Assembly: GCA_017450125.1 (NCBI GenBank)
Contig: JAFSWZ010000010.1
Location: 124,001-188,000, forward strand
Reading direction: 5' to 3'
DNA: 64,000 nucleotides
DNA from: Synergistaceae bacterium
GTDB taxonomy: Bacteria; Synergistota; Synergistia; Synergistales; Aminobacteriaceae
The position numbers and the translations under genes were made by a program. Within the stretch, counting starts at the first letter, position 1. Each line of letters opens with the position of its first letter. Positions 1 through 64,000 of this stretch are shown here, piece after piece. The notes under the pieces are model-generated. The model did not search any database. It was not told the DNA's origin and worked only from the letters and a program-made list of their open reading frames with translations.

Positions 1-294
1 GACTGCCCTGACCTTCACCAGCTCTTCACCCGACAGAATCCCGCTCCTCCGTGCCTGCGTGAACATTCCGCTGACAGACTCCAGCCCCGCGCTGAAGCGA
101 AACTCTCCGTTGTGGTCAGTCAGGTCAAGCCACTCACGCAAGAGGGCTTCACGTTCACGGAGGGCTTCGAGAGTCTCTGCGGGCTTGAGCGACAATAATA
201 CCTGCTCCCCGAGTTCACCGCGCAGGTTCTCACGGTATGGGAGCAGGTTTTTGCTCAGCTCTAAGACTTCCGCAACGTTCTGTGAAAGATGCAT
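1..294 (-). CDS. mutS2: MutS2 family protein, N-terminal part (gene runs off the window)
   Basis: Only the first 98 codons are present; the rest lies beyond the left edge. The ATG at 294 directly follows the stop codon of cvpA, so the two genes are translationally adjacent. The fragment is helical and charged, and ends with a segment reading SGILSGEELVKVRAV, which resembles the MutS2 N-terminal clamp region (GGVLSPEELLDI in relatives). MutS2 is an ATPase and endonuclease-linked protein acting on branched DNA and on stalled, collided ribosomes. The diagnostic ATPase and Smr domains would be outside the window, so the name rests on this short match and on the common cvpA-mutS2 neighbourhood. 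Confidence 0.72.
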   Translation of the reverse strand, partial: MHLSQNVAEVLELSKNLLPYRENLRGELGEQVLLSLKPAETLEALREREALLREWLDLTDHNGEFRFSAGLESVSGMFTQARRSGILSGEELVKVRAV

Positions 295-846
295 CTATTT
301 GCCCGTCAGCTTTCCCAAGTCAAGCAGGCCGTATTTCTCGAGTATGTCTCTAACGTAAGGCCATACTTTGGACGCAAAAGTCATCGTGTAGCTTCCTTCG
401 TACCAGTCATCAGAGAGGAATGGAGATGCCGCCGCGAAAACCGCAACAATGATGAAGCACGTCTTCAGGACCGCGATAACAACGCCCATCATCCTGTCAG
501 TAACGGTGAGATCTGTAACCTTGACCATGTAGGTGAGGATTGCTCCGACACCCGCAAACAGCATCTCGACAATGAAGAATATCAGCACCATGCAGATTAT
601 CGAGACTATTCCCCTGTCGATGCTCAGGCTGTCGTTGAACAGCATATGTATCGCGAGCTCCGTAGCCGCCTCGTTGAAGTGGAACGCACAGAAAGTAGCC
701 GTGCCTATCCCCACAAGTCCTATTACCTCGCCGGAAAATCCGCGCATAACTCCTTTGTAGAGGAAGTACGCGAACACCAGAAACATCACTGTATCTATGA
801 TCGTTCCTATAGCCATTCCCATAGCCATAGCATTCATGTTTATCAC
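295..846 (-). CDS. CvpA family membrane protein
   Basis: A 183-residue protein with about four hydrophobic segments (roughly residues 12-32, 38-60, 78-103 and 125-145) and a short polar C-terminus. The N-terminal pattern of a membrane helix followed by a basic loop and GFSGEVIGLVG is typical of the CvpA/colicin V production family. Members have been linked to envelope stress resistance and export-related phenotypes, but their molecular activity is not settled. It lies six bases downstream of tsaB and abuts mutS2, so the minus-strand genes from nnrD to mutS2 probably form one transcription unit. Confidence 0.85.
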   Translation of the reverse strand: MINMNAMAMGMAIGTIIDTVMFLVFAYFLYKGVMRGFSGEVIGLVGIGTATFCAFHFNEAATELAIHMLFNDSLSIDRGIVSIICMVLIFFIVEMLFAGVGAILTYMVKVTDLTVTDRMMGVVIAVLKTCFIIVAVFAAASPFLSDDWYEGSYTMTFASKVWPYVRDILEKYGLLDLGKLTGK

Positions 847-852
847 TCCTTA

Positions 853-1446
853 TCAGTTTGCGCCCTGAGGAGCACGGAAGTAGTTAATCTTCAGCTCCAG
901 AGGGCTTGCCGCACAATCAATTCTTTTCCCCGCAAGTTCGCAGAGAGCTTCTATGCTTGGCCTGACCTTCACGGCTTCGAGCCCTGCACGTTCCGGGTCA
1001 TCGGAGACAGCCAGTGCGTCAGGGTTAGCTTTTCGCCATTCAGCAACTTCTTCGAGTGTGTATTCTCCCGCATCAAGGAAGCCTTCACAGCCCGCGTACA
1101 CGTACCCGTGCCCTGCATAAACCACAGCAAGAACTTTCCCCTTCTGCCCGAAAGACAGGACATCAAGCGACGACACAGGAACAATCTTTGCGCCCGAAGC
1201 ATACGCAACGCCCGATGCATACGCCGCACCGACGCGGATTCCCGTGAAGTAGCCGGGTCCGTTGGTCAGAGCAACGTAGTCCAGAGACTCCCACGCATGC
1301 CCGCGCATTACGCGTTCAGACATTTGCGGAAGTTCTGAGGACTGACGGCGGCCTAAGTCCTCCTGCTCTGAGGCGACAATTTCACCGTCCACCATCAATG
1401 CGACTCCCGTCAAGCGCAGACAGCAATCAACCGCTAACATCTTCAC
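853..1446 (-). CDS. tsaB: tRNA t6A biosynthesis protein TsaB
   Basis: A 197-residue ASKHA-fold protein starting MKMLAVDCCLRLTGVALM, the typical TsaB N-terminus, followed by the segment around YVALTNGPGYFTGIRVG (GPGSFTGLR in most relatives). TsaB binds TsaD and TsaE in the complex that transfers threonylcarbamoyl to A37 of ANN-decoding tRNAs. TsaB itself is a degenerate scaffold rather than a catalyst. The start overlaps the end of tsaE by four bases (ATGA), indicating translational coupling. The length is slightly below the roughly 220-230 residues usual for the family. Confidence 0.93.
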   Translation of the reverse strand: MKMLAVDCCLRLTGVALMVDGEIVASEQEDLGRRQSSELPQMSERVMRGHAWESLDYVALTNGPGYFTGIRVGAAYASGVAYASGAKIVPVSSLDVLSFGQKGKVLAVVYAGHGYVYAGCEGFLDAGEYTLEEVAEWRKANPDALAVSDDPERAGLEAVKVRPSIEALCELAGKRIDCAASPLELKINYFRAPQGAN

Positions 1447-1886
1447 AGCTTCATCAGCACTCCTTCCGCCTTCTGCCCCTGCGCGTCAATCGTTATTCGC
1501 CTCTCCGACTCGTCCGGCGCGGAGAAAGACACTTTCAGCACGTCGTCCGCCGGAGGGTTCTTCCAACGTTCCGGCCACTCGACGAACAGCACAGCGTCTT
1601 CACCGTACTCTTCGAGCCCCAATGAAGCAGCATCATCGAGCCTGTACAAGTCCGCGTGAATCACGAACAGCCCCGATTCCGCCTCGTACTCGTTGATGAG
1701 GGTGAAGGACGGACTCCTCACGCCGGAAATCCCCAGTGCCTCGCCGACTCCGCGAACAAGTACGGTTTTCCCCGCGCCCAAATCCCCGCAGAGCAGTACG
1801 CACAGCCCGCCTGTTAGAGCTTCACCCAGACGGCGGCCAAGTGCACGGGTTTCCTCCTCAGAGTGCGAGACAAATTCACTTGTCAT
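1443..1886 (-). CDS. tsaE: tRNA t6A biosynthesis ATPase TsaE
   Basis: A 147-residue P-loop ATPase with Walker A CGDLGAGKT at about residues 33-41, an SPSFTLINEY segment near residue 60 and the family-typical HADLYRL near residue 75. TsaE binds the TsaB-TsaD dimer and uses ATP hydrolysis to reset the threonylcarbamoyl transfer complex. A C-terminal extension contains VEWPERW, also conserved in the family. Its start lies inside the end of the upstream small membrane-protein gene and its end overlaps tsaB by four bases. Confidence 0.94.
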   Translation of the reverse strand: MTSEFVSHSEEETRALGRRLGEALTGGLCVLLCGDLGAGKTVLVRGVGEALGISGVRSPSFTLINEYEAESGLFVIHADLYRLDDAASLGLEEYGEDAVLFVEWPERWKNPPADDVLKVSFSAPDESERRITIDAQGQKAEGVLMKL

Positions 1887-2130
1887 GTCTGCGGGAACGC
1901 TTCTTCATGATTATTCGGAGGACAACGCACGAGACGCAGAACAGCACCGCAAAAAGCACCGAGCGCGGGATCTCTACGCTTGCCCCCGTGAAGCGGCTCA
2001 TTCCGAAGATGAACGCTACAGCCATCCCGAAACTCAGAATGCTCATGAATAACCCTCTGCGCCGAATCTTCTCCGTCTTCTGAATCTCCGCGTCCCAGTC
2101 CACGCGTTTGCGGGGTTCACGCCTTTGCAT
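1876..2130 (-). CDS. Small two-helix membrane protein, unknown function
   Basis: An 84-residue protein with a highly basic N-terminus, two predicted membrane helices (about residues 28-45 and 57-74) and a basic tail (KKRSRRHDK). A good ribosome binding site (GAGGAG, six bases upstream) supports the ATG at 2130, inside the last codons of nnrD. Its end overlaps the tsaE start. I do not recognise a family. The overlap on both sides and the strong site make it a real gene, probably co-translated with nnrD and tsaE. Confidence 0.72.
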   Translation of the reverse strand: MQRREPRKRVDWDAEIQKTEKIRRRGLFMSILSFGMAVAFIFGMSRFTGASVEIPRSVLFAVLFCVSCVVLRIIMKKRSRRHDK

Positions 2131-2953
2131 TTCCGCTCCTCAAGTCTCCGATGACTTTGCGCAGTGTGTGTGCAATCTCCGACGCAAGAACCCCGTCAAC
2201 TCCGCTCCGTGCCAGCAGGTCTCCGGCCATTCCGTGAATCGTTGCTCCGAGAACCGCCGCATCGAACGCCTCAAGCCCCATCGCCAAGAACGCACCGATA
2301 CACCCAGACAGTACATCTCCTGAGCCGGGCACGGAGAGTTCAGGTCCGCCGTGCTTGATTTCCGCGTACTTTTCCCCAGAAGCTACGAGGGTGTTATGTC
2401 CTTTGAGCACGACACAGCCCCAGCGTTCGGAGAGCTCGCGTACTGCTCCCGGCCTGTCCGCGTGAACCGCCGCAGGAGGAATCCCCAGCAATCTTCCGGC
2501 CTCGCCCTCGTGAGGAGTCAGAACGGAGTCAGCACGTGCCCGCAAATCGTCCTTCGTTACGGAGAGCGCGTTAAGTCCGTCGCCGTCAACAAGAATCTTC
2601 TTCGGCCACTCCTTCCACATTCGGGACGTGAAAATCTCGGCGGCTATCGTCCTGTCCAGTCCCGGCCCTATCACCAGCGCATCAATGTTCTTCTGCGCGA
2701 GCGCAAGTTCTTTCCACCTGAAACGGTCATCTTCGGGGCAGTAAACCACTTCGGGAAGACGGGCGGCGCATACATCGCAGACGTTCTGCAGAGAAAGCAG
2801 GGTTACGACTCCCGCGCCGGATCTCAGCGCACCGAGAGCACTAAGCGCAGGAGCTCCCGTGTAACGCTCCGAACCTCCGACGATTAACAGCCTGCCTCTG
2901 TGCCCCTTGTGCATTTCGGGCGAACGGGCGGGCAGCAAATCCTTGACGTTCAT
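2117..2953 (-). CDS. nnrD: ADP-dependent (S)-NAD(P)H-hydrate dehydratase
   Basis: A 278-residue ribokinase-fold protein. It shows HKGHRGRLLIVGGSERYTGAP near residues 15-35, DGDGLNAL near 125, LTPHEGEAGRLLG near 145 and the nucleotide-binding VPGSGDVLSG near 225-234. It repairs the damaged hydrates of NADH and NADPH using ADP or ATP. In many bacteria this domain is fused to the NnrE epimerase domain; here it stands alone and no nnrE is visible nearby. Two bases separate its start from the stop of the dehydrogenase upstream, so the genes are co-transcribed. Confidence 0.9.
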   Translation of the reverse strand: MNVKDLLPARSPEMHKGHRGRLLIVGGSERYTGAPALSALGALRSGAGVVTLLSLQNVCDVCAARLPEVVYCPEDDRFRWKELALAQKNIDALVIGPGLDRTIAAEIFTSRMWKEWPKKILVDGDGLNALSVTKDDLRARADSVLTPHEGEAGRLLGIPPAAVHADRPGAVRELSERWGCVVLKGHNTLVASGEKYAEIKHGGPELSVPGSGDVLSGCIGAFLAMGLEAFDAAVLGATIHGMAGDLLARSGVDGVLASEIAHTLRKVIGDLRSGNAKA

Positions 2954-2954
2954 G

Positions 2955-3914
2955 CTACAGCTTCACCTCATTCGGGGGAGTGTTCCCCGCTAACACTGCT
3001 TCGACGTTGCGGACGACCATCAAGCCCATGTTCGTGCGAGTCCCCAGCGTCGCAGAGCCAACGTGCGGCATCAGCACAACGTTCGGGAGAGCCTTAAGCT
3101 CAGGCTCAACGTCGGGTTCATGCTCGTAGACATCGAGGCCTGCGGCGGCGATGGTGTGGTTCGCGAGGGCAGAGGCTAACGCCTTCTCGTCAACTACCGG
3201 GCCTCTGGCTGTGTTGATGAGGATTGCTGAGGGCTTCATTTTTGCAAGCTGTTCTGCACCGATGAGATGCCGTGTCTCCGGCGTAAGAGGACAATGAAGC
3301 GAAACGTAATCCGACTCCGCAAGAAGTTCGTCAAGGGTTACGCGCTTCCCTCCGATTTCGTCGAGTTCGGAGGTGTTATGCCGTCCGAAATACAGCACCT
3401 TCATTCTGAAGCCTAATGCTCCCTTACGCGCAAAGTTGCTCCCGATTCGTCCTGCTCCGACAATCCCGAGCGTCTTGCCCGTAATGTCAGAACCCAGCAT
3501 GTACTCAGGCCCTCCGCCCATCTTTGACGTGCGAACGATGCTGTCTCCTTCGATGACTCTCCGTGCCGCCGCAAAAAGCAGTGCCCAGCCCAAATCCGCC
3601 GTCGCATCCGTGAGAACGTCAGGAGTGTTGCTGACGTAGATTCCCCGTGCGTTCGCTGCCTTCACGTCAATGTTGTTGAAGCCCACTGCATAATTCGCGA
3701 TGAGCTTGAGATTCTCTCCTGCCTGTGCGATTAGTTCTGCGTCTATGTTGTCGCTGAGCATCGTAACTACAGCCGCATAATTCTTCAGCGCATAAAGCAG
3801 CTCCTCACACGTCGCGCCTCTAGCCTCAGAGTTCACGTCGTAGCTGCAGATTCTGCCCAGCTCCTCCATCGCCAGCGGAGGAAGCCTGCGCGATACGTAT
3901 ACCTGTTTCGTCAT
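2955..3914 (-). CDS. D-isomer-specific 2-hydroxyacid dehydrogenase (glyoxylate/hydroxypyruvate reductase-like)
   Basis: A 319-residue NAD-dependent dehydrogenase. The Rossmann motif GIVGAGRIG is near residue 150, and the catalytic triad appears as Arg in NTARGPVVDE, Glu in VYEHEP and His in MPHVGSAT near residue 285. The sequence is closest to the glyoxylate/hydroxypyruvate/D-glycerate reductase branch rather than to phosphoglycerate dehydrogenase, since there is no ACT domain. The exact substrate cannot be read from the sequence. It sits between the cyclophilin gene and nnrD with gaps of only a few bases. Confidence 0.88.
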   Translation of the reverse strand: MTKQVYVSRRLPPLAMEELGRICSYDVNSEARGATCEELLYALKNYAAVVTMLSDNIDAELIAQAGENLKLIANYAVGFNNIDVKAANARGIYVSNTPDVLTDATADLGWALLFAAARRVIEGDSIVRTSKMGGGPEYMLGSDITGKTLGIVGAGRIGSNFARKGALGFRMKVLYFGRHNTSELDEIGGKRVTLDELLAESDYVSLHCPLTPETRHLIGAEQLAKMKPSAILINTARGPVVDEKALASALANHTIAAAGLDVYEHEPDVEPELKALPNVVLMPHVGSATLGTRTNMGLMVVRNVEAVLAGNTPPNEVKL

Positions 3915-3917
3915 CGA

Positions 3918-4472
3918 TTATTCCTCAATCGTTATGGTCTGGATTACTACTTCTTTTACGGGTCTGTCCTGACGGCTGGTCTTCGTGTGCCCAATTGCCT
4001 CGACAACCTCCATCCCCTCGATTACGTGCCCGAAGATTGCGTGATGCCCGTCGAGCCACGGGGTAGGTACGAGCGTGATGAAGAACTGCGAACCGCCTGT
4101 GTTAGGGCCTGCGTTAGCCATCGACAGAATACCCTTCGCGTTGTGCTTGAGGCCTTTGCCGAACTCGTCATCAATCGTGTAGCCCGGTCCTCCCATTCCT
4201 GTGCCCGTCGGGTCTCCGCCCTGAATCATGAAGCCGTCGATCACCCTGTGGAAGATTACTCCGTCGTAAAAACCCTTCTTTGCGAGGCTCACGAAATTGT
4301 CGACCGTCTTGGGCGCAAGGTCAGAGTATAGCTCTATCCTGAAGTTTCCCATTGATGTGGTGAAGGCCGCTATCGGTCTCTTGGCCGGAGCTTCCTCGTC
4401 AGCAGAAGCAGGTGATGTCAGAAGCGGAAGCATAGCCGCACCGAGTGCAAGTACTCCCATAAGTTTAAGCAT
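3918..4472 (-). CDS. Exported cyclophilin-type peptidyl-prolyl isomerase
   Basis: A 184-residue protein beginning with a signal peptide (MLKLMGVLALGAAMLPLLTSPASA). The cyclophilin domain shows VDNFVSLAKKGFYDGVIFHRVI, GFMIQGGDPTGTG, GSQFFITL and HAIFGHV, which carry the active-site Arg, Phe, Gln and His residues. It catalyses cis-trans isomerisation of proline peptide bonds outside the cytoplasm. I chose the ATG at 4472 because GGAGGA lies just upstream and the signal peptide begins there; a longer frame upstream lacks such a site. An extended -10-like TGCTATCAT lies at about 4508-4516 on the minus strand. Confidence 0.93.
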   Translation of the reverse strand: MLKLMGVLALGAAMLPLLTSPASADEEAPAKRPIAAFTTSMGNFRIELYSDLAPKTVDNFVSLAKKGFYDGVIFHRVIDGFMIQGGDPTGTGMGGPGYTIDDEFGKGLKHNAKGILSMANAGPNTGGSQFFITLVPTPWLDGHHAIFGHVIEGMEVVEAIGHTKTSRQDRPVKEVVIQTITIEE

Positions 4473-4580
4473 TGTGTTTATTCCTCCTAAAATGTGTATG
4501 GATTGAGCAATGATAGCACAAAAAAATTCCTCCCCCGCTGTCAGCAGAGAAGGAATAATCTGCAGCACCCCTACGGCTCT

Positions 4581-5366
4581 CTACGTCAACGTCTCTGACG
4601 GCAAAGTTACCCTTATGATGCCCTCTGCGTGCCCTGTCTCCTCATTGATGTCTATCACTACTCCGTTGAAGGCAGCTTCTGACTCGCATGGCTCAAACTT
4701 CACGGGCAGTCCTGTGAGGAACTTCTGGATTGCTGAATCGTACGTTACGCCCAGCATTCCGCCGTGAGCTCCAGTCATTCCTGCGTCGGTGATGTACGCC
4801 GTGCCTTTCGGGAGGATTCGTTCGTCGGCCGTCTGAACGTGAGTGTGTGTCCCGACAACTGCGCTGACCCGCCCGTCAAGGTAGTGCCCCAGCCCCAGTT
4901 TTTCTGAGGTTGCTTCGGCGTGGAAGTCCACTAGCACGGGTACGCGGCCAAGTTCCCCGAGACACGCATCAGCAACAAGAAACGGATTCTCTATTGGAGG
5001 CATGAAGACCTGTCCCTGAAGGTTGAGGATGCCGAGACGTTTGCCCTTGCGCTCAATTATCCCGTGTCCTCTGCCCGGACAGGAGAACGGGTAATTCGCC
5101 GGACGGAAGACTCTCGTGTCTGCGTCGAGCACGGGGAAGAACGGAGCTTTGTCCCAGATGTGATTTCCGCTGGTCATTGCGTCGACACCAAGCGCGACGA
5201 ACTCGTCAAGTATCTTTGCGGTCATGCCTTTGCCGTGAGCAGCGTTCTCGCAGTTGATGACGGTAAAGTCTATCGGCCCGAAGTCCCTGCGCAGGATAGG
5301 CAGTGCGAGTGCCAGAACTTCCCTGCCCGTGCTCCAAGCTACATCGCCGGAGAAAAGCACCCTCAT
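4581..5366 (-). CDS. ymdB: TIGR00282-type metallophosphoesterase (YmdB family)
   Basis: A 261-residue calcineurin-like phosphoesterase. Metal-binding segments are visible as FSGDVAWSTGRE (residues 4-15), INCENAAHGKG near 38, TSGNHIWDK near 65, and GTHTHVQTAD near 175. Members hydrolyse 2',3'-cyclic nucleotide monophosphates and affect RNA turnover. The start overlaps the end of rny by four bases, the standard arrangement in Gram-positive bacteria and Synergistota, where the two proteins are linked functionally. Confidence 0.92.
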   Translation of the reverse strand: MRVLFSGDVAWSTGREVLALALPILRRDFGPIDFTVINCENAAHGKGMTAKILDEFVALGVDAMTSGNHIWDKAPFFPVLDADTRVFRPANYPFSCPGRGHGIIERKGKRLGILNLQGQVFMPPIENPFLVADACLGELGRVPVLVDFHAEATSEKLGLGHYLDGRVSAVVGTHTHVQTADERILPKGTAYITDAGMTGAHGGMLGVTYDSAIQKFLTGLPVKFEPCESEAAFNGVVIDINEETGHAEGIIRVTLPSETLT

Positions 5367-6892
5367 TTTGCGAACTCCGATGCTCTGGTCTCGCGGGCTA
5401 CGTTGACCTTTATCTGTCCGGGATACTTCATCTCTGCTTCGATTTTGCGCGCAATGTCATACGCCATTTTGTGGACTGTCCCGTCGTCCGTCTTGCCGGC
5501 GTTGAGGATAACTCTGACCTCGCGGCCTGCCTGTATCGCGTAGGCTCTCGTAACTCCCTCGAAGCCCTGCGCAAGTTCCTCGAGCTGCTTCAGCCTCTTG
5601 ATGTATGCGTCGATGCTCTCTCTGCGTGCTCCTGGACGTGCGGCACTGATTGCGTCTGCCATCGCTACGACGACTTCGTACACCGAACCGACCTCGAGAT
5701 TGTCGTGGTGGCTGGCTATGCAGTTCACGACTTCGGGACGCTCGCCGAGCCTCTTGGCCAGTTCCGCACCGATTGCCGCGTGAGGCCCCTCTATCTGGTG
5801 GTCGATTGCCTTGCCGATGTCGTGAAGAAGCCCTCCGCGACGTGCTGTCTCTTCGTCGAGGCCAAGTTCTGCGGCGATGATTCCGGCGATCTCTGCGACT
5901 TCGAGGCTGTGCGCAAGAACGTTCTGTCCGTAGCTAAAGCGGAACTTAAGCTGTCCTATCGTGCGGATAAGTTCATTGTTCATGTTCTTTATGCCGAGCT
6001 CAAGTATCGCGTTCTCGCCTTCGGTTATCATCTCTTCGTCTATGTCGCGGGCAGCCTTCTCTATGAGCTCCTCGATTCTTGCGGGGTGAATCCTACCGTC
6101 AACTACAAGGCGTTCCATTGCGCGGCGGGCGATTTCTCGTCGGATTGGGTCAAAGCTGGAAAGTGTTACTGCTTCTGGTGTGTCGTCGATAATGAGGTCT
6201 ACTCCTGTGAGGCTCTCGAAGGCTCTGATGTTGCGGCCTTCCCTGCCGATTATGCGCCCCTTCATCTCTTCGCTCGGGAGAGGTACGACGCTCACAGTGC
6301 TTTCGCCTGCCGCCTCCACTGCACACCTCTGCATTGCTCCGATGATGATGTCCCGTGCTCTGCGGTCGGCCTCACGCATTGCCTGTTCCTCGAGCTCCTT
6401 GAGCTTCAGACCCAGCATGTGCCTCGCGTCGGCTTCGGTCTTTCGGAGGAGGAGTTCTTGGGCTTCTTCTTTGGTCATCTCGGCGATCTCCTGAAGACGT
6501 GCCTCCTGCCTCTGTATCGTCTCCTCAAGGGCGGCTCTGCGTTTCTCCAGCTCTTCCTGGCGCGTCTTGAGTTCGTCTTCTTTGCGGGTAACACGGTCAA
6601 TCTTCTTGTCGAGGTTGTCTTCTTTCTGCTCGAGCTTGCGTTCTGTCCGCTGAATCTCTGCACGTCGTTCCTTGATGTCCTTCTGAGCTTCCTGACGGAG
6701 ACGGGTAACTTCCTCGCGGGCTTCGGCTATCTTGGCCTGACGGAGTCGTTCGGCGGACTCTTCGGCTTCCTTGAGCATTGCGGCGATCTGCTTCTTTGTG
6801 CCGTTGATGCGTGAATTGTCCCACGCCCTGAGCCCGGCATAACTCAAGCCTGACCCGGCCATGAAGAACAATACTGCTAACACGTACTGCAT
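5363..6892 (-). CDS. rny: Ribonuclease Y
   Basis: A 509-residue membrane-anchored endoribonuclease. The order is an N-terminal membrane helix (residues 1-20), a long charged coiled coil (about 25-195), a KH domain with GRIIGREGRNIR (212-223), and an HD domain with the metal-binding pair in LLHDIGKA (His357-Asp358). RNase Y starts decay of many mRNAs and can scaffold other RNA enzymes. Its length matches the family norm of about 510-520. It is translationally coupled to ymdB. About 145 bases without an obvious gene separate it from the next gene upstream. Confidence 0.97.
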   Translation of the reverse strand: MQYVLAVLFFMAGSGLSYAGLRAWDNSRINGTKKQIAAMLKEAEESAERLRQAKIAEAREEVTRLRQEAQKDIKERRAEIQRTERKLEQKEDNLDKKIDRVTRKEDELKTRQEELEKRRAALEETIQRQEARLQEIAEMTKEEAQELLLRKTEADARHMLGLKLKELEEQAMREADRRARDIIIGAMQRCAVEAAGESTVSVVPLPSEEMKGRIIGREGRNIRAFESLTGVDLIIDDTPEAVTLSSFDPIRREIARRAMERLVVDGRIHPARIEELIEKAARDIDEEMITEGENAILELGIKNMNNELIRTIGQLKFRFSYGQNVLAHSLEVAEIAGIIAAELGLDEETARRGGLLHDIGKAIDHQIEGPHAAIGAELAKRLGERPEVVNCIASHHDNLEVGSVYEVVVAMADAISAARPGARRESIDAYIKRLKQLEELAQGFEGVTRAYAIQAGREVRVILNAGKTDDGTVHKMAYDIARKIEAEMKYPGQIKVNVARETRASEFAK

Positions 6893-7037
6893 AACTGTTT
6901 ATCCTTTCCTGTTCTGCTGAAATATATATGTCCCAAAAAATGAAGGGGTGCTGAATCATATAGATACTAATCCCGAAAAATTTGGGTGGATGTGATAAAT
7001 TCTACAGTTTTACGCAGTCTTTAACAAGCAAAAATTT

Positions 7038-7976
7038 CTATGGTTTCCCGGTAAAGGGTCTGCGTCTTCCTGTTCCGTCTGCACCAAACTTCTTGTCGAG
7101 CGCGTAATTGTCCTTCGGCCGTGAGAAATATCCGTCCCTCACTGTCTCAGGCTCGCCCATCCCGAGAAGTTCTCCTGCGGCAACGAACACGTAGCCGTCA
7201 TCGCTGAGGATGTTCACGACTTCACGGAGAAGGTTGACCGTACCCTTCGGCACAAGGTTTGCGTGGAATAGGAGGATGCTTCCGGGCTTAGTCATTGACG
7301 CAACGAGCCTGGCGGAACGTTTCGCGCGCTCGAGCCTTGAGTTGTCTCCGGCTTCTGCGGCCACGTCCCACTGAACAACACGCATCCCCAGCTCCGCGAT
7401 GGTCTTCAGTGCACGCTGGTTGTTCCTCCCGTAAGGCAGGCGGAATAGCGTCATGCTTTCAGGAGCGTCAAAGGCCTCCGCTTCTTCGCGCAATAACTCG
7501 TACTCGGCCTGTGTCCAGAGGATTTGCGCCCTCAGACCTTCGTCGCTCAACAATGCACAGTTGCCATGACTCCAGTTGTGGTTGGCGAGCTCAAAGAGCG
7601 GTGAGGTCATTATCTGCTTGACGCGTTCGGCGTGAGTGCGCATCCATTTTCCGCCCATGAAGAGCGTTGCGGGGATCTGCTTCTCCCTCAAGAAGCTAAT
7701 CACGTCCATATCACAGCCGGTCGTGTTTGTGTCGAGCTCGCACATGTCGAACGTGAGGGCAACAGCCTTAACGTCGCCGGAGAGCTTTACGCGCCGGATG
7801 ACTCCTTCGTCATCGGAGAGCGGAGGCAGGGCATTGAGGGGAATTGTTCGGGACGGAGGGGTAGTGTCGTTGGGGATAGCTTTGCGGCGGTCGAGGGAAG
7901 TTAGCTCCCACGATGGCGAGGCATAAACGGGCGCGGACAATACGCATAACAGCACTATGATTCTGATGGTCTTCAT
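7038..7976 (-). CDS. Exported polysaccharide deacetylase-like protein (TFDMCE variant)
   Basis: A 312-residue protein starting with a signal peptide (MKTIRIIVLLCVLSAPVYAS). I chose the ATG at 7976 because AAAGGAGA lies just upstream; the frame stays open further 5' but has no such site. The NodB-fold region starts with VALTFDMCE, where the usual TFDDG is replaced. The following GCDMDV, the metal-ligand HNWSHGN segment and RLPYGRNN fit a known subfamily whose first motif reads TFDxCE. It probably removes acetyl groups from a wall or surface glycan. The minus-strand -10 sequence TATAAT at 8008-8013 could drive it. Confidence 0.85.
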   Translation of the reverse strand: MKTIRIIVLLCVLSAPVYASPSWELTSLDRRKAIPNDTTPPSRTIPLNALPPLSDDEGVIRRVKLSGDVKAVALTFDMCELDTNTTGCDMDVISFLREKQIPATLFMGGKWMRTHAERVKQIMTSPLFELANHNWSHGNCALLSDEGLRAQILWTQAEYELLREEAEAFDAPESMTLFRLPYGRNNQRALKTIAELGMRVVQWDVAAEAGDNSRLERAKRSARLVASMTKPGSILLFHANLVPKGTVNLLREVVNILSDDGYVFVAAGELLGMGEPETVRDGYFSRPKDNYALDKKFGADGTGRRRPFTGKP

Positions 7977-8007
7977 GATGAACGTCTCCTTTGCGGTGTG
8001 AGTGCTA

Positions 8008-8050
8008 TTATAGCCTGTTATGTTGCCCGCCCTGAAAATTGAAGTATAAT
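8008..8050. promoter_or_regulatory. Divergent promoter region between the deacetylase and the Mrr-like gene
   Basis: On the plus strand TTGCCC (8023-8028) and TATAAT (8045-8050) are spaced by 16 bases, a good match to a housekeeping promoter for the gene at 8093. On the minus strand a TATAAT lies at 8013-8008 and could serve the deacetylase gene. Pattern reading only. Confidence 0.55.
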
Positions 8051-8092
8051 TTTTCCCATCATTCATAATTTGTTCAGAGGTGAAGGTCAATT

Positions 8093-9880
8093 ATGCCTGT
8101 TCCCAGCACTGAGGAAATACGCAGGCCATTGCTTGAGGCATACAAGGGAGATTCTCCCCATTATTTCCGCATCAAGGAACTGATGAGCCTGATAGCGGAG
8201 AAGTTAGGGACGCACATAGATTCGATGTCGCCCTATGAGAGGAGAGCCCTTAAGAGCAGGATAAACGATGCCCAAGCATATTTGATGACGAACAAACTCA
8301 TCTCGAACCCATTAAAGCAGACATACATGATAACCAGACGAGGGACGGAAATTTTGGAGACGACGACAGGGATTATTGAGGACGAAGTGTTTACTGTTGC
8401 AGAGCCAGCTTCAGTGAAAGCAGAGGAGGAGCTTCCGCCGCCTGATGTTGAGGTCGTTGCCGAAGAGGAAGAGACCCCAGATGTTGAGGCCGTTGCTGTA
8501 GAGGAAGAGGCAGAGCCTGCAGATGTTGAAGTCGTCGAAGAAGCACCAGAAGAGCAGCCAGCAAATGTTGAAGCTGTCGCCATAGAGGAAGAAGCCGCAG
8601 ATGTTGAGGCTGTCGACTACGAAGCAGAGGAAGAGACCCCAGACGTTGAGGCTGTCGCCGTAGAAGAGGCAGAGCCTGCAGAGACTGAGGCTGTAGCTGT
8701 AGCGGAAGAAGCCGCAGACATTGAGGCTGTTGACGACGAAGAAGAACAACAAGCCGCAGACGTTGAGACTATTGACGATGACGCAGAAGAACAGGCCGCA
8801 GACGTTGAAGTCGTTGCTGTAGAGGAAGAGGCAGAGCCTGCAGATGTTGAAGTCGTCGAAGAAGCAGCAGAAGAGCAGCCAGCAGACGTTGAGGCCGTTG
8901 CTGTAGAGGAAGAGGCAGAGCCAGCAGATGTTGAGGCTGTCGACATAGAAGAAGAGGCAGAGCCTGCAGAGAGTGATGCTGTCGCTATAGAGGAAGAAGC
9001 CGCAGACATTGAGGCCGTCGACTACGAAGCGGAAGAAGAAGCCGCAGACGTTGAGGCTGTTGACGATGACGCAGAAGAAGAAGCCGCAGACGTTGAGGTC
9101 GTTGACGAAGCGGAAGAAACCGCCGCAGACACTGAACCTGTTGACTACGAAGCAGAAGAGCAACCGTCAGACGTTGAAGCAACGTCGGACGAGGCAGAGC
9201 CTGCAGAGCAAGAGTTCACGCCCGCCAACGACGATGAAGATATCGCACCCGCCGACACTCAGGAACTCTTCCCCGACAACATTGACTTGACCGACGAACC
9301 ACAAACTTACGATTACGAGGAAAATTCAGACATGAGTACAGAAGAACTTGAAGACTATTCACACGCAGTAACACAGTCCCTGAGCATTGATGACGTTCTC
9401 GAACGCCACAACTCCGAACTTGCCGACAATGCCCTGATGCGCGCCGCAGGCCTCTCGCCGGAAATGTTCTCCATCTTCGTGATCGACCTGCTCTCAAAGA
9501 TGGGCTACAACGCCTACCAGAACGCACGCTACACGTCCGATGCCTCTGGCAACAGCCTCATTCAGGGTGTAATCCTCGACCTCAAGACCAAGAGCAACAT
9601 CTACATTCATACCAGCAAGCTCTCTCCCGGCAGGACGGTCGGACGCGCTGATGTCAAGGACTTCGCCAGCGAACTTGCGGAGCTCGGCGGAACAGGAATC
9701 TTCGCGACAACCGGCGAGTTCTCCGAGCAGGCCGCAGTCTGTGCTCAGGATGAACGCATCATGCTCATTGACGGCCAAAAGCTGGCGACGCTCATGATTA
9801 ACCACAACTTCTGCGTGAACGTAGAGAGAGTCTTTGAGGTCAAAGAACTGGACGATGACAGTTTCTCCGAGTACGAATGA
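8093..9880 (+). CDS. Mrr-like protein with acidic tandem-repeat linker and degenerate nuclease site
   Basis: A 595-residue protein in three parts. Residues 1-95 resemble the winged-helix N-terminal domain of Mrr-type restriction proteins. Residues about 105-385 are an extremely acidic, imperfect repeat built from units such as DVEAVAVEEEAEPA. Residues about 440-590 match the Mrr catalytic fold, including IYIH, TVGRADVKDFASEL, GIFATTGEFSEQA, IMLIDGQKLATLM and a final VKELDDDSF. The catalytic residues are not conserved: the Asp expected in GIDG is Gln (IQG), and the QAK triad position reads HTSK. It is therefore probably a binding protein rather than a nuclease. No methyltransferase gene is nearby. 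It overlaps rimO by four bases (ATGA). Confidence 0.82.
   Translation: MPVPSTEEIRRPLLEAYKGDSPHYFRIKELMSLIAEKLGTHIDSMSPYERRALKSRINDAQAYLMTNKLISNPLKQTYMITRRGTEILETTTGIIEDEVFTVAEPASVKAEEELPPPDVEVVAEEEETPDVEAVAVEEEAEPADVEVVEEAPEEQPANVEAVAIEEEAADVEAVDYEAEEETPDVEAVAVEEAEPAETEAVAVAEEAADIEAVDDEEEQQAADVETIDDDAEEQAADVEVVAVEEEAEPADVEVVEEAAEEQPADVEAVAVEEEAEPADVEAVDIEEEAEPAESDAVAIEEEAADIEAVDYEAEEEAADVEAVDDDAEEEAADVEVVDEAEETAADTEPVDYEAEEQPSDVEATSDEAEPAEQEFTPANDDEDIAPADTQELFPDNIDLTDEPQTYDYEENSDMSTEELEDYSHAVTQSLSIDDVLERHNSELADNALMRAAGLSPEMFSIFVIDLLSKMGYNAYQNARYTSDASGNSLIQGVILDLKTKSNIYIHTSKLSPGRTVGRADVKDFASELAELGGTGIFATTGEFSEQAAVCAQDERIMLIDGQKLATLMINHNFCVNVERVFEVKELDDDSFSEYE
8440..9210 (+). repeat. Imperfect tandem repeat encoding an acidic Glu/Asp-rich linker
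   Basis: Roughly 14-17-codon units with a core of GAY-GTT-GAG-GCY-GTY followed by runs of GAA/GAG are repeated more than fifteen times with substitutions. The repetition also produces long open frames on the opposite strand, which are artefacts. Unit boundaries vary, so this is an ancient rather than a freshly expanded array. Confidence 0.85.
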
Positions 9881-11175
9881 GGATATACTTTGTCTCTATG
9901 GGCTGTGCCAAGAACACCGCAGACAGCGAGCACCTCACTGCACAGCTCGAAGCACTTGGCCACGTCATCACTGACACTACCGACGGTGCGGACACGGCAA
10001 TCATCAACACATGCGGCTTCATTCAGGACGCAGTGAAGGAGAACATCGACGCGATTCTTGACCTCGAGAAGCTCAAGGAGGACGGAGCCGTCAAGAGAAT
10101 CGTTGTCGCCGGATGCCTCGTGAACCGCTACGAGAAGGAATTACGCGCCGAACTTCCGACGGTTGATTTGTTCGCACGGTCTGAGGATTGGGAGAAGGTC
10201 ATAACGTTTCTTGGAGGCACGTACAACGCAAACTGTCAGTCAGTCTCGCACTCACTCACTCACACATTCTGGACGCGCTACCTCAAGGTCTCCGAAGGCT
10301 GCAACACCCTGTGTTCGTACTGCGCAATTCCCCTCATACGCGGCCGTCTCAGGAGCATTCCCGTCAAGCAGCTTCTGTCTGAAGCAAGGATGCTGTGTGC
10401 TGCCGGAGCAAAGGAGCTGTGCTTAGTCGGCCAAGACCTAACAGTTTACGGCTCTGACATCGGCACTAGTCTTCAGGAGCTCATCCGCGCCCTCAACTCT
10501 GAGCTTCCGGCAGGGACATGGTTACGGCTTCTCTACCTTCATCCTAACCGCGTCAACGAAGCATTAATTGACTTCCTGATGACGCAGGAGAAAGTCCTCC
10601 GCTACCTTGACATCCCCATACAGCACGCAGACCCCGACATTCTCGCGCGAATGAATCGCCCATGTCCGCCCGAACACATGCGCAGAATCTTCGCGTACAT
10701 CCGCGAGCTTGACCCTCTGTTTACCCTGCGCACAACGATAATGACGGGATTTCCCGGCGAGACGGATAAGAGCTTCAGCAGAGTGCTAGACTTCGTGAGT
10801 GATGTTGAGTTCGACAGGCTGGGAGCGTTCGTGTATTCGCCTGAGGAGGGCACTAAAGCGGCCAAGTTAAGCGGCAGGGTCTCGCGCAAGACAGCAGAAG
10901 CACGGTGCTCTAAGCTGATGGAGCTTCAGGCAGAGATTGCGCAGGAGAGAAGCGAACTCTTCGTTGAACGTGAAGTTGACGTGCTCGTCGAGGAGATTGA
11001 CGCAGAGGCGGACGAAGCGTGGGGAAGAAGTTACCGCGACGCGCCGGAAGTTGACGGGCTCGTGTGCGTTGAGGGAGCAGCATCAATGAGACCCGGCGAT
11101 GTTGTGCTGGCGAAGATTAACGACTGCAACGAAAACGATTTGTTTGGAGAGGTGATTAATGATGAGCGAAAGTAA
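9877..11175 (+). CDS. rimO: Ribosomal protein uS12 methylthiotransferase RimO
   Basis: A 432-residue radical SAM methylthiotransferase. The N-terminal domain has cysteines in SMGCAKNTADSE, INTCGFI and VAGCLV, and the radical SAM cluster motif is CNTLCSYCAIP near residue 145. A C-terminal TRAM-like domain ends the protein. RimO adds a methylthio group to Asp89 of ribosomal protein S12. KNTADSE rather than VNQYE, together with the C-terminal region, points to RimO rather than MiaB or MtaB. The start overlaps the Mrr-like gene by four bases and the end overlaps pgpA. Confidence 0.94.
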   Translation: MRIYFVSMGCAKNTADSEHLTAQLEALGHVITDTTDGADTAIINTCGFIQDAVKENIDAILDLEKLKEDGAVKRIVVAGCLVNRYEKELRAELPTVDLFARSEDWEKVITFLGGTYNANCQSVSHSLTHTFWTRYLKVSEGCNTLCSYCAIPLIRGRLRSIPVKQLLSEARMLCAAGAKELCLVGQDLTVYGSDIGTSLQELIRALNSELPAGTWLRLLYLHPNRVNEALIDFLMTQEKVLRYLDIPIQHADPDILARMNRPCPPEHMRRIFAYIRELDPLFTLRTTIMTGFPGETDKSFSRVLDFVSDVEFDRLGAFVYSPEEGTKAAKLSGRVSRKTAEARCSKLMELQAEIAQERSELFVEREVDVLVEEIDAEADEAWGRSYRDAPEVDGLVCVEGAASMRPGDVVLAKINDCNENDLFGEVINDERK

Positions 11176-11647
11176 ACGCTATCCCTATTACGTGTGGATT
11201 GCGAGCGTATTCGGACTGGGCTTCCTGCCTTCGGGAATGCCCGGCACTGTGAGTTCTGCGGCGGCCTGTGTGGTCAGCGCGTTCGTTGACGTGCCGATGT
11301 GGGCAATAGTTCTTGTGTCGGCCGTAGGAGTGTACGTTACCGGCAAGTCTGAGGCATACTTCGGCCAGAAAGACCCGAGCTTCCTCAACATCGATGAAGT
11401 TCCAGGAATGTGGCTGACGCTGTACCTTCTGCCGAAAGGATTCATCATTCCCGGCTTCTTCCTGTTCAGGCTGATTGACATTCTTAAGCCCTTCCCCGTC
11501 TGCACGATGGAGAAGCTACCCGGCGGCTGGGGCATAATGGCTGACGACATTCTCGGCGGCATAATGAGCAACGTAATCCTTCAGGCACTCAACGCGTACT
11601 TCTACCACGCGGGCTGGATGTATCCTCTGCTTGCGGGGGTGCTGTGA
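11159..11647 (+). CDS. pgpA: Phosphatidylglycerophosphatase A
   Basis: A 162-residue membrane protein of the PgpA family, with FGLGFLPSGMPGTVSSAAA near residue 20, KDPSFLNIDEVPGMWLTL near 75 and LFRLIDILKPFPV near 105. It dephosphorylates phosphatidylglycerol phosphate in membrane lipid synthesis. A strong GGAGAGGTGAT site lies directly upstream of two consecutive ATG codons (11159 and 11162); either may be used. It overlaps rimO and cinA at its ends. Confidence 0.93.
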   Translation: MMSESKRYPYYVWIASVFGLGFLPSGMPGTVSSAAACVVSAFVDVPMWAIVLVSAVGVYVTGKSEAYFGQKDPSFLNIDEVPGMWLTLYLLPKGFIIPGFFLFRLIDILKPFPVCTMEKLPGGWGIMADDILGGIMSNVILQALNAYFYHAGWMYPLLAGVL

Positions 11648-12864
11648 TGAGGAACGCGGTACTTGCGGCGGTCGGCGACGAACTCCTAAGCGGCGCGCGA
11701 CTCGAGAAGAACGCGTCCTTCATGGCGCATCACCTTCACAGCAAGGGCATCGAGGTTCTGCGCATCGAGGTTCTTCCCGACACTGATGAAGCGATTCACG
11801 GGCTTCTTGCACGGTGGATAGGGCACACTGACTTGCTGATTCTTTCGGGAGGTCTTGGCCCGACCCACGACGACAGAACGAGGCACGCAATCGCTTCGTA
11901 CTTGGGGTGCGGGCTGAGGGCGGAGAACGCGATGTATGACCGCGTCGTCGACAGGGTGCGCAATGACCCTCACCGTCTCTCCTACACGGAGAGGTGCAGA
12001 GACCCTCAGGCGATGATTCCCGAGAAGGCACAGGCTGTCTTCAACCCTGCAGGCTTCGCGCTGGGGATTCGCTTCGAGTCAGAAGGCACAACGGTGATAG
12101 CCCTGCCCGGCGTTCCGATGGAGTATCAGGCGATGACCCGACAAGAGCTCCCTGAAGTTTTCGCGCCGGACTCCGAGCATTGCAGTGCGTCGGTGATAAT
12201 CCTGAACATTCCCGAGATGACTATTGCCGAACGCATCCCCGAAGTCATCGGCAATTCCGCGCTTCACGTGTCGATACTTCCTGCTTTCCCGCAGGTTGAG
12301 CTGATAATCAGGGGCGAGGCTAAGGCGGTCTCTGAGGCAGAAAGAGCTGTGCGCTCGCGTTTCCGTGATGACGTTCTGCCGCAAGGCTGTGCGTCCATCG
12401 CTGAGGCAGTGCTGTACGAGGCACGTTTCAGGGGCGCAAGGATTGCGTGTGCGGAGTCGTGCACGGGCGGGCTTATCGGCGCGGCACTGACCGAGATTGC
12501 GGGGAGCTCCGACGTGTTCAACGGCTCGGCGGTAACCTACAGCAACGAGGCCAAGAGCAACATTCTGGGCGTGAAGGCCGCAACTCTGCGTGAGCACGGA
12601 GCAGTCAGCGAGGAATGTGCGCGTGAGATGGCGGAAGGTGCGCTGAGAATCTACGACGCGGATTTTACGGTGAGCGTTACGGGTATTGCCGGGCCAGACG
12701 GAGGCAGCGAGAGCAAGCCTGTAGGGACGGTGTGCTTCGGGTTTGCGTCGGACAGAGGGACGATAACGATAACACGCAGGCTTCCGGGCGGACGCGAGGA
12801 AGTGAGGACACGGACGGTACGCTTCGCGCTGTCGGAACTGTGGCGGATGATTCACGGCGCGTGA
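11644..12864 (+). CDS. cinA: CinA family nicotinamide-nucleotide amidohydrolase
   Basis: A 406-residue two-domain protein. The N-terminal MoCF-like domain (about 1-170) contains GDELLSGARLEKN and LILSGGLGPTHDD; the C-terminal amidohydrolase domain (about 250-406) contains CAESCTGGLIGAALTEIAGSSD and VTGIAGPDGG. CinA proteins hydrolyse nicotinamide mononucleotide and ADP-ribose-type substrates in pyridine nucleotide recycling. The cinA-recA neighbourhood is conserved in many bacteria. It starts in the last codons of pgpA (GTGATGA). Confidence 0.94.
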   Translation: MMRNAVLAAVGDELLSGARLEKNASFMAHHLHSKGIEVLRIEVLPDTDEAIHGLLARWIGHTDLLILSGGLGPTHDDRTRHAIASYLGCGLRAENAMYDRVVDRVRNDPHRLSYTERCRDPQAMIPEKAQAVFNPAGFALGIRFESEGTTVIALPGVPMEYQAMTRQELPEVFAPDSEHCSASVIILNIPEMTIAERIPEVIGNSALHVSILPAFPQVELIIRGEAKAVSEAERAVRSRFRDDVLPQGCASIAEAVLYEARFRGARIACAESCTGGLIGAALTEIAGSSDVFNGSAVTYSNEAKSNILGVKAATLREHGAVSEECAREMAEGALRIYDADFTVSVTGIAGPDGGSESKPVGTVCFGFASDRGTITITRRLPGGREEVRTRTVRFALSELWRMIHGA

Positions 12865-12903
12865 TGGTATACTTACAAGCTCACACAGAAAATTTACAGG
12901 AAG

Positions 12904-14052
12904 GTGATTACTCTGGCTAAAGCGGCAAAGAAAGCTCCGCAGTCCCGCGAAGAAATCCTCGAAGAAGCCTTAAGCGACATCAGGAGCAAGTTCGGCGACG
13001 GCGCAATAATGAAGCTCGGCGACACCGCCAGAAAGAACGTTGACGTTCTGTCGAGCGGAGTTCTTCCCCTTGACGTTGCTTTGGGCATAGGCGGTTACCC
13101 GAAAGGCAGGATCGTCGAGATCTACGGCCCTGAAGGCAGCGGCAAGACCACAATAGCCTTGTGCGCAATCGCTGAGGCACAGAAGGCAGGAGGCATCGCG
13201 GCATTCATCGACACGGAACACGCTCTTGACCCGCGTCTCGCGGCGACGCTCGGGGTTGACGTTCCCAACCTCTACCTGTCCCAGCCCGACAGCGGCGAAC
13301 AGGCTCTGTACATTCTTGACCAGATGGTCAGGACGGGAGCGGTTGACATTGTTGTGCTGGACTCTGTTGCTGCTCTGACTCCGCAGTCCGAGATAGATGG
13401 ACGCATAGGCGAAAGCCAGATGGGGCTTCAGGCGCGCTTGATGTCCTACTCACTGCGCAGGCTCGCGTCAATAATCTCCAAGACCAACTGCATCGTGATA
13501 TTCATCAACCAGCTCAGAGCCTTAATCTCCACCGGCTACGGGCAAGGGCCTACGGAGACCACGACAGGAGGCCGTGCGCTGAAGTTCTACTCGTCGATAA
13601 GGCTTGAGGTCAGGCGCGGCAAGAAGATCGACAAGGGCGACGTAACCATAGGCCACGAACTCTACCTGAAAGTCGTGAAGAACAAGCTCGCTCCGCCTTT
13701 CCGTGTAGGACACACCAGCCTGATTTACGGCAAAGGCATTCCGCGTGATGTCGTGGTCGTGGACATGGCGATAGACTACGGCATCATCGTGAAGAAAGGT
13801 TCATGGCTCGCGTACAAGGGCGAGACTCTCGGGCAGGGCAGGGAATCTGTCGCGCAGTTCTTGGCCGAACACAAGGACTTACAGGAAGAGATCGTGAAAG
13901 GCATAATGCAGAAGGTCGGCGAAGGTCTGGGCTACATGCCGGAGGCCGAACCGATGCAGGAAGACGCTCCCGAACTCCCCGAAGTCGACGAGATTCCTGA
14001 CGATGAAGAAGGAATGCTCGAGATTGCGGACACTGACTCGGACGCAGAATAA
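12904..14052 (+). CDS. recA: Recombinase RecA
   Basis: RecA of about 380 residues with Walker A GPEGSGKT (residues 75-82), the MAW-like NVDVLSSGVLPLDVALGIGG segment, loop L2 around QLRALISTGYGQGPTETTTGG and an acidic C-terminus. It forms the strand-exchange filament on single-stranded DNA and triggers the SOS response. The start is uncertain. The only conventional codon is GTG at 12904, but it lies inside the AAGGTGAT ribosome binding site. A CTG at 12913 has the same four-base spacing from GGTGAT as the hrcA ATG and would give a protein starting with AKAAKK. A TGG-TATACT -10 lies near 12864-12873. No LexA-type box is evident. Confidence 0.96.
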   Translation: MITLAKAAKKAPQSREEILEEALSDIRSKFGDGAIMKLGDTARKNVDVLSSGVLPLDVALGIGGYPKGRIVEIYGPEGSGKTTIALCAIAEAQKAGGIAAFIDTEHALDPRLAATLGVDVPNLYLSQPDSGEQALYILDQMVRTGAVDIVVLDSVAALTPQSEIDGRIGESQMGLQARLMSYSLRRLASIISKTNCIVIFINQLRALISTGYGQGPTETTTGGRALKFYSSIRLEVRRGKKIDKGDVTIGHELYLKVVKNKLAPPFRVGHTSLIYGKGIPRDVVVVDMAIDYGIIVKKGSWLAYKGETLGQGRESVAQFLAEHKDLQEEIVKGIMQKVGEGLGYMPEAEPMQEDAPELPEVDEIPDDEEGMLEIADTDSDAE

Positions 14053-14058
14053 CAACAA

Positions 14059-14084
14059 TCCTCCGGCTTTCGGAGGAATTTTTG
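14059..14084 (+). terminator. Rho-independent terminator after recA
   Basis: TCCTCCG (14059-14065) pairs with CGGAGGA (14071-14077) around a five-base loop, followed by ATTTTT. It sits seven bases after the recA stop and just before the convergent glycosyltransferase gene. Confidence 0.88.
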
Positions 14085-14086
14085 TA

Positions 14087-14827
14087 TCATGTCAGGAAGT
14101 ACTTCACCGTCTCAAACATCAGCCTGTAAGGATAATAAAGCCTGCTCATCCCGTACTTCCTGTGAATGCCGTAAATCTCATCAAGCCTCTTCTTGGCCTC
14201 ACGAAAACTCTTCTGCGTACTCATTCCCCCGAAAGTGAAGTTGCTTATCACTTTGTCGAGGGGAATTAATTTTTTGCCGTCAACGTACAGGTGAGTTGCG
14301 AAGTCGAAGTCATCGTGAGAGTTTATCAGCGGGTACGGGTACTCCAGCAGAATTTCTCTCCGCGAGAACGCCGCGGGGTGGCACCAGTGCGAGGTCGTCC
14401 AGAACATGCCCTTCTTTGCGTGCTTGATGATGCTGCCGGACTTCGTGATGACGTTCAGGCTTCCCCACGCTAGGTCGTAGCCTTCGCGCTCGTAGAGTTC
14501 CGCCATCGTCTGCACAGCGTCAGGCTCATACCAGTCGTCAGCGTTTATCTGCCCGACGATCTCTCCGTGTGCGAGGCGTGCTCCCTTGTTGAGTGCGTCA
14601 TACATGCCCTTGTCCGGCTCGGAAATCACCGTCATGCTCCGGCCTTCCATCGCGTTGAACCTCTCGACGTACGACCGCGTAACAGAAGCTGTGTCATCTC
14701 TCGATGCCCCGTCAATCACTATGTATTCTATGTCCCGGTATGTCTGGTTAATCACGCTCTCTATCGTCCGCGCAATTGTTGCCTCTGCGTTGAACGAGAC
14801 CGTGAGAACTGTTACAGGTACGCTCAT
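14087..14827 (-). CDS. Family 2 glycosyltransferase
   Basis: A 246-residue GT-A enzyme starting MSVPVTVLTVSFNAEATI, with VIDGASRDDT near residue 40, EPDKGMYDALNKG near 70 and the nucleotide/metal-binding NADDWYEPDAV near 95. It transfers a sugar from a nucleotide donor to an unknown acceptor, probably in polysaccharide or glycoconjugate synthesis. It is a single gene facing recA and is not attached to the glycan operon further right. An extended -10 TGCTATAAT (minus strand, plus coordinates 14860-14868) lies about 33 bases upstream of the ATG. Confidence 0.9.
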   Translation of the reverse strand: MSVPVTVLTVSFNAEATIARTIESVINQTYRDIEYIVIDGASRDDTASVTRSYVERFNAMEGRSMTVISEPDKGMYDALNKGARLAHGEIVGQINADDWYEPDAVQTMAELYEREGYDLAWGSLNVITKSGSIIKHAKKGMFWTTSHWCHPAAFSRREILLEYPYPLINSHDDFDFATHLYVDGKKLIPLDKVISNFTFGGMSTQKSFREAKKRLDEIYGIHRKYGMSRLYYPYRLMFETVKYFLT

Positions 14828-14859
14828 GAACTATTTACCTCTTCAGGAATTTTTCGCAC

Positions 14860-14868
14860 ATTATAGCA
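14860..14868 (-). promoter_or_regulatory. Extended -10 promoter for the family 2 glycosyltransferase
   Basis: TGCTATAAT on the minus strand, an exact extended -10 element. The same nonamer recurs upstream of several other genes in the window. Confidence 0.6.
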
Positions 14869-14878
14869 TTCGCTCTCA

Positions 14879-14907
14879 TTGACAATTCGGAGACCCTCTG
14901 CTAATCT
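14879..14907 (+). promoter_or_regulatory. Promoter of the hrcA-grpE-dnaK operon
   Basis: TTGACA (14879-14884, a perfect -35) and TAATCT (14902-14907) are spaced by 17 bases. The predicted start near 14914 lies just upstream of the CIRCE operator. Confidence 0.78.
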
Positions 14908-14928
14908 TATCGCCGTTCTAAAAAATTA

Positions 14929-14955
14929 ATGGCACTCAACGAGATATAGTGCTAA
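14929..14955 (+). promoter_or_regulatory. CIRCE operator (HrcA binding site)
   Basis: ATGGCACTC, nine bases, then TAGTGCTAA. This matches the CIRCE consensus TTAGCACTC-N9-GAGTGCTAA with a few mismatches and exact spacing. It lies between the promoter and the hrcA start, so HrcA should repress its own operon until heat or misfolded protein load releases it. Confidence 0.9.
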
Positions 14956-14982
14956 GACAAAATCATTCAGGAGGTGATAACA

Positions 14983-16017
14983 ATGAGAGACGGTCTGACA
15001 GAACGTCAGCTGAGCATAGTTCTTTCTGTTGTCTACGAGTACATCAAGACGGGAGAGCCCGCCGGAAGCCAAACGATTGTCCGCAAGTACATTCGTGGAC
15101 TGAGTGCCGCGACGATCCGCAACGAGATGGCAGACCTCGAGGAGATGGGTTACTTTTCCCAGCCTCACAGTTCGTCCGGCAGGCTTCCGACAGCATTAGC
15201 GTACAGGATCTATGTCAACTCGGTAACAGCACGTGCACGGAATCGCTCTCACGGAGAGGACGCGATACGCCGCGAAATTCTCGGAAGCCGCAGCGGCATT
15301 GAGGATCTGCTCAGCCAAGTTACTCACCTCATGGCAAGGCTCACCAACTGTGTGGCGGTTGCGGCTGTGCCTGCTCTCGACGGGACAAAAATACAACACA
15401 TAGACCTTGTGCCTGTCGGAGGACGCAACGTTCTCACGCTGATTATCCTTGAGGGAGGGCTTGTGCATCACTCGCAGTTCACCCTGCCGTACGACGTTGA
15501 GCCTTCGAGCCTCGAGGAACTCTCAAGCAGAATCAGCATGTTCGCCTGCGGGCACTCCTGGAACGAAGTCCGCGACGGCCTCTACAAGTACGTTGCCGAC
15601 GGCCTGAACGAAGCACGGGACTCCTGTAGGGATGCGATAAACGCTCTGGACAAGTTCCTGACCGAGCAGAACTACAAGTTCTTCAGCTCCGGCGCGAGGC
15701 ATCTGCTCGAAGTTCCGCAGTTTCAGGAGCTCTCGAGGCTTCAGGCGGTGCTTAATCTCCTCGAGCAGGAGAAGCCGTTGGCACGAATGATCGAGAAATG
15801 CCGCCACAACAGAGAAATCGAGGTTACGCTCGGGGCAGAGAACGAAGCCGAAGGCATGAAGGGCATGGAGGACAACGCAATGATTCTCATACCCGCCCGG
15901 CCAAGACAGCAGAAGGCAGTGCTCGGGCTTATAGGGCCGATGAGGATGGACTATGAACGGTCAATACATGTACTTGAGAGCGTAGCAGAAGCATTAGAGG
16001 AGGATTCAGGAAGGTGA
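14983..16017 (+). CDS. hrcA: Heat-inducible transcription repressor HrcA
   Basis: A 344-residue repressor. The N-terminal winged helix (about 1-70) has LTERQLSIVLSVVYEYIKTGEPAGSQTI and LSAATIRNEMADLEEMGY; the rest is the GAF-like and dimerisation region, with QPHSSSGRLPT near residue 62. HrcA binds CIRCE elements and depends on GroEL for activity in many bacteria. I chose the ATG at 14983 because AGGAGGTGAT lies four bases upstream; a GTG at 14974 is part of that site. It overlaps the grpE leader and is autoregulated through the operator at 14929-14955. Confidence 0.95.
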   Translation: MRDGLTERQLSIVLSVVYEYIKTGEPAGSQTIVRKYIRGLSAATIRNEMADLEEMGYFSQPHSSSGRLPTALAYRIYVNSVTARARNRSHGEDAIRREILGSRSGIEDLLSQVTHLMARLTNCVAVAAVPALDGTKIQHIDLVPVGGRNVLTLIILEGGLVHHSQFTLPYDVEPSSLEELSSRISMFACGHSWNEVRDGLYKYVADGLNEARDSCRDAINALDKFLTEQNYKFFSSGARHLLEVPQFQELSRLQAVLNLLEQEKPLARMIEKCRHNREIEVTLGAENEAEGMKGMEDNAMILIPARPRQQKAVLGLIGPMRMDYERSIHVLESVAEALEEDSGR

Positions 16018-16022
16018 ACGGC

Positions 16023-18346
<2,324 letters not shown>

Positions 18347-18361
18347 GCAGAGAAAATTATT

Positions 18362-18396
18362 TCCCCCTTTGCCAGAGACGGCGGAGGGGGATTTTT
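18362..18396. terminator. Bidirectional terminator between dnaK and the glycan operon
   Basis: TCCCCC (18362-18367) pairs with GGGGGA (18386-18391), followed by TTTTT on the plus strand. On the minus strand the same hairpin is followed by a looser T-rich stretch. It separates the two convergent operons and touches the stop codon of the HAD gene. Confidence 0.8.
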
Positions 18397-18787
18397 AGTG
18401 CTGTCTGGACTGCGCGCATATAGCCTCGAGTTCTTCGGGCGAATGCTTCAGGAACTCGTCAGGCCGTATAGTCCTGTCGTCAACGTAGAACCCTTTGTGT
18501 CCCGGCCAGACTTTGCCGTATATTATCCCGTCATAGGGTATCTGCCACTTGTCCAGCCACTCCAGCAGTATCTTGGCCGTGTGCTTGTTGATTAACCCCA
18601 TGTCTCCCTTGTAGGTGTTCATGTTCCTCGAGGTCAGAAGGATAATCCGTGCTCCGTTGGCCTTGTAGTACCTCAGTTTCTCCAGCATGTCGGGATACGG
18701 TACTAAGTCTTCGTAACGTTCATCCTTAGTCTTTATCGGGCATAATGTCCCGTCAATGTCGAACACAAAAGTGTATTCGCTGTACAA
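18395..18787 (-). CDS. Small HAD-family phosphatase (capsule biosynthesis type)
   Basis: A 130-residue HAD-fold protein with motif I FDIDGTL (residues 9-15), motif II LLTSRN (about 50-55), a conserved Lys near GKVWPGHKG and motif IV FYVDDRTI near residue 105. Such short, cap-less enzymes occur in capsule and lipooligosaccharide clusters, where they dephosphorylate a sugar phosphate intermediate. It is the last gene of the seven-gene glycan operon, two bases after the preceding gene. The substrate is not known. Confidence 0.83.
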   Translation of the reverse strand: MYSEYTFVFDIDGTLCPIKTKDERYEDLVPYPDMLEKLRYYKANGARIILLTSRNMNTYKGDMGLINKHTAKILLEWLDKWQIPYDGIIYGKVWPGHKGFYVDDRTIRPDEFLKHSPEELEAICAQSRQH

Positions 18788-18789
18788 GA

Positions 18790-20424
18790 TTAATCACTCC
18801 TTATGTCTGTTGTGCAGGCCAGAAGCTCTATGCCTGTTCCGAGCATCGCCGCCTGATGCCTTAGGCTCTCACCGTGAAGCGGTATCATGCTCAGGAACAG
18901 CAGAGCCTCTATCAGCTTTACTCTCTTCATGTCCGGCGAGAAGACTTCCTTGAACAGCTCCAGCATGTCGAAATCTCTTGCCCTTCCGTGAACCTCGTAA
19001 TTCACAGAAGCATTCGCGAGGTCGTATTCTGCGCTGAACATGTCCTTGATGATGAAGTCGTATTTCCCGTCTATGCTGTGAAGTATTTTTGCGAGGTCAT
19101 AATCCGGGTCGCCGTATATGTCGTAGCTCCCGAAGCTGCCTCTCGGGTCTATCAGCTTGATGAACTGCAGGTTAGGGTCAATCATTATGTTGGTGAAGCA
19201 CAAGTCCCCGTGAATTATCGTGAACTCATCGATTCCGTAAAGAACCTCAGGGACGCACTTCCTCAGGGCATCGCATATCCCGTCAAGCGGAAGGTATCTT
19301 TGTCCGTTCACCGTGATATTCTTCGTGAAGAAGGCGGAGAAGTTCTCGTTCTTGCGCAGTGCGTCAATCCTCTGCAGAGTCTTGGCCAAGTACATATCCT
19401 CGAGCGATGAGCGTATGTCGTCTCCTCTTGCCGTGTAACGCTTGAAGTCGTCAATCACCGAGCGTATCCGGCTGAATATGTCCTTCCACTGCCTGAAGCC
19501 CATCTCTCCGTACAGGAACAGTTCATGAACAGTGTGGTACGCGTAATACTCCATCGAGGCATAAGGCCTTGTGTAGTGCGTCGAGAAGCTGAAGATTCGC
19601 GGGTGCGTGTATTCCAGATCGGACGGCAGCTTGAGATACCACTTTATCTCCTGAATGAATTTCTCCCTGTTCTCGCTGGTCTTGGTGAGGATGCCTCTCG
19701 TCCTGTCCATAGCTATATGGTTGAACTCACGCGCACTCACCTCTAGACGCGAGCTGAAGTACTTGTCGGCGTGGCCTATGTCGAACCAGCTGGAAGCCTT
19801 CACCGCTCTCATCGGGCAGGAAGCGTTGTAGTCCCTCAGTGCCTGATAGAACGTGCTGACTGACGCATCGGGCTCGACGAATGCGCGTTCAAGGCACGTC
19901 CTCAGAACGTCAGGCCTCGTTATGCGGAAGACTCCCACGAACAGCCTGCCTTTTGCGGCGGAAGTTCCGGGCTTCTTGTCGGTTATGCTCGTGAAGAGTC
20001 CGTTCTCCCCTTCCGACATCGTGAAGAACGTCCACGCTTCGGACAGGTAGTCTTCGCTGTACCAGAAGCAGTCCTCTCCGCCGCCGCTTACTTCGTCCGC
20101 CAGAATGGTATCCGCAAAGTTGATTATCGCAGTGCCGTTCACGCCTTCAAGAGACTTGTACACCGTCCAGCCCAGATCCCTGAGCTCCGGCAGAGTCTCT
20201 ACGGTTACCCTGTCTCCGTACGGCGCAAGAGCCTTGATGACCTCTCCGGCGTTCTCGCAGCACATCACCTTGATGCTTCCGCAGATGCCTGCGTATTTCT
20301 CGTAAAGGTAGTCGAACACTATGCGCTGGCTGACGGGGTAAATTACCGCAGGGATTTTGCCGAGAGTCTGAAGCGGTTCGGGAACAATCTTTGCAGAAGG
20401 AACAAGGAGCGTACAAGCAGTCAT
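18790..20424 (-). CDS. Fusion of a nucleotidyltransferase-like domain and an aminoglycoside-phosphotransferase-type kinase
   Basis: About 544 residues. The first 220 or so resemble a sugar nucleotidyltransferase fold (GTAIINFADTIL near residue 100, then WFDIGHADKYFSS near 215) but lack the usual Gly-rich GxGxR signature. The C-terminal 300 form a small-molecule kinase fold with the catalytic loop HGDLCFTNIMID near residue 420 and IDPRGSFGSYD near 440. I chose ATG 20424, with AGGAGTG upstream, over GTG 20433. It likely acts on a phosphorylated sugar for the surface glycan made by this operon. A CACAT repeat just upstream may alter its translational coupling. Confidence 0.78.
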   Translation of the reverse strand: MTACTLLVPSAKIVPEPLQTLGKIPAVIYPVSQRIVFDYLYEKYAGICGSIKVMCCENAGEVIKALAPYGDRVTVETLPELRDLGWTVYKSLEGVNGTAIINFADTILADEVSGGGEDCFWYSEDYLSEAWTFFTMSEGENGLFTSITDKKPGTSAAKGRLFVGVFRITRPDVLRTCLERAFVEPDASVSTFYQALRDYNASCPMRAVKASSWFDIGHADKYFSSRLEVSAREFNHIAMDRTRGILTKTSENREKFIQEIKWYLKLPSDLEYTHPRIFSFSTHYTRPYASMEYYAYHTVHELFLYGEMGFRQWKDIFSRIRSVIDDFKRYTARGDDIRSSLEDMYLAKTLQRIDALRKNENFSAFFTKNITVNGQRYLPLDGICDALRKCVPEVLYGIDEFTIIHGDLCFTNIMIDPNLQFIKLIDPRGSFGSYDIYGDPDYDLAKILHSIDGKYDFIIKDMFSAEYDLANASVNYEVHGRARDFDMLELFKEVFSPDMKRVKLIEALLFLSMIPLHGESLRHQAAMLGTGIELLACTTDIRSD

Positions 20425-20452
20425 GCCGCACACTCCTGCAAATTGTCATGAG

Positions 20453-21778
20453 TTATGGATGTGATGTGATGTGATGTGATGTGAAATTATACATTTTTTC
20501 TCTCATTGCGTCAACTTCTTCCGTCATATTTACAGTGAAATACTGCGCTCCGCTTCTTCTTGCGGCCTCAAGCCCCGTCTCCGAGTCCTCGAAGATTATG
20601 CACTCTTCCGGCGAAGCACCAAAATACTGCATGGCCTTGAGGTAGCCTTCAGGGTCAGGCTTTGAGTGCGCAATATCCTCATGAGCCAGCACAAGGTCAA
20701 AGAAGTTCTCCAGCCCGAAAGCCCGCAGAATGTCCTGCGTGTTCTCGCGTGAAGCTGTCGTAACCAGCGCGAGACTGCACTCTCCTCTGCACATTCCCAG
20801 AAGAGCCAGAAGCCCGGTGTTTGGCTTGGCCAGCGTGAGATATTTCCTGTACAGAGCTTTCTTTCTGCTGTGAATCATCTTCATGGCCTCGCTGCTGATG
20901 CCGGGTACGATTTCCGGGAGAAAATCCGTGTAGTGCCTGCCGTTGCAGTGCGCACGGAAATACTCATAGTCCAGCCCGCGTTCAAGAGCCTCGCTGTATG
21001 CCGCGCAGTTGACTCCTGCTGTGTCGAAGAGAGTACCGTCAAGGTCTGCAATGATGAGCCTGACGGAAGCAGGGAGATGTCCCCGCCGTAATTTCTGCCA
21101 CGCTGTCTGGTCTGCCCATTCCTCGAAGGCCTCTGCTTTGCTGCAGCTGAACACGAAATCCCTGCGCCCGACAAGGTAGGAGATTATGTGGCTGACGTAG
21201 AGCCTTCCTGCGGGATAATCCGGGTCTGACAGCCTGACGAATGCACTCACAAAATCTTCTGCGTCCCTGAAGCTGTACATTCCCGCAGAGATTACGTCAG
21301 AACGAAGGCGTTTCTCGGCGATGTCGCACACGTTGTCCTGCTCATTGAGGACAATGAAGCTCTTGCTCCTGAGGTTGGCGACGGGAATATCCGTCTGCAT
21401 GAGGTCGAGCCCGGCTATTGCGTTGCCCTCGATAGGAGAGCTCAGGGCTATTCTGCTGTGGGAGTCTTTGACGGCGATCCCGCCTGAGATTCCGGCATAA
21501 CGTATCGTCCTGCACACTGTATCCGCCGCCCCTGAAGTCTTCTCCGAAAGCACAACAACTTCTGCGCTGGGTACGCTCTGTGCTATTGCGCTGGAAACAG
21601 AGAATTTCTCCTCCATGTCCGCAGTAACAGCGTAGATTATCCGGCCGTAGCTTTCCGGGAATATCCCTGACAGCAACTTTGCGGCAAGAATCGTTCCGTC
21701 CTCAGGATGCCTGTTCAGGATCAGAGGCAGGCCGTCAATGCGTTCACCGCCTGCACAGGGAATTATCAGCGTCTTCAT
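20453..21778 (-). CDS. Fusion of a nucleotidyltransferase-like domain and a HAD phosphatase (repeat at 3' end)
   Basis: A 441-residue protein. Residues 1-215 look like a degenerate sugar nucleotidyltransferase (LIIPCAGGERIDGLPL at the start and KDSHSRI where a DxD metal site might be). Residues about 235-430 are a HAD phosphatase of the beta-phosphoglucomutase-like type with IADLDGTLFDTAG, VTTASREN, KPDPEGYLKA and IFEDSETGLEAA. The last ten codons lie in five CACAT units (20459-20483). It starts 35 bases inside the kinase gene upstream. In the present repeat state it stops 29 bases before the next ATG. With one unit fewer it would end in an ATGA overlap with that ATG. Confidence 0.78.
   Translation of the reverse strand: MKTLIIPCAGGERIDGLPLILNRHPEDGTILAAKLLSGIFPESYGRIIYAVTADMEEKFSVSSAIAQSVPSAEVVVLSEKTSGAADTVCRTIRYAGISGGIAVKDSHSRIALSSPIEGNAIAGLDLMQTDIPVANLRSKSFIVLNEQDNVCDIAEKRLRSDVISAGMYSFRDAEDFVSAFVRLSDPDYPAGRLYVSHIISYLVGRRDFVFSCSKAEAFEEWADQTAWQKLRRGHLPASVRLIIADLDGTLFDTAGVNCAAYSEALERGLDYEYFRAHCNGRHYTDFLPEIVPGISSEAMKMIHSRKKALYRKYLTLAKPNTGLLALLGMCRGECSLALVTTASRENTQDILRAFGLENFFDLVLAHEDIAHSKPDPEGYLKAMQYFGASPEECIIFEDSETGLEAARRSGAQYFTVNMTEEVDAMREKMYNFTSHHITSHP
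20459..20483 (-). repeat. Pentanucleotide repeat, five CACAT units (ATGTG on plus strand)
   Basis: Five perfect tandem copies inside the last codons of the nucleotidyltransferase-HAD fusion gene. Five-base units shift the frame when copy number changes, so this is a candidate slipped-strand locus. Confidence 0.93.
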
Positions 21779-22613
21779 GAGTGCGTGCTATCATGCCCGT
21801 AACTGTGGCAGTCTTTGCGTCCAGAAAATCCAGCGTAGGCTTGTCGTCAGTGTAGGGGTATATCCTCAGGAGCTTCAGGAGCAGCGCGTAATACACCTCG
21901 ACGACAACGTCATCTCCTGCGGTCTCCGCGATGATGTCCGTCATTATGTCCCGGAAAATCATCAGGTGTATCACCGTGTTGATGTCCTGAACCTGCCTGC
22001 GGTATGACCACATTGCGTAAACGTCCTGAAGGAGCGTCGCGGCATCCATTATCCAGCAGTCGTAGAACGAGTCCAGAAAGTCGATGAGGTACAGCCTGCC
22101 GTCCTTTACGATGATGTTCTCGAGGGTCAAATCTCCATGACAGAAGCCGGGCGTGAACTTGTTCCACTTGTGCCCCGACAATACAGCAAATGCTTCTGAG
22201 ACTGCCGGGCTTCCTGAGCCTGCAAGTTCTTCTTCGAGAGAACGTATCTTGCGCGAGAATACCTGCTGGGGGTCGCCGCTGGTTTCTGCCGTGCCGGTGT
22301 TCATGCTGAGCATAAGGGCTCTGACTATGCTGCGGATGCTGCAGGCCTGTATAGTCTTCATGTATTCTGCCAGAGTGATGCCGCTGATGTATTCCATGTC
22401 GAAATAGTACAGCCCTTCGGACGTGAATCCCGCAGAGTACACCGCCGGTGCAGAAAGATATTCGCTTCTGAAAGCAGACTGCTTCCGAGCCTGAGCCTCA
22501 AGCCGTGCGTTGTAGCCCGTGCTCCGCGAAACTTTCCTGACGAACACCCGGCCGTTGTCTTCCGCAAGAATTATCCTGCACCCGGAATGTCCCTCAAGCT
22601 CCCTGAAGTGCAT
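21744..22613 (-). CDS. Phosphotransferase (aminoglycoside/choline kinase fold)
   Basis: A 289-residue kinase-fold protein. It carries VFVRKVSRS near residue 25 (nucleotide-binding lysine region), EYISGITLAEYM near 75, the catalytic loop CHGDLTLENIIV near 160 and the metal-binding IDFLDSFYD near 178. It should phosphorylate a small molecule such as a sugar or amino alcohol. It is one of two kinase modules in the operon, the other being the C-terminal half of the fusion at 18790-20424. Its end overlaps the next gene by 35 bases and it follows the nucleotidyltransferase by five. Confidence 0.82.
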   Translation of the reverse strand: MHFRELEGHSGCRIILAEDNGRVFVRKVSRSTGYNARLEAQARKQSAFRSEYLSAPAVYSAGFTSEGLYYFDMEYISGITLAEYMKTIQACSIRSIVRALMLSMNTGTAETSGDPQQVFSRKIRSLEEELAGSGSPAVSEAFAVLSGHKWNKFTPGFCHGDLTLENIIVKDGRLYLIDFLDSFYDCWIMDAATLLQDVYAMWSYRRQVQDINTVIHLMIFRDIMTDIIAETAGDDVVVEVYYALLLKLLRIYPYTDDKPTLDFLDAKTATVTGMIARTHEDADNSLCRR

Positions 22614-22618
22614 TTACC

Positions 22619-23332
22619 CTAAGCCTCCGTGAAAAGTTCGGAGTCCAGAGCGAGCCTGTAGCCCTCAGGAGTCCCGAAGTCTATATGGTGTTCTGCTTTG
22701 AAGACTCCGACGTTCAGCCCCCTGCGGCACATGATGTTGTAGAGGCCGCTCATGAAGCATTCGTTGTACGGGCAGCTGTTCACGTACTCTGCGGCCAAGT
22801 CCCGGAACAGCCCTGCACTCCTGAATATGTATGCTCCGCAGATCGCGCTGGTGCTTACTGCCTGCTTCTCGACTGTGCCGGTTACCCTGCCTTCCGCATC
22901 GTACATGACGTAGCTGAATCTCGGGTCTGAGGACGTGAACGTCAGCAGAGCTCCGTCATACTCACCTGCTTGTGCAAGCTCAGGGCAGGTGAACATGTGG
23001 TCGCAGTCGTTGAAGAGTACGGGCATGTCATCATCAATGTCCTTTGCGCCTTCGAGGCAGGTGAAGACCGGGCCGGGCAGGACTTCGGGAATGACGGTGA
23101 TTCCTGCATCGGGGAAATATTTGCGTATCTCGTCAATGATGGCGAACTTCTCCGCGTGTTCCTTAAGCACCACGAACCTGACATCAGCCGCATAATCCAT
23201 GACGGACATTGCGGCCCACCAGAAGAAGGGCTTTCCGTGAAGGGGGATTAACGGCTTAGGGACGGTGAAGCCGGATTCGCTGAAGCGCGAGCCTGCTCCG
23301 GCCATAGGCATAATCAGGTGAAGTCTGCTCAT
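22619..23332 (-). CDS. Sugar nucleotidyltransferase
   Basis: A 237-residue nucleotidyltransferase with an intact signature: LIMPMAGAGSRFSESGFTVPKPLIPLHGKPF (residues 6-36, split by the conserved Lys), FNDCDHMF near 108 as the metal site and DFGTPEGY near 222. It couples a sugar phosphate to a nucleoside triphosphate, making the activated sugar for the operon's glycan. ATG 23332 overlaps the epimerase stop (ATGA), which decided the start over a longer frame. Confidence 0.87.
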   Translation of the reverse strand: MSRLHLIMPMAGAGSRFSESGFTVPKPLIPLHGKPFFWWAAMSVMDYAADVRFVVLKEHAEKFAIIDEIRKYFPDAGITVIPEVLPGPVFTCLEGAKDIDDDMPVLFNDCDHMFTCPELAQAGEYDGALLTFTSSDPRFSYVMYDAEGRVTGTVEKQAVSTSAICGAYIFRSAGLFRDLAAEYVNSCPYNECFMSGLYNIMCRRGLNVGVFKAEHHIDFGTPEGYRLALDSELFTEA

Positions 23333-24366
23333 CTTTGCTCCATCCCCGACAAAAGACTGCATGTGTACTCAATCACTGCTGCCAGCCCCTCCTCCATCGA
23401 TACGCGAGGACTCCAGCCGTATTTTTCGCGGGCATGAGTGTTGTCGCAGAGCGAATACTTGTTGATTTCGTGGTGCAGTATCTCATCCTTGATCCTGTAT
23501 CTGCCCTCATAGAGAGCGGGGTACTTCTCCCAATAGTGCCTGTCATCTGCATAAGTTATGCCCCCCCCCCCGTACGCAGTTTTACGCACAAGTCTGTAGG
23601 CGATGCTGAACATCTCATTAACGGAGTAATTCACGCCGGAAGACGCGTTTACGCAGTCGAAGCCCCTGCATTCACGCACAGCCCAAGCTAAATCCGTGAG
23701 GTCATCAACATACACGTAATCCCTGCGCTGGTTGCCGTCGCTGTGAAACACCGGCGTACGGTTGTAGTACAGCTCGCGTATCATGTAGGCGACAAAGGGA
23801 GGCTGGGTTCTCAGGCAGTCGATGTGCGGGCCGTATACGTTCGAGAAGCGCAGGCACACTATATTCATCCCATAGGTGTCGCAGAAGGACTGCGCAAAAC
23901 GTTCGGCACAATATTTTGTGTTCGGGTAAATCAATGTAGGGAGCACAGAGAAGCCTGCTTCTGTTACGGGGAATCTGGTTTCGTTCTCGTAGATGGCATT
24001 GGTGCTTGCCTGAATGATTGTCCTGACACCGTATTTGCGGGCTGCCTCGCAGATGTTCACGAAGCCGGAGACATTTACGCTTATCGCTTCGGCAGGGTCT
24101 GCCTGGCAGTCAGGAAGCGGGGCAATCCCTGCGATGTTGTAGGCGTAATCGATGTCGTTGTCGCGGAAAATCGACGCTATGCCTTCTTTGTCGCGAATAT
24201 CCATCCTGATGATCTCCGGCGTGAAATCGTGATCTGGGAAAATCAGATTGTCAGGTTTGCCGTAGGAGAAGTTGTCGACAAGCACCAGACTGATGCCGGT
24301 CTTCCAGAGTTTGTACGCCAGCTGTGAACCGATGAAGCCGGCCGCGCCGGTTATGAGAGCCTTCAT
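23329..24366 (-). CDS. NAD-dependent epimerase/dehydratase containing an 11-G tract
   Basis: A 345-residue extended short-chain dehydrogenase with TGAAGFIGSQLAY (residues 6-18), IIQASTNAIYE near 125 and the active-site pair in YPNTKYCAE near 151. RRDYVYVDDLTDLAWAV near 220 is also family-typical. It probably epimerises or oxidises/reduces a nucleotide sugar. Codons for four consecutive glycines near residue 270 are an uninterrupted run of 11 G (23561-23571 as C on the plus strand). In this sequence the frame is open (ON); gain or loss of one G would truncate it. ATGA overlaps join it to both neighbours. Confidence 0.9.
   Translation of the reverse strand: MKALITGAAGFIGSQLAYKLWKTGISLVLVDNFSYGKPDNLIFPDHDFTPEIIRMDIRDKEGIASIFRDNDIDYAYNIAGIAPLPDCQADPAEAISVNVSGFVNICEAARKYGVRTIIQASTNAIYENETRFPVTEAGFSVLPTLIYPNTKYCAERFAQSFCDTYGMNIVCLRFSNVYGPHIDCLRTQPPFVAYMIRELYYNRTPVFHSDGNQRRDYVYVDDLTDLAWAVRECRGFDCVNASSGVNYSVNEMFSIAYRLVRKTAYGGGGITYADDRHYWEKYPALYEGRYRIKDEILHHEINKYSLCDNTHAREKYGWSPRVSMEEGLAAVIEYTCSLLSGMEQR
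23561..23571 (-). repeat. Homopolymeric 11-G tract in the epimerase coding sequence
   Basis: Eleven consecutive C on the plus strand, the longest homopolymer I saw in the window, in the middle of a conserved coding region. Such tracts are classic slipped-strand contingency sites in Campylobacter, Helicobacter and Neisseria. Confidence 0.95.
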
Positions 24367-25436
24367 GCTGTCTCACCTGCCTGCCTCACCGTGTCGATGA
24401 TGTACCTTGCGACGACTTCAGGTGCCCACTTTCTGTTGAAGCAGTCGACGATTTTTGCCGGGTCAGTCTCGGGAAGGGACATCACGTCGCGTTCGAACTG
24501 TGCCCAGTCTACATCCTCCATCCGTTCGTAGCCCATCTTGACAGTCTCGAAGACCTCGCACTCGTCGAAGGGCAGATACCACCTCACGACGAGCTTGTCG
24601 GTAACTATCGCTGTGCCGACCATGAAGCTCTCTATGAACCTGCTGGGGATGCTCATCCTGTAGCCGGAGACGTTGAAGTTGTACTGGAAGCTGGAGATGT
24701 AACGGCAGAAATCCTTTAGAGGCACGATGAGTTCTGCGTTTGTCCTAATTCCGCTGTCTGCGTTCGAAGTGCTGATGATTCTTGCGTCAGCTTCAGCTCC
24801 TATGCCGGAGAGGTATTCTGCAATTCTTGCGCGCTTCTCGTTAGGGTGCGAGACCTGTTCCGCGTAATAACCCATTATGTCGCGCTCCCAATCATAATCA
24901 GGATGAGTTACATTCTTTTCTGGAGCAGGCCCCTGCGCGTTGCCGAAGTAGCACATGAACTTTTTGGACTTTCTGAGATTCCGGCCTTGCAGGTAATTGC
25001 TGTAACCTCCTTTGAGGAGAGCATAGCTCATTCCCCGCGAAAGAGAGCGCGGCCCCTGCATCAGCGGGAATATCTTGCGGATGTACTGCCCTAAATCTGC
25101 TATAAAGCATCTTTCGCCTCTGTCTGTAAGTCTCTTCAGGGAATTGTCAACGTGTTTATGATCTGACCACGGAATCCTTATGCTGTCGGTTAATGCGAAG
25201 GAGTCTTCATCAAGGATGGAAGGGCAGTTGACCTTGAAGTATGCATCGCACGTATTCAGCTTCTCTTCATCAAACAGGTAAGGCGCGTCAGCACTGTCAA
25301 CGCTGAAAGTTTTTCTGCTGCCGTCCTCAAAGAGGATGTACCCGTCCATGTTGTAGCTGTCAGGTATAAATATCTTGCGCAGCTTGTTTATGCCTCTTAC
25401 AGGAATTGAGAACAGAAGCCTGTTCATCAGAGGCAT
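24363..25436 (-). CDS. Putative glycosyltransferase (exostosin-like), apparently phase-OFF at its 5' end
   Basis: From the first in-frame ATG at 25436 the frame gives 357 residues. The C-terminal part has NFNVSGYRMSIPSRFIE and FMVGTAIVTDKL, resembling exostosin-like or GT-B glycosyltransferases. The frame stays open to 25610 and that extra part looks genuinely coding: it reads KPKVVITSLGRVNYFEWF, a plausible glycosyltransferase N-terminus. It contains no ATG, GTG or TTG before a TGA at 25611-25613, because the five CACAG units at 25581-25605 put it out of frame with two upstream ATG codons (25624 and 25614). A minus-strand TATAAT at 25671-25676 supports transcription from further upstream. 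First gene of the operon. Confidence 0.75.
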   Translation of the reverse strand: MPLMNRLLFSIPVRGINKLRKIFIPDSYNMDGYILFEDGSRKTFSVDSADAPYLFDEEKLNTCDAYFKVNCPSILDEDSFALTDSIRIPWSDHKHVDNSLKRLTDRGERCFIADLGQYIRKIFPLMQGPRSLSRGMSYALLKGGYSNYLQGRNLRKSKKFMCYFGNAQGPAPEKNVTHPDYDWERDIMGYYAEQVSHPNEKRARIAEYLSGIGAEADARIISTSNADSGIRTNAELIVPLKDFCRYISSFQYNFNVSGYRMSIPSRFIESFMVGTAIVTDKLVVRWYLPFDECEVFETVKMGYERMEDVDWAQFERDVMSLPETDPAKIVDCFNRKWAPEVVARYIIDTVRQAGETA

Positions 25437-25580
25437 ATCAAATCCAAGCGATATTTCTCCGGCTTCTTGAAGCTGATAGAGCCCCAGCAGAAACCACTCG
25501 AAGTAATTTACTCTGCCGAGTGATGTAATAACTACTTTCGGTTTGCGGGATTTTGCGGTAGAATTTAGGCGAGTCTCAGG

Positions 25581-25605
25581 CTGTGCTGTGCTGTGCTGTG
25601 CTGTG
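25581..25605 (-). repeat. Pentanucleotide repeat, five CACAG units (CTGTG on plus strand)
   Basis: Five perfect tandem units within the 5' coding region of the glycosyltransferase gene, between the candidate start codons and the conserved N-terminus. Four or seven units would join ATG 25624 to the gene frame; three or six would join ATG 25614; five joins neither. Confidence 0.95.
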
Positions 25606-25639
25606 AGGAATCATACAAGCTCATAGCTTACACGTCAAG

Positions 25640-25676
25640 CTCCTTTCATCAACTTTCTAGGATTTGTGAAATTATA
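25640..25676 (-). promoter_or_regulatory. Promoter and ribosome binding site of the phase-variable glycan operon
   Basis: A perfect -10 TATAAT lies at 25676-25671 on the minus strand; the -35 region is weak. AAAGGAG follows at 25646-25640, upstream of the candidate starts at 25624 and 25614. The distance from AAAGGAG to ATG 25624 is longer than usual (about 15 bases), so the true start is not certain. Confidence 0.55.
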
Positions 25677-25702
25677 TCACACATACGGATGATAACCATT
25701 AA

Positions 25703-25726
25703 CCCCCGTCCACAGAAGACAGGGGG
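25703..25726 (-). terminator. Possible terminator after the cNMP-binding protein gene
   Basis: CCCCCGTC (25703-25710) pairs with GAC-A-GGGGG (25718-25726) with one bulged base. On the minus strand it is followed by TTAATGGTTAT, a weak T tract. It lies about 20 bases after the stop codon at 25747 and just upstream of the glycan operon promoter. Confidence 0.5.
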
Positions 25727-25746
25727 CATCCATGTCTGCAGGGCTC

Positions 25747-26814
25747 TTAACGGCCGTACTCGCTCCGTATCATGTCAATGTTCATCGCCATAACGTTAAG
25801 CATCTTCGCCGTGTTGCCCATAATGTCAATGGCATTCTTCGCGTTCATCTCCACGAAGCTGACGAGGTCATCACGCGTTATCTTCATGACCAGCATATCA
25901 GTGAACGCCACCACCGTATAAATGCTCGGTTCGCCCGTCAGAACGGAGTACTCCCCGAAACATTCGCCGTCCGACATGCTCCCAAGAACATACTCATCAT
26001 CCGTGCCGTACTTGAACCAGCACACCGCAGAGCCCGTGATAATCTTGTAGATTGCGTCGTTGGTCTCTCCCTCACGAAGAATAACCTCGTCCGCAGAAAT
26101 CTTCTGTATCTTCGCGCGCGCATCGCTGATACCCTTCGCGGTTCTCGCCGCCTCGTCCGCCAGCTTCTCCGCCTCGTCGTCGTCAAGTGCAGCAGTCTCA
26201 ATGTGTATACAGCCGTTCATGTTCTCATGAAGCAGCGCATTCTCGTCGAGAAAATACTTCTTCACGAACTCCGTATCACTGGTGCTGATTATCAGGAAGA
26301 TTTTTGTCTGGCTCAAGTATTGCTCTATTGCGTTCTTGAACATCCTCATGAACTGGTCATCACGCCTTACGGGGTCAGGAAACTCGTGCAGTACGAGCAC
26401 AAGACGCTGGGCTGTCCGGCTCTTGCTCTGCTCGTTGTCCGCTATGTACTTGAAGGCTTTATCCCACACAGTGAATTGTTCGGTGCGCGGCTTCTCGTAG
26501 TGTTTCAGCACCGTTTCAACAAAACTCGTAAGGGTTTCTGTGTCCTTCCCGGAAGCCCTGAAGAATATTCTCCGTTTCCAGTTGCAGAACTCCTTGATGA
26601 GTATAGTGCTCACTGACTCTTCATGCCCGCAGACCACGAAAAGCTGGAAGCTCCCGCGCTGGTATGCCTGCTCAAGTTCTCCCAGCTCGTCCTGGTAGCC
26701 CGCTAGCATCTTCCTGCGCTCTTCAAGCTCCTTCTTGCGCCCGGCAAGTTCTCTCTGGCGTTCGGCCTGCAGTCTCTGCCGTTCAGCCAGAATCTTCTGC
26801 TGCCCCATAAGCAT
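25747..26814 (-). CDS. Coiled-coil, pseudo-ATPase and cyclic-nucleotide-binding-domain protein
   Basis: A 355-residue protein. Residues 1-50 are a charged coiled coil. Residues about 55-225 resemble archaeal-type AAA ATPases (FVVCGHEESVSTILIKEFCNWKRRIFFRA, then LVLVLHEFPD and FLIISTSDTEF), but the Walker A lysine is absent and the Walker B reads HEF instead of DEF. Residues about 235-350 form a CRP-like cyclic-nucleotide-binding domain (VILREGETNDAIYKIITGSAVCW, GECFGEYSVLTGEPSIYTVVA). There is no DNA-binding domain. It lies 15 bases downstream of a SpoIIE-type phosphatase gene and is probably an output or sensor partner of that signalling module. I know no named family for the full architecture. 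Confidence 0.75.
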   Translation of the reverse strand: MLMGQQKILAERQRLQAERQRELAGRKKELEERRKMLAGYQDELGELEQAYQRGSFQLFVVCGHEESVSTILIKEFCNWKRRIFFRASGKDTETLTSFVETVLKHYEKPRTEQFTVWDKAFKYIADNEQSKSRTAQRLVLVLHEFPDPVRRDDQFMRMFKNAIEQYLSQTKIFLIISTSDTEFVKKYFLDENALLHENMNGCIHIETAALDDDEAEKLADEAARTAKGISDARAKIQKISADEVILREGETNDAIYKIITGSAVCWFKYGTDDEYVLGSMSDGECFGEYSVLTGEPSIYTVVAFTDMLVMKITRDDLVSFVEMNAKNAIDIMGNTAKMLNVMAMNIDMIRSEYGR

Positions 26815-26829
26815 AAGTGATTCACTCCT

Positions 26830-29271
26830 TTATTCTTCCGCGTCTTGGATGTCTTTGCGCATCTTGAGTACGTTATTCTCGTCGATGTACTCATATGATA
26901 CTGAGTTCATGCTCTGCTTCACGATGTAGATTCCCAGCCCGCCTATGTCCCGTTCGTCCGCACTCAGCGTAATATCAGGGTCAGAGCGTTCGAGCGGATT
27001 ATACGGCGTTCCGCTGTCCGTGAAGATAATCTCTACGTCCTTGCCCAGATGGCGGATGCTGATTGTCGCAGTGCCTCCGTCTGTGTTAGGGTAGGCGTAA
27101 TTCGCGATGTTCACAAAAATTTCTTCGACGGCTAACTCTATCTGCATTATGACCGACGCAGGACAGCCCCACTTCTCGAGGTCCTCATCAACGAAGGCTA
27201 TAACCTCGTGGAGTTTGTCCGTATCGGCCTCAACAGTAAGTTTGCTGGGTTTGCCGAAGAACTGAAGGCACAGCATAGTGAGGTCGTCGAACTGCGGAGC
27301 TTCGCCGGTGAAGTCCATCACTGACTTGTTCATTATGGCGAGGACTTCTTTTGCAGGCGCGCCCGTCGTACTGTTCAGCTCCTCGAGCATCCTCTCTTGG
27401 CCGTAAAGCTCGCGGTTAATGTTCGTGGCTTCCGTTACGCCGTCAGTGTATAAGTATAGCGTATCGAGGTGTTCCAGCTGAAATTCATTGTCCGTGAACT
27501 CCATACCGTCCATTACCGCAAGTGCAGGATTCGGCTCAGTCTCTAACAGCTCGTAAATCCCGCCCGCCCTTCTGACTGCAGGAGGCTCATGGCCTGCGCT
27601 GGAGGCGATAACGTGCCCCGTCGAGAGTTCCAGAATGCCGAGCCACACCGTTACGAACAGCGAAGAGTCGTTACCCTCGCACAGCTGGTTGTTCACGTCA
27701 AAGAGTATCTCGCCCGGAGTTCCTCCCATCATTGCGCGGTTCTTGATGAGCGTTTTCGCAATCACCATGAACAGCGCGGCAGGTACTCCCTTCCCCGAAA
27801 CATCAGCCATAACCAGCCCGAGATGATCCTCGTCAATCATGAAGAAGTCGTAGAAGTCTCCTCCTACCTCCTTAGCCGGGTACATTGTTGCGCTGATGTC
27901 AAATGCTTCGTGGTTCAGGAACGGCGGAATTATCTTCGGGAGCATGTCCGCCTGAATCTGCGTCGCTATGTTCAGCTCCGCGCCGATGCGTTCCTTCTCC
28001 GCCGTAACGTCGGCCAAGTTGGAGATGTATTCTCTCAGTGAAGCCGTCATGGTGTTGAAGTTCCGTGCGAGGTCGCCTATCTCGTCGTTGCTCGTGATTT
28101 CAGCAGCGTGCTCGAGGTTTCCGCCGCTGATTTCGTCCACGTCATGGCCGAGCCTGCGTATCGGTGCGACGAGTCTTTCTGAGAACTTGTGCCCCGCCAT
28201 CCTGACGATTACCTGAATTATCACGAACGACATCAGGAGAAGAACCATAGCCCAATCCATGTTCTCATAGATGAACGACAACGGAGAAAGCACGAGGCTT
28301 CTGGGTATCTTTATGCACAGCTTCCAGTTCGTTGACCTTATGGGAGTGTACGCGTAATACATCTCTTTGTCCGAGAGGGCAACTCCCGTCCGCCCCGCAA
28401 GTATCTCCCTGACGATGTGCTGGGTTATATCCGGGTCGTCGGAGAGCATCGCTGCTTCTGCGTTGGGATTGCCGTTGCTGATGACTTTTCCTGTTCGGTC
28501 AACGATGAAGGCATGTGCTCCGCGCCCCATGTCGATGGAGACAATCTCGCGGTGCATGTCATCTATGAGTATGTCCATTCCCAGAACGCCGGCAAATTCG
28601 CCCTCTCCATCGTAGAATGGAGCATAGAGCGTTATCATCTGTCCGCGTCCCCAATGGTCGTTGTAGACATCAGTGAAGCCTGCACGCTGAATCTTTGCGC
28701 ACTGCGAGTACCATGCAGAGCCCCTGAAGTCGTAATACACTTCAGTTTGTCCTTCGCGCGGGGCTAACAGGTCGGAATGCGCATCGTACGTCATCAATAC
28801 GCCTGACTTTGTCGCAAGGTACAGCAACACCTTGCTGTTTTCCTTCACGAACGGTGCCCACAACTGCTCAACATTCCCCAGAAGGCCGCACTCCTCTTTG
28901 ATGGACTCATAGGTCGTCTCTTCGTTGATGAGTGTCCTGAGCATCACGAAGCGTCCGGCGTTCTCTGCCTTCGGAGGGAGAACCTCATTAGGCAGGAACT
29001 TTGACGGATTGCGGTAAAGAACATTAATGTAATCCGCAAGCGTATTCGCATAATTCACGTACTTGCCCAGCTCGGAGTCCGCGAATCTGGCTTTGTCCTT
29101 GATGGTGTTGTAGAGGTTCGTCTCCATCTGGGTTATGAGAACTTCCTTGTTCTTCTCCCTGATGCCGAATATGCTCACAGCCGAGATTAGAGCAGTAACC
29201 AACAGGGCAGCAAAGGCTACGTTTACGACAAGGCTTCTAATCTTCTTGTCGATGGGCTTCCTGCCTGTCAT
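26830..29271 (-). CDS. SpoIIE-family phosphatase with extracellular sensor, HAMP and anti-sigma kinase-like domains
   Basis: An 813-residue membrane protein. Order: membrane helix (about 15-35), dCache-like extracellular sensor (about 40-340), second membrane helix (about 345-365), HAMP (about 370-425), PP2C-type phosphatase (about 440-665, with EVGGDFYDFF, MADVSGKGVPAALFM and LYLYTDGVTEA) and a C-terminal HATPase domain of the RsbW type (ELAVEEIFVNIANYAY, GGLGIYIV). It likely dephosphorylates a STAS protein and, through the HATPase domain, may also rephosphorylate it or bind a partner. It overlaps the STAS gene upstream by four bases. Confidence 0.9.
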   Translation of the reverse strand: MTGRKPIDKKIRSLVVNVAFAALLVTALISAVSIFGIREKNKEVLITQMETNLYNTIKDKARFADSELGKYVNYANTLADYINVLYRNPSKFLPNEVLPPKAENAGRFVMLRTLINEETTYESIKEECGLLGNVEQLWAPFVKENSKVLLYLATKSGVLMTYDAHSDLLAPREGQTEVYYDFRGSAWYSQCAKIQRAGFTDVYNDHWGRGQMITLYAPFYDGEGEFAGVLGMDILIDDMHREIVSIDMGRGAHAFIVDRTGKVISNGNPNAEAAMLSDDPDITQHIVREILAGRTGVALSDKEMYYAYTPIRSTNWKLCIKIPRSLVLSPLSFIYENMDWAMVLLLMSFVIIQVIVRMAGHKFSERLVAPIRRLGHDVDEISGGNLEHAAEITSNDEIGDLARNFNTMTASLREYISNLADVTAEKERIGAELNIATQIQADMLPKIIPPFLNHEAFDISATMYPAKEVGGDFYDFFMIDEDHLGLVMADVSGKGVPAALFMVIAKTLIKNRAMMGGTPGEILFDVNNQLCEGNDSSLFVTVWLGILELSTGHVIASSAGHEPPAVRRAGGIYELLETEPNPALAVMDGMEFTDNEFQLEHLDTLYLYTDGVTEATNINRELYGQERMLEELNSTTGAPAKEVLAIMNKSVMDFTGEAPQFDDLTMLCLQFFGKPSKLTVEADTDKLHEVIAFVDEDLEKWGCPASVIMQIELAVEEIFVNIANYAYPNTDGGTATISIRHLGKDVEIIFTDSGTPYNPLERSDPDITLSADERDIGGLGIYIVKQSMNSVSYEYIDENNVLKMRKDIQDAEE

Positions 29272-29582
29272 TTCTCGATTTTCAGGATACGGCTGAAACC
29301 TGTTACCTCAAACACTTTGAGAACGTCGGGCCTGAGATTCCTGATAGTCATAGTGCCCTGCTTGCTCATAGCTTTCTGTGCCAGCAGAAAAACGCGGAGG
29401 CCTGCTGAAGACACAAATTCCAGTGCCGACATATCGAACACCAGCGACTTCACTCCTGCAAGCCAGCCCTTCACTTCCGCTTCAAGCTGGGGTGCTGAAG
29501 TCGTGTCCAGCCTTCCTTCAAGCGAAACCGTGAGCGAATCTCCGTCAGAAACCTTGCTGATGTTCAGTGTTGTTGCGTTCAT
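29268..29582 (-). CDS. STAS-domain anti-sigma factor antagonist
   Basis: A 104-residue STAS protein with LEGRLDTTSAPQLEAEV (residues 20-36) and VFDMSALEFVSSAGLRVFL (about 48-66), where the serine cluster contains the expected phospho-acceptor. It should be the phosphorylation switch read and reset by the downstream phosphatase. An AGGAGGC site supports the ATG at 29582. No sigma factor gene lies nearby, so the final target is unknown. Confidence 0.9.
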   Translation of the reverse strand: MNATTLNISKVSDGDSLTVSLEGRLDTTSAPQLEAEVKGWLAGVKSLVFDMSALEFVSSAGLRVFLLAQKAMSKQGTMTIRNLRPDVLKVFEVTGFSRILKIEK

Positions 29583-29604
29583 AACTATAAGCCTCCTTAG
29601 ACTG

Positions 29605-30885
29605 TTATTCGTCCTCGCTGTAACTGCCCTGTTCGTCGTCGGGAATCTTCGACAGGTTCAGCAAGGTGATTCTGTGTTCCTCGAGCTCCATTACCTTTAT
29701 GCGCCAGCCTCCGTAGTTGAACGTCTCGCCCTCCTCCGGGAAGCCGCCCGACATCGTGAGCACAAGTCCGCCCAGCGTCTCTGCGTCGTCGCTCGTGAAC
29801 TCACTCCCCAGAGCCTCGCTGAGATTCTCGAGGCTGATGCTCCCCTGTACAAGGTATGAACCGTCCTCCTGCTTCTGGACTTCGGGCGATTCCTCGTCGT
29901 ACTCGTCCTGAATCTCTCCCACAATCTGCTCCAGAATGTCCTCCATCGTTACGATGCCGGCAACTCCGCCGTACTCGTCAACGATTATCGCTATGTGAAT
30001 GTGCTCATGCCTCATCGCCTCGAGGACTTCAGCGGTCTTTATCGTCTCCGGCACAAAAATGGGCTTCCGCAACAACGTTCTGACCTCGCAGGATAAATTG
30101 CTCTCCATTAAGTTCTTCAGCGTGTCCTTGACGTAGAGGATGCCGACGATGTTATCAGGGCTCTCCTCGTAGACGGGGATGCGCGAATGCCCCTCGTCGA
30201 TGAACAGCTTTACGGCCTCAGCTAGAGTATCGCTGGCTTCGAGGGCTATCATGTCCGTGCGCGGAATCATAATCTCGTGGACTCTCGTCTCGTCGAAGTC
30301 TATTATCCCGTCAATCATCCTGCGTTCTGATGCCTCAAGAGCACCTGACTCCTCGCCTATCTTCACGACCTGTTCAATCTCGTCGCGCGTTACGAAAACC
30401 TGCTGTGTCCCCAAATCGATATGAAGCAGGAAGCCTATAGCCGTAACACACTTCTTCATTGCCCACGCAACCGGCGAAATCAGGAACGCAAGCACACGCA
30501 GGATAGGCGCAGCAAAGATGAGCACGTTTTCCGAGTAGACCATAGCCGCGCTCTTGGGCAGAATTTCTCCGAGAATCACAATCAGCACCGTCATTACCGG
30601 CACTACGAACACCAGAGCTCCCGGCCCGAACAGTCCGAGTGCGACGCTCGAAGCCAGTGCGCTCGCGGAAATGTTCACCACGTTGTTGGAGATGAGGCAC
30701 ACCGTCAAAGCCTCCTGCGTGTCGTCAATCAGCCACTGAAACGTTGAGTTCAAGAACTTGTACTTTCCCTGCTCCTGAAGTGTGCGGAGCTTCCCCGTGC
30801 CTGTCGCAGTGATTGAGGTTTCCGCACCGCTGAAGAACGCCGACAGCAGGAACAGCACAACGAACCCCATAATTACCCCGCTCAT
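29605..30885 (-). CDS. CNNM/CorC-type transporter (hemolysin family)
   Basis: A 426-residue protein with a DUF21/CNNM membrane domain (about four helices, residues 1-180, including SAFFSGAETSITA), a CBS-domain pair (about 200-320, with IMIPRTDMIAL and DEYGGVAGIVTMEDILEQIVGEI), and a C-terminal CorC_HlyC domain. Relatives export magnesium or cobalt ions or act in metal homeostasis. I chose ATG 30885, which overlaps the ybeY stop (ATGA). The corC-ybeY-PgpH-phoH order is conserved across many bacteria. Confidence 0.91.
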   Translation of the reverse strand: MSGVIMGFVVLFLLSAFFSGAETSITATGTGKLRTLQEQGKYKFLNSTFQWLIDDTQEALTVCLISNNVVNISASALASSVALGLFGPGALVFVVPVMTVLIVILGEILPKSAAMVYSENVLIFAAPILRVLAFLISPVAWAMKKCVTAIGFLLHIDLGTQQVFVTRDEIEQVVKIGEESGALEASERRMIDGIIDFDETRVHEIMIPRTDMIALEASDTLAEAVKLFIDEGHSRIPVYEESPDNIVGILYVKDTLKNLMESNLSCEVRTLLRKPIFVPETIKTAEVLEAMRHEHIHIAIIVDEYGGVAGIVTMEDILEQIVGEIQDEYDEESPEVQKQEDGSYLVQGSISLENLSEALGSEFTSDDAETLGGLVLTMSGGFPEEGETFNYGGWRIKVMELEEHRITLLNLSKIPDDEQGSYSEDE

Positions 30886-31382
30886 ACAGCCAGCCTCCCT
30901 GCTATCCTGTCCTGCAGTGCCCACATTTCAGCCTGCTTCTCCTCTGTGTCGTGGTCGTAGCCCAGCAGGTGCAGGAACGAGTGCGCAATCATCAGGCACA
31001 ATGCGTCGTGCAGGCCAAGTTCCGGGTGAAGCCGCGCGGTTTCTTCCGGGCAGATAACGATGTCTCCCAGCTCGAGAACCGGCAGGCCTTCGGGCTCGTC
31101 ATCCATCATCGGGAACGACAGCACGTCAGTAGCCTCGTCCGTGTCGCGATAATCCCTGTTGAGCTCGCGTATTTCCTCCGGCGAAACGAACGACAGGGAG
31201 ATCTCCGCTTCGTCGTAACTTGCTGAGGCAGGGCACAACACAGCTAACTCTTCTTCGAGAATCGCTGATATGCTGTCTGCCTCATTGATGATTCGCTGTG
31301 TGTCTGGGTGTTCGGGTGCGGTATCGCTGTCATTAGTACCCGATGAATCTTCGGGGGTATTAATGCATAATGATAACTTCAA
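30882..31382 (-). CDS. ybeY: Endoribonuclease YbeY (rRNA maturation factor)
   Basis: A 166-residue metalloprotein with the zinc-binding HxxxHxxxxxH motif in HSFLHLLGYDHD near residue 130 and the conserved NRDYRDTDEATDVLSFP near 80. YbeY acts in 16S rRNA 3'-end processing and ribosome quality control. The start appears to be TTG at 31382, preceded by AAAGAGG. The first 25 residues are poorly conserved, so an internal start is possible. It is coupled to the CorC gene. Confidence 0.93.
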   Translation of the reverse strand: MKLSLCINTPEDSSGTNDSDTAPEHPDTQRIINEADSISAILEEELAVLCPASASYDEAEISLSFVSPEEIRELNRDYRDTDEATDVLSFPMMDDEPEGLPVLELGDIVICPEETARLHPELGLHDALCLMIAHSFLHLLGYDHDTEEKQAEMWALQDRIAGRLAV

Positions 31383-31404
31383 GAATAGATTACCTCTTTC
31401 GTTG

Positions 31405-33516
31405 TTATGATTTCCTGCTCTCTATCTTCTTGACCTTGCGGGTGTGGTACATTGAGGTCAGGACAGAGATAAGCGTCTGCTTTATGGTGGCTAAATCCTT
31501 CTGTGTGAGGTCTACTTCGTCAAACTGGTTCTCATTCAGCTTGCTCTGCACTACCTGAGTGATTATCTTCTCGACGGCTTCGGCTGTCTGGTCTTTGTCG
31601 CCTGCGCGGCCGACATCTGCTGCCCTGACTGCCGCTTCAACGGAATCCACAATCATGAGCAGTGCGGTTTCACGTGTCTGGGGCTTCGGGCCGGGATAAG
31701 TGAAGTCGTCCCTGCTGACCTGCTCTCCCATAGCAAGAGCCTTCCTGTAGAAGTAGAACGTGCAGGTTGTGCCGTGATGTTCGGCTATGAAGTCGCGGAT
31801 ACGTTTTGGGAGCTTGGCCTCCCACGCGAGCTCGAGGCCGTCTTTTACGTGCGCACGTATCGTGATGGAACTCAGCATCGGGGAGATGTTGTCGTTTTTG
31901 TTGAGGCCTCCGCCCTGATTCTCCACGAAGTAATGAGGCCTGCGGATCTTGCCGATGTCGTGATAGTACGCTCCGGCACGCAGAAGGTTCGTGTCCATTC
32001 CGAGCTCTATTCCCACAGCCTCAATCAGCGTCGCTATCGTGAGGCAGTGCTGGTATGTTCCGGGAGCTGTGCGCTGAAGGTCTCTCAGCAGCGGGCTTGA
32101 AGGGTGGCTTATCTCCCTCAGCGTCAGAACCGAGAGGATGCCTAACGCTTCTTCCACGTACTGCAGAACGAACGTCATGATGTGCGAGATTACCAGCTCA
32201 AAGAAGAAGTACAGCCCCGTATCTGCCCAGAAGCTACCGAGCGGAATGAACAGCCGGAAGTCGTCGCGTGTCATCGGGATGCCTTGAAGGTAGTGCATCG
32301 CCGTCCGCGCAGCTGCCAGAACAGCAGTCATGATTAAGATTCTCCTGTAGACCTGCATTCTTGATTCGAGATTGCGGAACAGGTAGAAGCCTAGCGTTGA
32401 GGCAGTTACCCCCATCATCGACAGCATTACGAACCCGGACACAGACTGTCCCGTGATGACGAACACTCCAGACACTGACGCGACGAACGAGATGCAGAAC
32501 CCGAGATAGTCCGGGACGGCCAAGTAAGCGACTGTTACGGCAGGGAGAACCCCCGCGCCGGTGATGCCCAGACGTGCCGCGACTGTCTCGCAGATCCACG
32601 CCGTCAGAACCACGAACACCACACACCACCACGTAGGTTTGCTGTTGCCCGCGCCCCTTCCGAGAATGTCGAGCCACAGCGGCAGGGCAAACACTGCGAG
32701 CACTACCGCCCAGAGCTGTACGAACGGGAAAACATCTTCCGTGTAACCCTGCATCCTGAGCAGAAAAGCTATCTGGCTCGTAACAACGTCTCCGCGCGCA
32801 ACAATAACGTCTCCGGGCTCAAGCCTTCTGTCGAGGACAGGGACATCATCAGCCGCCGCACGCCGTGCAAGTGCCGTAAGGTCGTCGTCAACGCTGAAAT
32901 TGAGATTGCCCAAGCCCGCAAGTATCTGGTAGATGAAGTTCGCATCAGTCTGCGAGACTCCTGCTTTGCTTATCTCCTCCCAGAGTATCGAGGTCATCAG
33001 CGTCGTGTTCTCGCGGTAAACTTTCTCGGACTCGAGGCGGTCAATGTACGCGCTACCGATTGTGTACGAGGCGGAGAGTATCCGTGCTTTGTCGGCAGCC
33101 GCTAGTGAGGATATAGCCTTGATGAGAGGTGCTGGCATGTACGCGAGATAGGACTTGGATTCGGGCGCGTCGGAGTCTCTTACCGCCTCAAGCCTCCTCT
33201 GAAGCCTTGACTTGGCCGAAACGTCGCGGACAGTTACGCCCACGACACTTTCGCTTATCATGTTGCGCAGTGAGTTCGCGGAAGCCTGGTCGTCGTAGCG
33301 CATGTGCGTGATGACCCTGTAGGTTTCCGGCGAAGGCTCTCCCACAGCGAAACTGTCTCCCCTGCGGCTGAGGACTGCCCATTGTGCGAGGACGATAAGC
33401 ACTCCCGCGACGAGCAGGAAGGCTACAGGTGCTGCGTATGCTTTGAGGAAACGGAAATTTATGCGCTGCCAGAAGCTGAGTTCTGCGGAGATTAGTATCT
33501 TCGGTTTGTACTTCAT
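31405..33516 (-). CDS. 7TM-HD membrane phosphohydrolase (PgpH-like)
   Basis: A 703-residue protein: N-terminal membrane helix (about 28-48), an extracellular 7TMR-HDED domain (to about 265), seven membrane helices (about 270-470) and a cytoplasmic HD domain with TYQHCLTIATLIEA and the metal-binding AYYHDIGKIRRPHYF near residue 530. Relatives degrade cyclic di-AMP. ATG 33516 overlaps the phoH stop. The neighbourhood with phoH and ybeY fits this family. Confidence 0.92.
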   Translation of the reverse strand: MKYKPKILISAELSFWQRINFRFLKAYAAPVAFLLVAGVLIVLAQWAVLSRRGDSFAVGEPSPETYRVITHMRYDDQASANSLRNMISESVVGVTVRDVSAKSRLQRRLEAVRDSDAPESKSYLAYMPAPLIKAISSLAAADKARILSASYTIGSAYIDRLESEKVYRENTTLMTSILWEEISKAGVSQTDANFIYQILAGLGNLNFSVDDDLTALARRAAADDVPVLDRRLEPGDVIVARGDVVTSQIAFLLRMQGYTEDVFPFVQLWAVVLAVFALPLWLDILGRGAGNSKPTWWCVVFVVLTAWICETVAARLGITGAGVLPAVTVAYLAVPDYLGFCISFVASVSGVFVITGQSVSGFVMLSMMGVTASTLGFYLFRNLESRMQVYRRILIMTAVLAAARTAMHYLQGIPMTRDDFRLFIPLGSFWADTGLYFFFELVISHIMTFVLQYVEEALGILSVLTLREISHPSSPLLRDLQRTAPGTYQHCLTIATLIEAVGIELGMDTNLLRAGAYYHDIGKIRRPHYFVENQGGGLNKNDNISPMLSSITIRAHVKDGLELAWEAKLPKRIRDFIAEHHGTTCTFYFYRKALAMGEQVSRDDFTYPGPKPQTRETALLMIVDSVEAAVRAADVGRAGDKDQTAEAVEKIITQVVQSKLNENQFDEVDLTQKDLATIKQTLISVLTSMYHTRKVKKIESRKS

Positions 33517-34466
33517 GATGATTGCTCGTATTTTGCGTAGGCCTGCACGATCTTCTGCACTATCTCGTGCCTCACAACGTCAGCATCACTGAGGTCAATG
33601 AACCCTATGCCCTTTATGCCGCCAAGAATCTCGCGCACGCTCCTCAAGCCCGACTGCGAATGTCCCGGAAGGTCTACCTGCGTGATATCCCCCGTAACAA
33701 CAGCTTTCGAGCCGAAGCCCAGACGCGTAAGAAACATTTTCATCTGCTTCGGGGTAGTGTTCTGTGCCTCATCAAGGATGATGAAGCTCTCGTTGAGGGT
33801 TCTTCCTCTCATGTAGGCGAGCGGGACAATCTCAATGACTCCTTTGTCGGCGTAACGCAGGAATCTTTCCGGCGACAGAAGGTCGTAGAATGCATCATAG
33901 AGAGGCCTGACGTACGGCTCTACCTTCTCGCGCAGATCTCCGGGCAGATACCCGAGACTTTCTCCCGCCTCAACAGCAGGACGCACGAGAACGACTCTGT
34001 TCACCTTTCCGGCTTTGAGCATCGAGACGGCTTCACACACAGCAAGGTACGTCTTGCCTGTTCCTGCCGGGCCCGTCGCAAAAAGAATGAAGTTGTCCCT
34101 TATCGCGCGGATATACTCTCTCTGCCCGGGAGTCTTCGCGCGAATGGGCTTGCCGCGTGCCGTCGTGCAGATAATCTCCGAGTACAGCGAAGAGAGGTTG
34201 AGTTCACGTCCTTCCGCGAGGGCATCCATTGCAGAGCGAACGTCCGCCTCGTGAATCTCGTGCCCCTTCTCCGCGACTTCTGCGAGTTCACGGATAATGT
34301 GTGCCGCAAGCCTCACGGGTTCAGGGTCAGGGCCGCTCACGCGAACAGCCCCGTCCTTGACCGACAGCGTAACAGGGTAACGGGCTTCGATGGCCTTGAA
34401 GTTCTCGTCGTTAGGGCCGAGAAGGCGCGCCTGAGTGAACCCGTCCCCCGATAACGGAATGTCCAT
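33513..34466 (-). CDS. phoH: PhoH family ATPase
   Basis: A 317-residue protein with an N-terminal KH-like region (about 1-75) and a helicase-like ATPase domain with Walker A GPAGTGKT (132-139) and Walker B FIILDEAQNT near residue 225. PhoH proteins are RNA-associated ATPases, usually encoded beside ybeY. The start directly follows the oadA stop codon. Length is typical. Confidence 0.93.
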   Translation of the reverse strand: MDIPLSGDGFTQARLLGPNDENFKAIEARYPVTLSVKDGAVRVSGPDPEPVRLAAHIIRELAEVAEKGHEIHEADVRSAMDALAEGRELNLSSLYSEIICTTARGKPIRAKTPGQREYIRAIRDNFILFATGPAGTGKTYLAVCEAVSMLKAGKVNRVVLVRPAVEAGESLGYLPGDLREKVEPYVRPLYDAFYDLLSPERFLRYADKGVIEIVPLAYMRGRTLNESFIILDEAQNTTPKQMKMFLTRLGFGSKAVVTGDITQVDLPGHSQSGLRSVREILGGIKGIGFIDLSDADVVRHEIVQKIVQAYAKYEQSS

Positions 34467-35864
34467 TTATGCCGGATATGCCTCCGGTGAAGCCTGAGCC
34501 TGAAGGCCGGTGTCGCGCTTGTGGAGCTTCGCGTACTTTTTGGGCAGGAAGTCTTTTGCGACCTGCGGGAACATTATCCACGTCAGAGCGTCTTCCGGCT
34601 GTGTTGCCCAAGGCTGGCAGTCCTTGCGCGCCTGCTCCATTTCGGGAGCTATCTTCTCGCCCGGGCGGCACGTGATGGGCTCTTCGCTGCCGATTGCCAT
34701 CTTCTGGACTTCAGGGTCCATCGGTGCTGGAGGCTGGCCGTAATACCCCAAGAAGTACTGCTTGATTTCTTTCGGGAAACTCTTCCAGCGTCCGCGCAGA
34801 ACGTTCACTGTCGCCTGAGTTCCGACCATCTGGCTTGAAGGAGTTACGAGCGGAGGATAGCCCATTGCCTTGCGCACGACAGGTACTTCATTAAGCACTG
34901 CCTCGAGCTTGTCGAGAGCTCCCATCTCGCGGAGCTGGTTGACCATGTTCGAGTACATTCCGCCGGGAATCTGGTAGCGCAGAATGTTGATATCAACTCC
35001 CGCAATCTCGGGAAGAAGGTCCTTGTACTTCTCGCGGAGCTTCTTGAAGTGCATTGTTATCGGGAGCAGGTCAGCAATCTTTATGCCCGTGTCGTACTCT
35101 GTGCCCTCAAGTGCGGCGACGATTGATTCAGTCGGGGGCTGGCTTGTGCCGAGCGCGAAGGGTGAAATTGCCGTGTCAACGATTTCTGCTCCTGCCTCGA
35201 TGCCGGCCAAGTATGCCATGCTCGCGAGTCCCGTCGTGTAGTGGCTGTGAAGCTCTATAGGGATGTCTACCTTCGCTTTGATGGCCTTGACGAGGTCTGT
35301 GCAGTCTTTAGGGCCGATTAACCCTGCCATGTCCTTGATGGCGATCGAGTCCGCGCCCATCTCCTGCATTCTCTTGGCCATTCCAGCGAAAGAATCCAGC
35401 GTGTGTACGGGCGACAGCGTGAAGCTCATGCACAGCTGAAGGTGCGCGCCTTCCTTCTTGACCTGGTCGGCGGCAACCTCGACGTTGCGGAGGTCGTTAA
35501 GTGCGTCGAAGCAGCGCACGATGTCTATTCCGTTGCCGACTGCACGTTTGACGAACTCACGCACAACATCATCTGCGTAATGCCTGTAGCCCACGAGGTT
35601 CTGTCCGCGAAGGAGCATCTGCAGCTTGGCGTTCTTTACGCGCGCACGGATAAGGCGCAGTCTCTCCCAAGGGTCTTCATCGAGGAAGCGCATTGCGGAG
35701 TCGAACGTTGCTCCGCCCCACATCTCTAACGCCCAGTAACCTGCATTGTCCATGTACTCGAGGACGGGAAGCATGTCGTCGGTTCTCATGCGCGTTGCAA
35801 TCAATGACTGATGAGCATCACGCAGGCCGGTTTCGGTAATGCGTACTCTCTTTTCTCCTGCCAT
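34467..35864 (-). CDS. oadA: Oxaloacetate decarboxylase / pyruvate carboxyltransferase alpha subunit
   Basis: A 465-residue carboxyltransferase. TETGLRDAHQSLIATRMRT lies at residues 10-28; MEMWGGATFD-like EMWGGATFDSAMRF, LRGQNLVGYRHYADD, IAIKDMAGL and the metal-binding ELHSHYTTG follow. It moves a carboxyl group between oxaloacetate or another acid and biotin. The biotinyl domain found at the C-terminus of many OadA proteins is absent, so a separate biotin carrier and the sodium-pumping beta subunit must be encoded elsewhere. Confidence 0.92.
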   Translation of the reverse strand: MAGEKRVRITETGLRDAHQSLIATRMRTDDMLPVLEYMDNAGYWALEMWGGATFDSAMRFLDEDPWERLRLIRARVKNAKLQMLLRGQNLVGYRHYADDVVREFVKRAVGNGIDIVRCFDALNDLRNVEVAADQVKKEGAHLQLCMSFTLSPVHTLDSFAGMAKRMQEMGADSIAIKDMAGLIGPKDCTDLVKAIKAKVDIPIELHSHYTTGLASMAYLAGIEAGAEIVDTAISPFALGTSQPPTESIVAALEGTEYDTGIKIADLLPITMHFKKLREKYKDLLPEIAGVDINILRYQIPGGMYSNMVNQLREMGALDKLEAVLNEVPVVRKAMGYPPLVTPSSQMVGTQATVNVLRGRWKSFPKEIKQYFLGYYGQPPAPMDPEVQKMAIGSEEPITCRPGEKIAPEMEQARKDCQPWATQPEDALTWIMFPQVAKDFLPKKYAKLHKRDTGLQAQASPEAYPA

Positions 35865-35913
35865 AAAATATATTCCTCCTGTAATGTGATTGGGATTTGC
35901 AGAGTATTATACT

Positions 35914-36753
35914 TTAATTCTCCAAAGCTGCCTTAGCTTTGTCCCAGAATGTGTCAAGTTCCTGTAATGTATAGTCAGCGATGTTTCTGCCCTCGCTGCG
36001 TGCGCATTCCTCCATGAACTGGAAGCGTCTCCTGAACTTCTCGCAAACTCCGTTCAGTGCGGCATCAGGGTCAACGCCGAGCCTCCGTGCGATGTTGACG
36101 GTCATGAACAGCACATCCCCTAACTCATCCGCCATGTGTGCGGGGTCATTCTCACGGGCGGCTTCCTTGAGCTCTGAGACTTCCTCGTCGAGTTTCGCGA
36201 AGAGGGGTGCGGGGTCTCCAGCTGGCCAGTCGAAACCGACGTGTTTTGCCTTCGCCTGAATCCTGTTCGCCTTGAGGAGAGGAGGAAGGCCGTCGGGGAC
36301 TCCTGCGAGTATTGAGGTGCTCTCATGCTTCTCTGCGCGTTCTTCTGCCTTGATTCGCTCCCAGTTGCGGAGGACTTCGTCGCTGTCTTTCGCAGAAGCG
36401 TCGCCGAAAACGTGAGGATGTCTGCGGATGAGCTTGTCGCAGATTGTGCGGACAACGTCCTTCATGTCGAATGCTCCTGACTCGCTGGCTATCTGTGCCA
36501 CGAACACAACCTGAAGCAGAAGGTCTCCGGCTTCTTCGCGGATTGCGGCAATGTCGTTCTTGGTGATTGCGTCGGCGAGCTCGTAGGCTTCCTCAGTGAT
36601 GGGAGTGCGGAGGGTCTCGAGGGTCTGTTTTCTGTCCCAAGGACAGCCGCCGGGTGCGCGGAGACGTGCGAGGATGCTGACTATCTCGTCAAAATAATGT
36701 GAGCTGTTAATGTGTGATTCCTCCTTTGCGGATGAAGTAATCATAACACACAT
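35914..36753 (-). CDS. mazG: Nucleoside triphosphate pyrophosphohydrolase MazG
   Basis: A 279-residue protein with two MazG domains. The first has LRAPGGCPWDRKQTLETLRTPITEEAYELADAI (about residues 33-65) and EEAGDLLLQVVF; the second has LDEEVSELKEAA and DELGDVLFMTVN. It hydrolyses NTPs to NMPs. The first ATG (36753) shares a base with the capA stop (TAATG). A strong AAAGGAGG lies inside the frame about 30 bases later but is followed by ATT rather than ATG, so the real start may be internal. Confidence 0.93.
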   Translation of the reverse strand: MCVMITSSAKEESHINSSHYFDEIVSILARLRAPGGCPWDRKQTLETLRTPITEEAYELADAITKNDIAAIREEAGDLLLQVVFVAQIASESGAFDMKDVVRTICDKLIRRHPHVFGDASAKDSDEVLRNWERIKAEERAEKHESTSILAGVPDGLPPLLKANRIQAKAKHVGFDWPAGDPAPLFAKLDEEVSELKEAARENDPAHMADELGDVLFMTVNIARRLGVDPDAALNGVCEKFRRRFQFMEECARSEGRNIADYTLQELDTFWDKAKAALEN

Positions 36754-37913
36754 TACTTCGGAGACTTCCTGCGGCTAATGGGGAGGACATCCGCGCTCTC
36801 TTCCCGCCACAGGACGTTGAAGCCGTAAGCGTCCACTGTCTTTTGTGCCCCGAGAAACTCTAGAACGTTGCGGCCGGTGCTCCGTGTCGTTGCGAGCTGG
36901 TTCTTGCTCAGTCCGGAAAAGTCCAGGCTCGCAATCACTCCCTCGTCCGTGCCCGAGTAAGTTACCTCCGTCCTCTTGCTGCCCGGCGCGACAACATACA
37001 GCGGAACGCATCCCAGTGCCGCAAGCCTCGTCCTGCCCTCGTCGTCCTTCACGAACTCTGCGGAAAGTATCATGCTCCGTTCTCGCGGTAGTGTCCTCTG
37101 GAACGACACGAAATTACCCAGAGACCACGCCACAGCCTTAACGTCGTTGCTGCTCACCCTCACTTCTACGGGCTGGAGGACGTGCGGGTGTGTCCCGACA
37201 ATCAGCGTTGCCCCCTCCTCAAACGCAGTATCTGCCGCGCGCTTCTGGTGAATGTTCGGGGTGAAGTGGTACTCGTTGCCCCAGTGGAACAGCGCAATGA
37301 TTACGTCGGGGCTGAGGGCTTTTGCGCGTGCCATGCTTGCCGTGATGTCGGAGGAGGATATTACGTTGAGGTGAACGTCAGAGCTCTTCGGCCACTCGTT
37401 GCTCCCGTAAGTGTGATTGATGAACGCCGCACGTATCCCGCCGTTCTCGAGGACTACCGCGTCGTTGGAGGGCACGTCGTCGAGGCCGAGACCTACCCAC
37501 GACAAGTCCGCGCTGTCGAGAACCTGAACTGTCCTGCGCGCGCCCGCCGCTCCTCTGTCGAAGATGTGGTTGTTCGCGAGGGTCAGCAGGTCTATCTTCC
37601 ACTCCCTCAAAATCTCCGTGAACACATCAGGCGTGTTGAAGAACGGAAATCCTGCGTACTTCATCTTCTTGCCCGCAGGCGAGACTGTACCCGCAAAGAC
37701 CGTCTCGAGATTTCCGACGAGGAACGCGTCCTCAAGCAGAGGCTTTATCCGCCTGAACGACGGCGCAAAGTTGTACGTGTCGCCGCTCCTTGCCGCGTCC
37801 AGCTGCTGGTCGTGAACCATTATGTCCCCGATGAACAGAAAGCGTGCCCGTGTCTCAGCGCAAGCATTCCCGCACAGCATCACCAGCATAAACAGCACGA
37901 AAAGTTTTCTCAT
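36753..37913 (-). CDS. Exported CapA-family metallophosphatase
   Basis: A 386-residue protein with a signal peptide (MRKLFVLFMLVMLCGNACA) and a CapA/PgsA-type calcineurin fold: FLFIGDIMVHDQQL near residue 30, GNLETVFAG near 75, LLTLANNHIFDRG near 125, ALFHWGNEY near 225 and VGTHPHVLQPVE near 265. The family is linked to poly-gamma-glutamate or capsule synthesis, but many members lack an assigned substrate. AAGGAGCGG upstream of 37913 decided the start. Confidence 0.9.
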   Translation of the reverse strand: MRKLFVLFMLVMLCGNACAETRARFLFIGDIMVHDQQLDAARSGDTYNFAPSFRRIKPLLEDAFLVGNLETVFAGTVSPAGKKMKYAGFPFFNTPDVFTEILREWKIDLLTLANNHIFDRGAAGARRTVQVLDSADLSWVGLGLDDVPSNDAVVLENGGIRAAFINHTYGSNEWPKSSDVHLNVISSSDITASMARAKALSPDVIIALFHWGNEYHFTPNIHQKRAADTAFEEGATLIVGTHPHVLQPVEVRVSSNDVKAVAWSLGNFVSFQRTLPRERSMILSAEFVKDDEGRTRLAALGCVPLYVVAPGSKRTEVTYSGTDEGVIASLDFSGLSKNQLATTRSTGRNVLEFLGAQKTVDAYGFNVLWREESADVLPISRRKSPK

Positions 37914-37972
37914 TCTCACCGCTCCTTGTAATATAATCACTCAGTCCAAATTTATATCACAGAGGAATTAGC

Positions 37973-38887
37973 ATGAACAATAACAACGGCTGCTGGTGGA
38001 CAGTGGAACTCAGCGTGCCGGTTTCGCGCGCGGACAGGGACGAGAAGGAAGAACGCCTCAGCACAATAGCAGCATTGACGGACTCAATAGGCTCAGAGAT
38101 TTTTACCGAGCCGGACTTTTTCGGCAACGACAGGCTCTACCTGAGGACGGACTACGAGGCCTCGCGTGAGATTGACGACGTAATCTACTCGCTGGACTTT
38201 TACCTGAGCAAGCCTGCATTCAGCGGCATAGAGATTTCACGATGCAGCAAGATCGAGAATCAGGCGTGGGACACACAGCATTACGACGCATTTCCGCCGC
38301 TTCCTGTGGGCAAAGGCTTAATCGTGATGGCCCCGTGGCACGAGGAGGAGGAGATACCTGAAGGCAGGATGCCGATATACATTTTTCCGGCTAGCGCGTT
38401 CGGGACGGGTTATCACGAGAGCACGAGAATAGCCCTCGAACTTATGGAGGAGATAGTTCGGAAGGACGACACGATCCTAGACATAGGTACTGGGACGGGA
38501 ATACTCTTCATCACGGCGTTGAAGCTCGGGGCGGGCAAAGCCATAGCGCGGGACATTGACCCCAACACGCTGAGCGAGGCACGCCGCAACATGAACCTTA
38601 ACGGCATCAACCCGAAGGTCTGCGAGCTCTCGGAAGGCGACCTGCTGAAAGGATTTACGGGGCAGGTGAACATCCTTACAGCGAACATCCTGCTGAACCC
38701 GAACCTCACGATGCTTCCTGACGTGAAGAGGGTGCTGAAGCCGAAGGGATTTGCGATTTTTTCGGGAATGACGCACATAGAGAGCTACACATTCATTCCC
38801 GTGCTGAACTCTTCTGGGCTGATAATCGAGCGTGAAGCACGTTTCGGGGACTGGTGGGGATGTCGGGCGGTAAAGGCATGGGGATAA
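37973..38887 (+). CDS. prmA: Ribosomal protein L11 methyltransferase
   Basis: A 304-residue methyltransferase with an N-terminal substrate-recognition domain (about 1-115) and a SAM-binding domain containing AFGTGYHESTRIALELME and ILDIGTGTGILFITALKLGA near residue 165, then NILLNP near 235. It trimethylates ribosomal protein L11. The motifs and length match PrmA well. mtaB follows on the same strand, a common neighbour. Confidence 0.92.
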   Translation: MNNNNGCWWTVELSVPVSRADRDEKEERLSTIAALTDSIGSEIFTEPDFFGNDRLYLRTDYEASREIDDVIYSLDFYLSKPAFSGIEISRCSKIENQAWDTQHYDAFPPLPVGKGLIVMAPWHEEEEIPEGRMPIYIFPASAFGTGYHESTRIALELMEEIVRKDDTILDIGTGTGILFITALKLGAGKAIARDIDPNTLSEARRNMNLNGINPKVCELSEGDLLKGFTGQVNILTANILLNPNLTMLPDVKRVLKPKGFAIFSGMTHIESYTFIPVLNSSGLIIEREARFGDWWGCRAVKAWG

Positions 38888-38951
38888 ACGACACGGGCAT
38901 GTGTCGTTTATTGGACACGGGCATGCGTCGTTGTGCGGGCATGTGTCGCGT
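38888..38951 (+). repeat. Three imperfect direct repeats, each self-complementary, at the mtaB start
   Basis: Copies of GACACGGGCATGTGTCGTT begin near 38888, 38912 and 38931 with a few mismatches. Each copy contains GACAC-GGGCAT-GTGTC or a variant that can fold on itself, and each carries an in-frame ATG for mtaB (38899, 38923, 38941). Confidence 0.7.
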
Positions 38952-40218
38952 GTATGTTCACGTTTTCGGGTGCAGATCCAGCCTCTGTGAGGGGGAATAC
39001 ATCGCCGGAGCACTGTCCTCGCTCGGAGCGGCAATCACCGAAGACCTCAGCGGAGACTTGGCCGCCGCCGTAATCGTAACGTGTTCCGTAACGCAGGAAG
39101 CAGACCGCAAGTGCCGACAGTTAGTCCGCCGTGTACGCAGAGTGCTCGGCTCTGAGGGCGTGCTTGCTGTGTGCGGGTGCTGGTCTCAGGCACTCGACGA
39201 GGACACTGCACGCGAGCTCGGGATAGACATTCTCGCAGGAAGCAGGGGCAAAAGCTCTCTCCCCTCTATCGTGATGAACATGCTCAAGGAAGGCCGGAGC
39301 TTCACCGACGCACGGAAGCAGGATAATTCGGAGTGGGAGGAACTCGCGGTAGACGCGCCTCTTCTGCACTCGCGGGCATTCATGAAGATTCAGGACGGGT
39401 GCAACCACTTCTGCACATACTGCATAATCCCCTACCTCAGAGGCAGACCCGTAAGCCGACCGCTCCCCAGCATACTTGATGAGATTCGCAGGCTCATCGA
39501 CAACGGCTGTAAGGAAGTTGTGTTCACCGGCATACATCTCGGAATCTTCGGCCAAGACAACGGCACATCGCTAGCCGCATTAATCCGTGAAGTCTCAGCG
39601 ATTGGCGGGCTTGAACGTCTGCGCTTGGGCTCGCTCGAACCCTTCTGCCTGACTGGCGAACTTCTTGACGCGCTGGGAGACTGCAAGGCCTTCTGCCCTC
39701 ACCTTCACCTGCCCTTGCAGAGCGGTGATGACGAAGTGCTTTCGGCGATGCGTCGCGGCTACACTTCGGGTGATTTCGTGAGGGTGTGTGAACACGCAAG
39801 AAAAGTTCTCGGCTCTGACCTCCACATCTCTAGTGATATTCTTGTCGGATTTCCCGGCGAAAGTGAGGAAGCCTTCACGAACACGCTTAACGTTATGCGG
39901 GCGGCCAAGTTCGGGAGGGTTCACGTGTTCCCGTACTCCGAGAGGCAGGGCACGATTGCGGCCGGACTGCAGGGCAAAGTCTCTCATGATGTGAAGACAG
40001 CCAGGACTGCTCGGGCAATCTCGCTCGGACGTGAGCTCTACGCTGATTACGTGAGGCAGTTCATCGGTCAAGACGCGGAAATCCTCATCGAGACGGGCGG
40101 CAAAGGGCACACGCGGCACTACGTCGAGGCATTGTGTGAGGGCAGGGACAACGAGATAGTGAGAGCAATTGTGAAAGGTGAGAGAGATGGACAGCTTGAA
40201 TGTGTGCGCAGGGATTGA
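38941..40218 (+). CDS. mtaB: tRNA t6A37 methylthiotransferase MtaB
   Basis: A radical SAM methylthiotransferase of about 425 residues. The N-terminal domain has VHVFGCRSSLCEGEY, VTCSVTQEADRK and AVCGCWSQ; the cluster motif is CNHFCTYCIIPYLRG. It ends with a short TRAM-like tail. MtaB converts t6A to ms2t6A in tRNA. I chose ATG 38941 because relatives begin just before this cysteine motif. The frame is open upstream to 38854 and has further ATG codons at 38878, 38899 and 38923 within direct repeats, with no clear ribosome binding site for any of them. It overlaps the Hsp70-like gene by 32 bases. Confidence 0.88.
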   Translation: MCRVYVHVFGCRSSLCEGEYIAGALSSLGAAITEDLSGDLAAAVIVTCSVTQEADRKCRQLVRRVRRVLGSEGVLAVCGCWSQALDEDTARELGIDILAGSRGKSSLPSIVMNMLKEGRSFTDARKQDNSEWEELAVDAPLLHSRAFMKIQDGCNHFCTYCIIPYLRGRPVSRPLPSILDEIRRLIDNGCKEVVFTGIHLGIFGQDNGTSLAALIREVSAIGGLERLRLGSLEPFCLTGELLDALGDCKAFCPHLHLPLQSGDDEVLSAMRRGYTSGDFVRVCEHARKVLGSDLHISSDILVGFPGESEEAFTNTLNVMRAAKFGRVHVFPYSERQGTIAAGLQGKVSHDVKTARTARAISLGRELYADYVRQFIGQDAEILIETGGKGHTRHYVEALCEGRDNEIVRAIVKGERDGQLECVRRD

Positions 40219-41119
40219 CGCAGGAAGTTACGAGTCGAAGCTGGCTTATTCCGACAGCCTAAGCACACGGATAATCGCGCGGCTTCCGGGCTTCGACATG
40301 AACGCTCTTCGCGAGGAGGCGGAAGCGTTCTTCGACGAGCCGGTGTTCTCGTGCGTCGTTGCTCTTCACGGCGGAAGAAGGGTAAGTGCCGGTGCGTCAG
40401 GCTTCAACGACGTAGAGACGATAACCGCGTCTGAGGCACTGTGCCTCGTGGTGAAGGGCAAGGCTCTCGTGTACGACTTGGGCGCGTCGGGCTGCAGGAT
40501 GTTCATGCTGGCGGACGGAGCACTCATCGAGAGTGATGCTGTTGACGACGTTTCCGGCAATGAGTTCGACCGCCGGTTCGCGGAATACTTGGCCGAACGC
40601 TTCAGGGTTGAGGCTGTTGACGTGAGCGAAGCCCGGCGGATAAAGCACGAACTCTCCGAACGAGAAGGCACGACGTGGCACGAGGTGAGAATACTGCGCG
40701 AGGAACTCGAGAGGCTGATTCACTTCCCCGTGAAGAGGACGGCAAGAATCCTGCACCGCATGGCGAAGGTTCACAGCCCTGACACCGTCATAGTTACTGG
40801 CGGGAGCGTCAAGATTCCGTGCGTGATGAGGACTCTCGCTGAGGTTCTGGGCTTTCTCCCCGAGTACAGGGGGAACGTCATTGCTGAGGGGGCGGCATTC
40901 AGGGCGCGTGAGCAGCAGAAGGGGGGCAGGCAGACGCAGAAGGCCGACACATCATCGCGTCTCCGCGAACTTCGTGCGGGGGTAATCAGCCTCGAAGACA
41001 AGCTGACGCGGCGGCAGAAAGACCGGCTATATGCTATGTTCCGGCAGGCTGAGGGGATAAACGATGCGGGAATTATTGCGCTGATGGAGAAGCTGATTCG
41101 CGAGATAAGGAGTGCGTGA
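40187..41119 (+). CDS. Hsp70-like ATPase-fold protein without substrate-binding domain
   Basis: About 310 residues with actin/Hsp70-type motifs: phosphate-1 CAGIDAGSYESKLAY at the start, phosphate-2 LVYDLGASGCRMFML near residue 95, DDVSGNEFDRRFAEYL and the adenosine motif VIVTGGSVKIPCVMRTL near 200. It lacks the C-terminal beta-sandwich and instead ends in a charged helical tail of about 70 residues. Function unknown; it could bind ATP and act as a regulatory or cell-organising factor. ATG 40187 is preceded by AAAGGTGAGAG. Confidence 0.72.
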   Translation: MDSLNVCAGIDAGSYESKLAYSDSLSTRIIARLPGFDMNALREEAEAFFDEPVFSCVVALHGGRRVSAGASGFNDVETITASEALCLVVKGKALVYDLGASGCRMFMLADGALIESDAVDDVSGNEFDRRFAEYLAERFRVEAVDVSEARRIKHELSEREGTTWHEVRILREELERLIHFPVKRTARILHRMAKVHSPDTVIVTGGSVKIPCVMRTLAEVLGFLPEYRGNVIAEGAAFRAREQQKGGRQTQKADTSSRLRELRAGVISLEDKLTRRQKDRLYAMFRQAEGINDAGIIALMEKLIREIRSA

Positions 41120-41372
41120 GGAGGTCGACTCCTCAAAAGTCAAATTTACGGTGTTGAAGTGGTGAGGGTTTAGGTGGTGTTTGGGGACTACGTATTGACC
41201 AATGCGCAGAACTGCTGAGCGAAGAATTGAGTTTTTCTCGAGAGCGACTCACGGTGTGCCGGAAGAGGTTTGCGGGAATGGTGCTGGTTTATGGATTTGG
41301 CGATGAAGAGATTGCGTAATTCGTGCAAGAGTGCTAAAATCACGAACATAGTAACGGGGCGGTGTGTGAAGA
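41120..41372 (+). promoter_or_regulatory. CRISPR leader with promoter
   Basis: This 253-base stretch has no convincing gene. It opens with a GAGGAGGTCGACTCCTC palindrome just after the Hsp70-like gene. A promoter is visible near its end: TTGCGT (41312-41317), 17 bases, TGC-TAAAAT (-10 at 41335-41340), giving a predicted start near 41347, about 26 bases before the first repeat. Position and direction fit a CRISPR leader. Confidence 0.68.
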
Positions 41373-41791
41373 GTTACCGAACCTTCCTTAGAGGAATTGA
41401 AACTGTAGAGCACTGGCTATAAAATCACTCAGCCCGTTACCGAACCTTCCTTAGAGGAATTGAAACACTCGCTTCGCTGTATTCCCAGTTTACGATGAAT
41501 TCGTTACCGAACCTTCCTTAGAGGAATTGAAACCATCCTTGTCGTACATATAGCTACCGTCAGTGTGTTACCGAACCTTCCTTAGAGGAATTGAAACTCT
41601 TCCATTTCTCCAATCCCGAAGGAAACTTGAAAGTTACCGAACCTTCCTTAGAGGAATTGAAACTTCATCCCTTTCATGGGGATGATGAGCAGCTGGTTAC
41701 CGAACCTTCCTTAGAGGAATTGAAACTCTTGTGCGTACACACAGCCGTCAGCCCCCATCAGTTACCGAACCTTCCTTTGAGGATTACGCAG
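41373..41791 (+). CRISPR. CRISPR array: six intact 31-bp repeats, one degenerate repeat, six spacers
   Basis: Repeats start at 41373, 41436, 41503, 41567, 41633 and 41696. Each begins GTTACCGAACCTTCC and ends GAGGAATTGAAAC, with ATTGAAAC as the probable 5' handle of the crRNA. Spacers are 32-36 bases. The seventh repeat at 41761 is intact for 16 bases and then diverges (TTTGAGGATTACG), marking the leader-distal end. The handle is of the type seen in I-A, I-B, I-D and III systems. No cas gene lies in the window, so the array is either an orphan or served in trans. Confidence 0.97.
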
Positions 41792-41813
41792 GAAGCCATA
41801 ACGGCTTCTTTTT
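41792..41813 (+). terminator. Terminator at the end of the CRISPR transcript
   Basis: GAAGCC (41792-41797) pairs with GGCTTC (41803-41808) around ATAAC, followed by TTTTT. It begins directly after the degenerate last repeat. Confidence 0.85.
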
Positions 41814-41834
41814 CTTGCCCTCACGCAGACACGC

Positions 41835-41879
41835 AAAAAAATTCCCCCTGAAGCCTTAAGCCTCAAGGGGATTGTTTTT
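41835..41879. terminator. Bidirectional terminator before the esterase gene
   Basis: An imperfect hairpin between CCCCCTGAAGCC and GCCTCAAGGGG, with an A7 run on the left (T run for minus-strand transcripts) and ATTGTTTTT on the right. It terminates the esterase transcript from the right and backs up the CRISPR terminator. Confidence 0.78.
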
Positions 41880-41891
41880 CTCTTCCTGTTG

Positions 41892-42860
41892 CTACTTCTT
41901 CATGTACTTGTCGAAGAAGTCCACCATAATCTTCAGCACCGGCTCCTGCATCCAGTACGCCCCTCCGTGCGGTGCTCCGGGAACTACATACCTCTCTGCC
42001 TCGATGCCCTGCGCCCTCAGTGCCTGGAACATCTTGTCCGTCTGGCTCGGTGAAACTGATACGTCCTTGTCGCCGTGCATGAACAGCATCGGTACTGTCT
42101 TCTCGCTCACGTAGTACAGCGGGCTTGCCTTCTTCGACTCTTCAGGGAAGTCCTTTACGCCGCCGTCAGGGCCGCTGAAGCCGGGAACCCCCTTAACCCA
42201 CAGAGCCTCAGTGATGCCGGGCGAGTCGTGGAGCTTGCGCTGTTCCTCAGGGTAATCGTCGCCGATGCTCATGAGCTCGGAGATCCCGAATATGTCCGCC
42301 GCGCACAGAATGTTGCTCGACTGGTCGAGAAAATCTCCCTTGTCGAACTCCCTGTTGTCGTTCAGCACGCCCATGAACGCCGAAAGGTAACCGCCCGCAC
42401 TGTTGCCCAGAACTCCGACTCTCGCGGGGTCAATGTTGTACTGGTTCGCGTGTGCACGAAGCCACCTGATGGCCAGCTTGCAGTCCTCAATGGGAAGCGG
42501 GAATTTCGACAGCGGAGCATGACGGTACTCAATGCTTGCGACGACGTAGCCTGACTCCGCAAGCCTCATCCTCTGCTGAATCCAGTTGTTCTTCGGAGCC
42601 ATCATGAACCCGCCGCCCGTGATGAACACGATTAACGGCAGAGGCTCTTTGCTGTCGGGCTGGAGAATGTCCATCATAAGGGTGAACATCTGGCTTCCGC
42701 GCTCTTTGCCGGAGTTGAACGGGATGTCCTCATAGAGCATTACCTGAGGTTTCTCGAGTGCTACGTCGAGAATCTTGCTCTCGAACTTTGCCGCTTCGTC
42801 AGCAAACGCAAGAGACGCAAGCAGTGCCACAACTAAGAGTGCCAGTAAAACTTTGCGCAT
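41892..42860 (-). CDS. Exported alpha/beta hydrolase (esterase/lipase type)
   Basis: A 322-residue protein with a signal peptide (MRKVLLALLVVALLASLAFA). VFITGGGFMMAP near residue 82 takes the place of the oxyanion-hole HGGG motif, the nucleophile serine is in LGNSAGGYLSAF near 155, and the acid and histidine are in MHGDKDVSVSP and GAPHGGAYW near 270 and 298. Substrate unknown; such enzymes cleave acetyl or feruloyl esters or lipids. GGAGGTATAG upstream fits the ATG at 42860. Confidence 0.9.
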   Translation of the reverse strand: MRKVLLALLVVALLASLAFADEAAKFESKILDVALEKPQVMLYEDIPFNSGKERGSQMFTLMMDILQPDSKEPLPLIVFITGGGFMMAPKNNWIQQRMRLAESGYVVASIEYRHAPLSKFPLPIEDCKLAIRWLRAHANQYNIDPARVGVLGNSAGGYLSAFMGVLNDNREFDKGDFLDQSSNILCAADIFGISELMSIGDDYPEEQRKLHDSPGITEALWVKGVPGFSGPDGGVKDFPEESKKASPLYYVSEKTVPMLFMHGDKDVSVSPSQTDKMFQALRAQGIEAERYVVPGAPHGGAYWMQEPVLKIMVDFFDKYMKK

Positions 42861-42887
42861 AACTATACCTCCATTGATAAGAATGTA

Positions 42888-44297
42888 TCACGAACAGGAC
42901 AGCACAGCATCAGCAAGCGCATCAACTGTTGCCTGTTCAGCAATCACCGTGCAAGCAAAACCCTGCCTCAACGCCTCTTCTGCCGTCTGATAGCCGATAC
43001 ACACTGCCTTGACATCACGCATTGTGCTGACACTACAGCAAAAGCCTCTGACTGTTGAAGCCGATGTAAATATTATTGTGTCTGTGAAATCTGGAACGTG
43101 AAACAATTTTACATAATCGGTGCGGTAAATACAAACCTGTTGATTGCGGATTCCGTATTTCGTGAAAGTGTCTGCGATCTCCGGCGAGCCTTCGAGGGCA
43201 CGGAACATCAGCACGCTTCCTCCGAGTTCAGCCAGTCCTCCGGCCAAGTGTCCGCCGTCATAGACTTCTGGAACGTAACTCACCTTCAGCCCGTGCTCAC
43301 GCAGTGCCCCAGCAGTTGCCGGGCCGATAGCCGCAATCTTCGCACCCCCAAGCTCGCGGATGTCCCGCCTGGTCTCTGCCAGAAGCCCGAAGAGTGTATT
43401 GACCCCCGTAACGCTCGTGAAACCTGCCCAGTCGTAACCGTCTAACTCTACTCCCTCAAGAGAGCCGTGAAGAGTGTGCGTCTCGATCGTCGGAAGGTGA
43501 ATCACTTCTGCCCCCAAGTCCCGGAGCGTTGAGGAGAGTTTGTCTGCTCTTCCCGCCGGGCGTGTGATGAGGATTCTCCTGCCGTTGAGGGGGAGATTTG
43601 CCCGCCAGTTGAGATTAAGTGAGGCAGTCCTGCCTACGACGATTACCGCAGGAGGAGTGATACTGTTCTCGTGGATGGTGCGCACTAGTCCGCTGAGAGC
43701 CGTCCTGACTACGTGCTGCCGTGAGGTTGTGCCGTCCTGAATTACTGCGCAGGGTGTGTCAGGAGGAAGCGTCATCAATAGACGTTCTTGCAGTGCCCCA
43801 GCGTTGCCGACCCCCATCAGAAAGATTTGCGTTGTGTCGGTGAAGTCGGGCAGGAGGTTGTCTTTATCGTGTGCGGTGAAGATGCTGACACCAGAGCAGT
43901 AGTCCCTGTGTGTTGCCGGAATGCCCGCGCAAGCCGGAACAGCCAGGGCCGAACTCACTCCCGGCACTACCTCGAAGGCCAAGCCCGCACAGATTATTGC
44001 TTCCGCCTCCTCGCCGCCCCTGCCGAAAACGTACGGGTCTCCTCCCTTGAGGCGAACGACGTTCTTCCCTTCACGTGCCCGCGCAATCATCAGAGCTTCT
44101 ATCTCGCGCTGAGGGAGCGTGTGATTGCCTACGTACTTGGCCGCGTCGATTCGTTCTGCGCTTTCGGGAATCATCGCGAGTATTCCTTCTCCGACAAGAT
44201 GGTCGTAAATCACAACGTCAGCCCGTCCGAGAACTTCACGGCCTCTGAGGGTGAGAAGCCCTGCGTCTCCCGGCCCTGCACCTACAAGCCATATCAT
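42888..44297 (-). CDS. cobA-hemD: Fused uroporphyrinogen-III C-methyltransferase / uroporphyrinogen-III synthase
   Basis: A 469-residue fusion. Residues 1-235 are the SAM-dependent methyltransferase with VGAGPGDAGLLTLRG, LKGGDPYVFGRGGEE and VVPGVSSALAVPACAGIP; residues about 240-469 are HemD with ITRPAGRADKLSSTLRDLGA and FTSVTGVNTLF. The pair makes uroporphyrinogen III and converts it to precorrin-2 for cobamide or siroheme. Its start overlaps the hemC stop by four bases. Such fusions are common in Firmicutes and Synergistota. Confidence 0.95.
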   Translation of the reverse strand: MIWLVGAGPGDAGLLTLRGREVLGRADVVIYDHLVGEGILAMIPESAERIDAAKYVGNHTLPQREIEALMIARAREGKNVVRLKGGDPYVFGRGGEEAEAIICAGLAFEVVPGVSSALAVPACAGIPATHRDYCSGVSIFTAHDKDNLLPDFTDTTQIFLMGVGNAGALQERLLMTLPPDTPCAVIQDGTTSRQHVVRTALSGLVRTIHENSITPPAVIVVGRTASLNLNWRANLPLNGRRILITRPAGRADKLSSTLRDLGAEVIHLPTIETHTLHGSLEGVELDGYDWAGFTSVTGVNTLFGLLAETRRDIRELGGAKIAAIGPATAGALREHGLKVSYVPEVYDGGHLAGGLAELGGSVLMFRALEGSPEIADTFTKYGIRNQQVCIYRTDYVKLFHVPDFTDTIIFTSASTVRGFCCSVSTMRDVKAVCIGYQTAEEALRQGFACTVIAEQATVDALADAVLSCS

Positions 44298-45139
44298 GAC
44301 ATCACCTCTTCTGCAAGACGTTCGCCGAGACTCTCTGCGTCCCTTCGTGAGCCCGAAACCATGCCCTTGCGGAATCTTCCGCCGTCAACGTACAAGCCCT
44401 TCACCGTCAGAGTGCCGCCGTCAGCCTCTGCGTACGCGCCTAACGGTACATTACAGCCCCCGCCGATTGCCCGCGAGAAGGAACGTTCAGCAAGCGCGCA
44501 GTCCCTTGCGTCGTCGTCGTTCACGCAGTCAAGATAGCTGTAGTCCTCTCCTGCTCTGCCCTGACACGCCAATATTCCCTGTCCCGGCGCGGGCATAACC
44601 TCATCAACGCTGAACACACGGGCGATTCTTCTTGCTTCACCGAGACGTTCGAGTCCCGCAACGGACAACGCTAACCCACTGTATTCCCCTTCATCGAGCC
44701 GACGTAGCCTCGTGGTGATGTTTCCGCGCACAGGAACAATCCTGCTCTTGGGGAACAGCCTCGCAAGCTGAAGCCTCCTCCGAAGTGAGGATGAGCCGAT
44801 AACGCCAGCACTGCCGACGAGCGCGTCTTTCGGGTCTCCTCTGCGGGAATAAGCGACGACCGGAAGTCCCGGGCTGATGTTCGCCGGTAAGTCCTTGAGG
44901 CTGTGGACGGCAAAATCTATCTCGTGATTCATCAGCGCACGTCCAAGCTCAAGCGTGAACATTCCCTTGATGCCCGACGGGTCAGAACTGAAAGGAGTCA
45001 TGTTCTTGTCCCCTGATGTCGTGATCTTCACGAGCTCCGTCATTATGTCAGGCCAAGTGCGTCTGACGGTCTCAGCAACTATTTCGGCCTGCGCAACAGC
45101 AAGAATGCTTCCGCGCGTACCGATTCGTATTACCCTCAA
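44294..45139 (-). CDS. hemC: Porphobilinogen deaminase
   Basis: A 281-residue HemC with IRIGTRGSILAVAQAE at the start, VHSLKDLP near residue 80, RRGDPKDALVG near 100, and the dipyrromethane cofactor cysteine at residue 229 (GGGCNVPLGAYA). It polymerises four porphobilinogens into hydroxymethylbilane, which the downstream HemD domain cyclises. It is slightly shorter than the usual 300-310 because of a short C-terminal domain. The start seems to be TTG, with AGGAGG about 11 bases upstream. Confidence 0.94.
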   Translation of the reverse strand: MRVIRIGTRGSILAVAQAEIVAETVRRTWPDIMTELVKITTSGDKNMTPFSSDPSGIKGMFTLELGRALMNHEIDFAVHSLKDLPANISPGLPVVAYSRRGDPKDALVGSAGVIGSSSLRRRLQLARLFPKSRIVPVRGNITTRLRRLDEGEYSGLALSVAGLERLGEARRIARVFSVDEVMPAPGQGILACQGRAGEDYSYLDCVNDDDARDCALAERSFSRAIGGGCNVPLGAYAEADGGTLTVKGLYVDGGRFRKGMVSGSRRDAESLGERLAEEVMS

Positions 45140-45209
45140 AACTCTTTGTACCTCCTACAATGCTATACTAGCTTCATCACAAATTGTAACTGGAGCTGAG
45201 AATTTTACC

Positions 45210-46016
45210 ATGCCCGAAGATTTAGACCCGACTACCGCACGGCTTGTGTCCGAACTTGCCGCCGTAATACTCCCCAGCCTCACGAAATCCCTCGCCGCCG
45301 CAGTTCCTGCCCCTGACCTGTCCGGCGTAATCGAGCGCACAAACAGAGCCTCGCAGGACATGAAGGCACAGCTCGAGAAGGTCATACGCGCGGACATTGA
45401 GGAGAACAGGGCGGGGCGGAGCATAATCATGCAGTCAATCAGCAGCGTCCTTGAGGACATTGCGGCCTTGAAGCGGACGACGGAGAAATTGCCGACGAGC
45501 CTGACAGTTCCGCAGCAGAAGAACGATGACTCCGGCGTTCGGGAAGTCATGAAGAAGCTGGATGGCATATCGTCGCAGCTTGAGGAGGTAATTCACGGCC
45601 TGAAGAGTTTTGCGGAAGCCTACGCCGGACGGATGGAACAGACAGCCTCAGAAGTTCCGCAGGCTCCTGCGTACTCGTACAATGAAGCACAGCTCGAGAA
45701 GCTCATCACCCAGTCATTGCCGGGCCTTGAAGGATTCGTGAGGGCAAACGCAAAATCGCAGAGCCAGGAGCTGGAGGACTTTTCGCGGGAGATTTCGGCG
45801 TTGCACGAGCAGAGCGGCAAAGCATTGGTGCACGAGGTCAGCGGGAATGTTTCGGCGGAGCTCAGCAGGTACGGGGCGGAGATGCTGGGGAGGCTCAACG
45901 AGGAACGTGAAGGGCAGTTCGGGCAGGTAACGAAGACGCTGAAGGTGTTGATGATGATGTCGGGAGCATCAATTGTTATGAGCCTGCTTGCTCTGGTTCT
46001 GATGCTGTTCAGGTGA
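45210..46016 (+). CDS. Coiled-coil protein with C-terminal membrane anchor, unknown function
   Basis: A 268-residue protein, mostly charged helices, ending in a membrane helix (about residues 245-266, SGASIVMSLLALVLMLF). The membrane helix at the very C-terminus suggests a tail-anchored topology with the coiled coil in the cytoplasm. I recognise no domain. The frame extends upstream into hemC antisense sequence, but the start at 45210 fits an upstream GGAG and an extended -10 TGC-TATACT at 45161-45169 that fires away from hemC. Confidence 0.72.
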   Translation: MPEDLDPTTARLVSELAAVILPSLTKSLAAAVPAPDLSGVIERTNRASQDMKAQLEKVIRADIEENRAGRSIIMQSISSVLEDIAALKRTTEKLPTSLTVPQQKNDDSGVREVMKKLDGISSQLEEVIHGLKSFAEAYAGRMEQTASEVPQAPAYSYNEAQLEKLITQSLPGLEGFVRANAKSQSQELEDFSREISALHEQSGKALVHEVSGNVSAELSRYGAEMLGRLNEEREGQFGQVTKTLKVLMMMSGASIVMSLLALVLMLFR

Positions 46017-46092
46017 TGCTATAATTGGCCGATACTTATGGTGATAAATACAGCAAAAGAAGGTGTACAAGAATGCGTAAGGCGGGTATAAT
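46017..46092 (+). promoter_or_regulatory. Promoters upstream of the leucine-rich surface protein
   Basis: An extended -10 TGCTATAAT at 46017-46025 and a second site with TGTACA (46064-46069), 17 bases, TATAAT (46087-46092). The second would start transcription near 46099, giving a leader of about 65 bases before the small ORF at 46164. Confidence 0.6.
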
Positions 46093-46163
46093 ACGAGCCA
46101 CGAACCACGAACCCGTAATTTTGCCTTAACATTCCAAGTATACGAACTGAACAGAGAGGATAA

Positions 46164-46232
46164 ATGCCCTGCTGTCTGCCATGTGCGGACGGCGGGGTAA
46201 ATTTTTGTGCTTTTACAGGAGGCAGAACATGA
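46164..46232 (+). CDS. Putative cysteine-rich leader peptide (22 codons)
   Basis: ATG at 46164 has AGAGAGGA just upstream (short spacing). The predicted 22-residue peptide starts MPCCLPCADGG and has four cysteines, three of them within its first seven residues. Its stop codon TGA (46230-46232) overlaps the ATG of the surface-protein gene (ATGA), so the two are translationally coupled. The coding sequence runs through the hairpin at 46165-46206. The layout resembles an amino-acid attenuator, but no translation evidence is available. Confidence 0.45.
   Translation: MPCCLPCADGGVNFCAFTGGRT
46165..46206 (+). terminator. Terminator-like hairpin within the leader (possible attenuator)
   Basis: CCCTGCTGTC (46167-46176) pairs with GACGGCGGGG (46188-46197), ten pairs with some G-U wobbles and two more at the base, around an 11-base loop. 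TAAATTTTTG follows. It lies between the promoter and the surface-protein gene, inside the small ORF. Confidence 0.6.
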
Positions 46233-48337
46233 GAAGATTCAGGTTGATTGTGCTGGCGGTAATGTTGCTGGCGATGTGCGGGACAGCTTGGGGGAGCGTA
46301 ACCATCAACGCGGCGAACTTCCCCGATGCGAACTTCAGGCAGTACGTCAAGAACTTTGACGACAACAATAACAACGTGCTTGACGACGACGAGATAAGGC
46401 AGGTAAGAAATATCATAGTGGTGAACAGCTCTATAACCAGCCTGAAGGGGATAGAGTACTTCACGGCCTTGACGCAGCTCGATTGCAGTTACAACCAGCT
46501 GACAGCCCTTGACTTGAGCAGGAACACGGCCTTGACGACGCTGAACTGCACAAGCAACCGTTTGACCTCGCTGAACGTTGGCATGTGCATAAACTTGACC
46601 ACGCTGTACTGCTCGGGGAACTATCTGGCCGGTGTTGACCTGAGCAAGAACATCGTCTTGAAGTATCTGTACTGCGGCTTCAATATAGGCATGGTGAACG
46701 GCTCTTACGAGTTCAAGCTGACGGACTTCATGGAAGCATACCGCATCAGCGACATTCTCGGCACTCCCAATTACTATGACGATGTTTACATGTACTACAG
46801 CACCTATTCTGCCATCTATTACAACAAATATTCCATTAGTTCGCTTAACACCTCTTCGAGCGGATATGTCCTGCTCTTCCCCAAGACGACAAACACGCTC
46901 GACCACATCTATTACCGTCCCTCCAACTCTCACCTTACTGTATTTGTGTACCCTTCTGTTGCGTCGTCAGGCGGCGGAGGAAGTGATTCAGACAGCGGAG
47001 AGATTCCGTTAATCAGGACAGACGCACTCGACAGCGCAACAGTAGGCTCGCAGTACTCCTGCCAGCTCTCAGCTTCAGGAGCTTCACCAATGACGTGGAA
47101 GGTCAAAGGCAACCTTCCTGACGGTCTCGTAATGAGCACTGAAGGACTCATCAGCGGCATTTCCACAAAGAAGGGCAAGAAGCGATTCACTGTAACGGTC
47201 TCGAACGCAAACGGTTCAGACAAGAAAACTCTCAGCATAACCGTCTATGAACTTCCGCAGATTATCACAGACACCCTCAAGAATGCTACTGTGGGCAAGA
47301 CTTATAACGCAGTAATCAAGAAAAGGGGAACATCTCCGCTAGTGCTGTCCCTTGAAGGCAGTCTGCCGGAAGGAATGAAGTTCAACCCGAAGAACGCCAA
47401 AATCACAGGCAAGCCGAAAACTATCGACGCGTGCGGAACGTACACTCTGACCTTTACCCTGCTGAACCCCGTCGGTAAAGCCACAAAAACCTTCACGCTT
47501 GACGTTGATGCAGTAACTCCTTCGTTCACGACAAAGAGCCTCAAGACCGGGACTTACGGGAAACCCTACAAAGCAGCAATCAAGACTAAGGGCTCAGGCC
47601 CGATAACGCTGACTGCTGAGAATCTGCCTGAAGGACTGTACCTGAACTCCGAGACGGGCACTATCGAGGGTACTCCGCTCGAAGTCTGCACAAAACGCAC
47701 GATAACGCTGACTGCCGACAACGGATGGTCTAGTACTGTGCATAAAGACTTTCTGCTGACGATAAAAGCCGTTGCCCCGAAGATTACGACAACCGCTCTC
47801 CCCGAAGGCACTGCCGGTTCGGAGTACAGCACGGCACTCTATGCAGAAGGCACGCCCGACATAACATGGAGCGCGGTGAATCTCCCTGCTGGACTGGGCA
47901 TAACTGCGGACGGGCAGATTTTGGGAGTTCCCAGAGAGAACGGGAGGTTCAGCGTGAAAATCACGGCCGCGAACTATGCCAAGAGCGTAAAGAAGACCAT
48001 GAAGCTGGTTATACATGAAGCACCCACCATCACGGACACAGGAACGGCAGGAAGTACTGCGGATGTCCTCGCTGTTGTTGCTGTCCTGCCGGAAGTGTCG
48101 GCTGACGTGCCTGGAATGTACGACTTCGCTGTAACCCTGAGCGACGATGCACAGCCCGGAGAAGAGTTAGTGTATCTCGCTGGCAGCTCCGAGCCGTCGG
48201 AGGATGACACAATCGCGGAGTTCGCGGACGAGGACGGAGAAGAGATAGCGGCCGTTCCCGAGAACCGCAAGGTAACCGTCAGTGTGTGGCTTCGGAAAGG
48301 AGTAACCTACAAGCCCGCAATTGCCGTAAAACGCTGA
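46229..48337 (+). CDS. Exported leucine-rich-repeat surface protein with He_PIG-like domains
   Basis: About 702 residues. A signal peptide (MRRFRLIVLAVMLLAMCGTAWG) is followed by an EF-hand-like FDDNNNNVLDDDEI, then leucine-rich repeats with a cysteine at a fixed position (LTQLDCSYNQLTALDLS, about residues 75-155). A Gly/Ser linker leads into four or five Ig-like repeats of about 85-90 residues (LPDGLVMSTEGLISG, LPEGMKFNPKNAKITG, LPEGLYLNSETGTIEG, LPAGLGITADGQILG). The C-terminal 100 residues form a separate beta-rich domain. It is probably a surface adhesin. Start ATG 46229 follows ACAGGAGG. Confidence 0.85.
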   Translation: MRRFRLIVLAVMLLAMCGTAWGSVTINAANFPDANFRQYVKNFDDNNNNVLDDDEIRQVRNIIVVNSSITSLKGIEYFTALTQLDCSYNQLTALDLSRNTALTTLNCTSNRLTSLNVGMCINLTTLYCSGNYLAGVDLSKNIVLKYLYCGFNIGMVNGSYEFKLTDFMEAYRISDILGTPNYYDDVYMYYSTYSAIYYNKYSISSLNTSSSGYVLLFPKTTNTLDHIYYRPSNSHLTVFVYPSVASSGGGGSDSDSGEIPLIRTDALDSATVGSQYSCQLSASGASPMTWKVKGNLPDGLVMSTEGLISGISTKKGKKRFTVTVSNANGSDKKTLSITVYELPQIITDTLKNATVGKTYNAVIKKRGTSPLVLSLEGSLPEGMKFNPKNAKITGKPKTIDACGTYTLTFTLLNPVGKATKTFTLDVDAVTPSFTTKSLKTGTYGKPYKAAIKTKGSGPITLTAENLPEGLYLNSETGTIEGTPLEVCTKRTITLTADNGWSSTVHKDFLLTIKAVAPKITTTALPEGTAGSEYSTALYAEGTPDITWSAVNLPAGLGITADGQILGVPRENGRFSVKITAANYAKSVKKTMKLVIHEAPTITDTGTAGSTADVLAVVAVLPEVSADVPGMYDFAVTLSDDAQPGEELVYLAGSSEPSEDDTIAEFADEDGEEIAAVPENRKVTVSVWLRKGVTYKPAIAVKR

Positions 48338-48340
48338 AAG

Positions 48341-48373
48341 AAAAGCCCCTCCCGATGAAGGAGGGGTTATTTG
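48341..48373. terminator. Bidirectional terminator between the surface protein and the WecG fusion gene
   Basis: CCCCTCC (48346-48352) pairs with GGAGGGG (48360-48366) around a seven-base loop, with TTATTTG on the right and, for the minus strand, CTTTTCTTT on the left. Confidence 0.88.
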
Positions 48374-48374
48374 T

Positions 48375-51790
<3,416 letters not shown>

Positions 51791-51885
51791 GATATATCCT
51801 CCTTCTCTGAATAATTAACGTACCTGCCAATCCTAAGAATCATTGAAACCAAGAACACCGCCTTTCGCGGAGTATATTAGCACAC

Positions 51886-51918
51886 AAAAAAAGTACCGGC
51901 CTTTGCACCGATACTTTA
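51886..51918 (-). terminator. Orphan rho-independent terminator on the minus strand upstream of ribH
   Basis: On the minus strand AAAGTATCGG pairs with CCGGTACTTT (plus 51891-51918), followed by a run of eight T (A run at 51886-51893). The one imperfect pair is a G-U on the minus strand and a C-A clash on the plus strand, so the hairpin belongs to a minus-strand RNA. No annotated minus-strand gene lies upstream within 130 bases. Confidence 0.75.
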
Positions 51919-52010
51919 GGGACTTTGCAAAATGCCTCTCTAGGACATCCCCCGACGCAGACAGGAAGAAGCCCGCGCTCCATGTAGGCCTCCCGTCAAA
52001 ATGCACATGC
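51919..52010 (-). ncRNA. Candidate small RNA ending at the orphan terminator
   Basis: About 90-120 bases between the mtnA promoter and the minus-strand terminator contain no open frame but several short complementary segments (GGGA with TCCC, GCCT with AGGC, ACAT with ATGT). I compared it with 6S RNA, SRP RNA and FMN or SAM aptamers and found no convincing match. A promoter on the minus strand is only weakly suggested (TATAGC near 52012-52017). Confidence 0.25.
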
Positions 52011-52016
52011 TATAAT
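52008..52016 (+). promoter_or_regulatory. Extended -10 promoter of mtnA
   Basis: TGC-TATAAT, exact extended -10, about 38 bases upstream of the mtnA ATG. The -35 region is weak. Confidence 0.65.
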
Positions 52017-52053
52017 CAGCGGGCAAGGAATCCCAAAAACGAAGGCGGCAATC

Positions 52054-53106
52054 ATGCACATATTATCAGTCGAAACAGTATCGCTTGACGACGACGCACT
52101 TGTTATCCTCGACCAGACAAAGCTCCCTAACAGCATCGAGATACTTCACCTCACGACACAGCCGGAAATCTGGCGGGCAATCCGTACCCTCCAGGTCAGA
52201 GGAGCACCGGCCATCGGAATAGCGGCGGCATTCGGCGTGTACCTTGCGGCGAGGGACATTCACGCGGAGGACTACATGTCGTTCTTCGTGCAGTTCCACG
52301 AGGCAAAGGAGTACCTGAACTCCGCGCGTCCGACGGCAGTAAATCTCTCGTGGGCACTTAACCGAATGGAGAAGGTTGTTACGGACAACGAAGGCAGGAG
52401 CATTGAAGGGATAGTTGAACTTCTGCGGAGGGAAGCCATCGCAATCAAGGCAGAGGACACGGAGATGTGCAGGAAGATCGGCGAATGGGGGCTGACACTC
52501 ATTCACGACGGCGACGGAATACTGACCCACTGCAACGCCGGGCAGTTAGCGACCTCGAAATACGGGACAGCTTTAGCCCCGATACATCTCGGCCGTGAAA
52601 GAGGAATGAATTTCCGTGTGTACTGCGACGAGACGAGGCCTCTGCTTCAGGGCGCGCGGCTCTCGACGTTCGAGCTTCTGGCTGACGGCGTGGACACCAC
52701 ATTAATCTGCGACAACATGGCTTCGCAGGTCATGAAGAACGGCTGGATTGATGCTGTGTTTGTGGGGTGCGACAGAGTAGCGGCGAACGGGGACGCGTGC
52801 AACAAAATCGGCACGTCAGGCGTGGCAATTCTCGCGAAACATTACGGGATACCGTTCTACGTTCTCGGGCCGACATCGACAATCGACATGAGCATTTCGA
52901 CGGGAGCAGACATCGTGATAGAAGAGCGTCCGGCTGAAGAGGTTACGGAGATGTGGTACAGCCGGAGGATGGCACCTGAGGGCGTGAAGGTCTACAACCC
53001 TGCGTTCGACGTAACAGACCATGCACTGATTACGGGAATCGTTACGGAGCACGGGATTGCTTGGCCGCCGTATACTGAGAGCCTGAAAGAGCTCTTCGCG
53101 AACTAG
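52054..53106 (+). CDS. mtnA: S-methyl-5-thioribose-1-phosphate isomerase
   Basis: A 350-residue member of the eIF2B-like sugar phosphate isomerase family with [18 protein letters not shown] near residue 48, [18 protein letters not shown] near 158 (catalytic Cys), [18 protein letters not shown] near 190 and [17 protein letters not shown] near 238. It isomerises methylthioribose-1-phosphate in methionine salvage; some members act on related deoxysugar phosphates. No other salvage genes are nearby. The end overlaps the convergent gene by four bases. Confidence 0.93.
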
Positions 53107-54020
53107 TCCGGCGCAAAAAATTCGCGCTGAGCTCGGGGTGTCCTGTCGAGATTCTTCATGTAGGCATCATAGTCTTTCGCTATGTGCCCTATGTCCCAAG
53201 CCATATATCCCATGTCGGTCAGGTCTGCGGCCATTGCAGTTGCTGTAGGTCCGAGTATCAGGCATATAAGCGTGTCCTTGCTGACGTTGCTGGAGATGTC
53301 CCGCAGTATCGAGTCGTATGCGCCGAATGCATGTTTTGACGGAGCGTCGATGATGACTTTGCTGGCGGCGTGCTCGAAGATGTCATAATCCAGTTTGGCG
53401 AGGACGCTTTTTCCTGTAACAAGGGCTATCTTCCTGCCCTCAAAGAGCTTCTTCTTCCTGCGTACAAAGTCAGCATACGCATCGTTATCCGCAAAACGGA
53501 AGAAGCCGCACAGACATGTAGCATCAAGATAAGTTGTTTCGGGATTGGCGTGCTCCATGAAGAATCTTCGCAGCTGCGTATCCATCTTGTAATGGAACGC
53601 TACTCCTTCTTCCGTGATGTTCTGAAGCCGTACGGAATGGAAATAAAGCCCGTTAATTCCCACGTACATATCATCACGCTTGTCCTGCAGAACCCGGTAC
53701 ATTTTCTCCGAAAGCGCTGGGTCATACTTCTGGAACCGTATATCACGACCCTGCATTATGGCAACTTCACCGTCTCCGAACCGTGCGAAGCTCTTGGGCT
53801 GTTCTTCGAGGCGGCTCAAGCTGTGGTGCATGTCCAGAATCTCGGGAACGTGCGGCATAACCAGTTCGCGCAGTTCGTCCAGCTGAAACAGGCAGTCTTC
53901 AAGTATCTCGTCTTTCAGGGTTACTTGAATGTCATTCTTGATGAGAAACTTAATGTTGTTGAGGAATCTTTCTGTGTCCCAGACGCGGAAAAGTGTACGT
54001 ACCTTGCTGAGTATTCCCAT
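53103..54020 (-). CDS. GT-D fold glycosyltransferase (DUF1792 type)
   Basis: A 305-residue protein with a helical N-terminal region (1-95) and a GT-D glycosyltransferase domain starting [27 protein letters not shown] near residue 98, then [23 protein letters not shown] and [14 protein letters not shown]. The DxE motif in FGDGE is the family's metal-binding site. Relatives glycosylate serine-rich adhesins or glycans. An in-frame TGA lies six bases before the ATG, fixing the start region. Confidence 0.83.
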
Positions 54021-54279
54021 CTGTCAGTCCCTGCCTTTCACGGAAGCAGACAGGACACGAGCCTGACAGGGTGATTTTAGAGCAAAAGAGTCAACGCCGA
54101 ACGCCGAACGCCGAATTTTACACGACCTTTCATTGAGTGTCAATCCTTTCACTAATACTATTGCCGCAGCTTCGAACTGCTACATTGTAACATGGCGCGG
54201 GCGAAAATTTTTTGTGCCTCCTGAAATTGTTTGAGTGTATCATATACAGATTATTTTGCTCAGGAGGAAGTATCACATC
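54021..54279. promoter_or_regulatory. Intergenic region with a heptamer repeat and the flavoprotein promoter
   Basis: Three copies of AACGCCG (54093-54113) lie about 75 bases upstream of the GT-D gene. On the plus strand TTGAGT (54133-54138), 17 bases and TACTAT (54156-54161) form a promoter for the flavoprotein gene, leaving a leader of about 110 bases that ends in CAGGAGGAAG. No small gene is evident. Confidence 0.55.
54093..54113. repeat. Heptanucleotide repeat, three AACGCCG units
   Basis: Three perfect tandem heptamers in the intergenic region between two divergent genes. Copy-number change would alter promoter spacing, not a reading frame. Confidence 0.85.
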
Positions 54280-56475
54280 TTGAATGTCTTGAAAGTTTTT
54301 GCTGTCTCATTGATGCTGCTGGCCTCTGCCTCGCCTTCTCTCTCTGCTTCCCGCCAGCCCAGAAGTTCCTACGAGATCATCATTGCCGGAGGAGGCACAG
54401 GAGGAATCTCCGCCGCAATCCAGGCCGCAAGAATGGGAGCAAACGTTCTCGTCGTCGAGCCCAGCACGTGGATCGGAGGCCAAGCAACCGCCGCAGGAGT
54501 CTCCAACATGGACGACATGAGCCGGCAGAAGAGCGGAATATACGCTGAGTTCATCAGCCGCATAAAGAGTTATTACGACTCGCGGGGCAAGTCTATGGGT
54601 ACATGCTACTGGGACTCACGGAGTACAGCCTTTGAGCCCCACGTCGGGCAGGAAGCATTAGTGGGCATGATTAACGAGGCACGCAGGCACGGGACGCTGG
54701 AGTTCCTGATGCACTCGGAGATTATCAGCGTGCAGAAGGACAAGAACACTGTTACCGGCGTAACGGTCAGAACCGGCGACAACTCTACGCGGCGTTATAC
54801 CTGCAAGGTTCTTATTGACGCGACGGAATACGGGGACGTTCTGCCTCTCGCAGGAGCTGAGTACAGGGCGGGAAACTCTGTCTCGAAGTTCCTCAACCAT
54901 GACGCAATGATTCAGAACATCACATGGACAGTAGTGCTCCACAAGTACGCGAGCGGAGTTCCCTCGCACCTGCGGCCTTCGCGGCCTCTTCCGGGCTACG
55001 AGCTGGCGAAACGCAACTATGAGAGCTTCGTCAGTGCCGACGGCTTCAACTTCAGGAACACGTACCCCGTCGCAACACCAGTAAACTTCATGACGCACAA
55101 CGCCTACAGAGGACTTCCCGACAGCTCCAACCCCTACAGCTACGACGCGGACAAAGAGAACCGCCCCTACATCACCAAGACCAGCGTGAACTGGGGCAAC
55201 GATTACCCGGGAACATACGGCTGGACGGACGGACGCAGAGGACTTCCCGTAAGCTACCTTGAGGACAGGAATTTGCGGCTTCAGGTCGAGCGCGAGGCAC
55301 TCATCAAGACACTGCACTTCATCTGGTACGTACAAAACGAACTCGGCGAAGAATGGTCAGTTGCTGATGACGAGTACAAGAACAGAATCCTTCCCGAAGC
55401 AGCACGCGGCCTTCCTCAGGACTGGCAGGAGATAGTCCGCCGGATACCCGTCATCCCCTACGTCAGAGAATCAAGGCGCGTAATCGGCAGGCACACTCTG
55501 ACATCACACGAGCTCCTGCAGAACTCCTTGAGCTACAGGGACGGACAGACAAGCCACGAGTTCAACAACGCAATAGCAATCGGCGGATACATTCTCGATC
55601 TTCACGGAGCAAACACGGACGCAGACATGGAGTGGGATCTTGAGGAACGTGCTCAGTCTGCGATGATAAACAGGCCTCGCGGACCGTTTCAGGTGCCGAT
55701 GGACATTCTTGTTCCGGCGAAGGTTGACGGGCTAATTGCGGCAGAGAAGAACTTGTCGATGACCCGCCTTGCTTCCGGAGCACTGAGGCTTCAGCCCATA
55801 ACAATGATGACGGGGCAGGCCGCAGGAGCACTCGCGGCATTATGCGTGAAGGACGGAAAGCAGCCCCGCGAGGTTCACCCGATGCGCGTTCAGTGGGAGC
55901 TTCTGAAGGCTGGAGTGTCTCTGTCGCTGTGCAAGTACTCTGACGTTCCGCCGGAACACAGCATCAACAAGAGCGTACAGGTCTCCAACATGTGGGGGCT
56001 AATTCCTGCCAACGAATACCCTCATGCGCCGTCCTACAAGATCGACGACATAGACGACCCCGTCATCGCAATGGCACTCATCAAGGGAGCGGACAAAGGA
56101 GTCTTTGGCGTGAACGACATAATCACCCGCTACGACATGAACGGCATTCTTCGGCGGGCGCAGGAAGCGATGAAGATTCCGGCGAAGGGTGATGTTCTGG
56201 AGGGCAAGGGACACAACCTGCTTTCTCGCGGAGACCTCGCTAAGGCGGTGTACGACGCTTTTCCGGCACTGAGGGACATAAAGCCTGCAAGAAACGCGCA
56301 CATACCCTTCAAGGTCGGCAAGCACAGGAACTCGGAGTACGTGGAAGTTCTCGGGAAGCTGGGGGTTCTGGATGTGTACGGAATAGAGAGCGAGTTCTAT
56401 TACGGCCGCCCTGTAACTAAAGGCGAGGCAGCTGATGTTGTGGTGAGAGCCTGCGTAGCTGCCTCAGGAATGTAG
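54280..56475 (+). CDS. Exported FAD-dependent oxidoreductase with SLH-like C-terminus
   Basis: About 731 residues. A signal peptide (VLKVFAVSLMLLASASPSLSA) precedes a FAD-binding domain with EIIIAGGGTGGISAAIQAARMGANVLVVEP and WIGGQATAAGVSNMDD near residues 33-80, and LIDATEYGDVLPLAGAEYRAG near 185. The last 140 residues have repeated motifs such as YDMNGILRRAQEA, LSRGDLAKAVYDAF and VTKGEAADVVVRAC, like S-layer homology repeats. No twin arginine is visible. The start is probably TTG at 54280 or 54289, since AGGAGGAAG is upstream and no ATG fits. Substrate unknown; it likely works at the cell surface. Confidence 0.82.
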   Translation: MNVLKVFAVSLMLLASASPSLSASRQPRSSYEIIIAGGGTGGISAAIQAARMGANVLVVEPSTWIGGQATAAGVSNMDDMSRQKSGIYAEFISRIKSYYDSRGKSMGTCYWDSRSTAFEPHVGQEALVGMINEARRHGTLEFLMHSEIISVQKDKNTVTGVTVRTGDNSTRRYTCKVLIDATEYGDVLPLAGAEYRAGNSVSKFLNHDAMIQNITWTVVLHKYASGVPSHLRPSRPLPGYELAKRNYESFVSADGFNFRNTYPVATPVNFMTHNAYRGLPDSSNPYSYDADKENRPYITKTSVNWGNDYPGTYGWTDGRRGLPVSYLEDRNLRLQVEREALIKTLHFIWYVQNELGEEWSVADDEYKNRILPEAARGLPQDWQEIVRRIPVIPYVRESRRVIGRHTLTSHELLQNSLSYRDGQTSHEFNNAIAIGGYILDLHGANTDADMEWDLEERAQSAMINRPRGPFQVPMDILVPAKVDGLIAAEKNLSMTRLASGALRLQPITMMTGQAAGALAALCVKDGKQPREVHPMRVQWELLKAGVSLSLCKYSDVPPEHSINKSVQVSNMWGLIPANEYPHAPSYKIDDIDDPVIAMALIKGADKGVFGVNDIITRYDMNGILRRAQEAMKIPAKGDVLEGKGHNLLSRGDLAKAVYDAFPALRDIKPARNAHIPFKVGKHRNSEYVEVLGKLGVLDVYGIESEFYYGRPVTKGEAADVVVRACVAASGM

Positions 56476-56476
56476 C

Positions 56477-56511
56477 AGAAAATCTCCCGCTCTCAGTCTC
56501 TGGGGGCGGGA
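56477..56511 (-). terminator. Terminator overlapping the symporter stop codon
   Basis: TCCCGC (56485-56490) pairs with GCGGGA (56506-56511). On the minus strand it is followed by GATTTTC. The hairpin includes the last codons of the symporter gene. Confidence 0.65.
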
Positions 56512-57884
56512 AGAACCATCACCGACACGCACATAACCGCGAACGACAGGATTATTCCGCAGGTCGAAGCGTTCAGTCTTACTCCCCACACAGTGAGTGC
56601 CGCTCCCGAAAACGTCATGTATACAGTGAGGGCGATTCCCAGCACGGCGGACAGTACAGCTCCGGCGTTCGAGGCTCTGCGCGTGAACAGCCCGAAAACC
56701 AGCGGGGCGGCCAGAGACACGCTCATGAGCGAGTAGAAGATAGTCAGCGCAGAGATTATGCTCTCGAGCCTCAGCGCAAGAACCACGCCGATAACCCCGC
56801 ATACAAGCGATGTTACACGCGATGATAGAAGTAATTTGCGGTCAGAGATTTCGGGATTGATGAAGCGTCTGTAGAGGTCATTGACCAGAGAACCAGCCAG
56901 CATGTATAGCACCGTGTCCGCAGTACTGACCTCCGCCGCGAAAATTCCCGCAAGCGCAAGGCACGCCGCACCGAAGGGCATCATCTCCTTCATGGCTGTC
57001 GGAAGTGCAAGGTCATTGCGGGAGAGGTTCGGGAAGACCGCAAAGCACGCCATGCCGATTATCACTGGAATAACCGCGAACACGAGCTGAACGAGGCCGT
57101 TCATTGCCGTACCCCAGCGAATAGCCCTCTCGTCGCGAGCCGCAAAAACTTTCCCGATTAAGCCCGGCGAGATGAAGAACGACGGAACGAGCATTACGAG
57201 ATACCCTACAATAGCACCTGCTCCCATCCCGAACGCGTCAAAGTATGTAGCACTGCTGACAGCTCCGCGTATTCCTTCAAGCCCGCCCGAGAACTGCCAC
57301 ACGTACGGCACTGCGATGACGAAACCCGCCAGAATCACAGCAACTTCAACGATGTTGACGATTGCGCTCGAGAGAAGGCCTCCCGCCGCAAAGTACAGCG
57401 TAGTTACCAGAGCACCGGCTATGACTCCCTGAGTTTTGGGCACGTCAGCAACAACCTCCAGAATCCACGCTATGCCCAATAACTGACCGGCGAAGAGTGC
57501 GAGAGTTCCGACGGACATCATCACCGAGATTAACCCTGAAAACATTTTGCTGTAACGTGCGTCGAGATAGTCGCTCAGCGTGTAGTAATTCTTTTCGCGC
57601 GCAAGCCTCCAGATTCTCGGCCCGACAAGGAACGCAAGAATCATTGAGCCTATTCCCGCGCTGCCTATCCACCACCACGCCGACAGCCCCCACTGGTACG
57701 CTAAGGCCGTTACTCCGACGGTCGAACCTGCTCCGAGATTCGCGGCGATTAACGTCGTGAAGAGAAGTCCGCTCCCGAAATTGCGTCCCGCCACGAAGAA
57801 GTCTGATGCGGATTTTGCCCTGCGGCCGATGAATGCTCCGAGCGCAACAAGAATCACTGCATAGAGAATGATGAACGATAACAT
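56493..57884 (-). CDS. Sodium:solute symporter
   Basis: A 463-residue protein with about 12-13 membrane helices and the SSS-family core: GLLFTTLIAANLGAGSTVG near residue 40, WWIGSAG, SDYLDARYSKMFSG near 105 and the AEVSTADTVLYMLAGSLVNDLYRR segment near 320, which holds the sodium-site residues. It imports an organic solute with sodium; the substrate cannot be read from the sequence. It faces the flavoprotein gene, with a terminator between them. Confidence 0.9.
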   Translation of the reverse strand: MLSFIILYAVILVALGAFIGRRAKSASDFFVAGRNFGSGLLFTTLIAANLGAGSTVGVTALAYQWGLSAWWWIGSAGIGSMILAFLVGPRIWRLAREKNYYTLSDYLDARYSKMFSGLISVMMSVGTLALFAGQLLGIAWILEVVADVPKTQGVIAGALVTTLYFAAGGLLSSAIVNIVEVAVILAGFVIAVPYVWQFSGGLEGIRGAVSSATYFDAFGMGAGAIVGYLVMLVPSFFISPGLIGKVFAARDERAIRWGTAMNGLVQLVFAVIPVIIGMACFAVFPNLSRNDLALPTAMKEMMPFGAACLALAGIFAAEVSTADTVLYMLAGSLVNDLYRRFINPEISDRKLLLSSRVTSLVCGVIGVVLALRLESIISALTIFYSLMSVSLAAPLVFGLFTRRASNAGAVLSAVLGIALTVYMTFSGAALTVWGVRLNASTCGIILSFAVMCVSVMVLPAPRD

Positions 57885-57911
57885 GAACTTTTCCCCCTTG
57901 AATGGGTATAG

Positions 57912-57952
57912 AAAAACTCCCTGCCTAGATATTCTCTAAACAGGGAGTAATT
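57912..57952 (-). terminator. Terminator after tRNA-Gln
   Basis: ACTCCCTG (57916-57923) pairs with CAGGGAGT (57941-57948). On the minus strand it is followed by TTTTC, about 25 bases downstream of the tRNA 3' end. Confidence 0.85.
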
Positions 57953-57975
57953 TCTTCCGTCGTCTTTGAATCAAT

Positions 57976-58049
57976 TGGCTGGGAATCAGGGATTCGAACC
58001 CCAATTGCCTGATCCAGAGTCAGGTGTGCTGCCGTTGCACCAATTCCCA
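57976..58049 (-). tRNA. tRNA-Gln (anticodon CTG)
   Basis: The minus strand folds into a cloverleaf: acceptor TGGGAAT with ATTCCCA, D arm with GGTGCAACGGC, anticodon stem CCTGA/TCAGG around CTCTGGA (anticodon CTG), T arm with GGTTCGAATCC, and an encoded CCA at 57978-57976. The discriminator base is G. It reads CAG codons for glutamine. Confidence 0.96.
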
Positions 58050-58120
58050 GCGTGATTAGTTGTGTTAGTTCTTCGTGAACAGTGAGAAATTTTATCAGTT
58101 TCCCCGAAAAAGTCAATCAC

Positions 58121-58129
58121 TGCTATAAT
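58121..58129 (+). promoter_or_regulatory. Extended -10 promoter of the epimerase/sugar transferase pair
   Basis: TGC-TATAAT, exact, 29 bases upstream of the ATG at 58158; AGAAAGGA serves as the ribosome binding site. Confidence 0.65.
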
Positions 58130-58157
58130 CTCGCTATCACCTAGAAAGGACGATACT

Positions 58158-59102
58158 ATGTCAGGAAAACGGATACTAGTTACAGGAGGAGCGGGCTTCA
58201 TCGGCTCACACCTCTGCGAAAAGCTGCTCGAGCAAGGCAACGACGTTATATGCGTCGACAACATGTTCACCGGCCAGAAGCGGAACATCAGGCACTTGAT
58301 GGGCAATGATTATTTCGAGTTCATACGGCACGACATAATCGAGAATATTTACGTTGAGTGCGACCAGATCTACAACCTCGCGTGTCCTGCGTCGCCTATT
58401 CATTACCAGTACGACCCGATAAAAACCAGCAAGGCGTGTTTCATGGGCGCGCTTAACACTCTGGGACTCGCGAAAAGATGCCACGCGCGAATCCTGCAGG
58501 CTTCTACCTCCGAAGTCTACGGAGACCCTGAAGTCCACCCCCAGCCCGAGAGCTATAGGGGATGCGTGAACACGATCGGCATACGTTCATGCTACGACGA
58601 GGGCAAAAGAATCGCGGAGACGCTGTTCTTCGACTACCACAGACAGCACCACGTAGATATTAAGGTCGTGAGAATCTTCAACACTTACGGCCCCCGTATG
58701 CGCAGTGATGACGGCCGAGTCGTAAGCAACTTCATCGTTCAGGCACTGAGGGGAGAGGACATTACGATTTACGGCGACGGAACGCAGACACGGAGCTTCT
58801 GTTTCGTGAGCGACCTCGTCGAGGGAATGATACGCATGATGAACAGCCGCGACGGTTTCACCGGGCCTGTGAACTTGGGCAATCCAGGAGAGTTCACGAT
58901 GCTCGAGCTTGCGGAAATGGTGCTGAGGCTGACGGGCTCGAAGTCAAAGATTGTGTACATGCCCCTTCCTGCGGATGACCCGACACAGCGCAAGCCCGTG
59001 ATTGAGCTGGCCAAGAAGGAGCTTGACTGGACACCGACAATCAAACTTGAGGACGGCCTTAAGGAAACAATAGAGTACTTCAAAAGTACGCTGGATGTAT
59101 AA
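58158..59102 (+). CDS. UDP-glucuronate decarboxylase-type NAD-dependent epimerase
   Basis: A 314-residue extended short-chain dehydrogenase with [20 protein letters not shown] (residues 5-24), [13 protein letters not shown] near 77, [13 protein letters not shown] near 115 and the active-site pair in [10 protein letters not shown] near 147. [10 protein letters not shown] and [11 protein letters not shown] are typical of UDP-xylose synthases. It likely converts UDP-glucuronate to UDP-xylose. It overlaps the sugar transferase gene by eight bases, so the pair probably makes and loads the first sugar of an exopolysaccharide. Confidence 0.9.
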
Positions 59103-59718
59103 GCTGTTCGGAAAGAGGCTGCTGGATGTAGTGTTAAGTCTGGCGGCTCTTGTTGTCTTGGCCGTACCGATGATGATTTTTGCCGTGATGATTAAGCGTG
59201 AGGACAAAGGAAGCGCGTTTTTCACGCAGAAGAGAGTCGGGAAGGACAAGAGGCACTTCATGATGTACAAGTTCCGCTCGATGAGGAATGACACTCCACA
59301 CGACGTGCCGACGCACATGCTAGCTGACCCCGAGCAGTACCTTCTGAGGTGCGGAAAATGGATGCGGAGGTACAGCATTGACGAGCTCCCGCAGATAATC
59401 AACATCCTCAAGGGCGACATGTCGATAGTCGGGCCTCGTCCTGCGCTGTGGAATCAGTATGACCTTCTCGCCGAACGCGACAAGTACGGGGCGAACGCCA
59501 TACGTCCGGGCTTAACGGGCTGGGCGCAGATCAACGGTAGGGACGAGCTGGAGATTCCCGAGAAGGCACGGCTTGACGGGGAATACGTACAGCGCGAAGG
59601 TTTTGCGTTCGACGCAATGTGCGTGTGGCGTACGGTGTTCAGTGCGGCGCGTCATGAAGGAGTCGTTGAGGGTGGAACAGGCGAACTCTCAAAGAATACA
59701 GAGCCCCCCAAAGACTGA
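59095..59718 (+). CDS. Initiating sugar transferase (polyprenyl-phosphate type)
   Basis: A 207-residue bacterial sugar transferase with one N-terminal membrane segment (about 12-33), [23 protein letters not shown] near residue 42, [27 protein letters not shown] near 92-118 and [13 protein letters not shown] near 140. It transfers a sugar-1-phosphate to undecaprenyl phosphate and so starts a repeat unit. It overlaps the epimerase gene upstream. Confidence 0.92.
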
Positions 59719-59727
59719 GAGGCTCTG
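59699..59727. terminator. Terminator between the sugar transferase and the trehalose hydrolase genes
   Basis: CAGAGCC (59699-59705) pairs with GGCTCTG (59721-59727). It includes the sugar transferase stop codon. On the minus strand it is followed by TATTCTTT. The T tracts are modest. Confidence 0.6.
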
Positions 59728-59733
59728 CGCTGT

Positions 59734-61362
59734 TTACTGCTTGACCGACAGCACCATTGCTTCATAAGGCTTCAGCATCTTGTGTGAGCCCTTGTAGTTC
59801 CCGAGCAGCATTTCGCCATGAAACTCCAAGCCCTTCACCGTCCTGTCCTCGCCGCTGAAATTGCAGATAACGACGAGGTGTTCGCCTCTGCCTTCGCGCT
59901 CATAGGCCAGAACGTCATCACAGCCTGTCTCCAAAAACTTGATGCTTCCTTCGGCAATTACGGGGTGTTCCTGCCTCAACCTTACGAGCTCGCGGTAGTA
60001 GTTCAGGATTGAGTCGGGGTCTGACTCCTCAGCTTCGGCGTTTATGCTGGTGTAGTTCTCGGGAATGCCCAGCCACGAAGTCCCCGACGTGAAGCCCGCG
60101 TTCTGTGAAGCATCCCACTGCATCGGTGTGCGGGAGTTGTCGCGGGCACGCTGTGCAAGGACGTTGAGAGCTTCAGCCTCGCTCATTCCGCGCGCAAGAA
60201 GTATCTTGTAGTAGTTGATGGCCTCGACATCGTCGTACTGCGAAATGTCCGTGTAGTGCGCGTTGGTCATCCCGAGTTCCTCTCCCTGATAGATGTACGG
60301 CGTTCCGCGCAGGAAGTGAACGAACGTCCCCAGCATCTTTGCCGACTCCTTCCAGTACCGCCCTTCGTCGCCGAAGCGAGAGACGATTCTCGGCTGGTCG
60401 TGGTTGCACCAGAATACCGCGCTCCACCCGTCAGTTGCCGCCATGCCTTCCTGCCACTCCGCAAAGTAATTCCGCAGGAGCTTCAGGTCTGGGGGCATCA
60501 GCGAGAACTTGTCGCCGTCCCTGTAATCTACCTTGAGGTGGTGGAAGTTGAAGCACATTGACAGCTCGTGGCTTGCGGGCGATGAATACTTTATGCAGTT
60601 CTCGAGCGTCGTCGATGACATCTCGCCTACGGTAATCATGTCCTCAATGCCGGTGTCCTCTACCAGTTCCCTGATGAATTCGTGAACATGAGGACCGTCC
60701 TTGCAGAAACGCGGGCCGCTTCCGTCTCTGGGTTCTGTGAGGCTTGCGGGCTTGGAGATGAGGTTCAGCACGTCGAACCTGAAGCCCTTTACGCCTTTAT
60801 CCTTCCAGAAGCGTATAACGTTCTTCAGCTCTTCGCGTACTTTGGGGTTCTCCCAGTTGAGGTCGGGCTGTTCAGGCGCGAAAAGGTGAAGATACCACTT
60901 GCCGAGCGAGGGCACGTAATCCCACGCAGGAGTCCCGAAAGCCGCCGTCCATTCAGAAGGCGGAGTGTCCTTGTCGCCGTCCCGGAAGATGTAGTAGTCC
61001 ATGTACTCCTTCTCACCGGCCAATGCGCGCTTGAACCACTCGTGATGGCTCGAGGTGTGGTTAAACACCATGTCGAACATTAAGCCGATACCCAGAGCGT
61101 CAGCCTCACGGATTAACGCCTCGCAGTCAGCCATTGTCCCGAACATGGGATTAACAGCTCTGTAGTCCGCGACATCGTAACCGTTGTCGACCATCGGCGA
61201 GAGGAAGAACGGTGTAATCCAGATGTATTTCACGCCCAAGCTCGCGATGTAGTTCAGCTTCGAGCAAATGCCGTTGAGGTCTCCTATTCCGTCGCCGTTG
61301 GAGTCGCAGAATGACTTGATATATATTTGGTAGACAACACTGCTCTTATACTTATCAAGCAT
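59734..61362 (-). CDS. treC: GH13 alpha-glucosidase, probably trehalose-6-phosphate hydrolase
   Basis: A 542-residue family GH13 enzyme. FDMVFNHTSSHHEWF lies near residue 95, the catalytic Asp is in GFRFDVLNLIS near 195, the acid/base Glu in MITVGEMSSTT near 245 and the third carboxylate in FWCNHDQPR near 315. The subfamily splits into oligo-1,6-glucosidase and trehalose-6-phosphate hydrolase. The neighbouring PTS permease of the trehalose type favours the second. It lies 106 bases downstream of that gene, with an inverted repeat in between. Confidence 0.88.
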   Translation of the reverse strand: MLDKYKSSVVYQIYIKSFCDSNGDGIGDLNGICSKLNYIASLGVKYIWITPFFLSPMVDNGYDVADYRAVNPMFGTMADCEALIREADALGIGLMFDMVFNHTSSHHEWFKRALAGEKEYMDYYIFRDGDKDTPPSEWTAAFGTPAWDYVPSLGKWYLHLFAPEQPDLNWENPKVREELKNVIRFWKDKGVKGFRFDVLNLISKPASLTEPRDGSGPRFCKDGPHVHEFIRELVEDTGIEDMITVGEMSSTTLENCIKYSSPASHELSMCFNFHHLKVDYRDGDKFSLMPPDLKLLRNYFAEWQEGMAATDGWSAVFWCNHDQPRIVSRFGDEGRYWKESAKMLGTFVHFLRGTPYIYQGEELGMTNAHYTDISQYDDVEAINYYKILLARGMSEAEALNVLAQRARDNSRTPMQWDASQNAGFTSGTSWLGIPENYTSINAEAEESDPDSILNYYRELVRLRQEHPVIAEGSIKFLETGCDDVLAYEREGRGEHLVVICNFSGEDRTVKGLEFHGEMLLGNYKGSHKMLKPYEAMVLSVKQ

Positions 61363-61402
61363 GATTATTCCTCCTGTGTTTTTGGGGGGCGGGTGGGCGG
61401 GT

Positions 61403-61435
61403 TGTTAAATGTGAAGGCCTGCCGAACATTTAACA
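61403..61435 (-). repeat. Intergenic inverted repeat between the PTS and hydrolase genes
   Basis: TGTTAAATGT (61403-61412) and ACATTTAACA (61426-61435) are perfect inverted copies around a 13-base loop. No T run follows, so it is unlikely to terminate. It could be an operator or an mRNA-stabilising hairpin between co-transcribed genes. A G-rich stretch lies next to it. Confidence 0.65.
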
Positions 61436-61468
61436 CTTCAACCGGCACCCTAACCCTTCCCAGCAAAT

Positions 61469-63388
61469 TTACTCTGCTTTCTTGCCGTTGGCTATGACGT
61501 GGTCAGCCGCTTTGACATCAAGCCCCGCGTTGAACGTCAGGCCGTAATCCGCATCGTTCGTGATTACCATTATTGTTGTCAGGGGATGACCCGCCGCCTT
61601 TATCTTCTCGGGGTCAAACGTTATGAGCTCCTGCCCTGCCTTCACCCTGTCGCCTTCCGCAACGTGAATCGTGAACCCGTCGCCGTTCATTGCTACAGTG
61701 TCAAGCCCGATGTGCAGCAGAATCTCCAGCCCGTTCGCCATAACGAGGCCTATTGCGTGGTTGCTGCCCTCCATTGTCTGCTCAACTACAGCATCAACCG
61801 GCGCAACAAGTATATAGTCAGTCGGCTCGATGGCTATTCCGTCGCCGAGAACTTTCTCCGCAAACGTTGCATCAGGTACTTCGGTGATGGGTATCGTCTT
61901 CCCCGACAGGAACGCACGGAACTCTACAGGCCCGTTTGCCGCCTCAAGTGCCGCCGCTTCCTCGTCAGCTTCCTTGTCGATGCCCTTGCGCTTTCCCGCC
62001 GCATAAGTCAGCACGAACGGCACAACAACTGCTACCGCCATGCACAGCGTGAACGTTGCGATGTGTGCGGGCTGGATTGACAGAACGCCGGGAAGGCCGC
62101 CGACTCCGATTGCGGAGGCAGCTACTCCGTTCATTGTGCTGATTATTGCCGCACAGCACGAGCCCGCCATTCCGCAGATGAACGGGAAAACGTACTTAAG
62201 GTTCACGCCGAACATTGCGGGTTCAGTTACGCCGAGATAGCAGGAGATGCACGACGGAATGTTGAGCTCCTTAGCCTTTGCGCTCTTCCTCTGCAGAAAT
62301 ATCATTCCGAGAACTGCGCTTCCCTGTGCGATGTTGGAGAGTGCTATCATCGGCCAGAGCATAGTCCCGCCGAAATCAGCGATAAGCTGGAGGTCGATTG
62401 CGTTGCTCATGTGGTGAAGTCCCGTGATGACTAACGGAGCGTAGAAGAACCCGAAGACTGCTCCGAACACAACACGGTACGAGCCGCTGATGCCCGCATA
62501 GACAGCCGCAGAAATCCACGAGCCTATCTTCCAGCCGATGGGGCCAAGTATGAAGTGAGCCGCCATTATCGCGAGGAGGAGACTGCAGAACGGCACAAGA
62601 ATCATTTGTACAATCTGCGGAATTACCTTCTTGAAGAACCTCTCGAGGTAAGCGAGGGTGAAGGCCGCCAGCATTGCGGGGAGAACCTGAGCCTGATAGC
62701 CTATCATGTTCACCTTGATGAAGCCGAAATTCCACTGGTTGATTGTCCCGTTCGCGAGAGCAGAAGCAACCGCGTAAGCATTCGTGAGCTGGCCTGATAC
62801 GAGCGTCAAACCCAGAATGATGCCGAGCATTTCAGTGCCACCCATCTTCTTCATGATTGTCCAGCAGATTCCGACTGGGATTCCTACGTGGAACACCGCC
62901 TCGCCCAACAGCCACAGGAAGTGGTCAACTCCTGCCCAGAACTGGCTCTGAGCGACGAGAGTCTGTCCGCCGAAAATCTCCATGCTGTCGATGACGTTCC
63001 TGAAGCCCAGAATAAGACCGCCGACGACGATTGCGGGGATAAGGGGAGCGAAAATCTCGGCAATCGAGGTCATCAGCCGCTGAAGGATATTCTGGTTCTG
63101 CTTCGACATGCTCTTAACCTCAGACTTCGACACGCCGGAGACCCCCGAAACCTCTGTGAAGTCGTTGTAGAAGTCAGCAACCTCATTCCCGATTATCACC
63201 TGAAACTGTCCGGCCTGCGTGAACGTTCCCTTTACGCACTTGATGGCCTCGATGCGCTTAATGTCCGCGTTCTTGGGGTCGCCGAGAACGAAGCGCATTC
63301 GTGTGATGCAGTGCGACACTGCTACGATGTTTTCCTTGCCCCCGATTGCGGCGAGGAGTTCCTTTGCTTCTGATGCAAATTTGCCCAT
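61469..63388 (-). CDS. treB: PTS system EIIBCA, trehalose type
   Basis: A 639-residue PTS permease. The N-terminal EIIB domain has the phosphorylated cysteine in SHCITRMRF (about residues 25-33); the EIIC domain spans about 110-460 with ten or so membrane helices; the C-terminal EIIA domain (about 500-639) has the phospho-histidine in ILLHIGLDTV. It takes up and phosphorylates a disaccharide, most likely trehalose. Many TreB proteins lack the EIIA domain, so the fusion is a variant. A GGAGGCG site precedes ATG 63388, with a minus-strand TATAAT at 63433-63438. Confidence 0.88.
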   Translation of the reverse strand: MGKFASEAKELLAAIGGKENIVAVSHCITRMRFVLGDPKNADIKRIEAIKCVKGTFTQAGQFQVIIGNEVADFYNDFTEVSGVSGVSKSEVKSMSKQNQNILQRLMTSIAEIFAPLIPAIVVGGLILGFRNVIDSMEIFGGQTLVAQSQFWAGVDHFLWLLGEAVFHVGIPVGICWTIMKKMGGTEMLGIILGLTLVSGQLTNAYAVASALANGTINQWNFGFIKVNMIGYQAQVLPAMLAAFTLAYLERFFKKVIPQIVQMILVPFCSLLLAIMAAHFILGPIGWKIGSWISAAVYAGISGSYRVVFGAVFGFFYAPLVITGLHHMSNAIDLQLIADFGGTMLWPMIALSNIAQGSAVLGMIFLQRKSAKAKELNIPSCISCYLGVTEPAMFGVNLKYVFPFICGMAGSCCAAIISTMNGVAASAIGVGGLPGVLSIQPAHIATFTLCMAVAVVVPFVLTYAAGKRKGIDKEADEEAAALEAANGPVEFRAFLSGKTIPITEVPDATFAEKVLGDGIAIEPTDYILVAPVDAVVEQTMEGSNHAIGLVMANGLEILLHIGLDTVAMNGDGFTIHVAEGDRVKAGQELITFDPEKIKAAGHPLTTIMVITNDADYGLTFNAGLDVKAADHVIANGKKAE

Positions 63389-63456
63389 GAAATTCGCCTC
63401 CTGTAAAATTTGGGGTAATGTGAAGTGAGAGAATTATACAGGGAGATAGTTATTCG

Positions 63457-63945
63457 ATGCATATATATTTCGGCTTAGGCTCAAACTTGGGCGACAGGTT
63501 ACAGAACTTGCGGGACGCGCTCGCAAAACTCGGGACGCTCGGGAAACTTGAGGCTGTCAGCGGAGTGTACGAGACTTCTGCGTGGGGAGGAGTGTCCCAG
63601 CCCGACTACCTGAACGCGTGTGTGAAGATTGAAGGTGAGTTTGCGCCGCTGGAGCTTCTTCACAGGGTCAAAGCCTTCGAGGTGGAACTTGGCCGGGTGC
63701 CGTCCGTGCGGTGGGGCGAAAGGAAGATTGACATTGATATACTGCTGATTGATGATGCGGTGTACCACTCGGAGGAGCTGGACATTCCGCACATAAGAAT
63801 CCCTGAGCGAATGTTCGTGCTTGTGCCTCTGGGTGATGTTGTGCCGGAAGGCTGGAGGCATCCCGTGAACGGAAAGACCATCAGCGAAATGCTTAACGCT
63901 CTGCCGCATGAAGAATCTCTTTCTGCGATAGAGTATAATCTGTAA
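63457..63945 (+). CDS. folK: 2-amino-4-hydroxy-6-hydroxymethyldihydropteridine pyrophosphokinase
   Basis: A 162-residue HPPK. FGLGSNLGDRLQNLRDAL at residues 5-22, SGVYETSAWGG near 40, RWGERKIDIDILLIDD near 85-100 (metal-binding DxD) and IPHIRIPERMFVLVPLGDV near 108-126 are all standard. It pyrophosphorylates the pterin in folate synthesis. It starts 68 bases from the divergent treB gene. No other fol gene is visible before the window ends. Confidence 0.95.
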   Translation: MHIYFGLGSNLGDRLQNLRDALAKLGTLGKLEAVSGVYETSAWGGVSQPDYLNACVKIEGEFAPLELLHRVKAFEVELGRVPSVRWGERKIDIDILLIDDAVYHSEELDIPHIRIPERMFVLVPLGDVVPEGWRHPVNGKTISEMLNALPHEESLSAIEYNL

Positions 63946-63977
63946 ATTCCCAATCACAACATTAAGGAGGAAAGTCT

Positions 63978-64000
63978 ATGAGCAGATTAGTATCACGCCG
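63978..64000 (+). CDS. Start of an unidentified gene (runs off the window)
   Basis: ATG at 63978 follows a strong AAGGAGG seven bases upstream. Only seven complete codons (MSRLVSR) are visible. It would be co-transcribed with folK. Confidence 0.5.

Follow-up and report, generated by a model that had tools for sequence, protein, structure and literature searches.

A CACAG array in a Synergistaceae glycan locus is probably one of a genus-wide family of frame-switching leader cassettes

Background

Contingency genes controlled by simple sequence repeats (SSRs) are known from Haemophilus influenzae (lic, mod), Neisseria and Campylobacter, where a non-triplet array lies between the start codon and the body of the gene, the targets are surface-glycan genes, and OFF and ON alleles are both present. 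The cassettes described here are alike in these respects, and one of their two forms, in which the array is fused to the gene behind it, is ordinary in principle, being a non-triplet array between start and body. SSR contingency genes mainly use homopolymers or tetranucleotides, whereas our cassettes carry units of 5 or 7 nt (one of 8 nt). Also unlike in those genes, nearly all arrays here directly follow a conserved promoter-like pair, and dozens of unrelated genes make use of a single common cassette.

In Streptococcus gallolyticus, pil1 and pil3 carry a 5-nt GCAGA repeat in a leader open reading frame (ORF) with its own Shine-Dalgarno (SD) sequence and ATG; at pil1, the number of units shifts the leader stop and thereby sets the expression of the next genes, acting through an intrinsic terminator (PMC3894217). 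In contrast to pil1, most of our cassettes put the leader stop at the start codon of the next gene, and instead of a pilus switch they make up a genus-wide repertoire. The stop-start overlap of leader and gene resembles ordinary bacterial translational coupling (ATGA or TAATG overlap), except that the coupled frame is here one of three and is set by an apparently unstable array. A review of phase variation (PMC11868660) does not contain leader-peptide switches, penta- or heptanucleotide arrays or Synergistota by those words, and a literature search, incomplete in its coverage, returned no paper on phase variation by such repeats in Synergistota.

The CACAG array and its gene

An initial annotation of the window (the whole 64,000-nucleotide stretch of Synergistaceae DNA analysed here) proposed that five perfect CACAG units hold a glycosyltransferase gene in a phase-OFF state. 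The units were confirmed at 25605-25581 on the minus strand, with one extra matching base at 25580, and Tandem Repeats Finder agrees (Table 1, cassette A). The surrounding elements, i.e., TATAAT, AAAGGAG, the ATG codons at 25624 and 25614 and a TGA at 25613-25611, were all verified on the same strand. As claimed, the gene frame, to which the ATG at 25436 belongs, has no stop as far upstream as 25610, and the first in-frame ATG, GTG or TTG codons past the array are those at 25436 and 25427. Reading from ATG 25624 gives MSLYDSSQHSTAQHSLRLA and then a stop, in a frame that differs from that of the gene, and the allele with five units therefore reads OFF. Of the two start codons proposed, 25624 is favored by its position in the family, whereas 25614 falls inside the TATGAT box. 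Both lie between or within TTGACG and TATGAT, a 17-nt-spaced pair common to nearly every sister cassette. The upstream TATAAT remains plausible as a promoter (P1), but it is this embedded promoter-like pair that abuts the array.

The prediction that homologues would align upstream of the methionine at 25436 was borne out by a relative in another genome (G029, locus L016), whose homology starts at residue 23 of the extended frame, 36 residues before the first in-frame methionine. A perfect non-triplet array between start codon and gene body, a body without an independent start and homology reaching upstream of the first in-frame start together place cassette A in the fused form described below. 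The gene is apparently the first of an operon that also encodes an epimerase, a nucleotidyltransferase, an APH-type kinase and HAD proteins. Its identity as a glycosyltransferase was not confirmed, its basis being this operon and a sub-threshold Pfam match to Glyco_trans_1_2 (E 0.16). In a phylum-wide search with the window protein, the sole match was the G029 copy, which is broken in several places and matches the record CAJOES010000050.1 (uncultured Synergistales, red deer), apparently the same assembly as G029. A search for a solved structural relative of the protein found none, and its alignment-free structure model was unusable (mean pLDDT 35.9).

Table 1. Features of the three cassettes in the window
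Feature	Coordinates	Strand	Remarks
Cassette A, P1-like -10 box TATAAT	25671..25676	-	exact TATAAT enriched in sister cassettes
Cassette A, SD-like AAAGGAG	25640..25646	-	conserved among sister cassettes
Cassette A, embedded -35-like box TTGACG	25633..25638	-	
Cassette A, predicted start codon ATG	25622..25624	-	14 nt from start of -35-like box, the commonest family position
Cassette A, embedded -10-like box TATGAT	25610..25615	-	17-nt spacer
Cassette A, CACAG array, 5.2 copies	25580..25605	-	Tandem Repeats Finder, 100% match
Cassette A, gene body fused behind array, without own start	24363..25579	-	about 404 codons; weak glycosyltransferase signal
Cassette B, embedded -35-like box TTGACG	20509..20514	-	
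Cassette B, in-frame ATG	20504..20506	-	leader is 3' end of HAD gene
Cassette B, embedded -10-like box TATAAT	20486..20491	-	
Cassette B, CACAT array, 5.4 copies	20458..20484	-	Tandem Repeats Finder
Cassette B, target	18790..20424	-	weak APH-domain match
Cassette C, embedded -35-like box TTGACA	54138..54143	-	
Cassette C, leader ATG	54131..54133	-	
Cassette C, embedded -10-like box TAAAAT	54115..54120	-	
Cassette C, 7-nt array TTCGGCG, 3.3 copies	54093..54115	-	Tandem Repeats Finder
Cassette C, target, GT-D fold glycosyltransferase	53103..54020	-	Pfam E 8.7e-48

A cassette family within one genus

The genus was represented by 43 species genomes, one genome per species. A search for four CACAN units gave matches in 25 of the 43, with CACAG, CACAT, CACAC and CACAA as units in up to 14 copies, and the flanks carried, almost everywhere, AAAGGAG, TTGACA, 17 nt and TATAAT with the array within a few bases. 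Searching for the motif only yielded 64 sites in 26 of the 43 genomes (reversed control, 0), many of them bearing 7-nt arrays (CGCACAT, CGCGTGT, CGCCTAT and others). Across the 19 other genera of the family the motif matched twice, both times in one genome, and the site examined there had no array. An array followed the motif at 23 of 26 genus sites versus none of 67 sites in viral contigs, where matches to the motif are chance occurrences and served as control.

In the sampled genus sequence, part of which was chosen because it contained such arrays or the motif, we counted about 100 short perfect tandem arrays (period 4-11); nearly all have period 5 or 7 and stand behind the same motif, so the CACAG array is no chance feature. 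We catalogued 86 cassettes with the full motif, which share the order P1-like TATAAT, AAAGGAG, TTGACA-N17-TATAAT containing an ATG, perfect 5- or 7-nt array, and gene. Their arrays have period 5 (47 cassettes), period 7 (38) or period 8 (1), and none has period 6 or 9. Because the loci were partly gathered by the motif, motif statistics are inflated for that subset; among the 64 arrays that were gathered without it (the array-first subset), the pattern is unchanged. On comparison of these sequences, the CACAG array is one member of a family of near-identical putative switches at dozens of sites in one Synergistota genus. Cassette anatomy and frame relations, like the target families and the copy-number differences between orthologues reported below, were observed directly in the assemblies.

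Two other candidates for the nature of the cassette were set aside. A known RNA element was rejected because an Rfam search returned tRNA and RNase P only, and the patchy similarity outside the cassette core does not suggest a mobile element with fixed ends.

Fused and coupled reading frames

We assign a probability of about 0.8 to the array being the switch of a phase-variable leader cassette; we infer that switching takes place, that the leader is translated and that expression is affected. The mRNA would begin at the upstream promoter P1, ribosomes would initiate at the cassette ATG and translate through the array, and slipped-strand mispairing would gain or lose whole 5- or 7-nt units, so that every single-unit change would shift the frame. 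In the fused form (cassette A), the startless gene would be made only if the unit number aligns its frame with the leader ATG. In the coupled form (cassettes B and C), one frame would run through the leader and end at the start of the next gene, with translation handed on, and the other two would meet stops soon past the array.

In 78 of the 86 cassettes, the segment that separates the -35-like box from the array includes an ATG (36.6 expected from shuffling). Reading from the first ATG meets no stop before the end of the array in 79 of 81 cases (51.6 expected, P about 1e-13; this P value and the one below treat loci as independent and are too small, as some loci are related by descent). The cassette arrays are thus probably coding. 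The repeat units are themselves free of stops in 25 of 25 cases, an observation set aside as coding evidence because it is too weak (22.7 expected).

The fused form comprises 33 cassettes, in which one post-array frame runs straight into a long gene body; only 2 of these genes have a start with an SD match of at least 5 within the first in-frame starts. Inspection by eye found a WbsX-type glycosyltransferase (L099) and a radical-SAM-like protein (L125) in frame with the cassette ATG. In the coupled form, the downstream gene has its own SD and start. In 31 of 37 leaders, exactly one of the three frames terminates no more than 8 nt from this start (P about 4e-8, against a null of 39-40% from matched controls upstream of other genes and from shuffled leaders), and six class-1 leaders have no coupled frame. 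Frames other than the coupled one mostly reach a stop a few codons on. The initial placement of the repeat in the gene's own N-terminus suits the window gene, but many sister cassettes apparently act via a leader ORF. The proposal that the repeat switches the frame, and that the assembled allele is OFF, draws strong support from this comparative anatomy, i.e., from the conserved SD and ATG, the frame open through the array, the startless bodies, the nearly always frame-shifting unit lengths and the share of ON alleles of about one third.

The embedded promoter-like pair

The -35 and -10 boxes next to the array are near consensus and have a 17-nt spacer in 69 of the 86 cassettes, with the array 0-4 nt away in most. 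In the array-first set, 51 of 64 score at least 10/12 against TTGACA/TATAAT (null 1.3%). TTGA is retained in about 54 of the 55 best array-first cassettes, and the second box varies as a -10 element typically does. For a promoter, the -35-like box shows unusually little variation, and it is retained even inside coding sequence. These boxes, their spacing and the constancy of TTGA favor a pure promoter or 5'UTR reading, in which the frame does not matter and transcripts exclude the upstream ATG; repeats in promoters or 5'UTRs do tune expression in other bacteria, as at uspA2 in Moraxella and HMW in Haemophilus. This reading, however, leaves unexplained the conserved SD and ATG, the frame kept open through the array, the startless bodies, the single coupled frame and the absence of periods divisible by three. 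The statistics on the ATG, the open frame and the coupling demote it, and we consider it unlikely.

Against the leader-cassette reading, the embedded pair overlies the leader start codon, and transcripts from it would lack the ATG. An exact TATAAT occurs upstream of the SD in 26 of 55 sister cassettes, versus 8.6% in shuffles, and the leader mRNA probably originates from this upstream box. The commonest SD-to-ATG spacing is 15-16 nt compared with the 7-12 nt usual in the genus, so translation of the leader may be weak or may start differently. The embedded pair may act as a second promoter or as a pause site, or it may drive the instability of the array. A bolder and rather doubtful version is that the cassette is a built-in hypermutation device, with a promoter set over the start codon and RNA polymerase repeatedly opening the DNA at the array; such opening would raise slippage, and translation from the upstream promoter would read out the frame. 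How the arrays stay unstable is a testable question raised by the conserved pair that touches them.

Allele states and variation in unit number

It is very unlikely that translation of the fused genes begins past the array, at a non-standard or overlooked codon, and is constitutive, with the array a neutral passenger. A few fused genes (L050, L061, L070 and L093) do have an in-frame TTG just past the array as a possible start, and in one four-member target family such a TTG is conserved. But in the window gene, as in several others, dozens of codons pass without an ATG, GTG or TTG, the homology of the window gene begins well ahead of its first in-frame methionine, and the tie of the array to one motif and to frame-shifting periods does not look neutral.

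Alleles were scored by their first open ATG. Of the 60 that could be scored, 18 (about 30%) are ON, near the share of one third that would arise if the unit number were unconstrained by frame. That the window gene is a decaying pseudogene, or its unit number an assembly error, is hardly credible: its only detected relative is a broken gene, but its own frame runs on for about 404 codons without any further lesion, and OFF alleles occur over the 60 loci at the rate expected of frame-random arrays.

Unit number differs between orthologous loci, with 5.6 versus 4.6 units at a CACAT locus in sister species, 7.4 versus 4.6 at a GCCTTGT locus, likewise between sister species, and 6.7 versus 3.7 and 8.7 versus 2.7 at further loci. 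The unit sequence also differs between some orthologues (L114 versus L123). Of 55 arrays, 11 are separated from a contig end by no more than a few bases, and in two genomes (G006 and G025) the promoter-side and gene-side halves, with the same unit, stand at the ends of separate contigs. This is consistent with mixed lengths in the sampled populations, but other assembly limits could produce the same pattern.

Two further sets of loci are of note. In G028, two paralogous loci upstream of MBOAT genes (L145 and L147) are 95% identical and have 1 versus 5.4 copies of TGCCTCGT, possibly representing the birth of an array; this is the only 8-nt array seen. At two loci with 7-nt AGGAGTC arrays (L055 and L059), the cassette ATGs before the acyltransferase array hit stops in G008, where the orthologue in G006 is open, and the G008 cassette is possibly a disabled switch.

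Other cassettes in the window and source genome

All three cassettes of the window read OFF (Table 1). At least two further cassettes are present in the same genome (C33:81840 and C34:98501); the two found there besides those of the window (L046; L111/C34) read as ON.

The SD of cassette B is weak (GGAAG). One of its three frames ends at TGA 20423-20421, which overlaps the target ATG, and the assembled allele stops at TAA 20455-20453 instead of at this coupled TGA. Its array lies within the last codons of a HAD-domain gene (20453-21778), so unit number would alter the HAD C-terminus as well as coupling to the next gene. In cassette C, one frame ends in TGA 54026-54024, 6 nt ahead of the GT-D ATG (start 54020, by eye), and the assembled frame meets a stop 4 codons past the array.

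Like pil1, cassettes B and C carry the repeat inside a leader ORF that has an SD and an ATG of its own, and in the coupled form the choice of frame moves the leader stop relative to the gene. No intrinsic terminator was called between leader and gene in either B or C, and in the family terminator-like hairpins with T-runs between array and gene were seen in three class-1 leaders only (L072, L078 and L098).

Targets and significance

Judging from domain matches, the cassette targets are mostly surface-glycan genes. The 71 target proteins include, by Pfam, with which NCBIfam agrees, 14 MBOAT acyltransferases, 11 bacterial sugar transferases (sugar phosphotransferases), 6 polysaccharide pyruvyl transferases and 6 nitroreductase-like proteins. 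Glycosyltransferases of the GT2, GT4, GT10, GT11, GT-D and WbsX families are also among them, as are acyltransferase 3, UbiA and surface proteins bearing Ig or LRR domains. The six nitroreductase-fold targets are probably the cluster of L114, L123, L139, L142 and similar loci.

Given many cassettes in the genus, mainly on surface-glycan genes, the cells of a population should differ in surface chemistry. If so, the poorly studied Synergistota would carry genus-wide modular frame switches on such genes, built on a common leader cassette that drives unrelated genes and comparable in concept to the Haemophilus or Campylobacter phasomes. Pil1, the sole leader-repeat switch that we found described, would thereby be extended to a multi-locus system that apparently uses translational coupling. 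For metagenomic reads, the unit number at each locus offers an obvious quantity to measure.

A long imperfect repeat of about 42 nt, detected by the tandem repeat finder at 8462-9180 of the window, is apparently Glu/Ala-rich coding sequence and is unrelated to the cassettes.

Follow-up and report, generated by a model that had tools for sequence, protein, structure and literature searches.

The window analysed here is a 64,000-nucleotide stretch of a Synergistaceae contig, whose minus strand carries an operon that includes a gene for a nucleotide-sugar epimerase/dehydratase of the extended SDR type, with a run of eleven guanines inside it (Table 1). The GxxGxxG and YxxxK signatures of the epimerase domain were found, and G7, G10, G13, Y147, and K151 do not vary among 29 sequences; as to the substrate, no NCBIfam equivalog scored above its cut-off. 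The gene set of the operon, together with the capsule phosphatase further along, would fit the building of a surface polysaccharide. The epimerase homologs came from unrelated bacteria, e.g., Leptotrichia, Lachnospiraceae, and Gemmiger (54–72% identity). A protein search of 24 genomes of the genus found no ortholog (best match 35%), and at the DNA level 42 genus-mates yielded only fragments of the operon, in genomes G053 and G023. Taken together, these distributions suggest that the operon was probably acquired.

Table 1. Features in and around the epimerase operon (window coordinates)
Feature	Coordinates	Strand	Basis or remark
EcbF/BcbF-like capsule phosphatase	18395..18787	-	TIGR01689 1.5e-36, under its curated cut-off
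Gene 3' of (ACATC)5, no Pfam match	18790..20433	-	Related DNA in G053 and G023
HAD-hydrolase protein of the operon, 3' end overlapping (ACATC)5	20453..21778	-	PF13419 1.6e-25
(ACATC)5 array	20458..20482	-	3' end of HAD gene
Predicted promoter TTGACG-N17-TATAAT before (ACATC)5, inside HAD gene	20486..20514	-	11/12 consensus positions
APH/choline-kinase-like phosphotransferase, same operon	21744..22613	-	PF01636 2.5e-11
Nucleotidyltransferase-like gene, same operon	22619..23362	-	PF12804 6e-07
Extended-SDR nucleotide-sugar epimerase/dehydratase (345 aa; frame open with G11)	23329..24366	-	PF01370 6.9e-47
G11 tract (C11 on plus strand) inside epimerase gene	23561..23571	-	Direct reading, G10/G12 truncation, absence in 46 homologs
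Motif copy TGCGTAAAACTGCGTAC, G strand, immediately upstream of the tract	23572..23588	-	Matrix score 9.44
First operon gene, without family match	24363..25436	-	Open frame extends upstream through (ACAGC)5
(ACAGC)5 array at predicted transcription start of the operon	25580..25604	-
Predicted promoter TTGACG-N17-TATGAT before (ACAGC)5	25610..25638	-	10/12 consensus positions

The tract is uninterrupted and lies exactly where the initial annotation had placed it, and it is indeed the longest homopolymer in the window, being the sole G/C run of at least seven nucleotides, with no A/T run of at least eight. The G/C runs in the window comprised 50 of length 5, four of length 6, none of lengths 7–10, and one of 11, and a first-order Markov model predicted 0.009 G/C runs of at least 11 in 64 kb, so the tract is far beyond chance. 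The frame is open at G11 (345 amino acids) and closes early at G10 (269 amino acids) and G12 (274 amino acids), in agreement with the truncation near residue 270 that had been proposed; in silico, the in-frame lengths are G8, G11, and G14. The 269- and 274-amino-acid forms lack invariant positions such as Y278, W279, G288, W318, and P320. The tract had been described as lying within an otherwise conserved enzyme, but its four glycines fall outside the conserved part and are missing in all 46 homologs, which therefore offer no place for the synonymous interruptions that the initial annotation had named as a refutation. At this site, the window protein reads AYGGGGIT where homologs have four residues, i.e., four extra residues and a net insertion of 12 bp, and none of the 46 aligned homologs (54–72% identical) had a G run there. 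In the structure model (pLDDT 88.6), the tract falls in a lower-confidence loop between helix 249–261 and the next strand.

Of the two pentanucleotide repeats that had been assigned to the operon, (ACAGC)5 does head it, whereas (ACATC)5 lies at the 3' terminus of the HAD gene, beside an internal promoter-like sequence. Both arrays, and 15 others listed from genus-mates, start 1–5 nt after a near-consensus TTGACA-N16–18-TATAAT (10–12 of 12 positions) and straddle the predicted transcription start. Arrays of (ACATC)n or (ACAGC)n with 4–14 copies recur throughout the genus (loci L130–L152). No usual start codon was found for the frame of the first operon gene that runs through (ACAGC)5 (window 25436–25624), and the ATG at 25624 joins the frame of the conserved N-terminus only at four or seven ACAGC copies. 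Simple ON/OFF switching of (ACAGC)5 through this ATG is weakened as an explanation, because the ATG falls between the -35 and -10 elements of the near-consensus promoter. A relative in G053 (L139) also has no obvious start. The window further contains an (AACGCCG)3 heptanucleotide repeat at 54093–54113, and a heptamer array of another unit occurs at L107.

The G11 tract has many counterparts in the same genome. We counted 36 G/C runs of 10–14 nucleotides in its 2.16 Mb, compared with approximately 1.4 expected, and these were distributed as 7, 14, 8, 5, and 2 tracts of 10, 11, 12, 13, and 14 nucleotides, respectively, with the proviso that each species is represented by one assembly and that short-read assemblies may misstate the tract length by one. 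A/T runs of at least 10 numbered just four. Tracts of at least 10 Gs were present in 42 of 43 genomes of the genus, with up to 58 per genome, and other genera of the order had 0–12 per genome. The tract genes in this genome mostly encode capsule or glycan enzymes and surface proteins. They comprise glycosyltransferases (among them a tandem GT2 array), Caps_synth proteins, pyruvyl transferases, a Wzy-like protein, a UDP-sugar dehydrogenase, FkbM and other methyltransferases, Asn-synthase-like, radical-SAM, and KAS III proteins, large FG-GAP surface proteins, and a pilin-like protein. Among the 63 coding tracts of the sampled genus genomes that had clear bounds, 24 were in frame and 39 were out of frame, when coding or intergenic location and ON or OFF state were set by open-frame lengths rather than by curated annotation; this ratio is close to 1:2, the value to be expected if tract length drifts freely modulo 3. 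At L108 (1659–6623), three of the tandem GT2 glycosyltransferases have G11–G13 near the 3' end, and the tracts in this array probably switch the C-termini. The array is followed by a Wzy-like gene that likewise contains a tract.

Some intergenic tracts form promoter spacers, reading TTGACA-N-C(n)-N-TATAAT on the C strand, and a -35 element adjoins the tract in 27.5% of intergenic tracts, against a background of 5%. The length of a tract inside such a spacer would tune the strength of the promoter, and promoter-spacer tracts are known in Neisseria. At L102, L121, L159, L176, L178, L262, L296, and L317, a C10–12 run, or in one case T12, lies between the -35 and -10 elements; the layout of the T12 spacer matches that of the C-tract spacers.

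Immediately upstream of the tracts, as read on their G strand, we found a common DNA motif, approximately TRCGTAAWTTACGNAY-G(n), which is short and palindromic. Gibbs sampling recovered it with 9.7 bits here and 10.0 bits in the other genomes, whereas downstream flanks and ordinary G6–8 runs gave 6.1–6.3 bits. Motif copies ended exactly at the tract in 19 of 35 cases in this genome; the motif positions and tract classes derive from 139 fetched tracts of nine unevenly sampled genomes, a subset of those in the genus. The scoring matrix was trained on 137 flanks, with the window and L124 loci left out, and the window copy, scored with its own locus thus excluded, exceeded the 99% point of the null distribution (8.50), whereas the homologs had a mean of 1.8 and a maximum of 7.8. 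The same threshold was exceeded at 58% of the tracts in this genome and at 40–80% of those in other genomes of the genus, fractions that are partly in-sample because most of the scored tracts also belong to the training set, compared with 5% of downstream flanks. About 40% of the tracts fall below the threshold. The motif is sharp at the coding tracts of this genome and at intergenic tracts, and at the coding tracts of other genomes it is weaker (7.2 bits) and less fixed in position. Furthermore, over the six codons that precede the tract, AAA was used for 8 of 8 lysines (21% elsewhere in the same genes) and CGT for 11 of 17 arginines (16% elsewhere in the same genes). The presence of the motif at intergenic tracts, together with this skew in lysine and arginine codons, indicates that it is a DNA-level feature and overrides codon usage.

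The motif was not found at the tracts of outgroup genera. Meanwhile, the G10 tracts (L215, L225, and L235) of G108, a genome from a different family in the order, seem to be flanked by another palindrome-like sequence, GTTAG..GC.AAC, as though the motif–tract arrangement had more than one origin. In the FAD-oxidoreductase family (L124), the four orthologs with a tract scored 7.6–10.2, whereas of the seven scored orthologs without one, five scored -5.0 to 2.5 and two scored 6.5 and 7.1. In the radical-SAM family, two tract-lacking orthologs also lacked the motif, and one had the motif with GGAGGGG only. Among these orthologs, the presence of the motif largely tracks that of the tract. Within this genome, 10 of the 17 motif matches with zero or one mismatch were at poly-G tracts and one was at the T12 promoter spacer, so we rejected the idea that the motif is a general genomic repeat; at up to two mismatches, there were 124 matches, compared with 57 for a reversed control. 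A stem–loop was rejected because the half-sites do not covary (the outer pair was complementary in 18 of 74 cases, compared with 23.8 in shuffles), and the motif is therefore not a base-paired stem. Nor is it an ordinary promoter: we discarded a sigma70 promoter for the coding tracts, given that a -35 element occurred at 3.4% and 4.6% of them (on the two strands) against a background of 4.5%. A viral carrier was not supported either, as no viral contig matched the motif with its tract, the tract of the window, or the promoter of the pentanucleotide arrays.

Slippage-driven phase variation is very probably the best reading of the G11 tract, which would then be a contingency tract in a set of similar tracts with a common motif. 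The suggestion in the initial annotation that the tract is hypermutable has strong, if indirect, support in the 36 tracts of the genome, their occurrence across the genus, their location in surface-glycan genes, and the 24 to 39 division of frames, all of which are properties of assembled sequences. Slipped-strand mispairing at replication would add Gs to the tract or remove them. With 11 (or 8 or 14) Gs, the gene would be ON and yield the full-length nucleotide-sugar epimerase; with 10 or 12, it would be OFF, with a stop at 269–274 amino acids and the loss of the invariant C-terminal positions. Switching of the epimerase would toggle one step of surface glycan synthesis. We take the tract to vary in cells, a glycan to be what is switched, and the motif to act in cis, and all three points are inferred. 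Campylobacter jejuni is not known to have canonical mismatch repair. Here, MutS1 is present in the genome, and the loss of MutS as the cause of the tracts is not supported; slippage would therefore need to escape repair.

How the motif might contribute is less certain. It may, in cis, seed or destabilise the G-run, for example if a bound protein stalls replication or excludes mismatch repair, and our preferred guess is such a protein-bound element. Its most explicit form is a dedicated cis element, in which a protein of the genus reads TRCGTAAWTTACG and locally favours the formation or slippage of the neighbouring G-run; we put this forward tentatively, as a possibility that falls somewhat short of an even chance. 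If true, it would amount to programmed, addressable hypermutation in a bacterium that keeps MutS, as opposed to passive slippage at chance tracts.

The motif and the tract could instead have arrived jointly as a small copied patch, by micro-insertion or gene conversion, with the motif as a passenger without function, a scenario that we consider unlikely but that deserves weight. The motif and tract together take the place of several codons in the epimerase, in a pair of SDR paralogs, and in the radical-SAM family, and the radical-SAM ortholog of G044 carries the motif beside just GGAGGGG. In the FAD-oxidoreductase family, however, the motif overlaps coding sequence that is homologous (YEIL), and much of the motif is already present in an ortholog without the tract, which resembles remodelling in place; moreover, viral contigs hold no copies. 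It is quite improbable that the tract encodes a stable, G-rich linker, that is, a fixed, non-varying Gly4 loop of the enzyme. The assembled gene is in frame and the tract is modelled within a loop, but its GGG codons are pure and uninterrupted, the homologs have no conserved glycines, and dozens of similar tracts exist, most of them out of frame. Equally doubtful is a cryptic promoter or start site, with transcription through the G-run driving the instability, loosely as at the Neisseria pilE G4. In pilE of Neisseria gonorrhoeae, a guanine quadruplex drives localised variation through recombination and a transcribed promoter. The intergenic tracts do include promoter spacers with a similarly placed TATAAT, and TAAWTT occurs within the motif on either strand, but -35 elements at coding tracts stay at the background level. 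Finally, a sequencing or assembly artefact, in which poly-G from two-colour sequencing chemistry or homopolymer error inflates ordinary short G runs, is very improbable: some tracts do lie at contig ends (e.g., C23:1-13) and short-read lengths may be one off, but the tracts have a specific 5' motif, recur at the same sites in independent assemblies of different species, are nearly missing from related genera, and fall in genes of one functional class.

Phase variation thus remains our reading, and it can be set beside known systems. Judged by titles and abstracts, no literature on SSR phase variation in Synergistetes/Synergistota was found, and no earlier description of a shared motif beside phase-variation tracts was found in the literature searched, which makes the motif–tract association the new point. 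The tracts resemble the poly-G contingency loci of Campylobacter jejuni (PMC8355987, PMC8437040) in that many surface-glycan genes carry G tracts, one-base changes switch the frame, and both intergenic and intragenic tracts occur, but they differ in belonging to another lineage, in their common 5' motif, and in the presence of MutS1. They share with the homopolymeric tracts of Helicobacter canadensis and Neisseria (PMC2823697, PMC3786947) length-based ON/OFF or C-terminal switching (here probably in the GT2 array), whereas a shared flanking motif such as we describe was not found reported for those tracts in the literature searched. Unlike pilE of Neisseria gonorrhoeae, the coding tracts have no promoter and there is no sign of recombination here, but both systems would share a cis element, placed beside the G-run or formed by it, as the driver of localised variation. 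Work on phase variation has so far drawn mostly on Neisseria, Haemophilus, Helicobacter, and Campylobacter, and our reading, if true, adds a genus whose genomes each carry dozens of phase-variable surface-glycan genes. If tract instability depends on the motif, localised hypermutation would gain an address label and a handle on the placement of contingency loci, together with a direct route to asking how tracts arise in genes that formerly had none.
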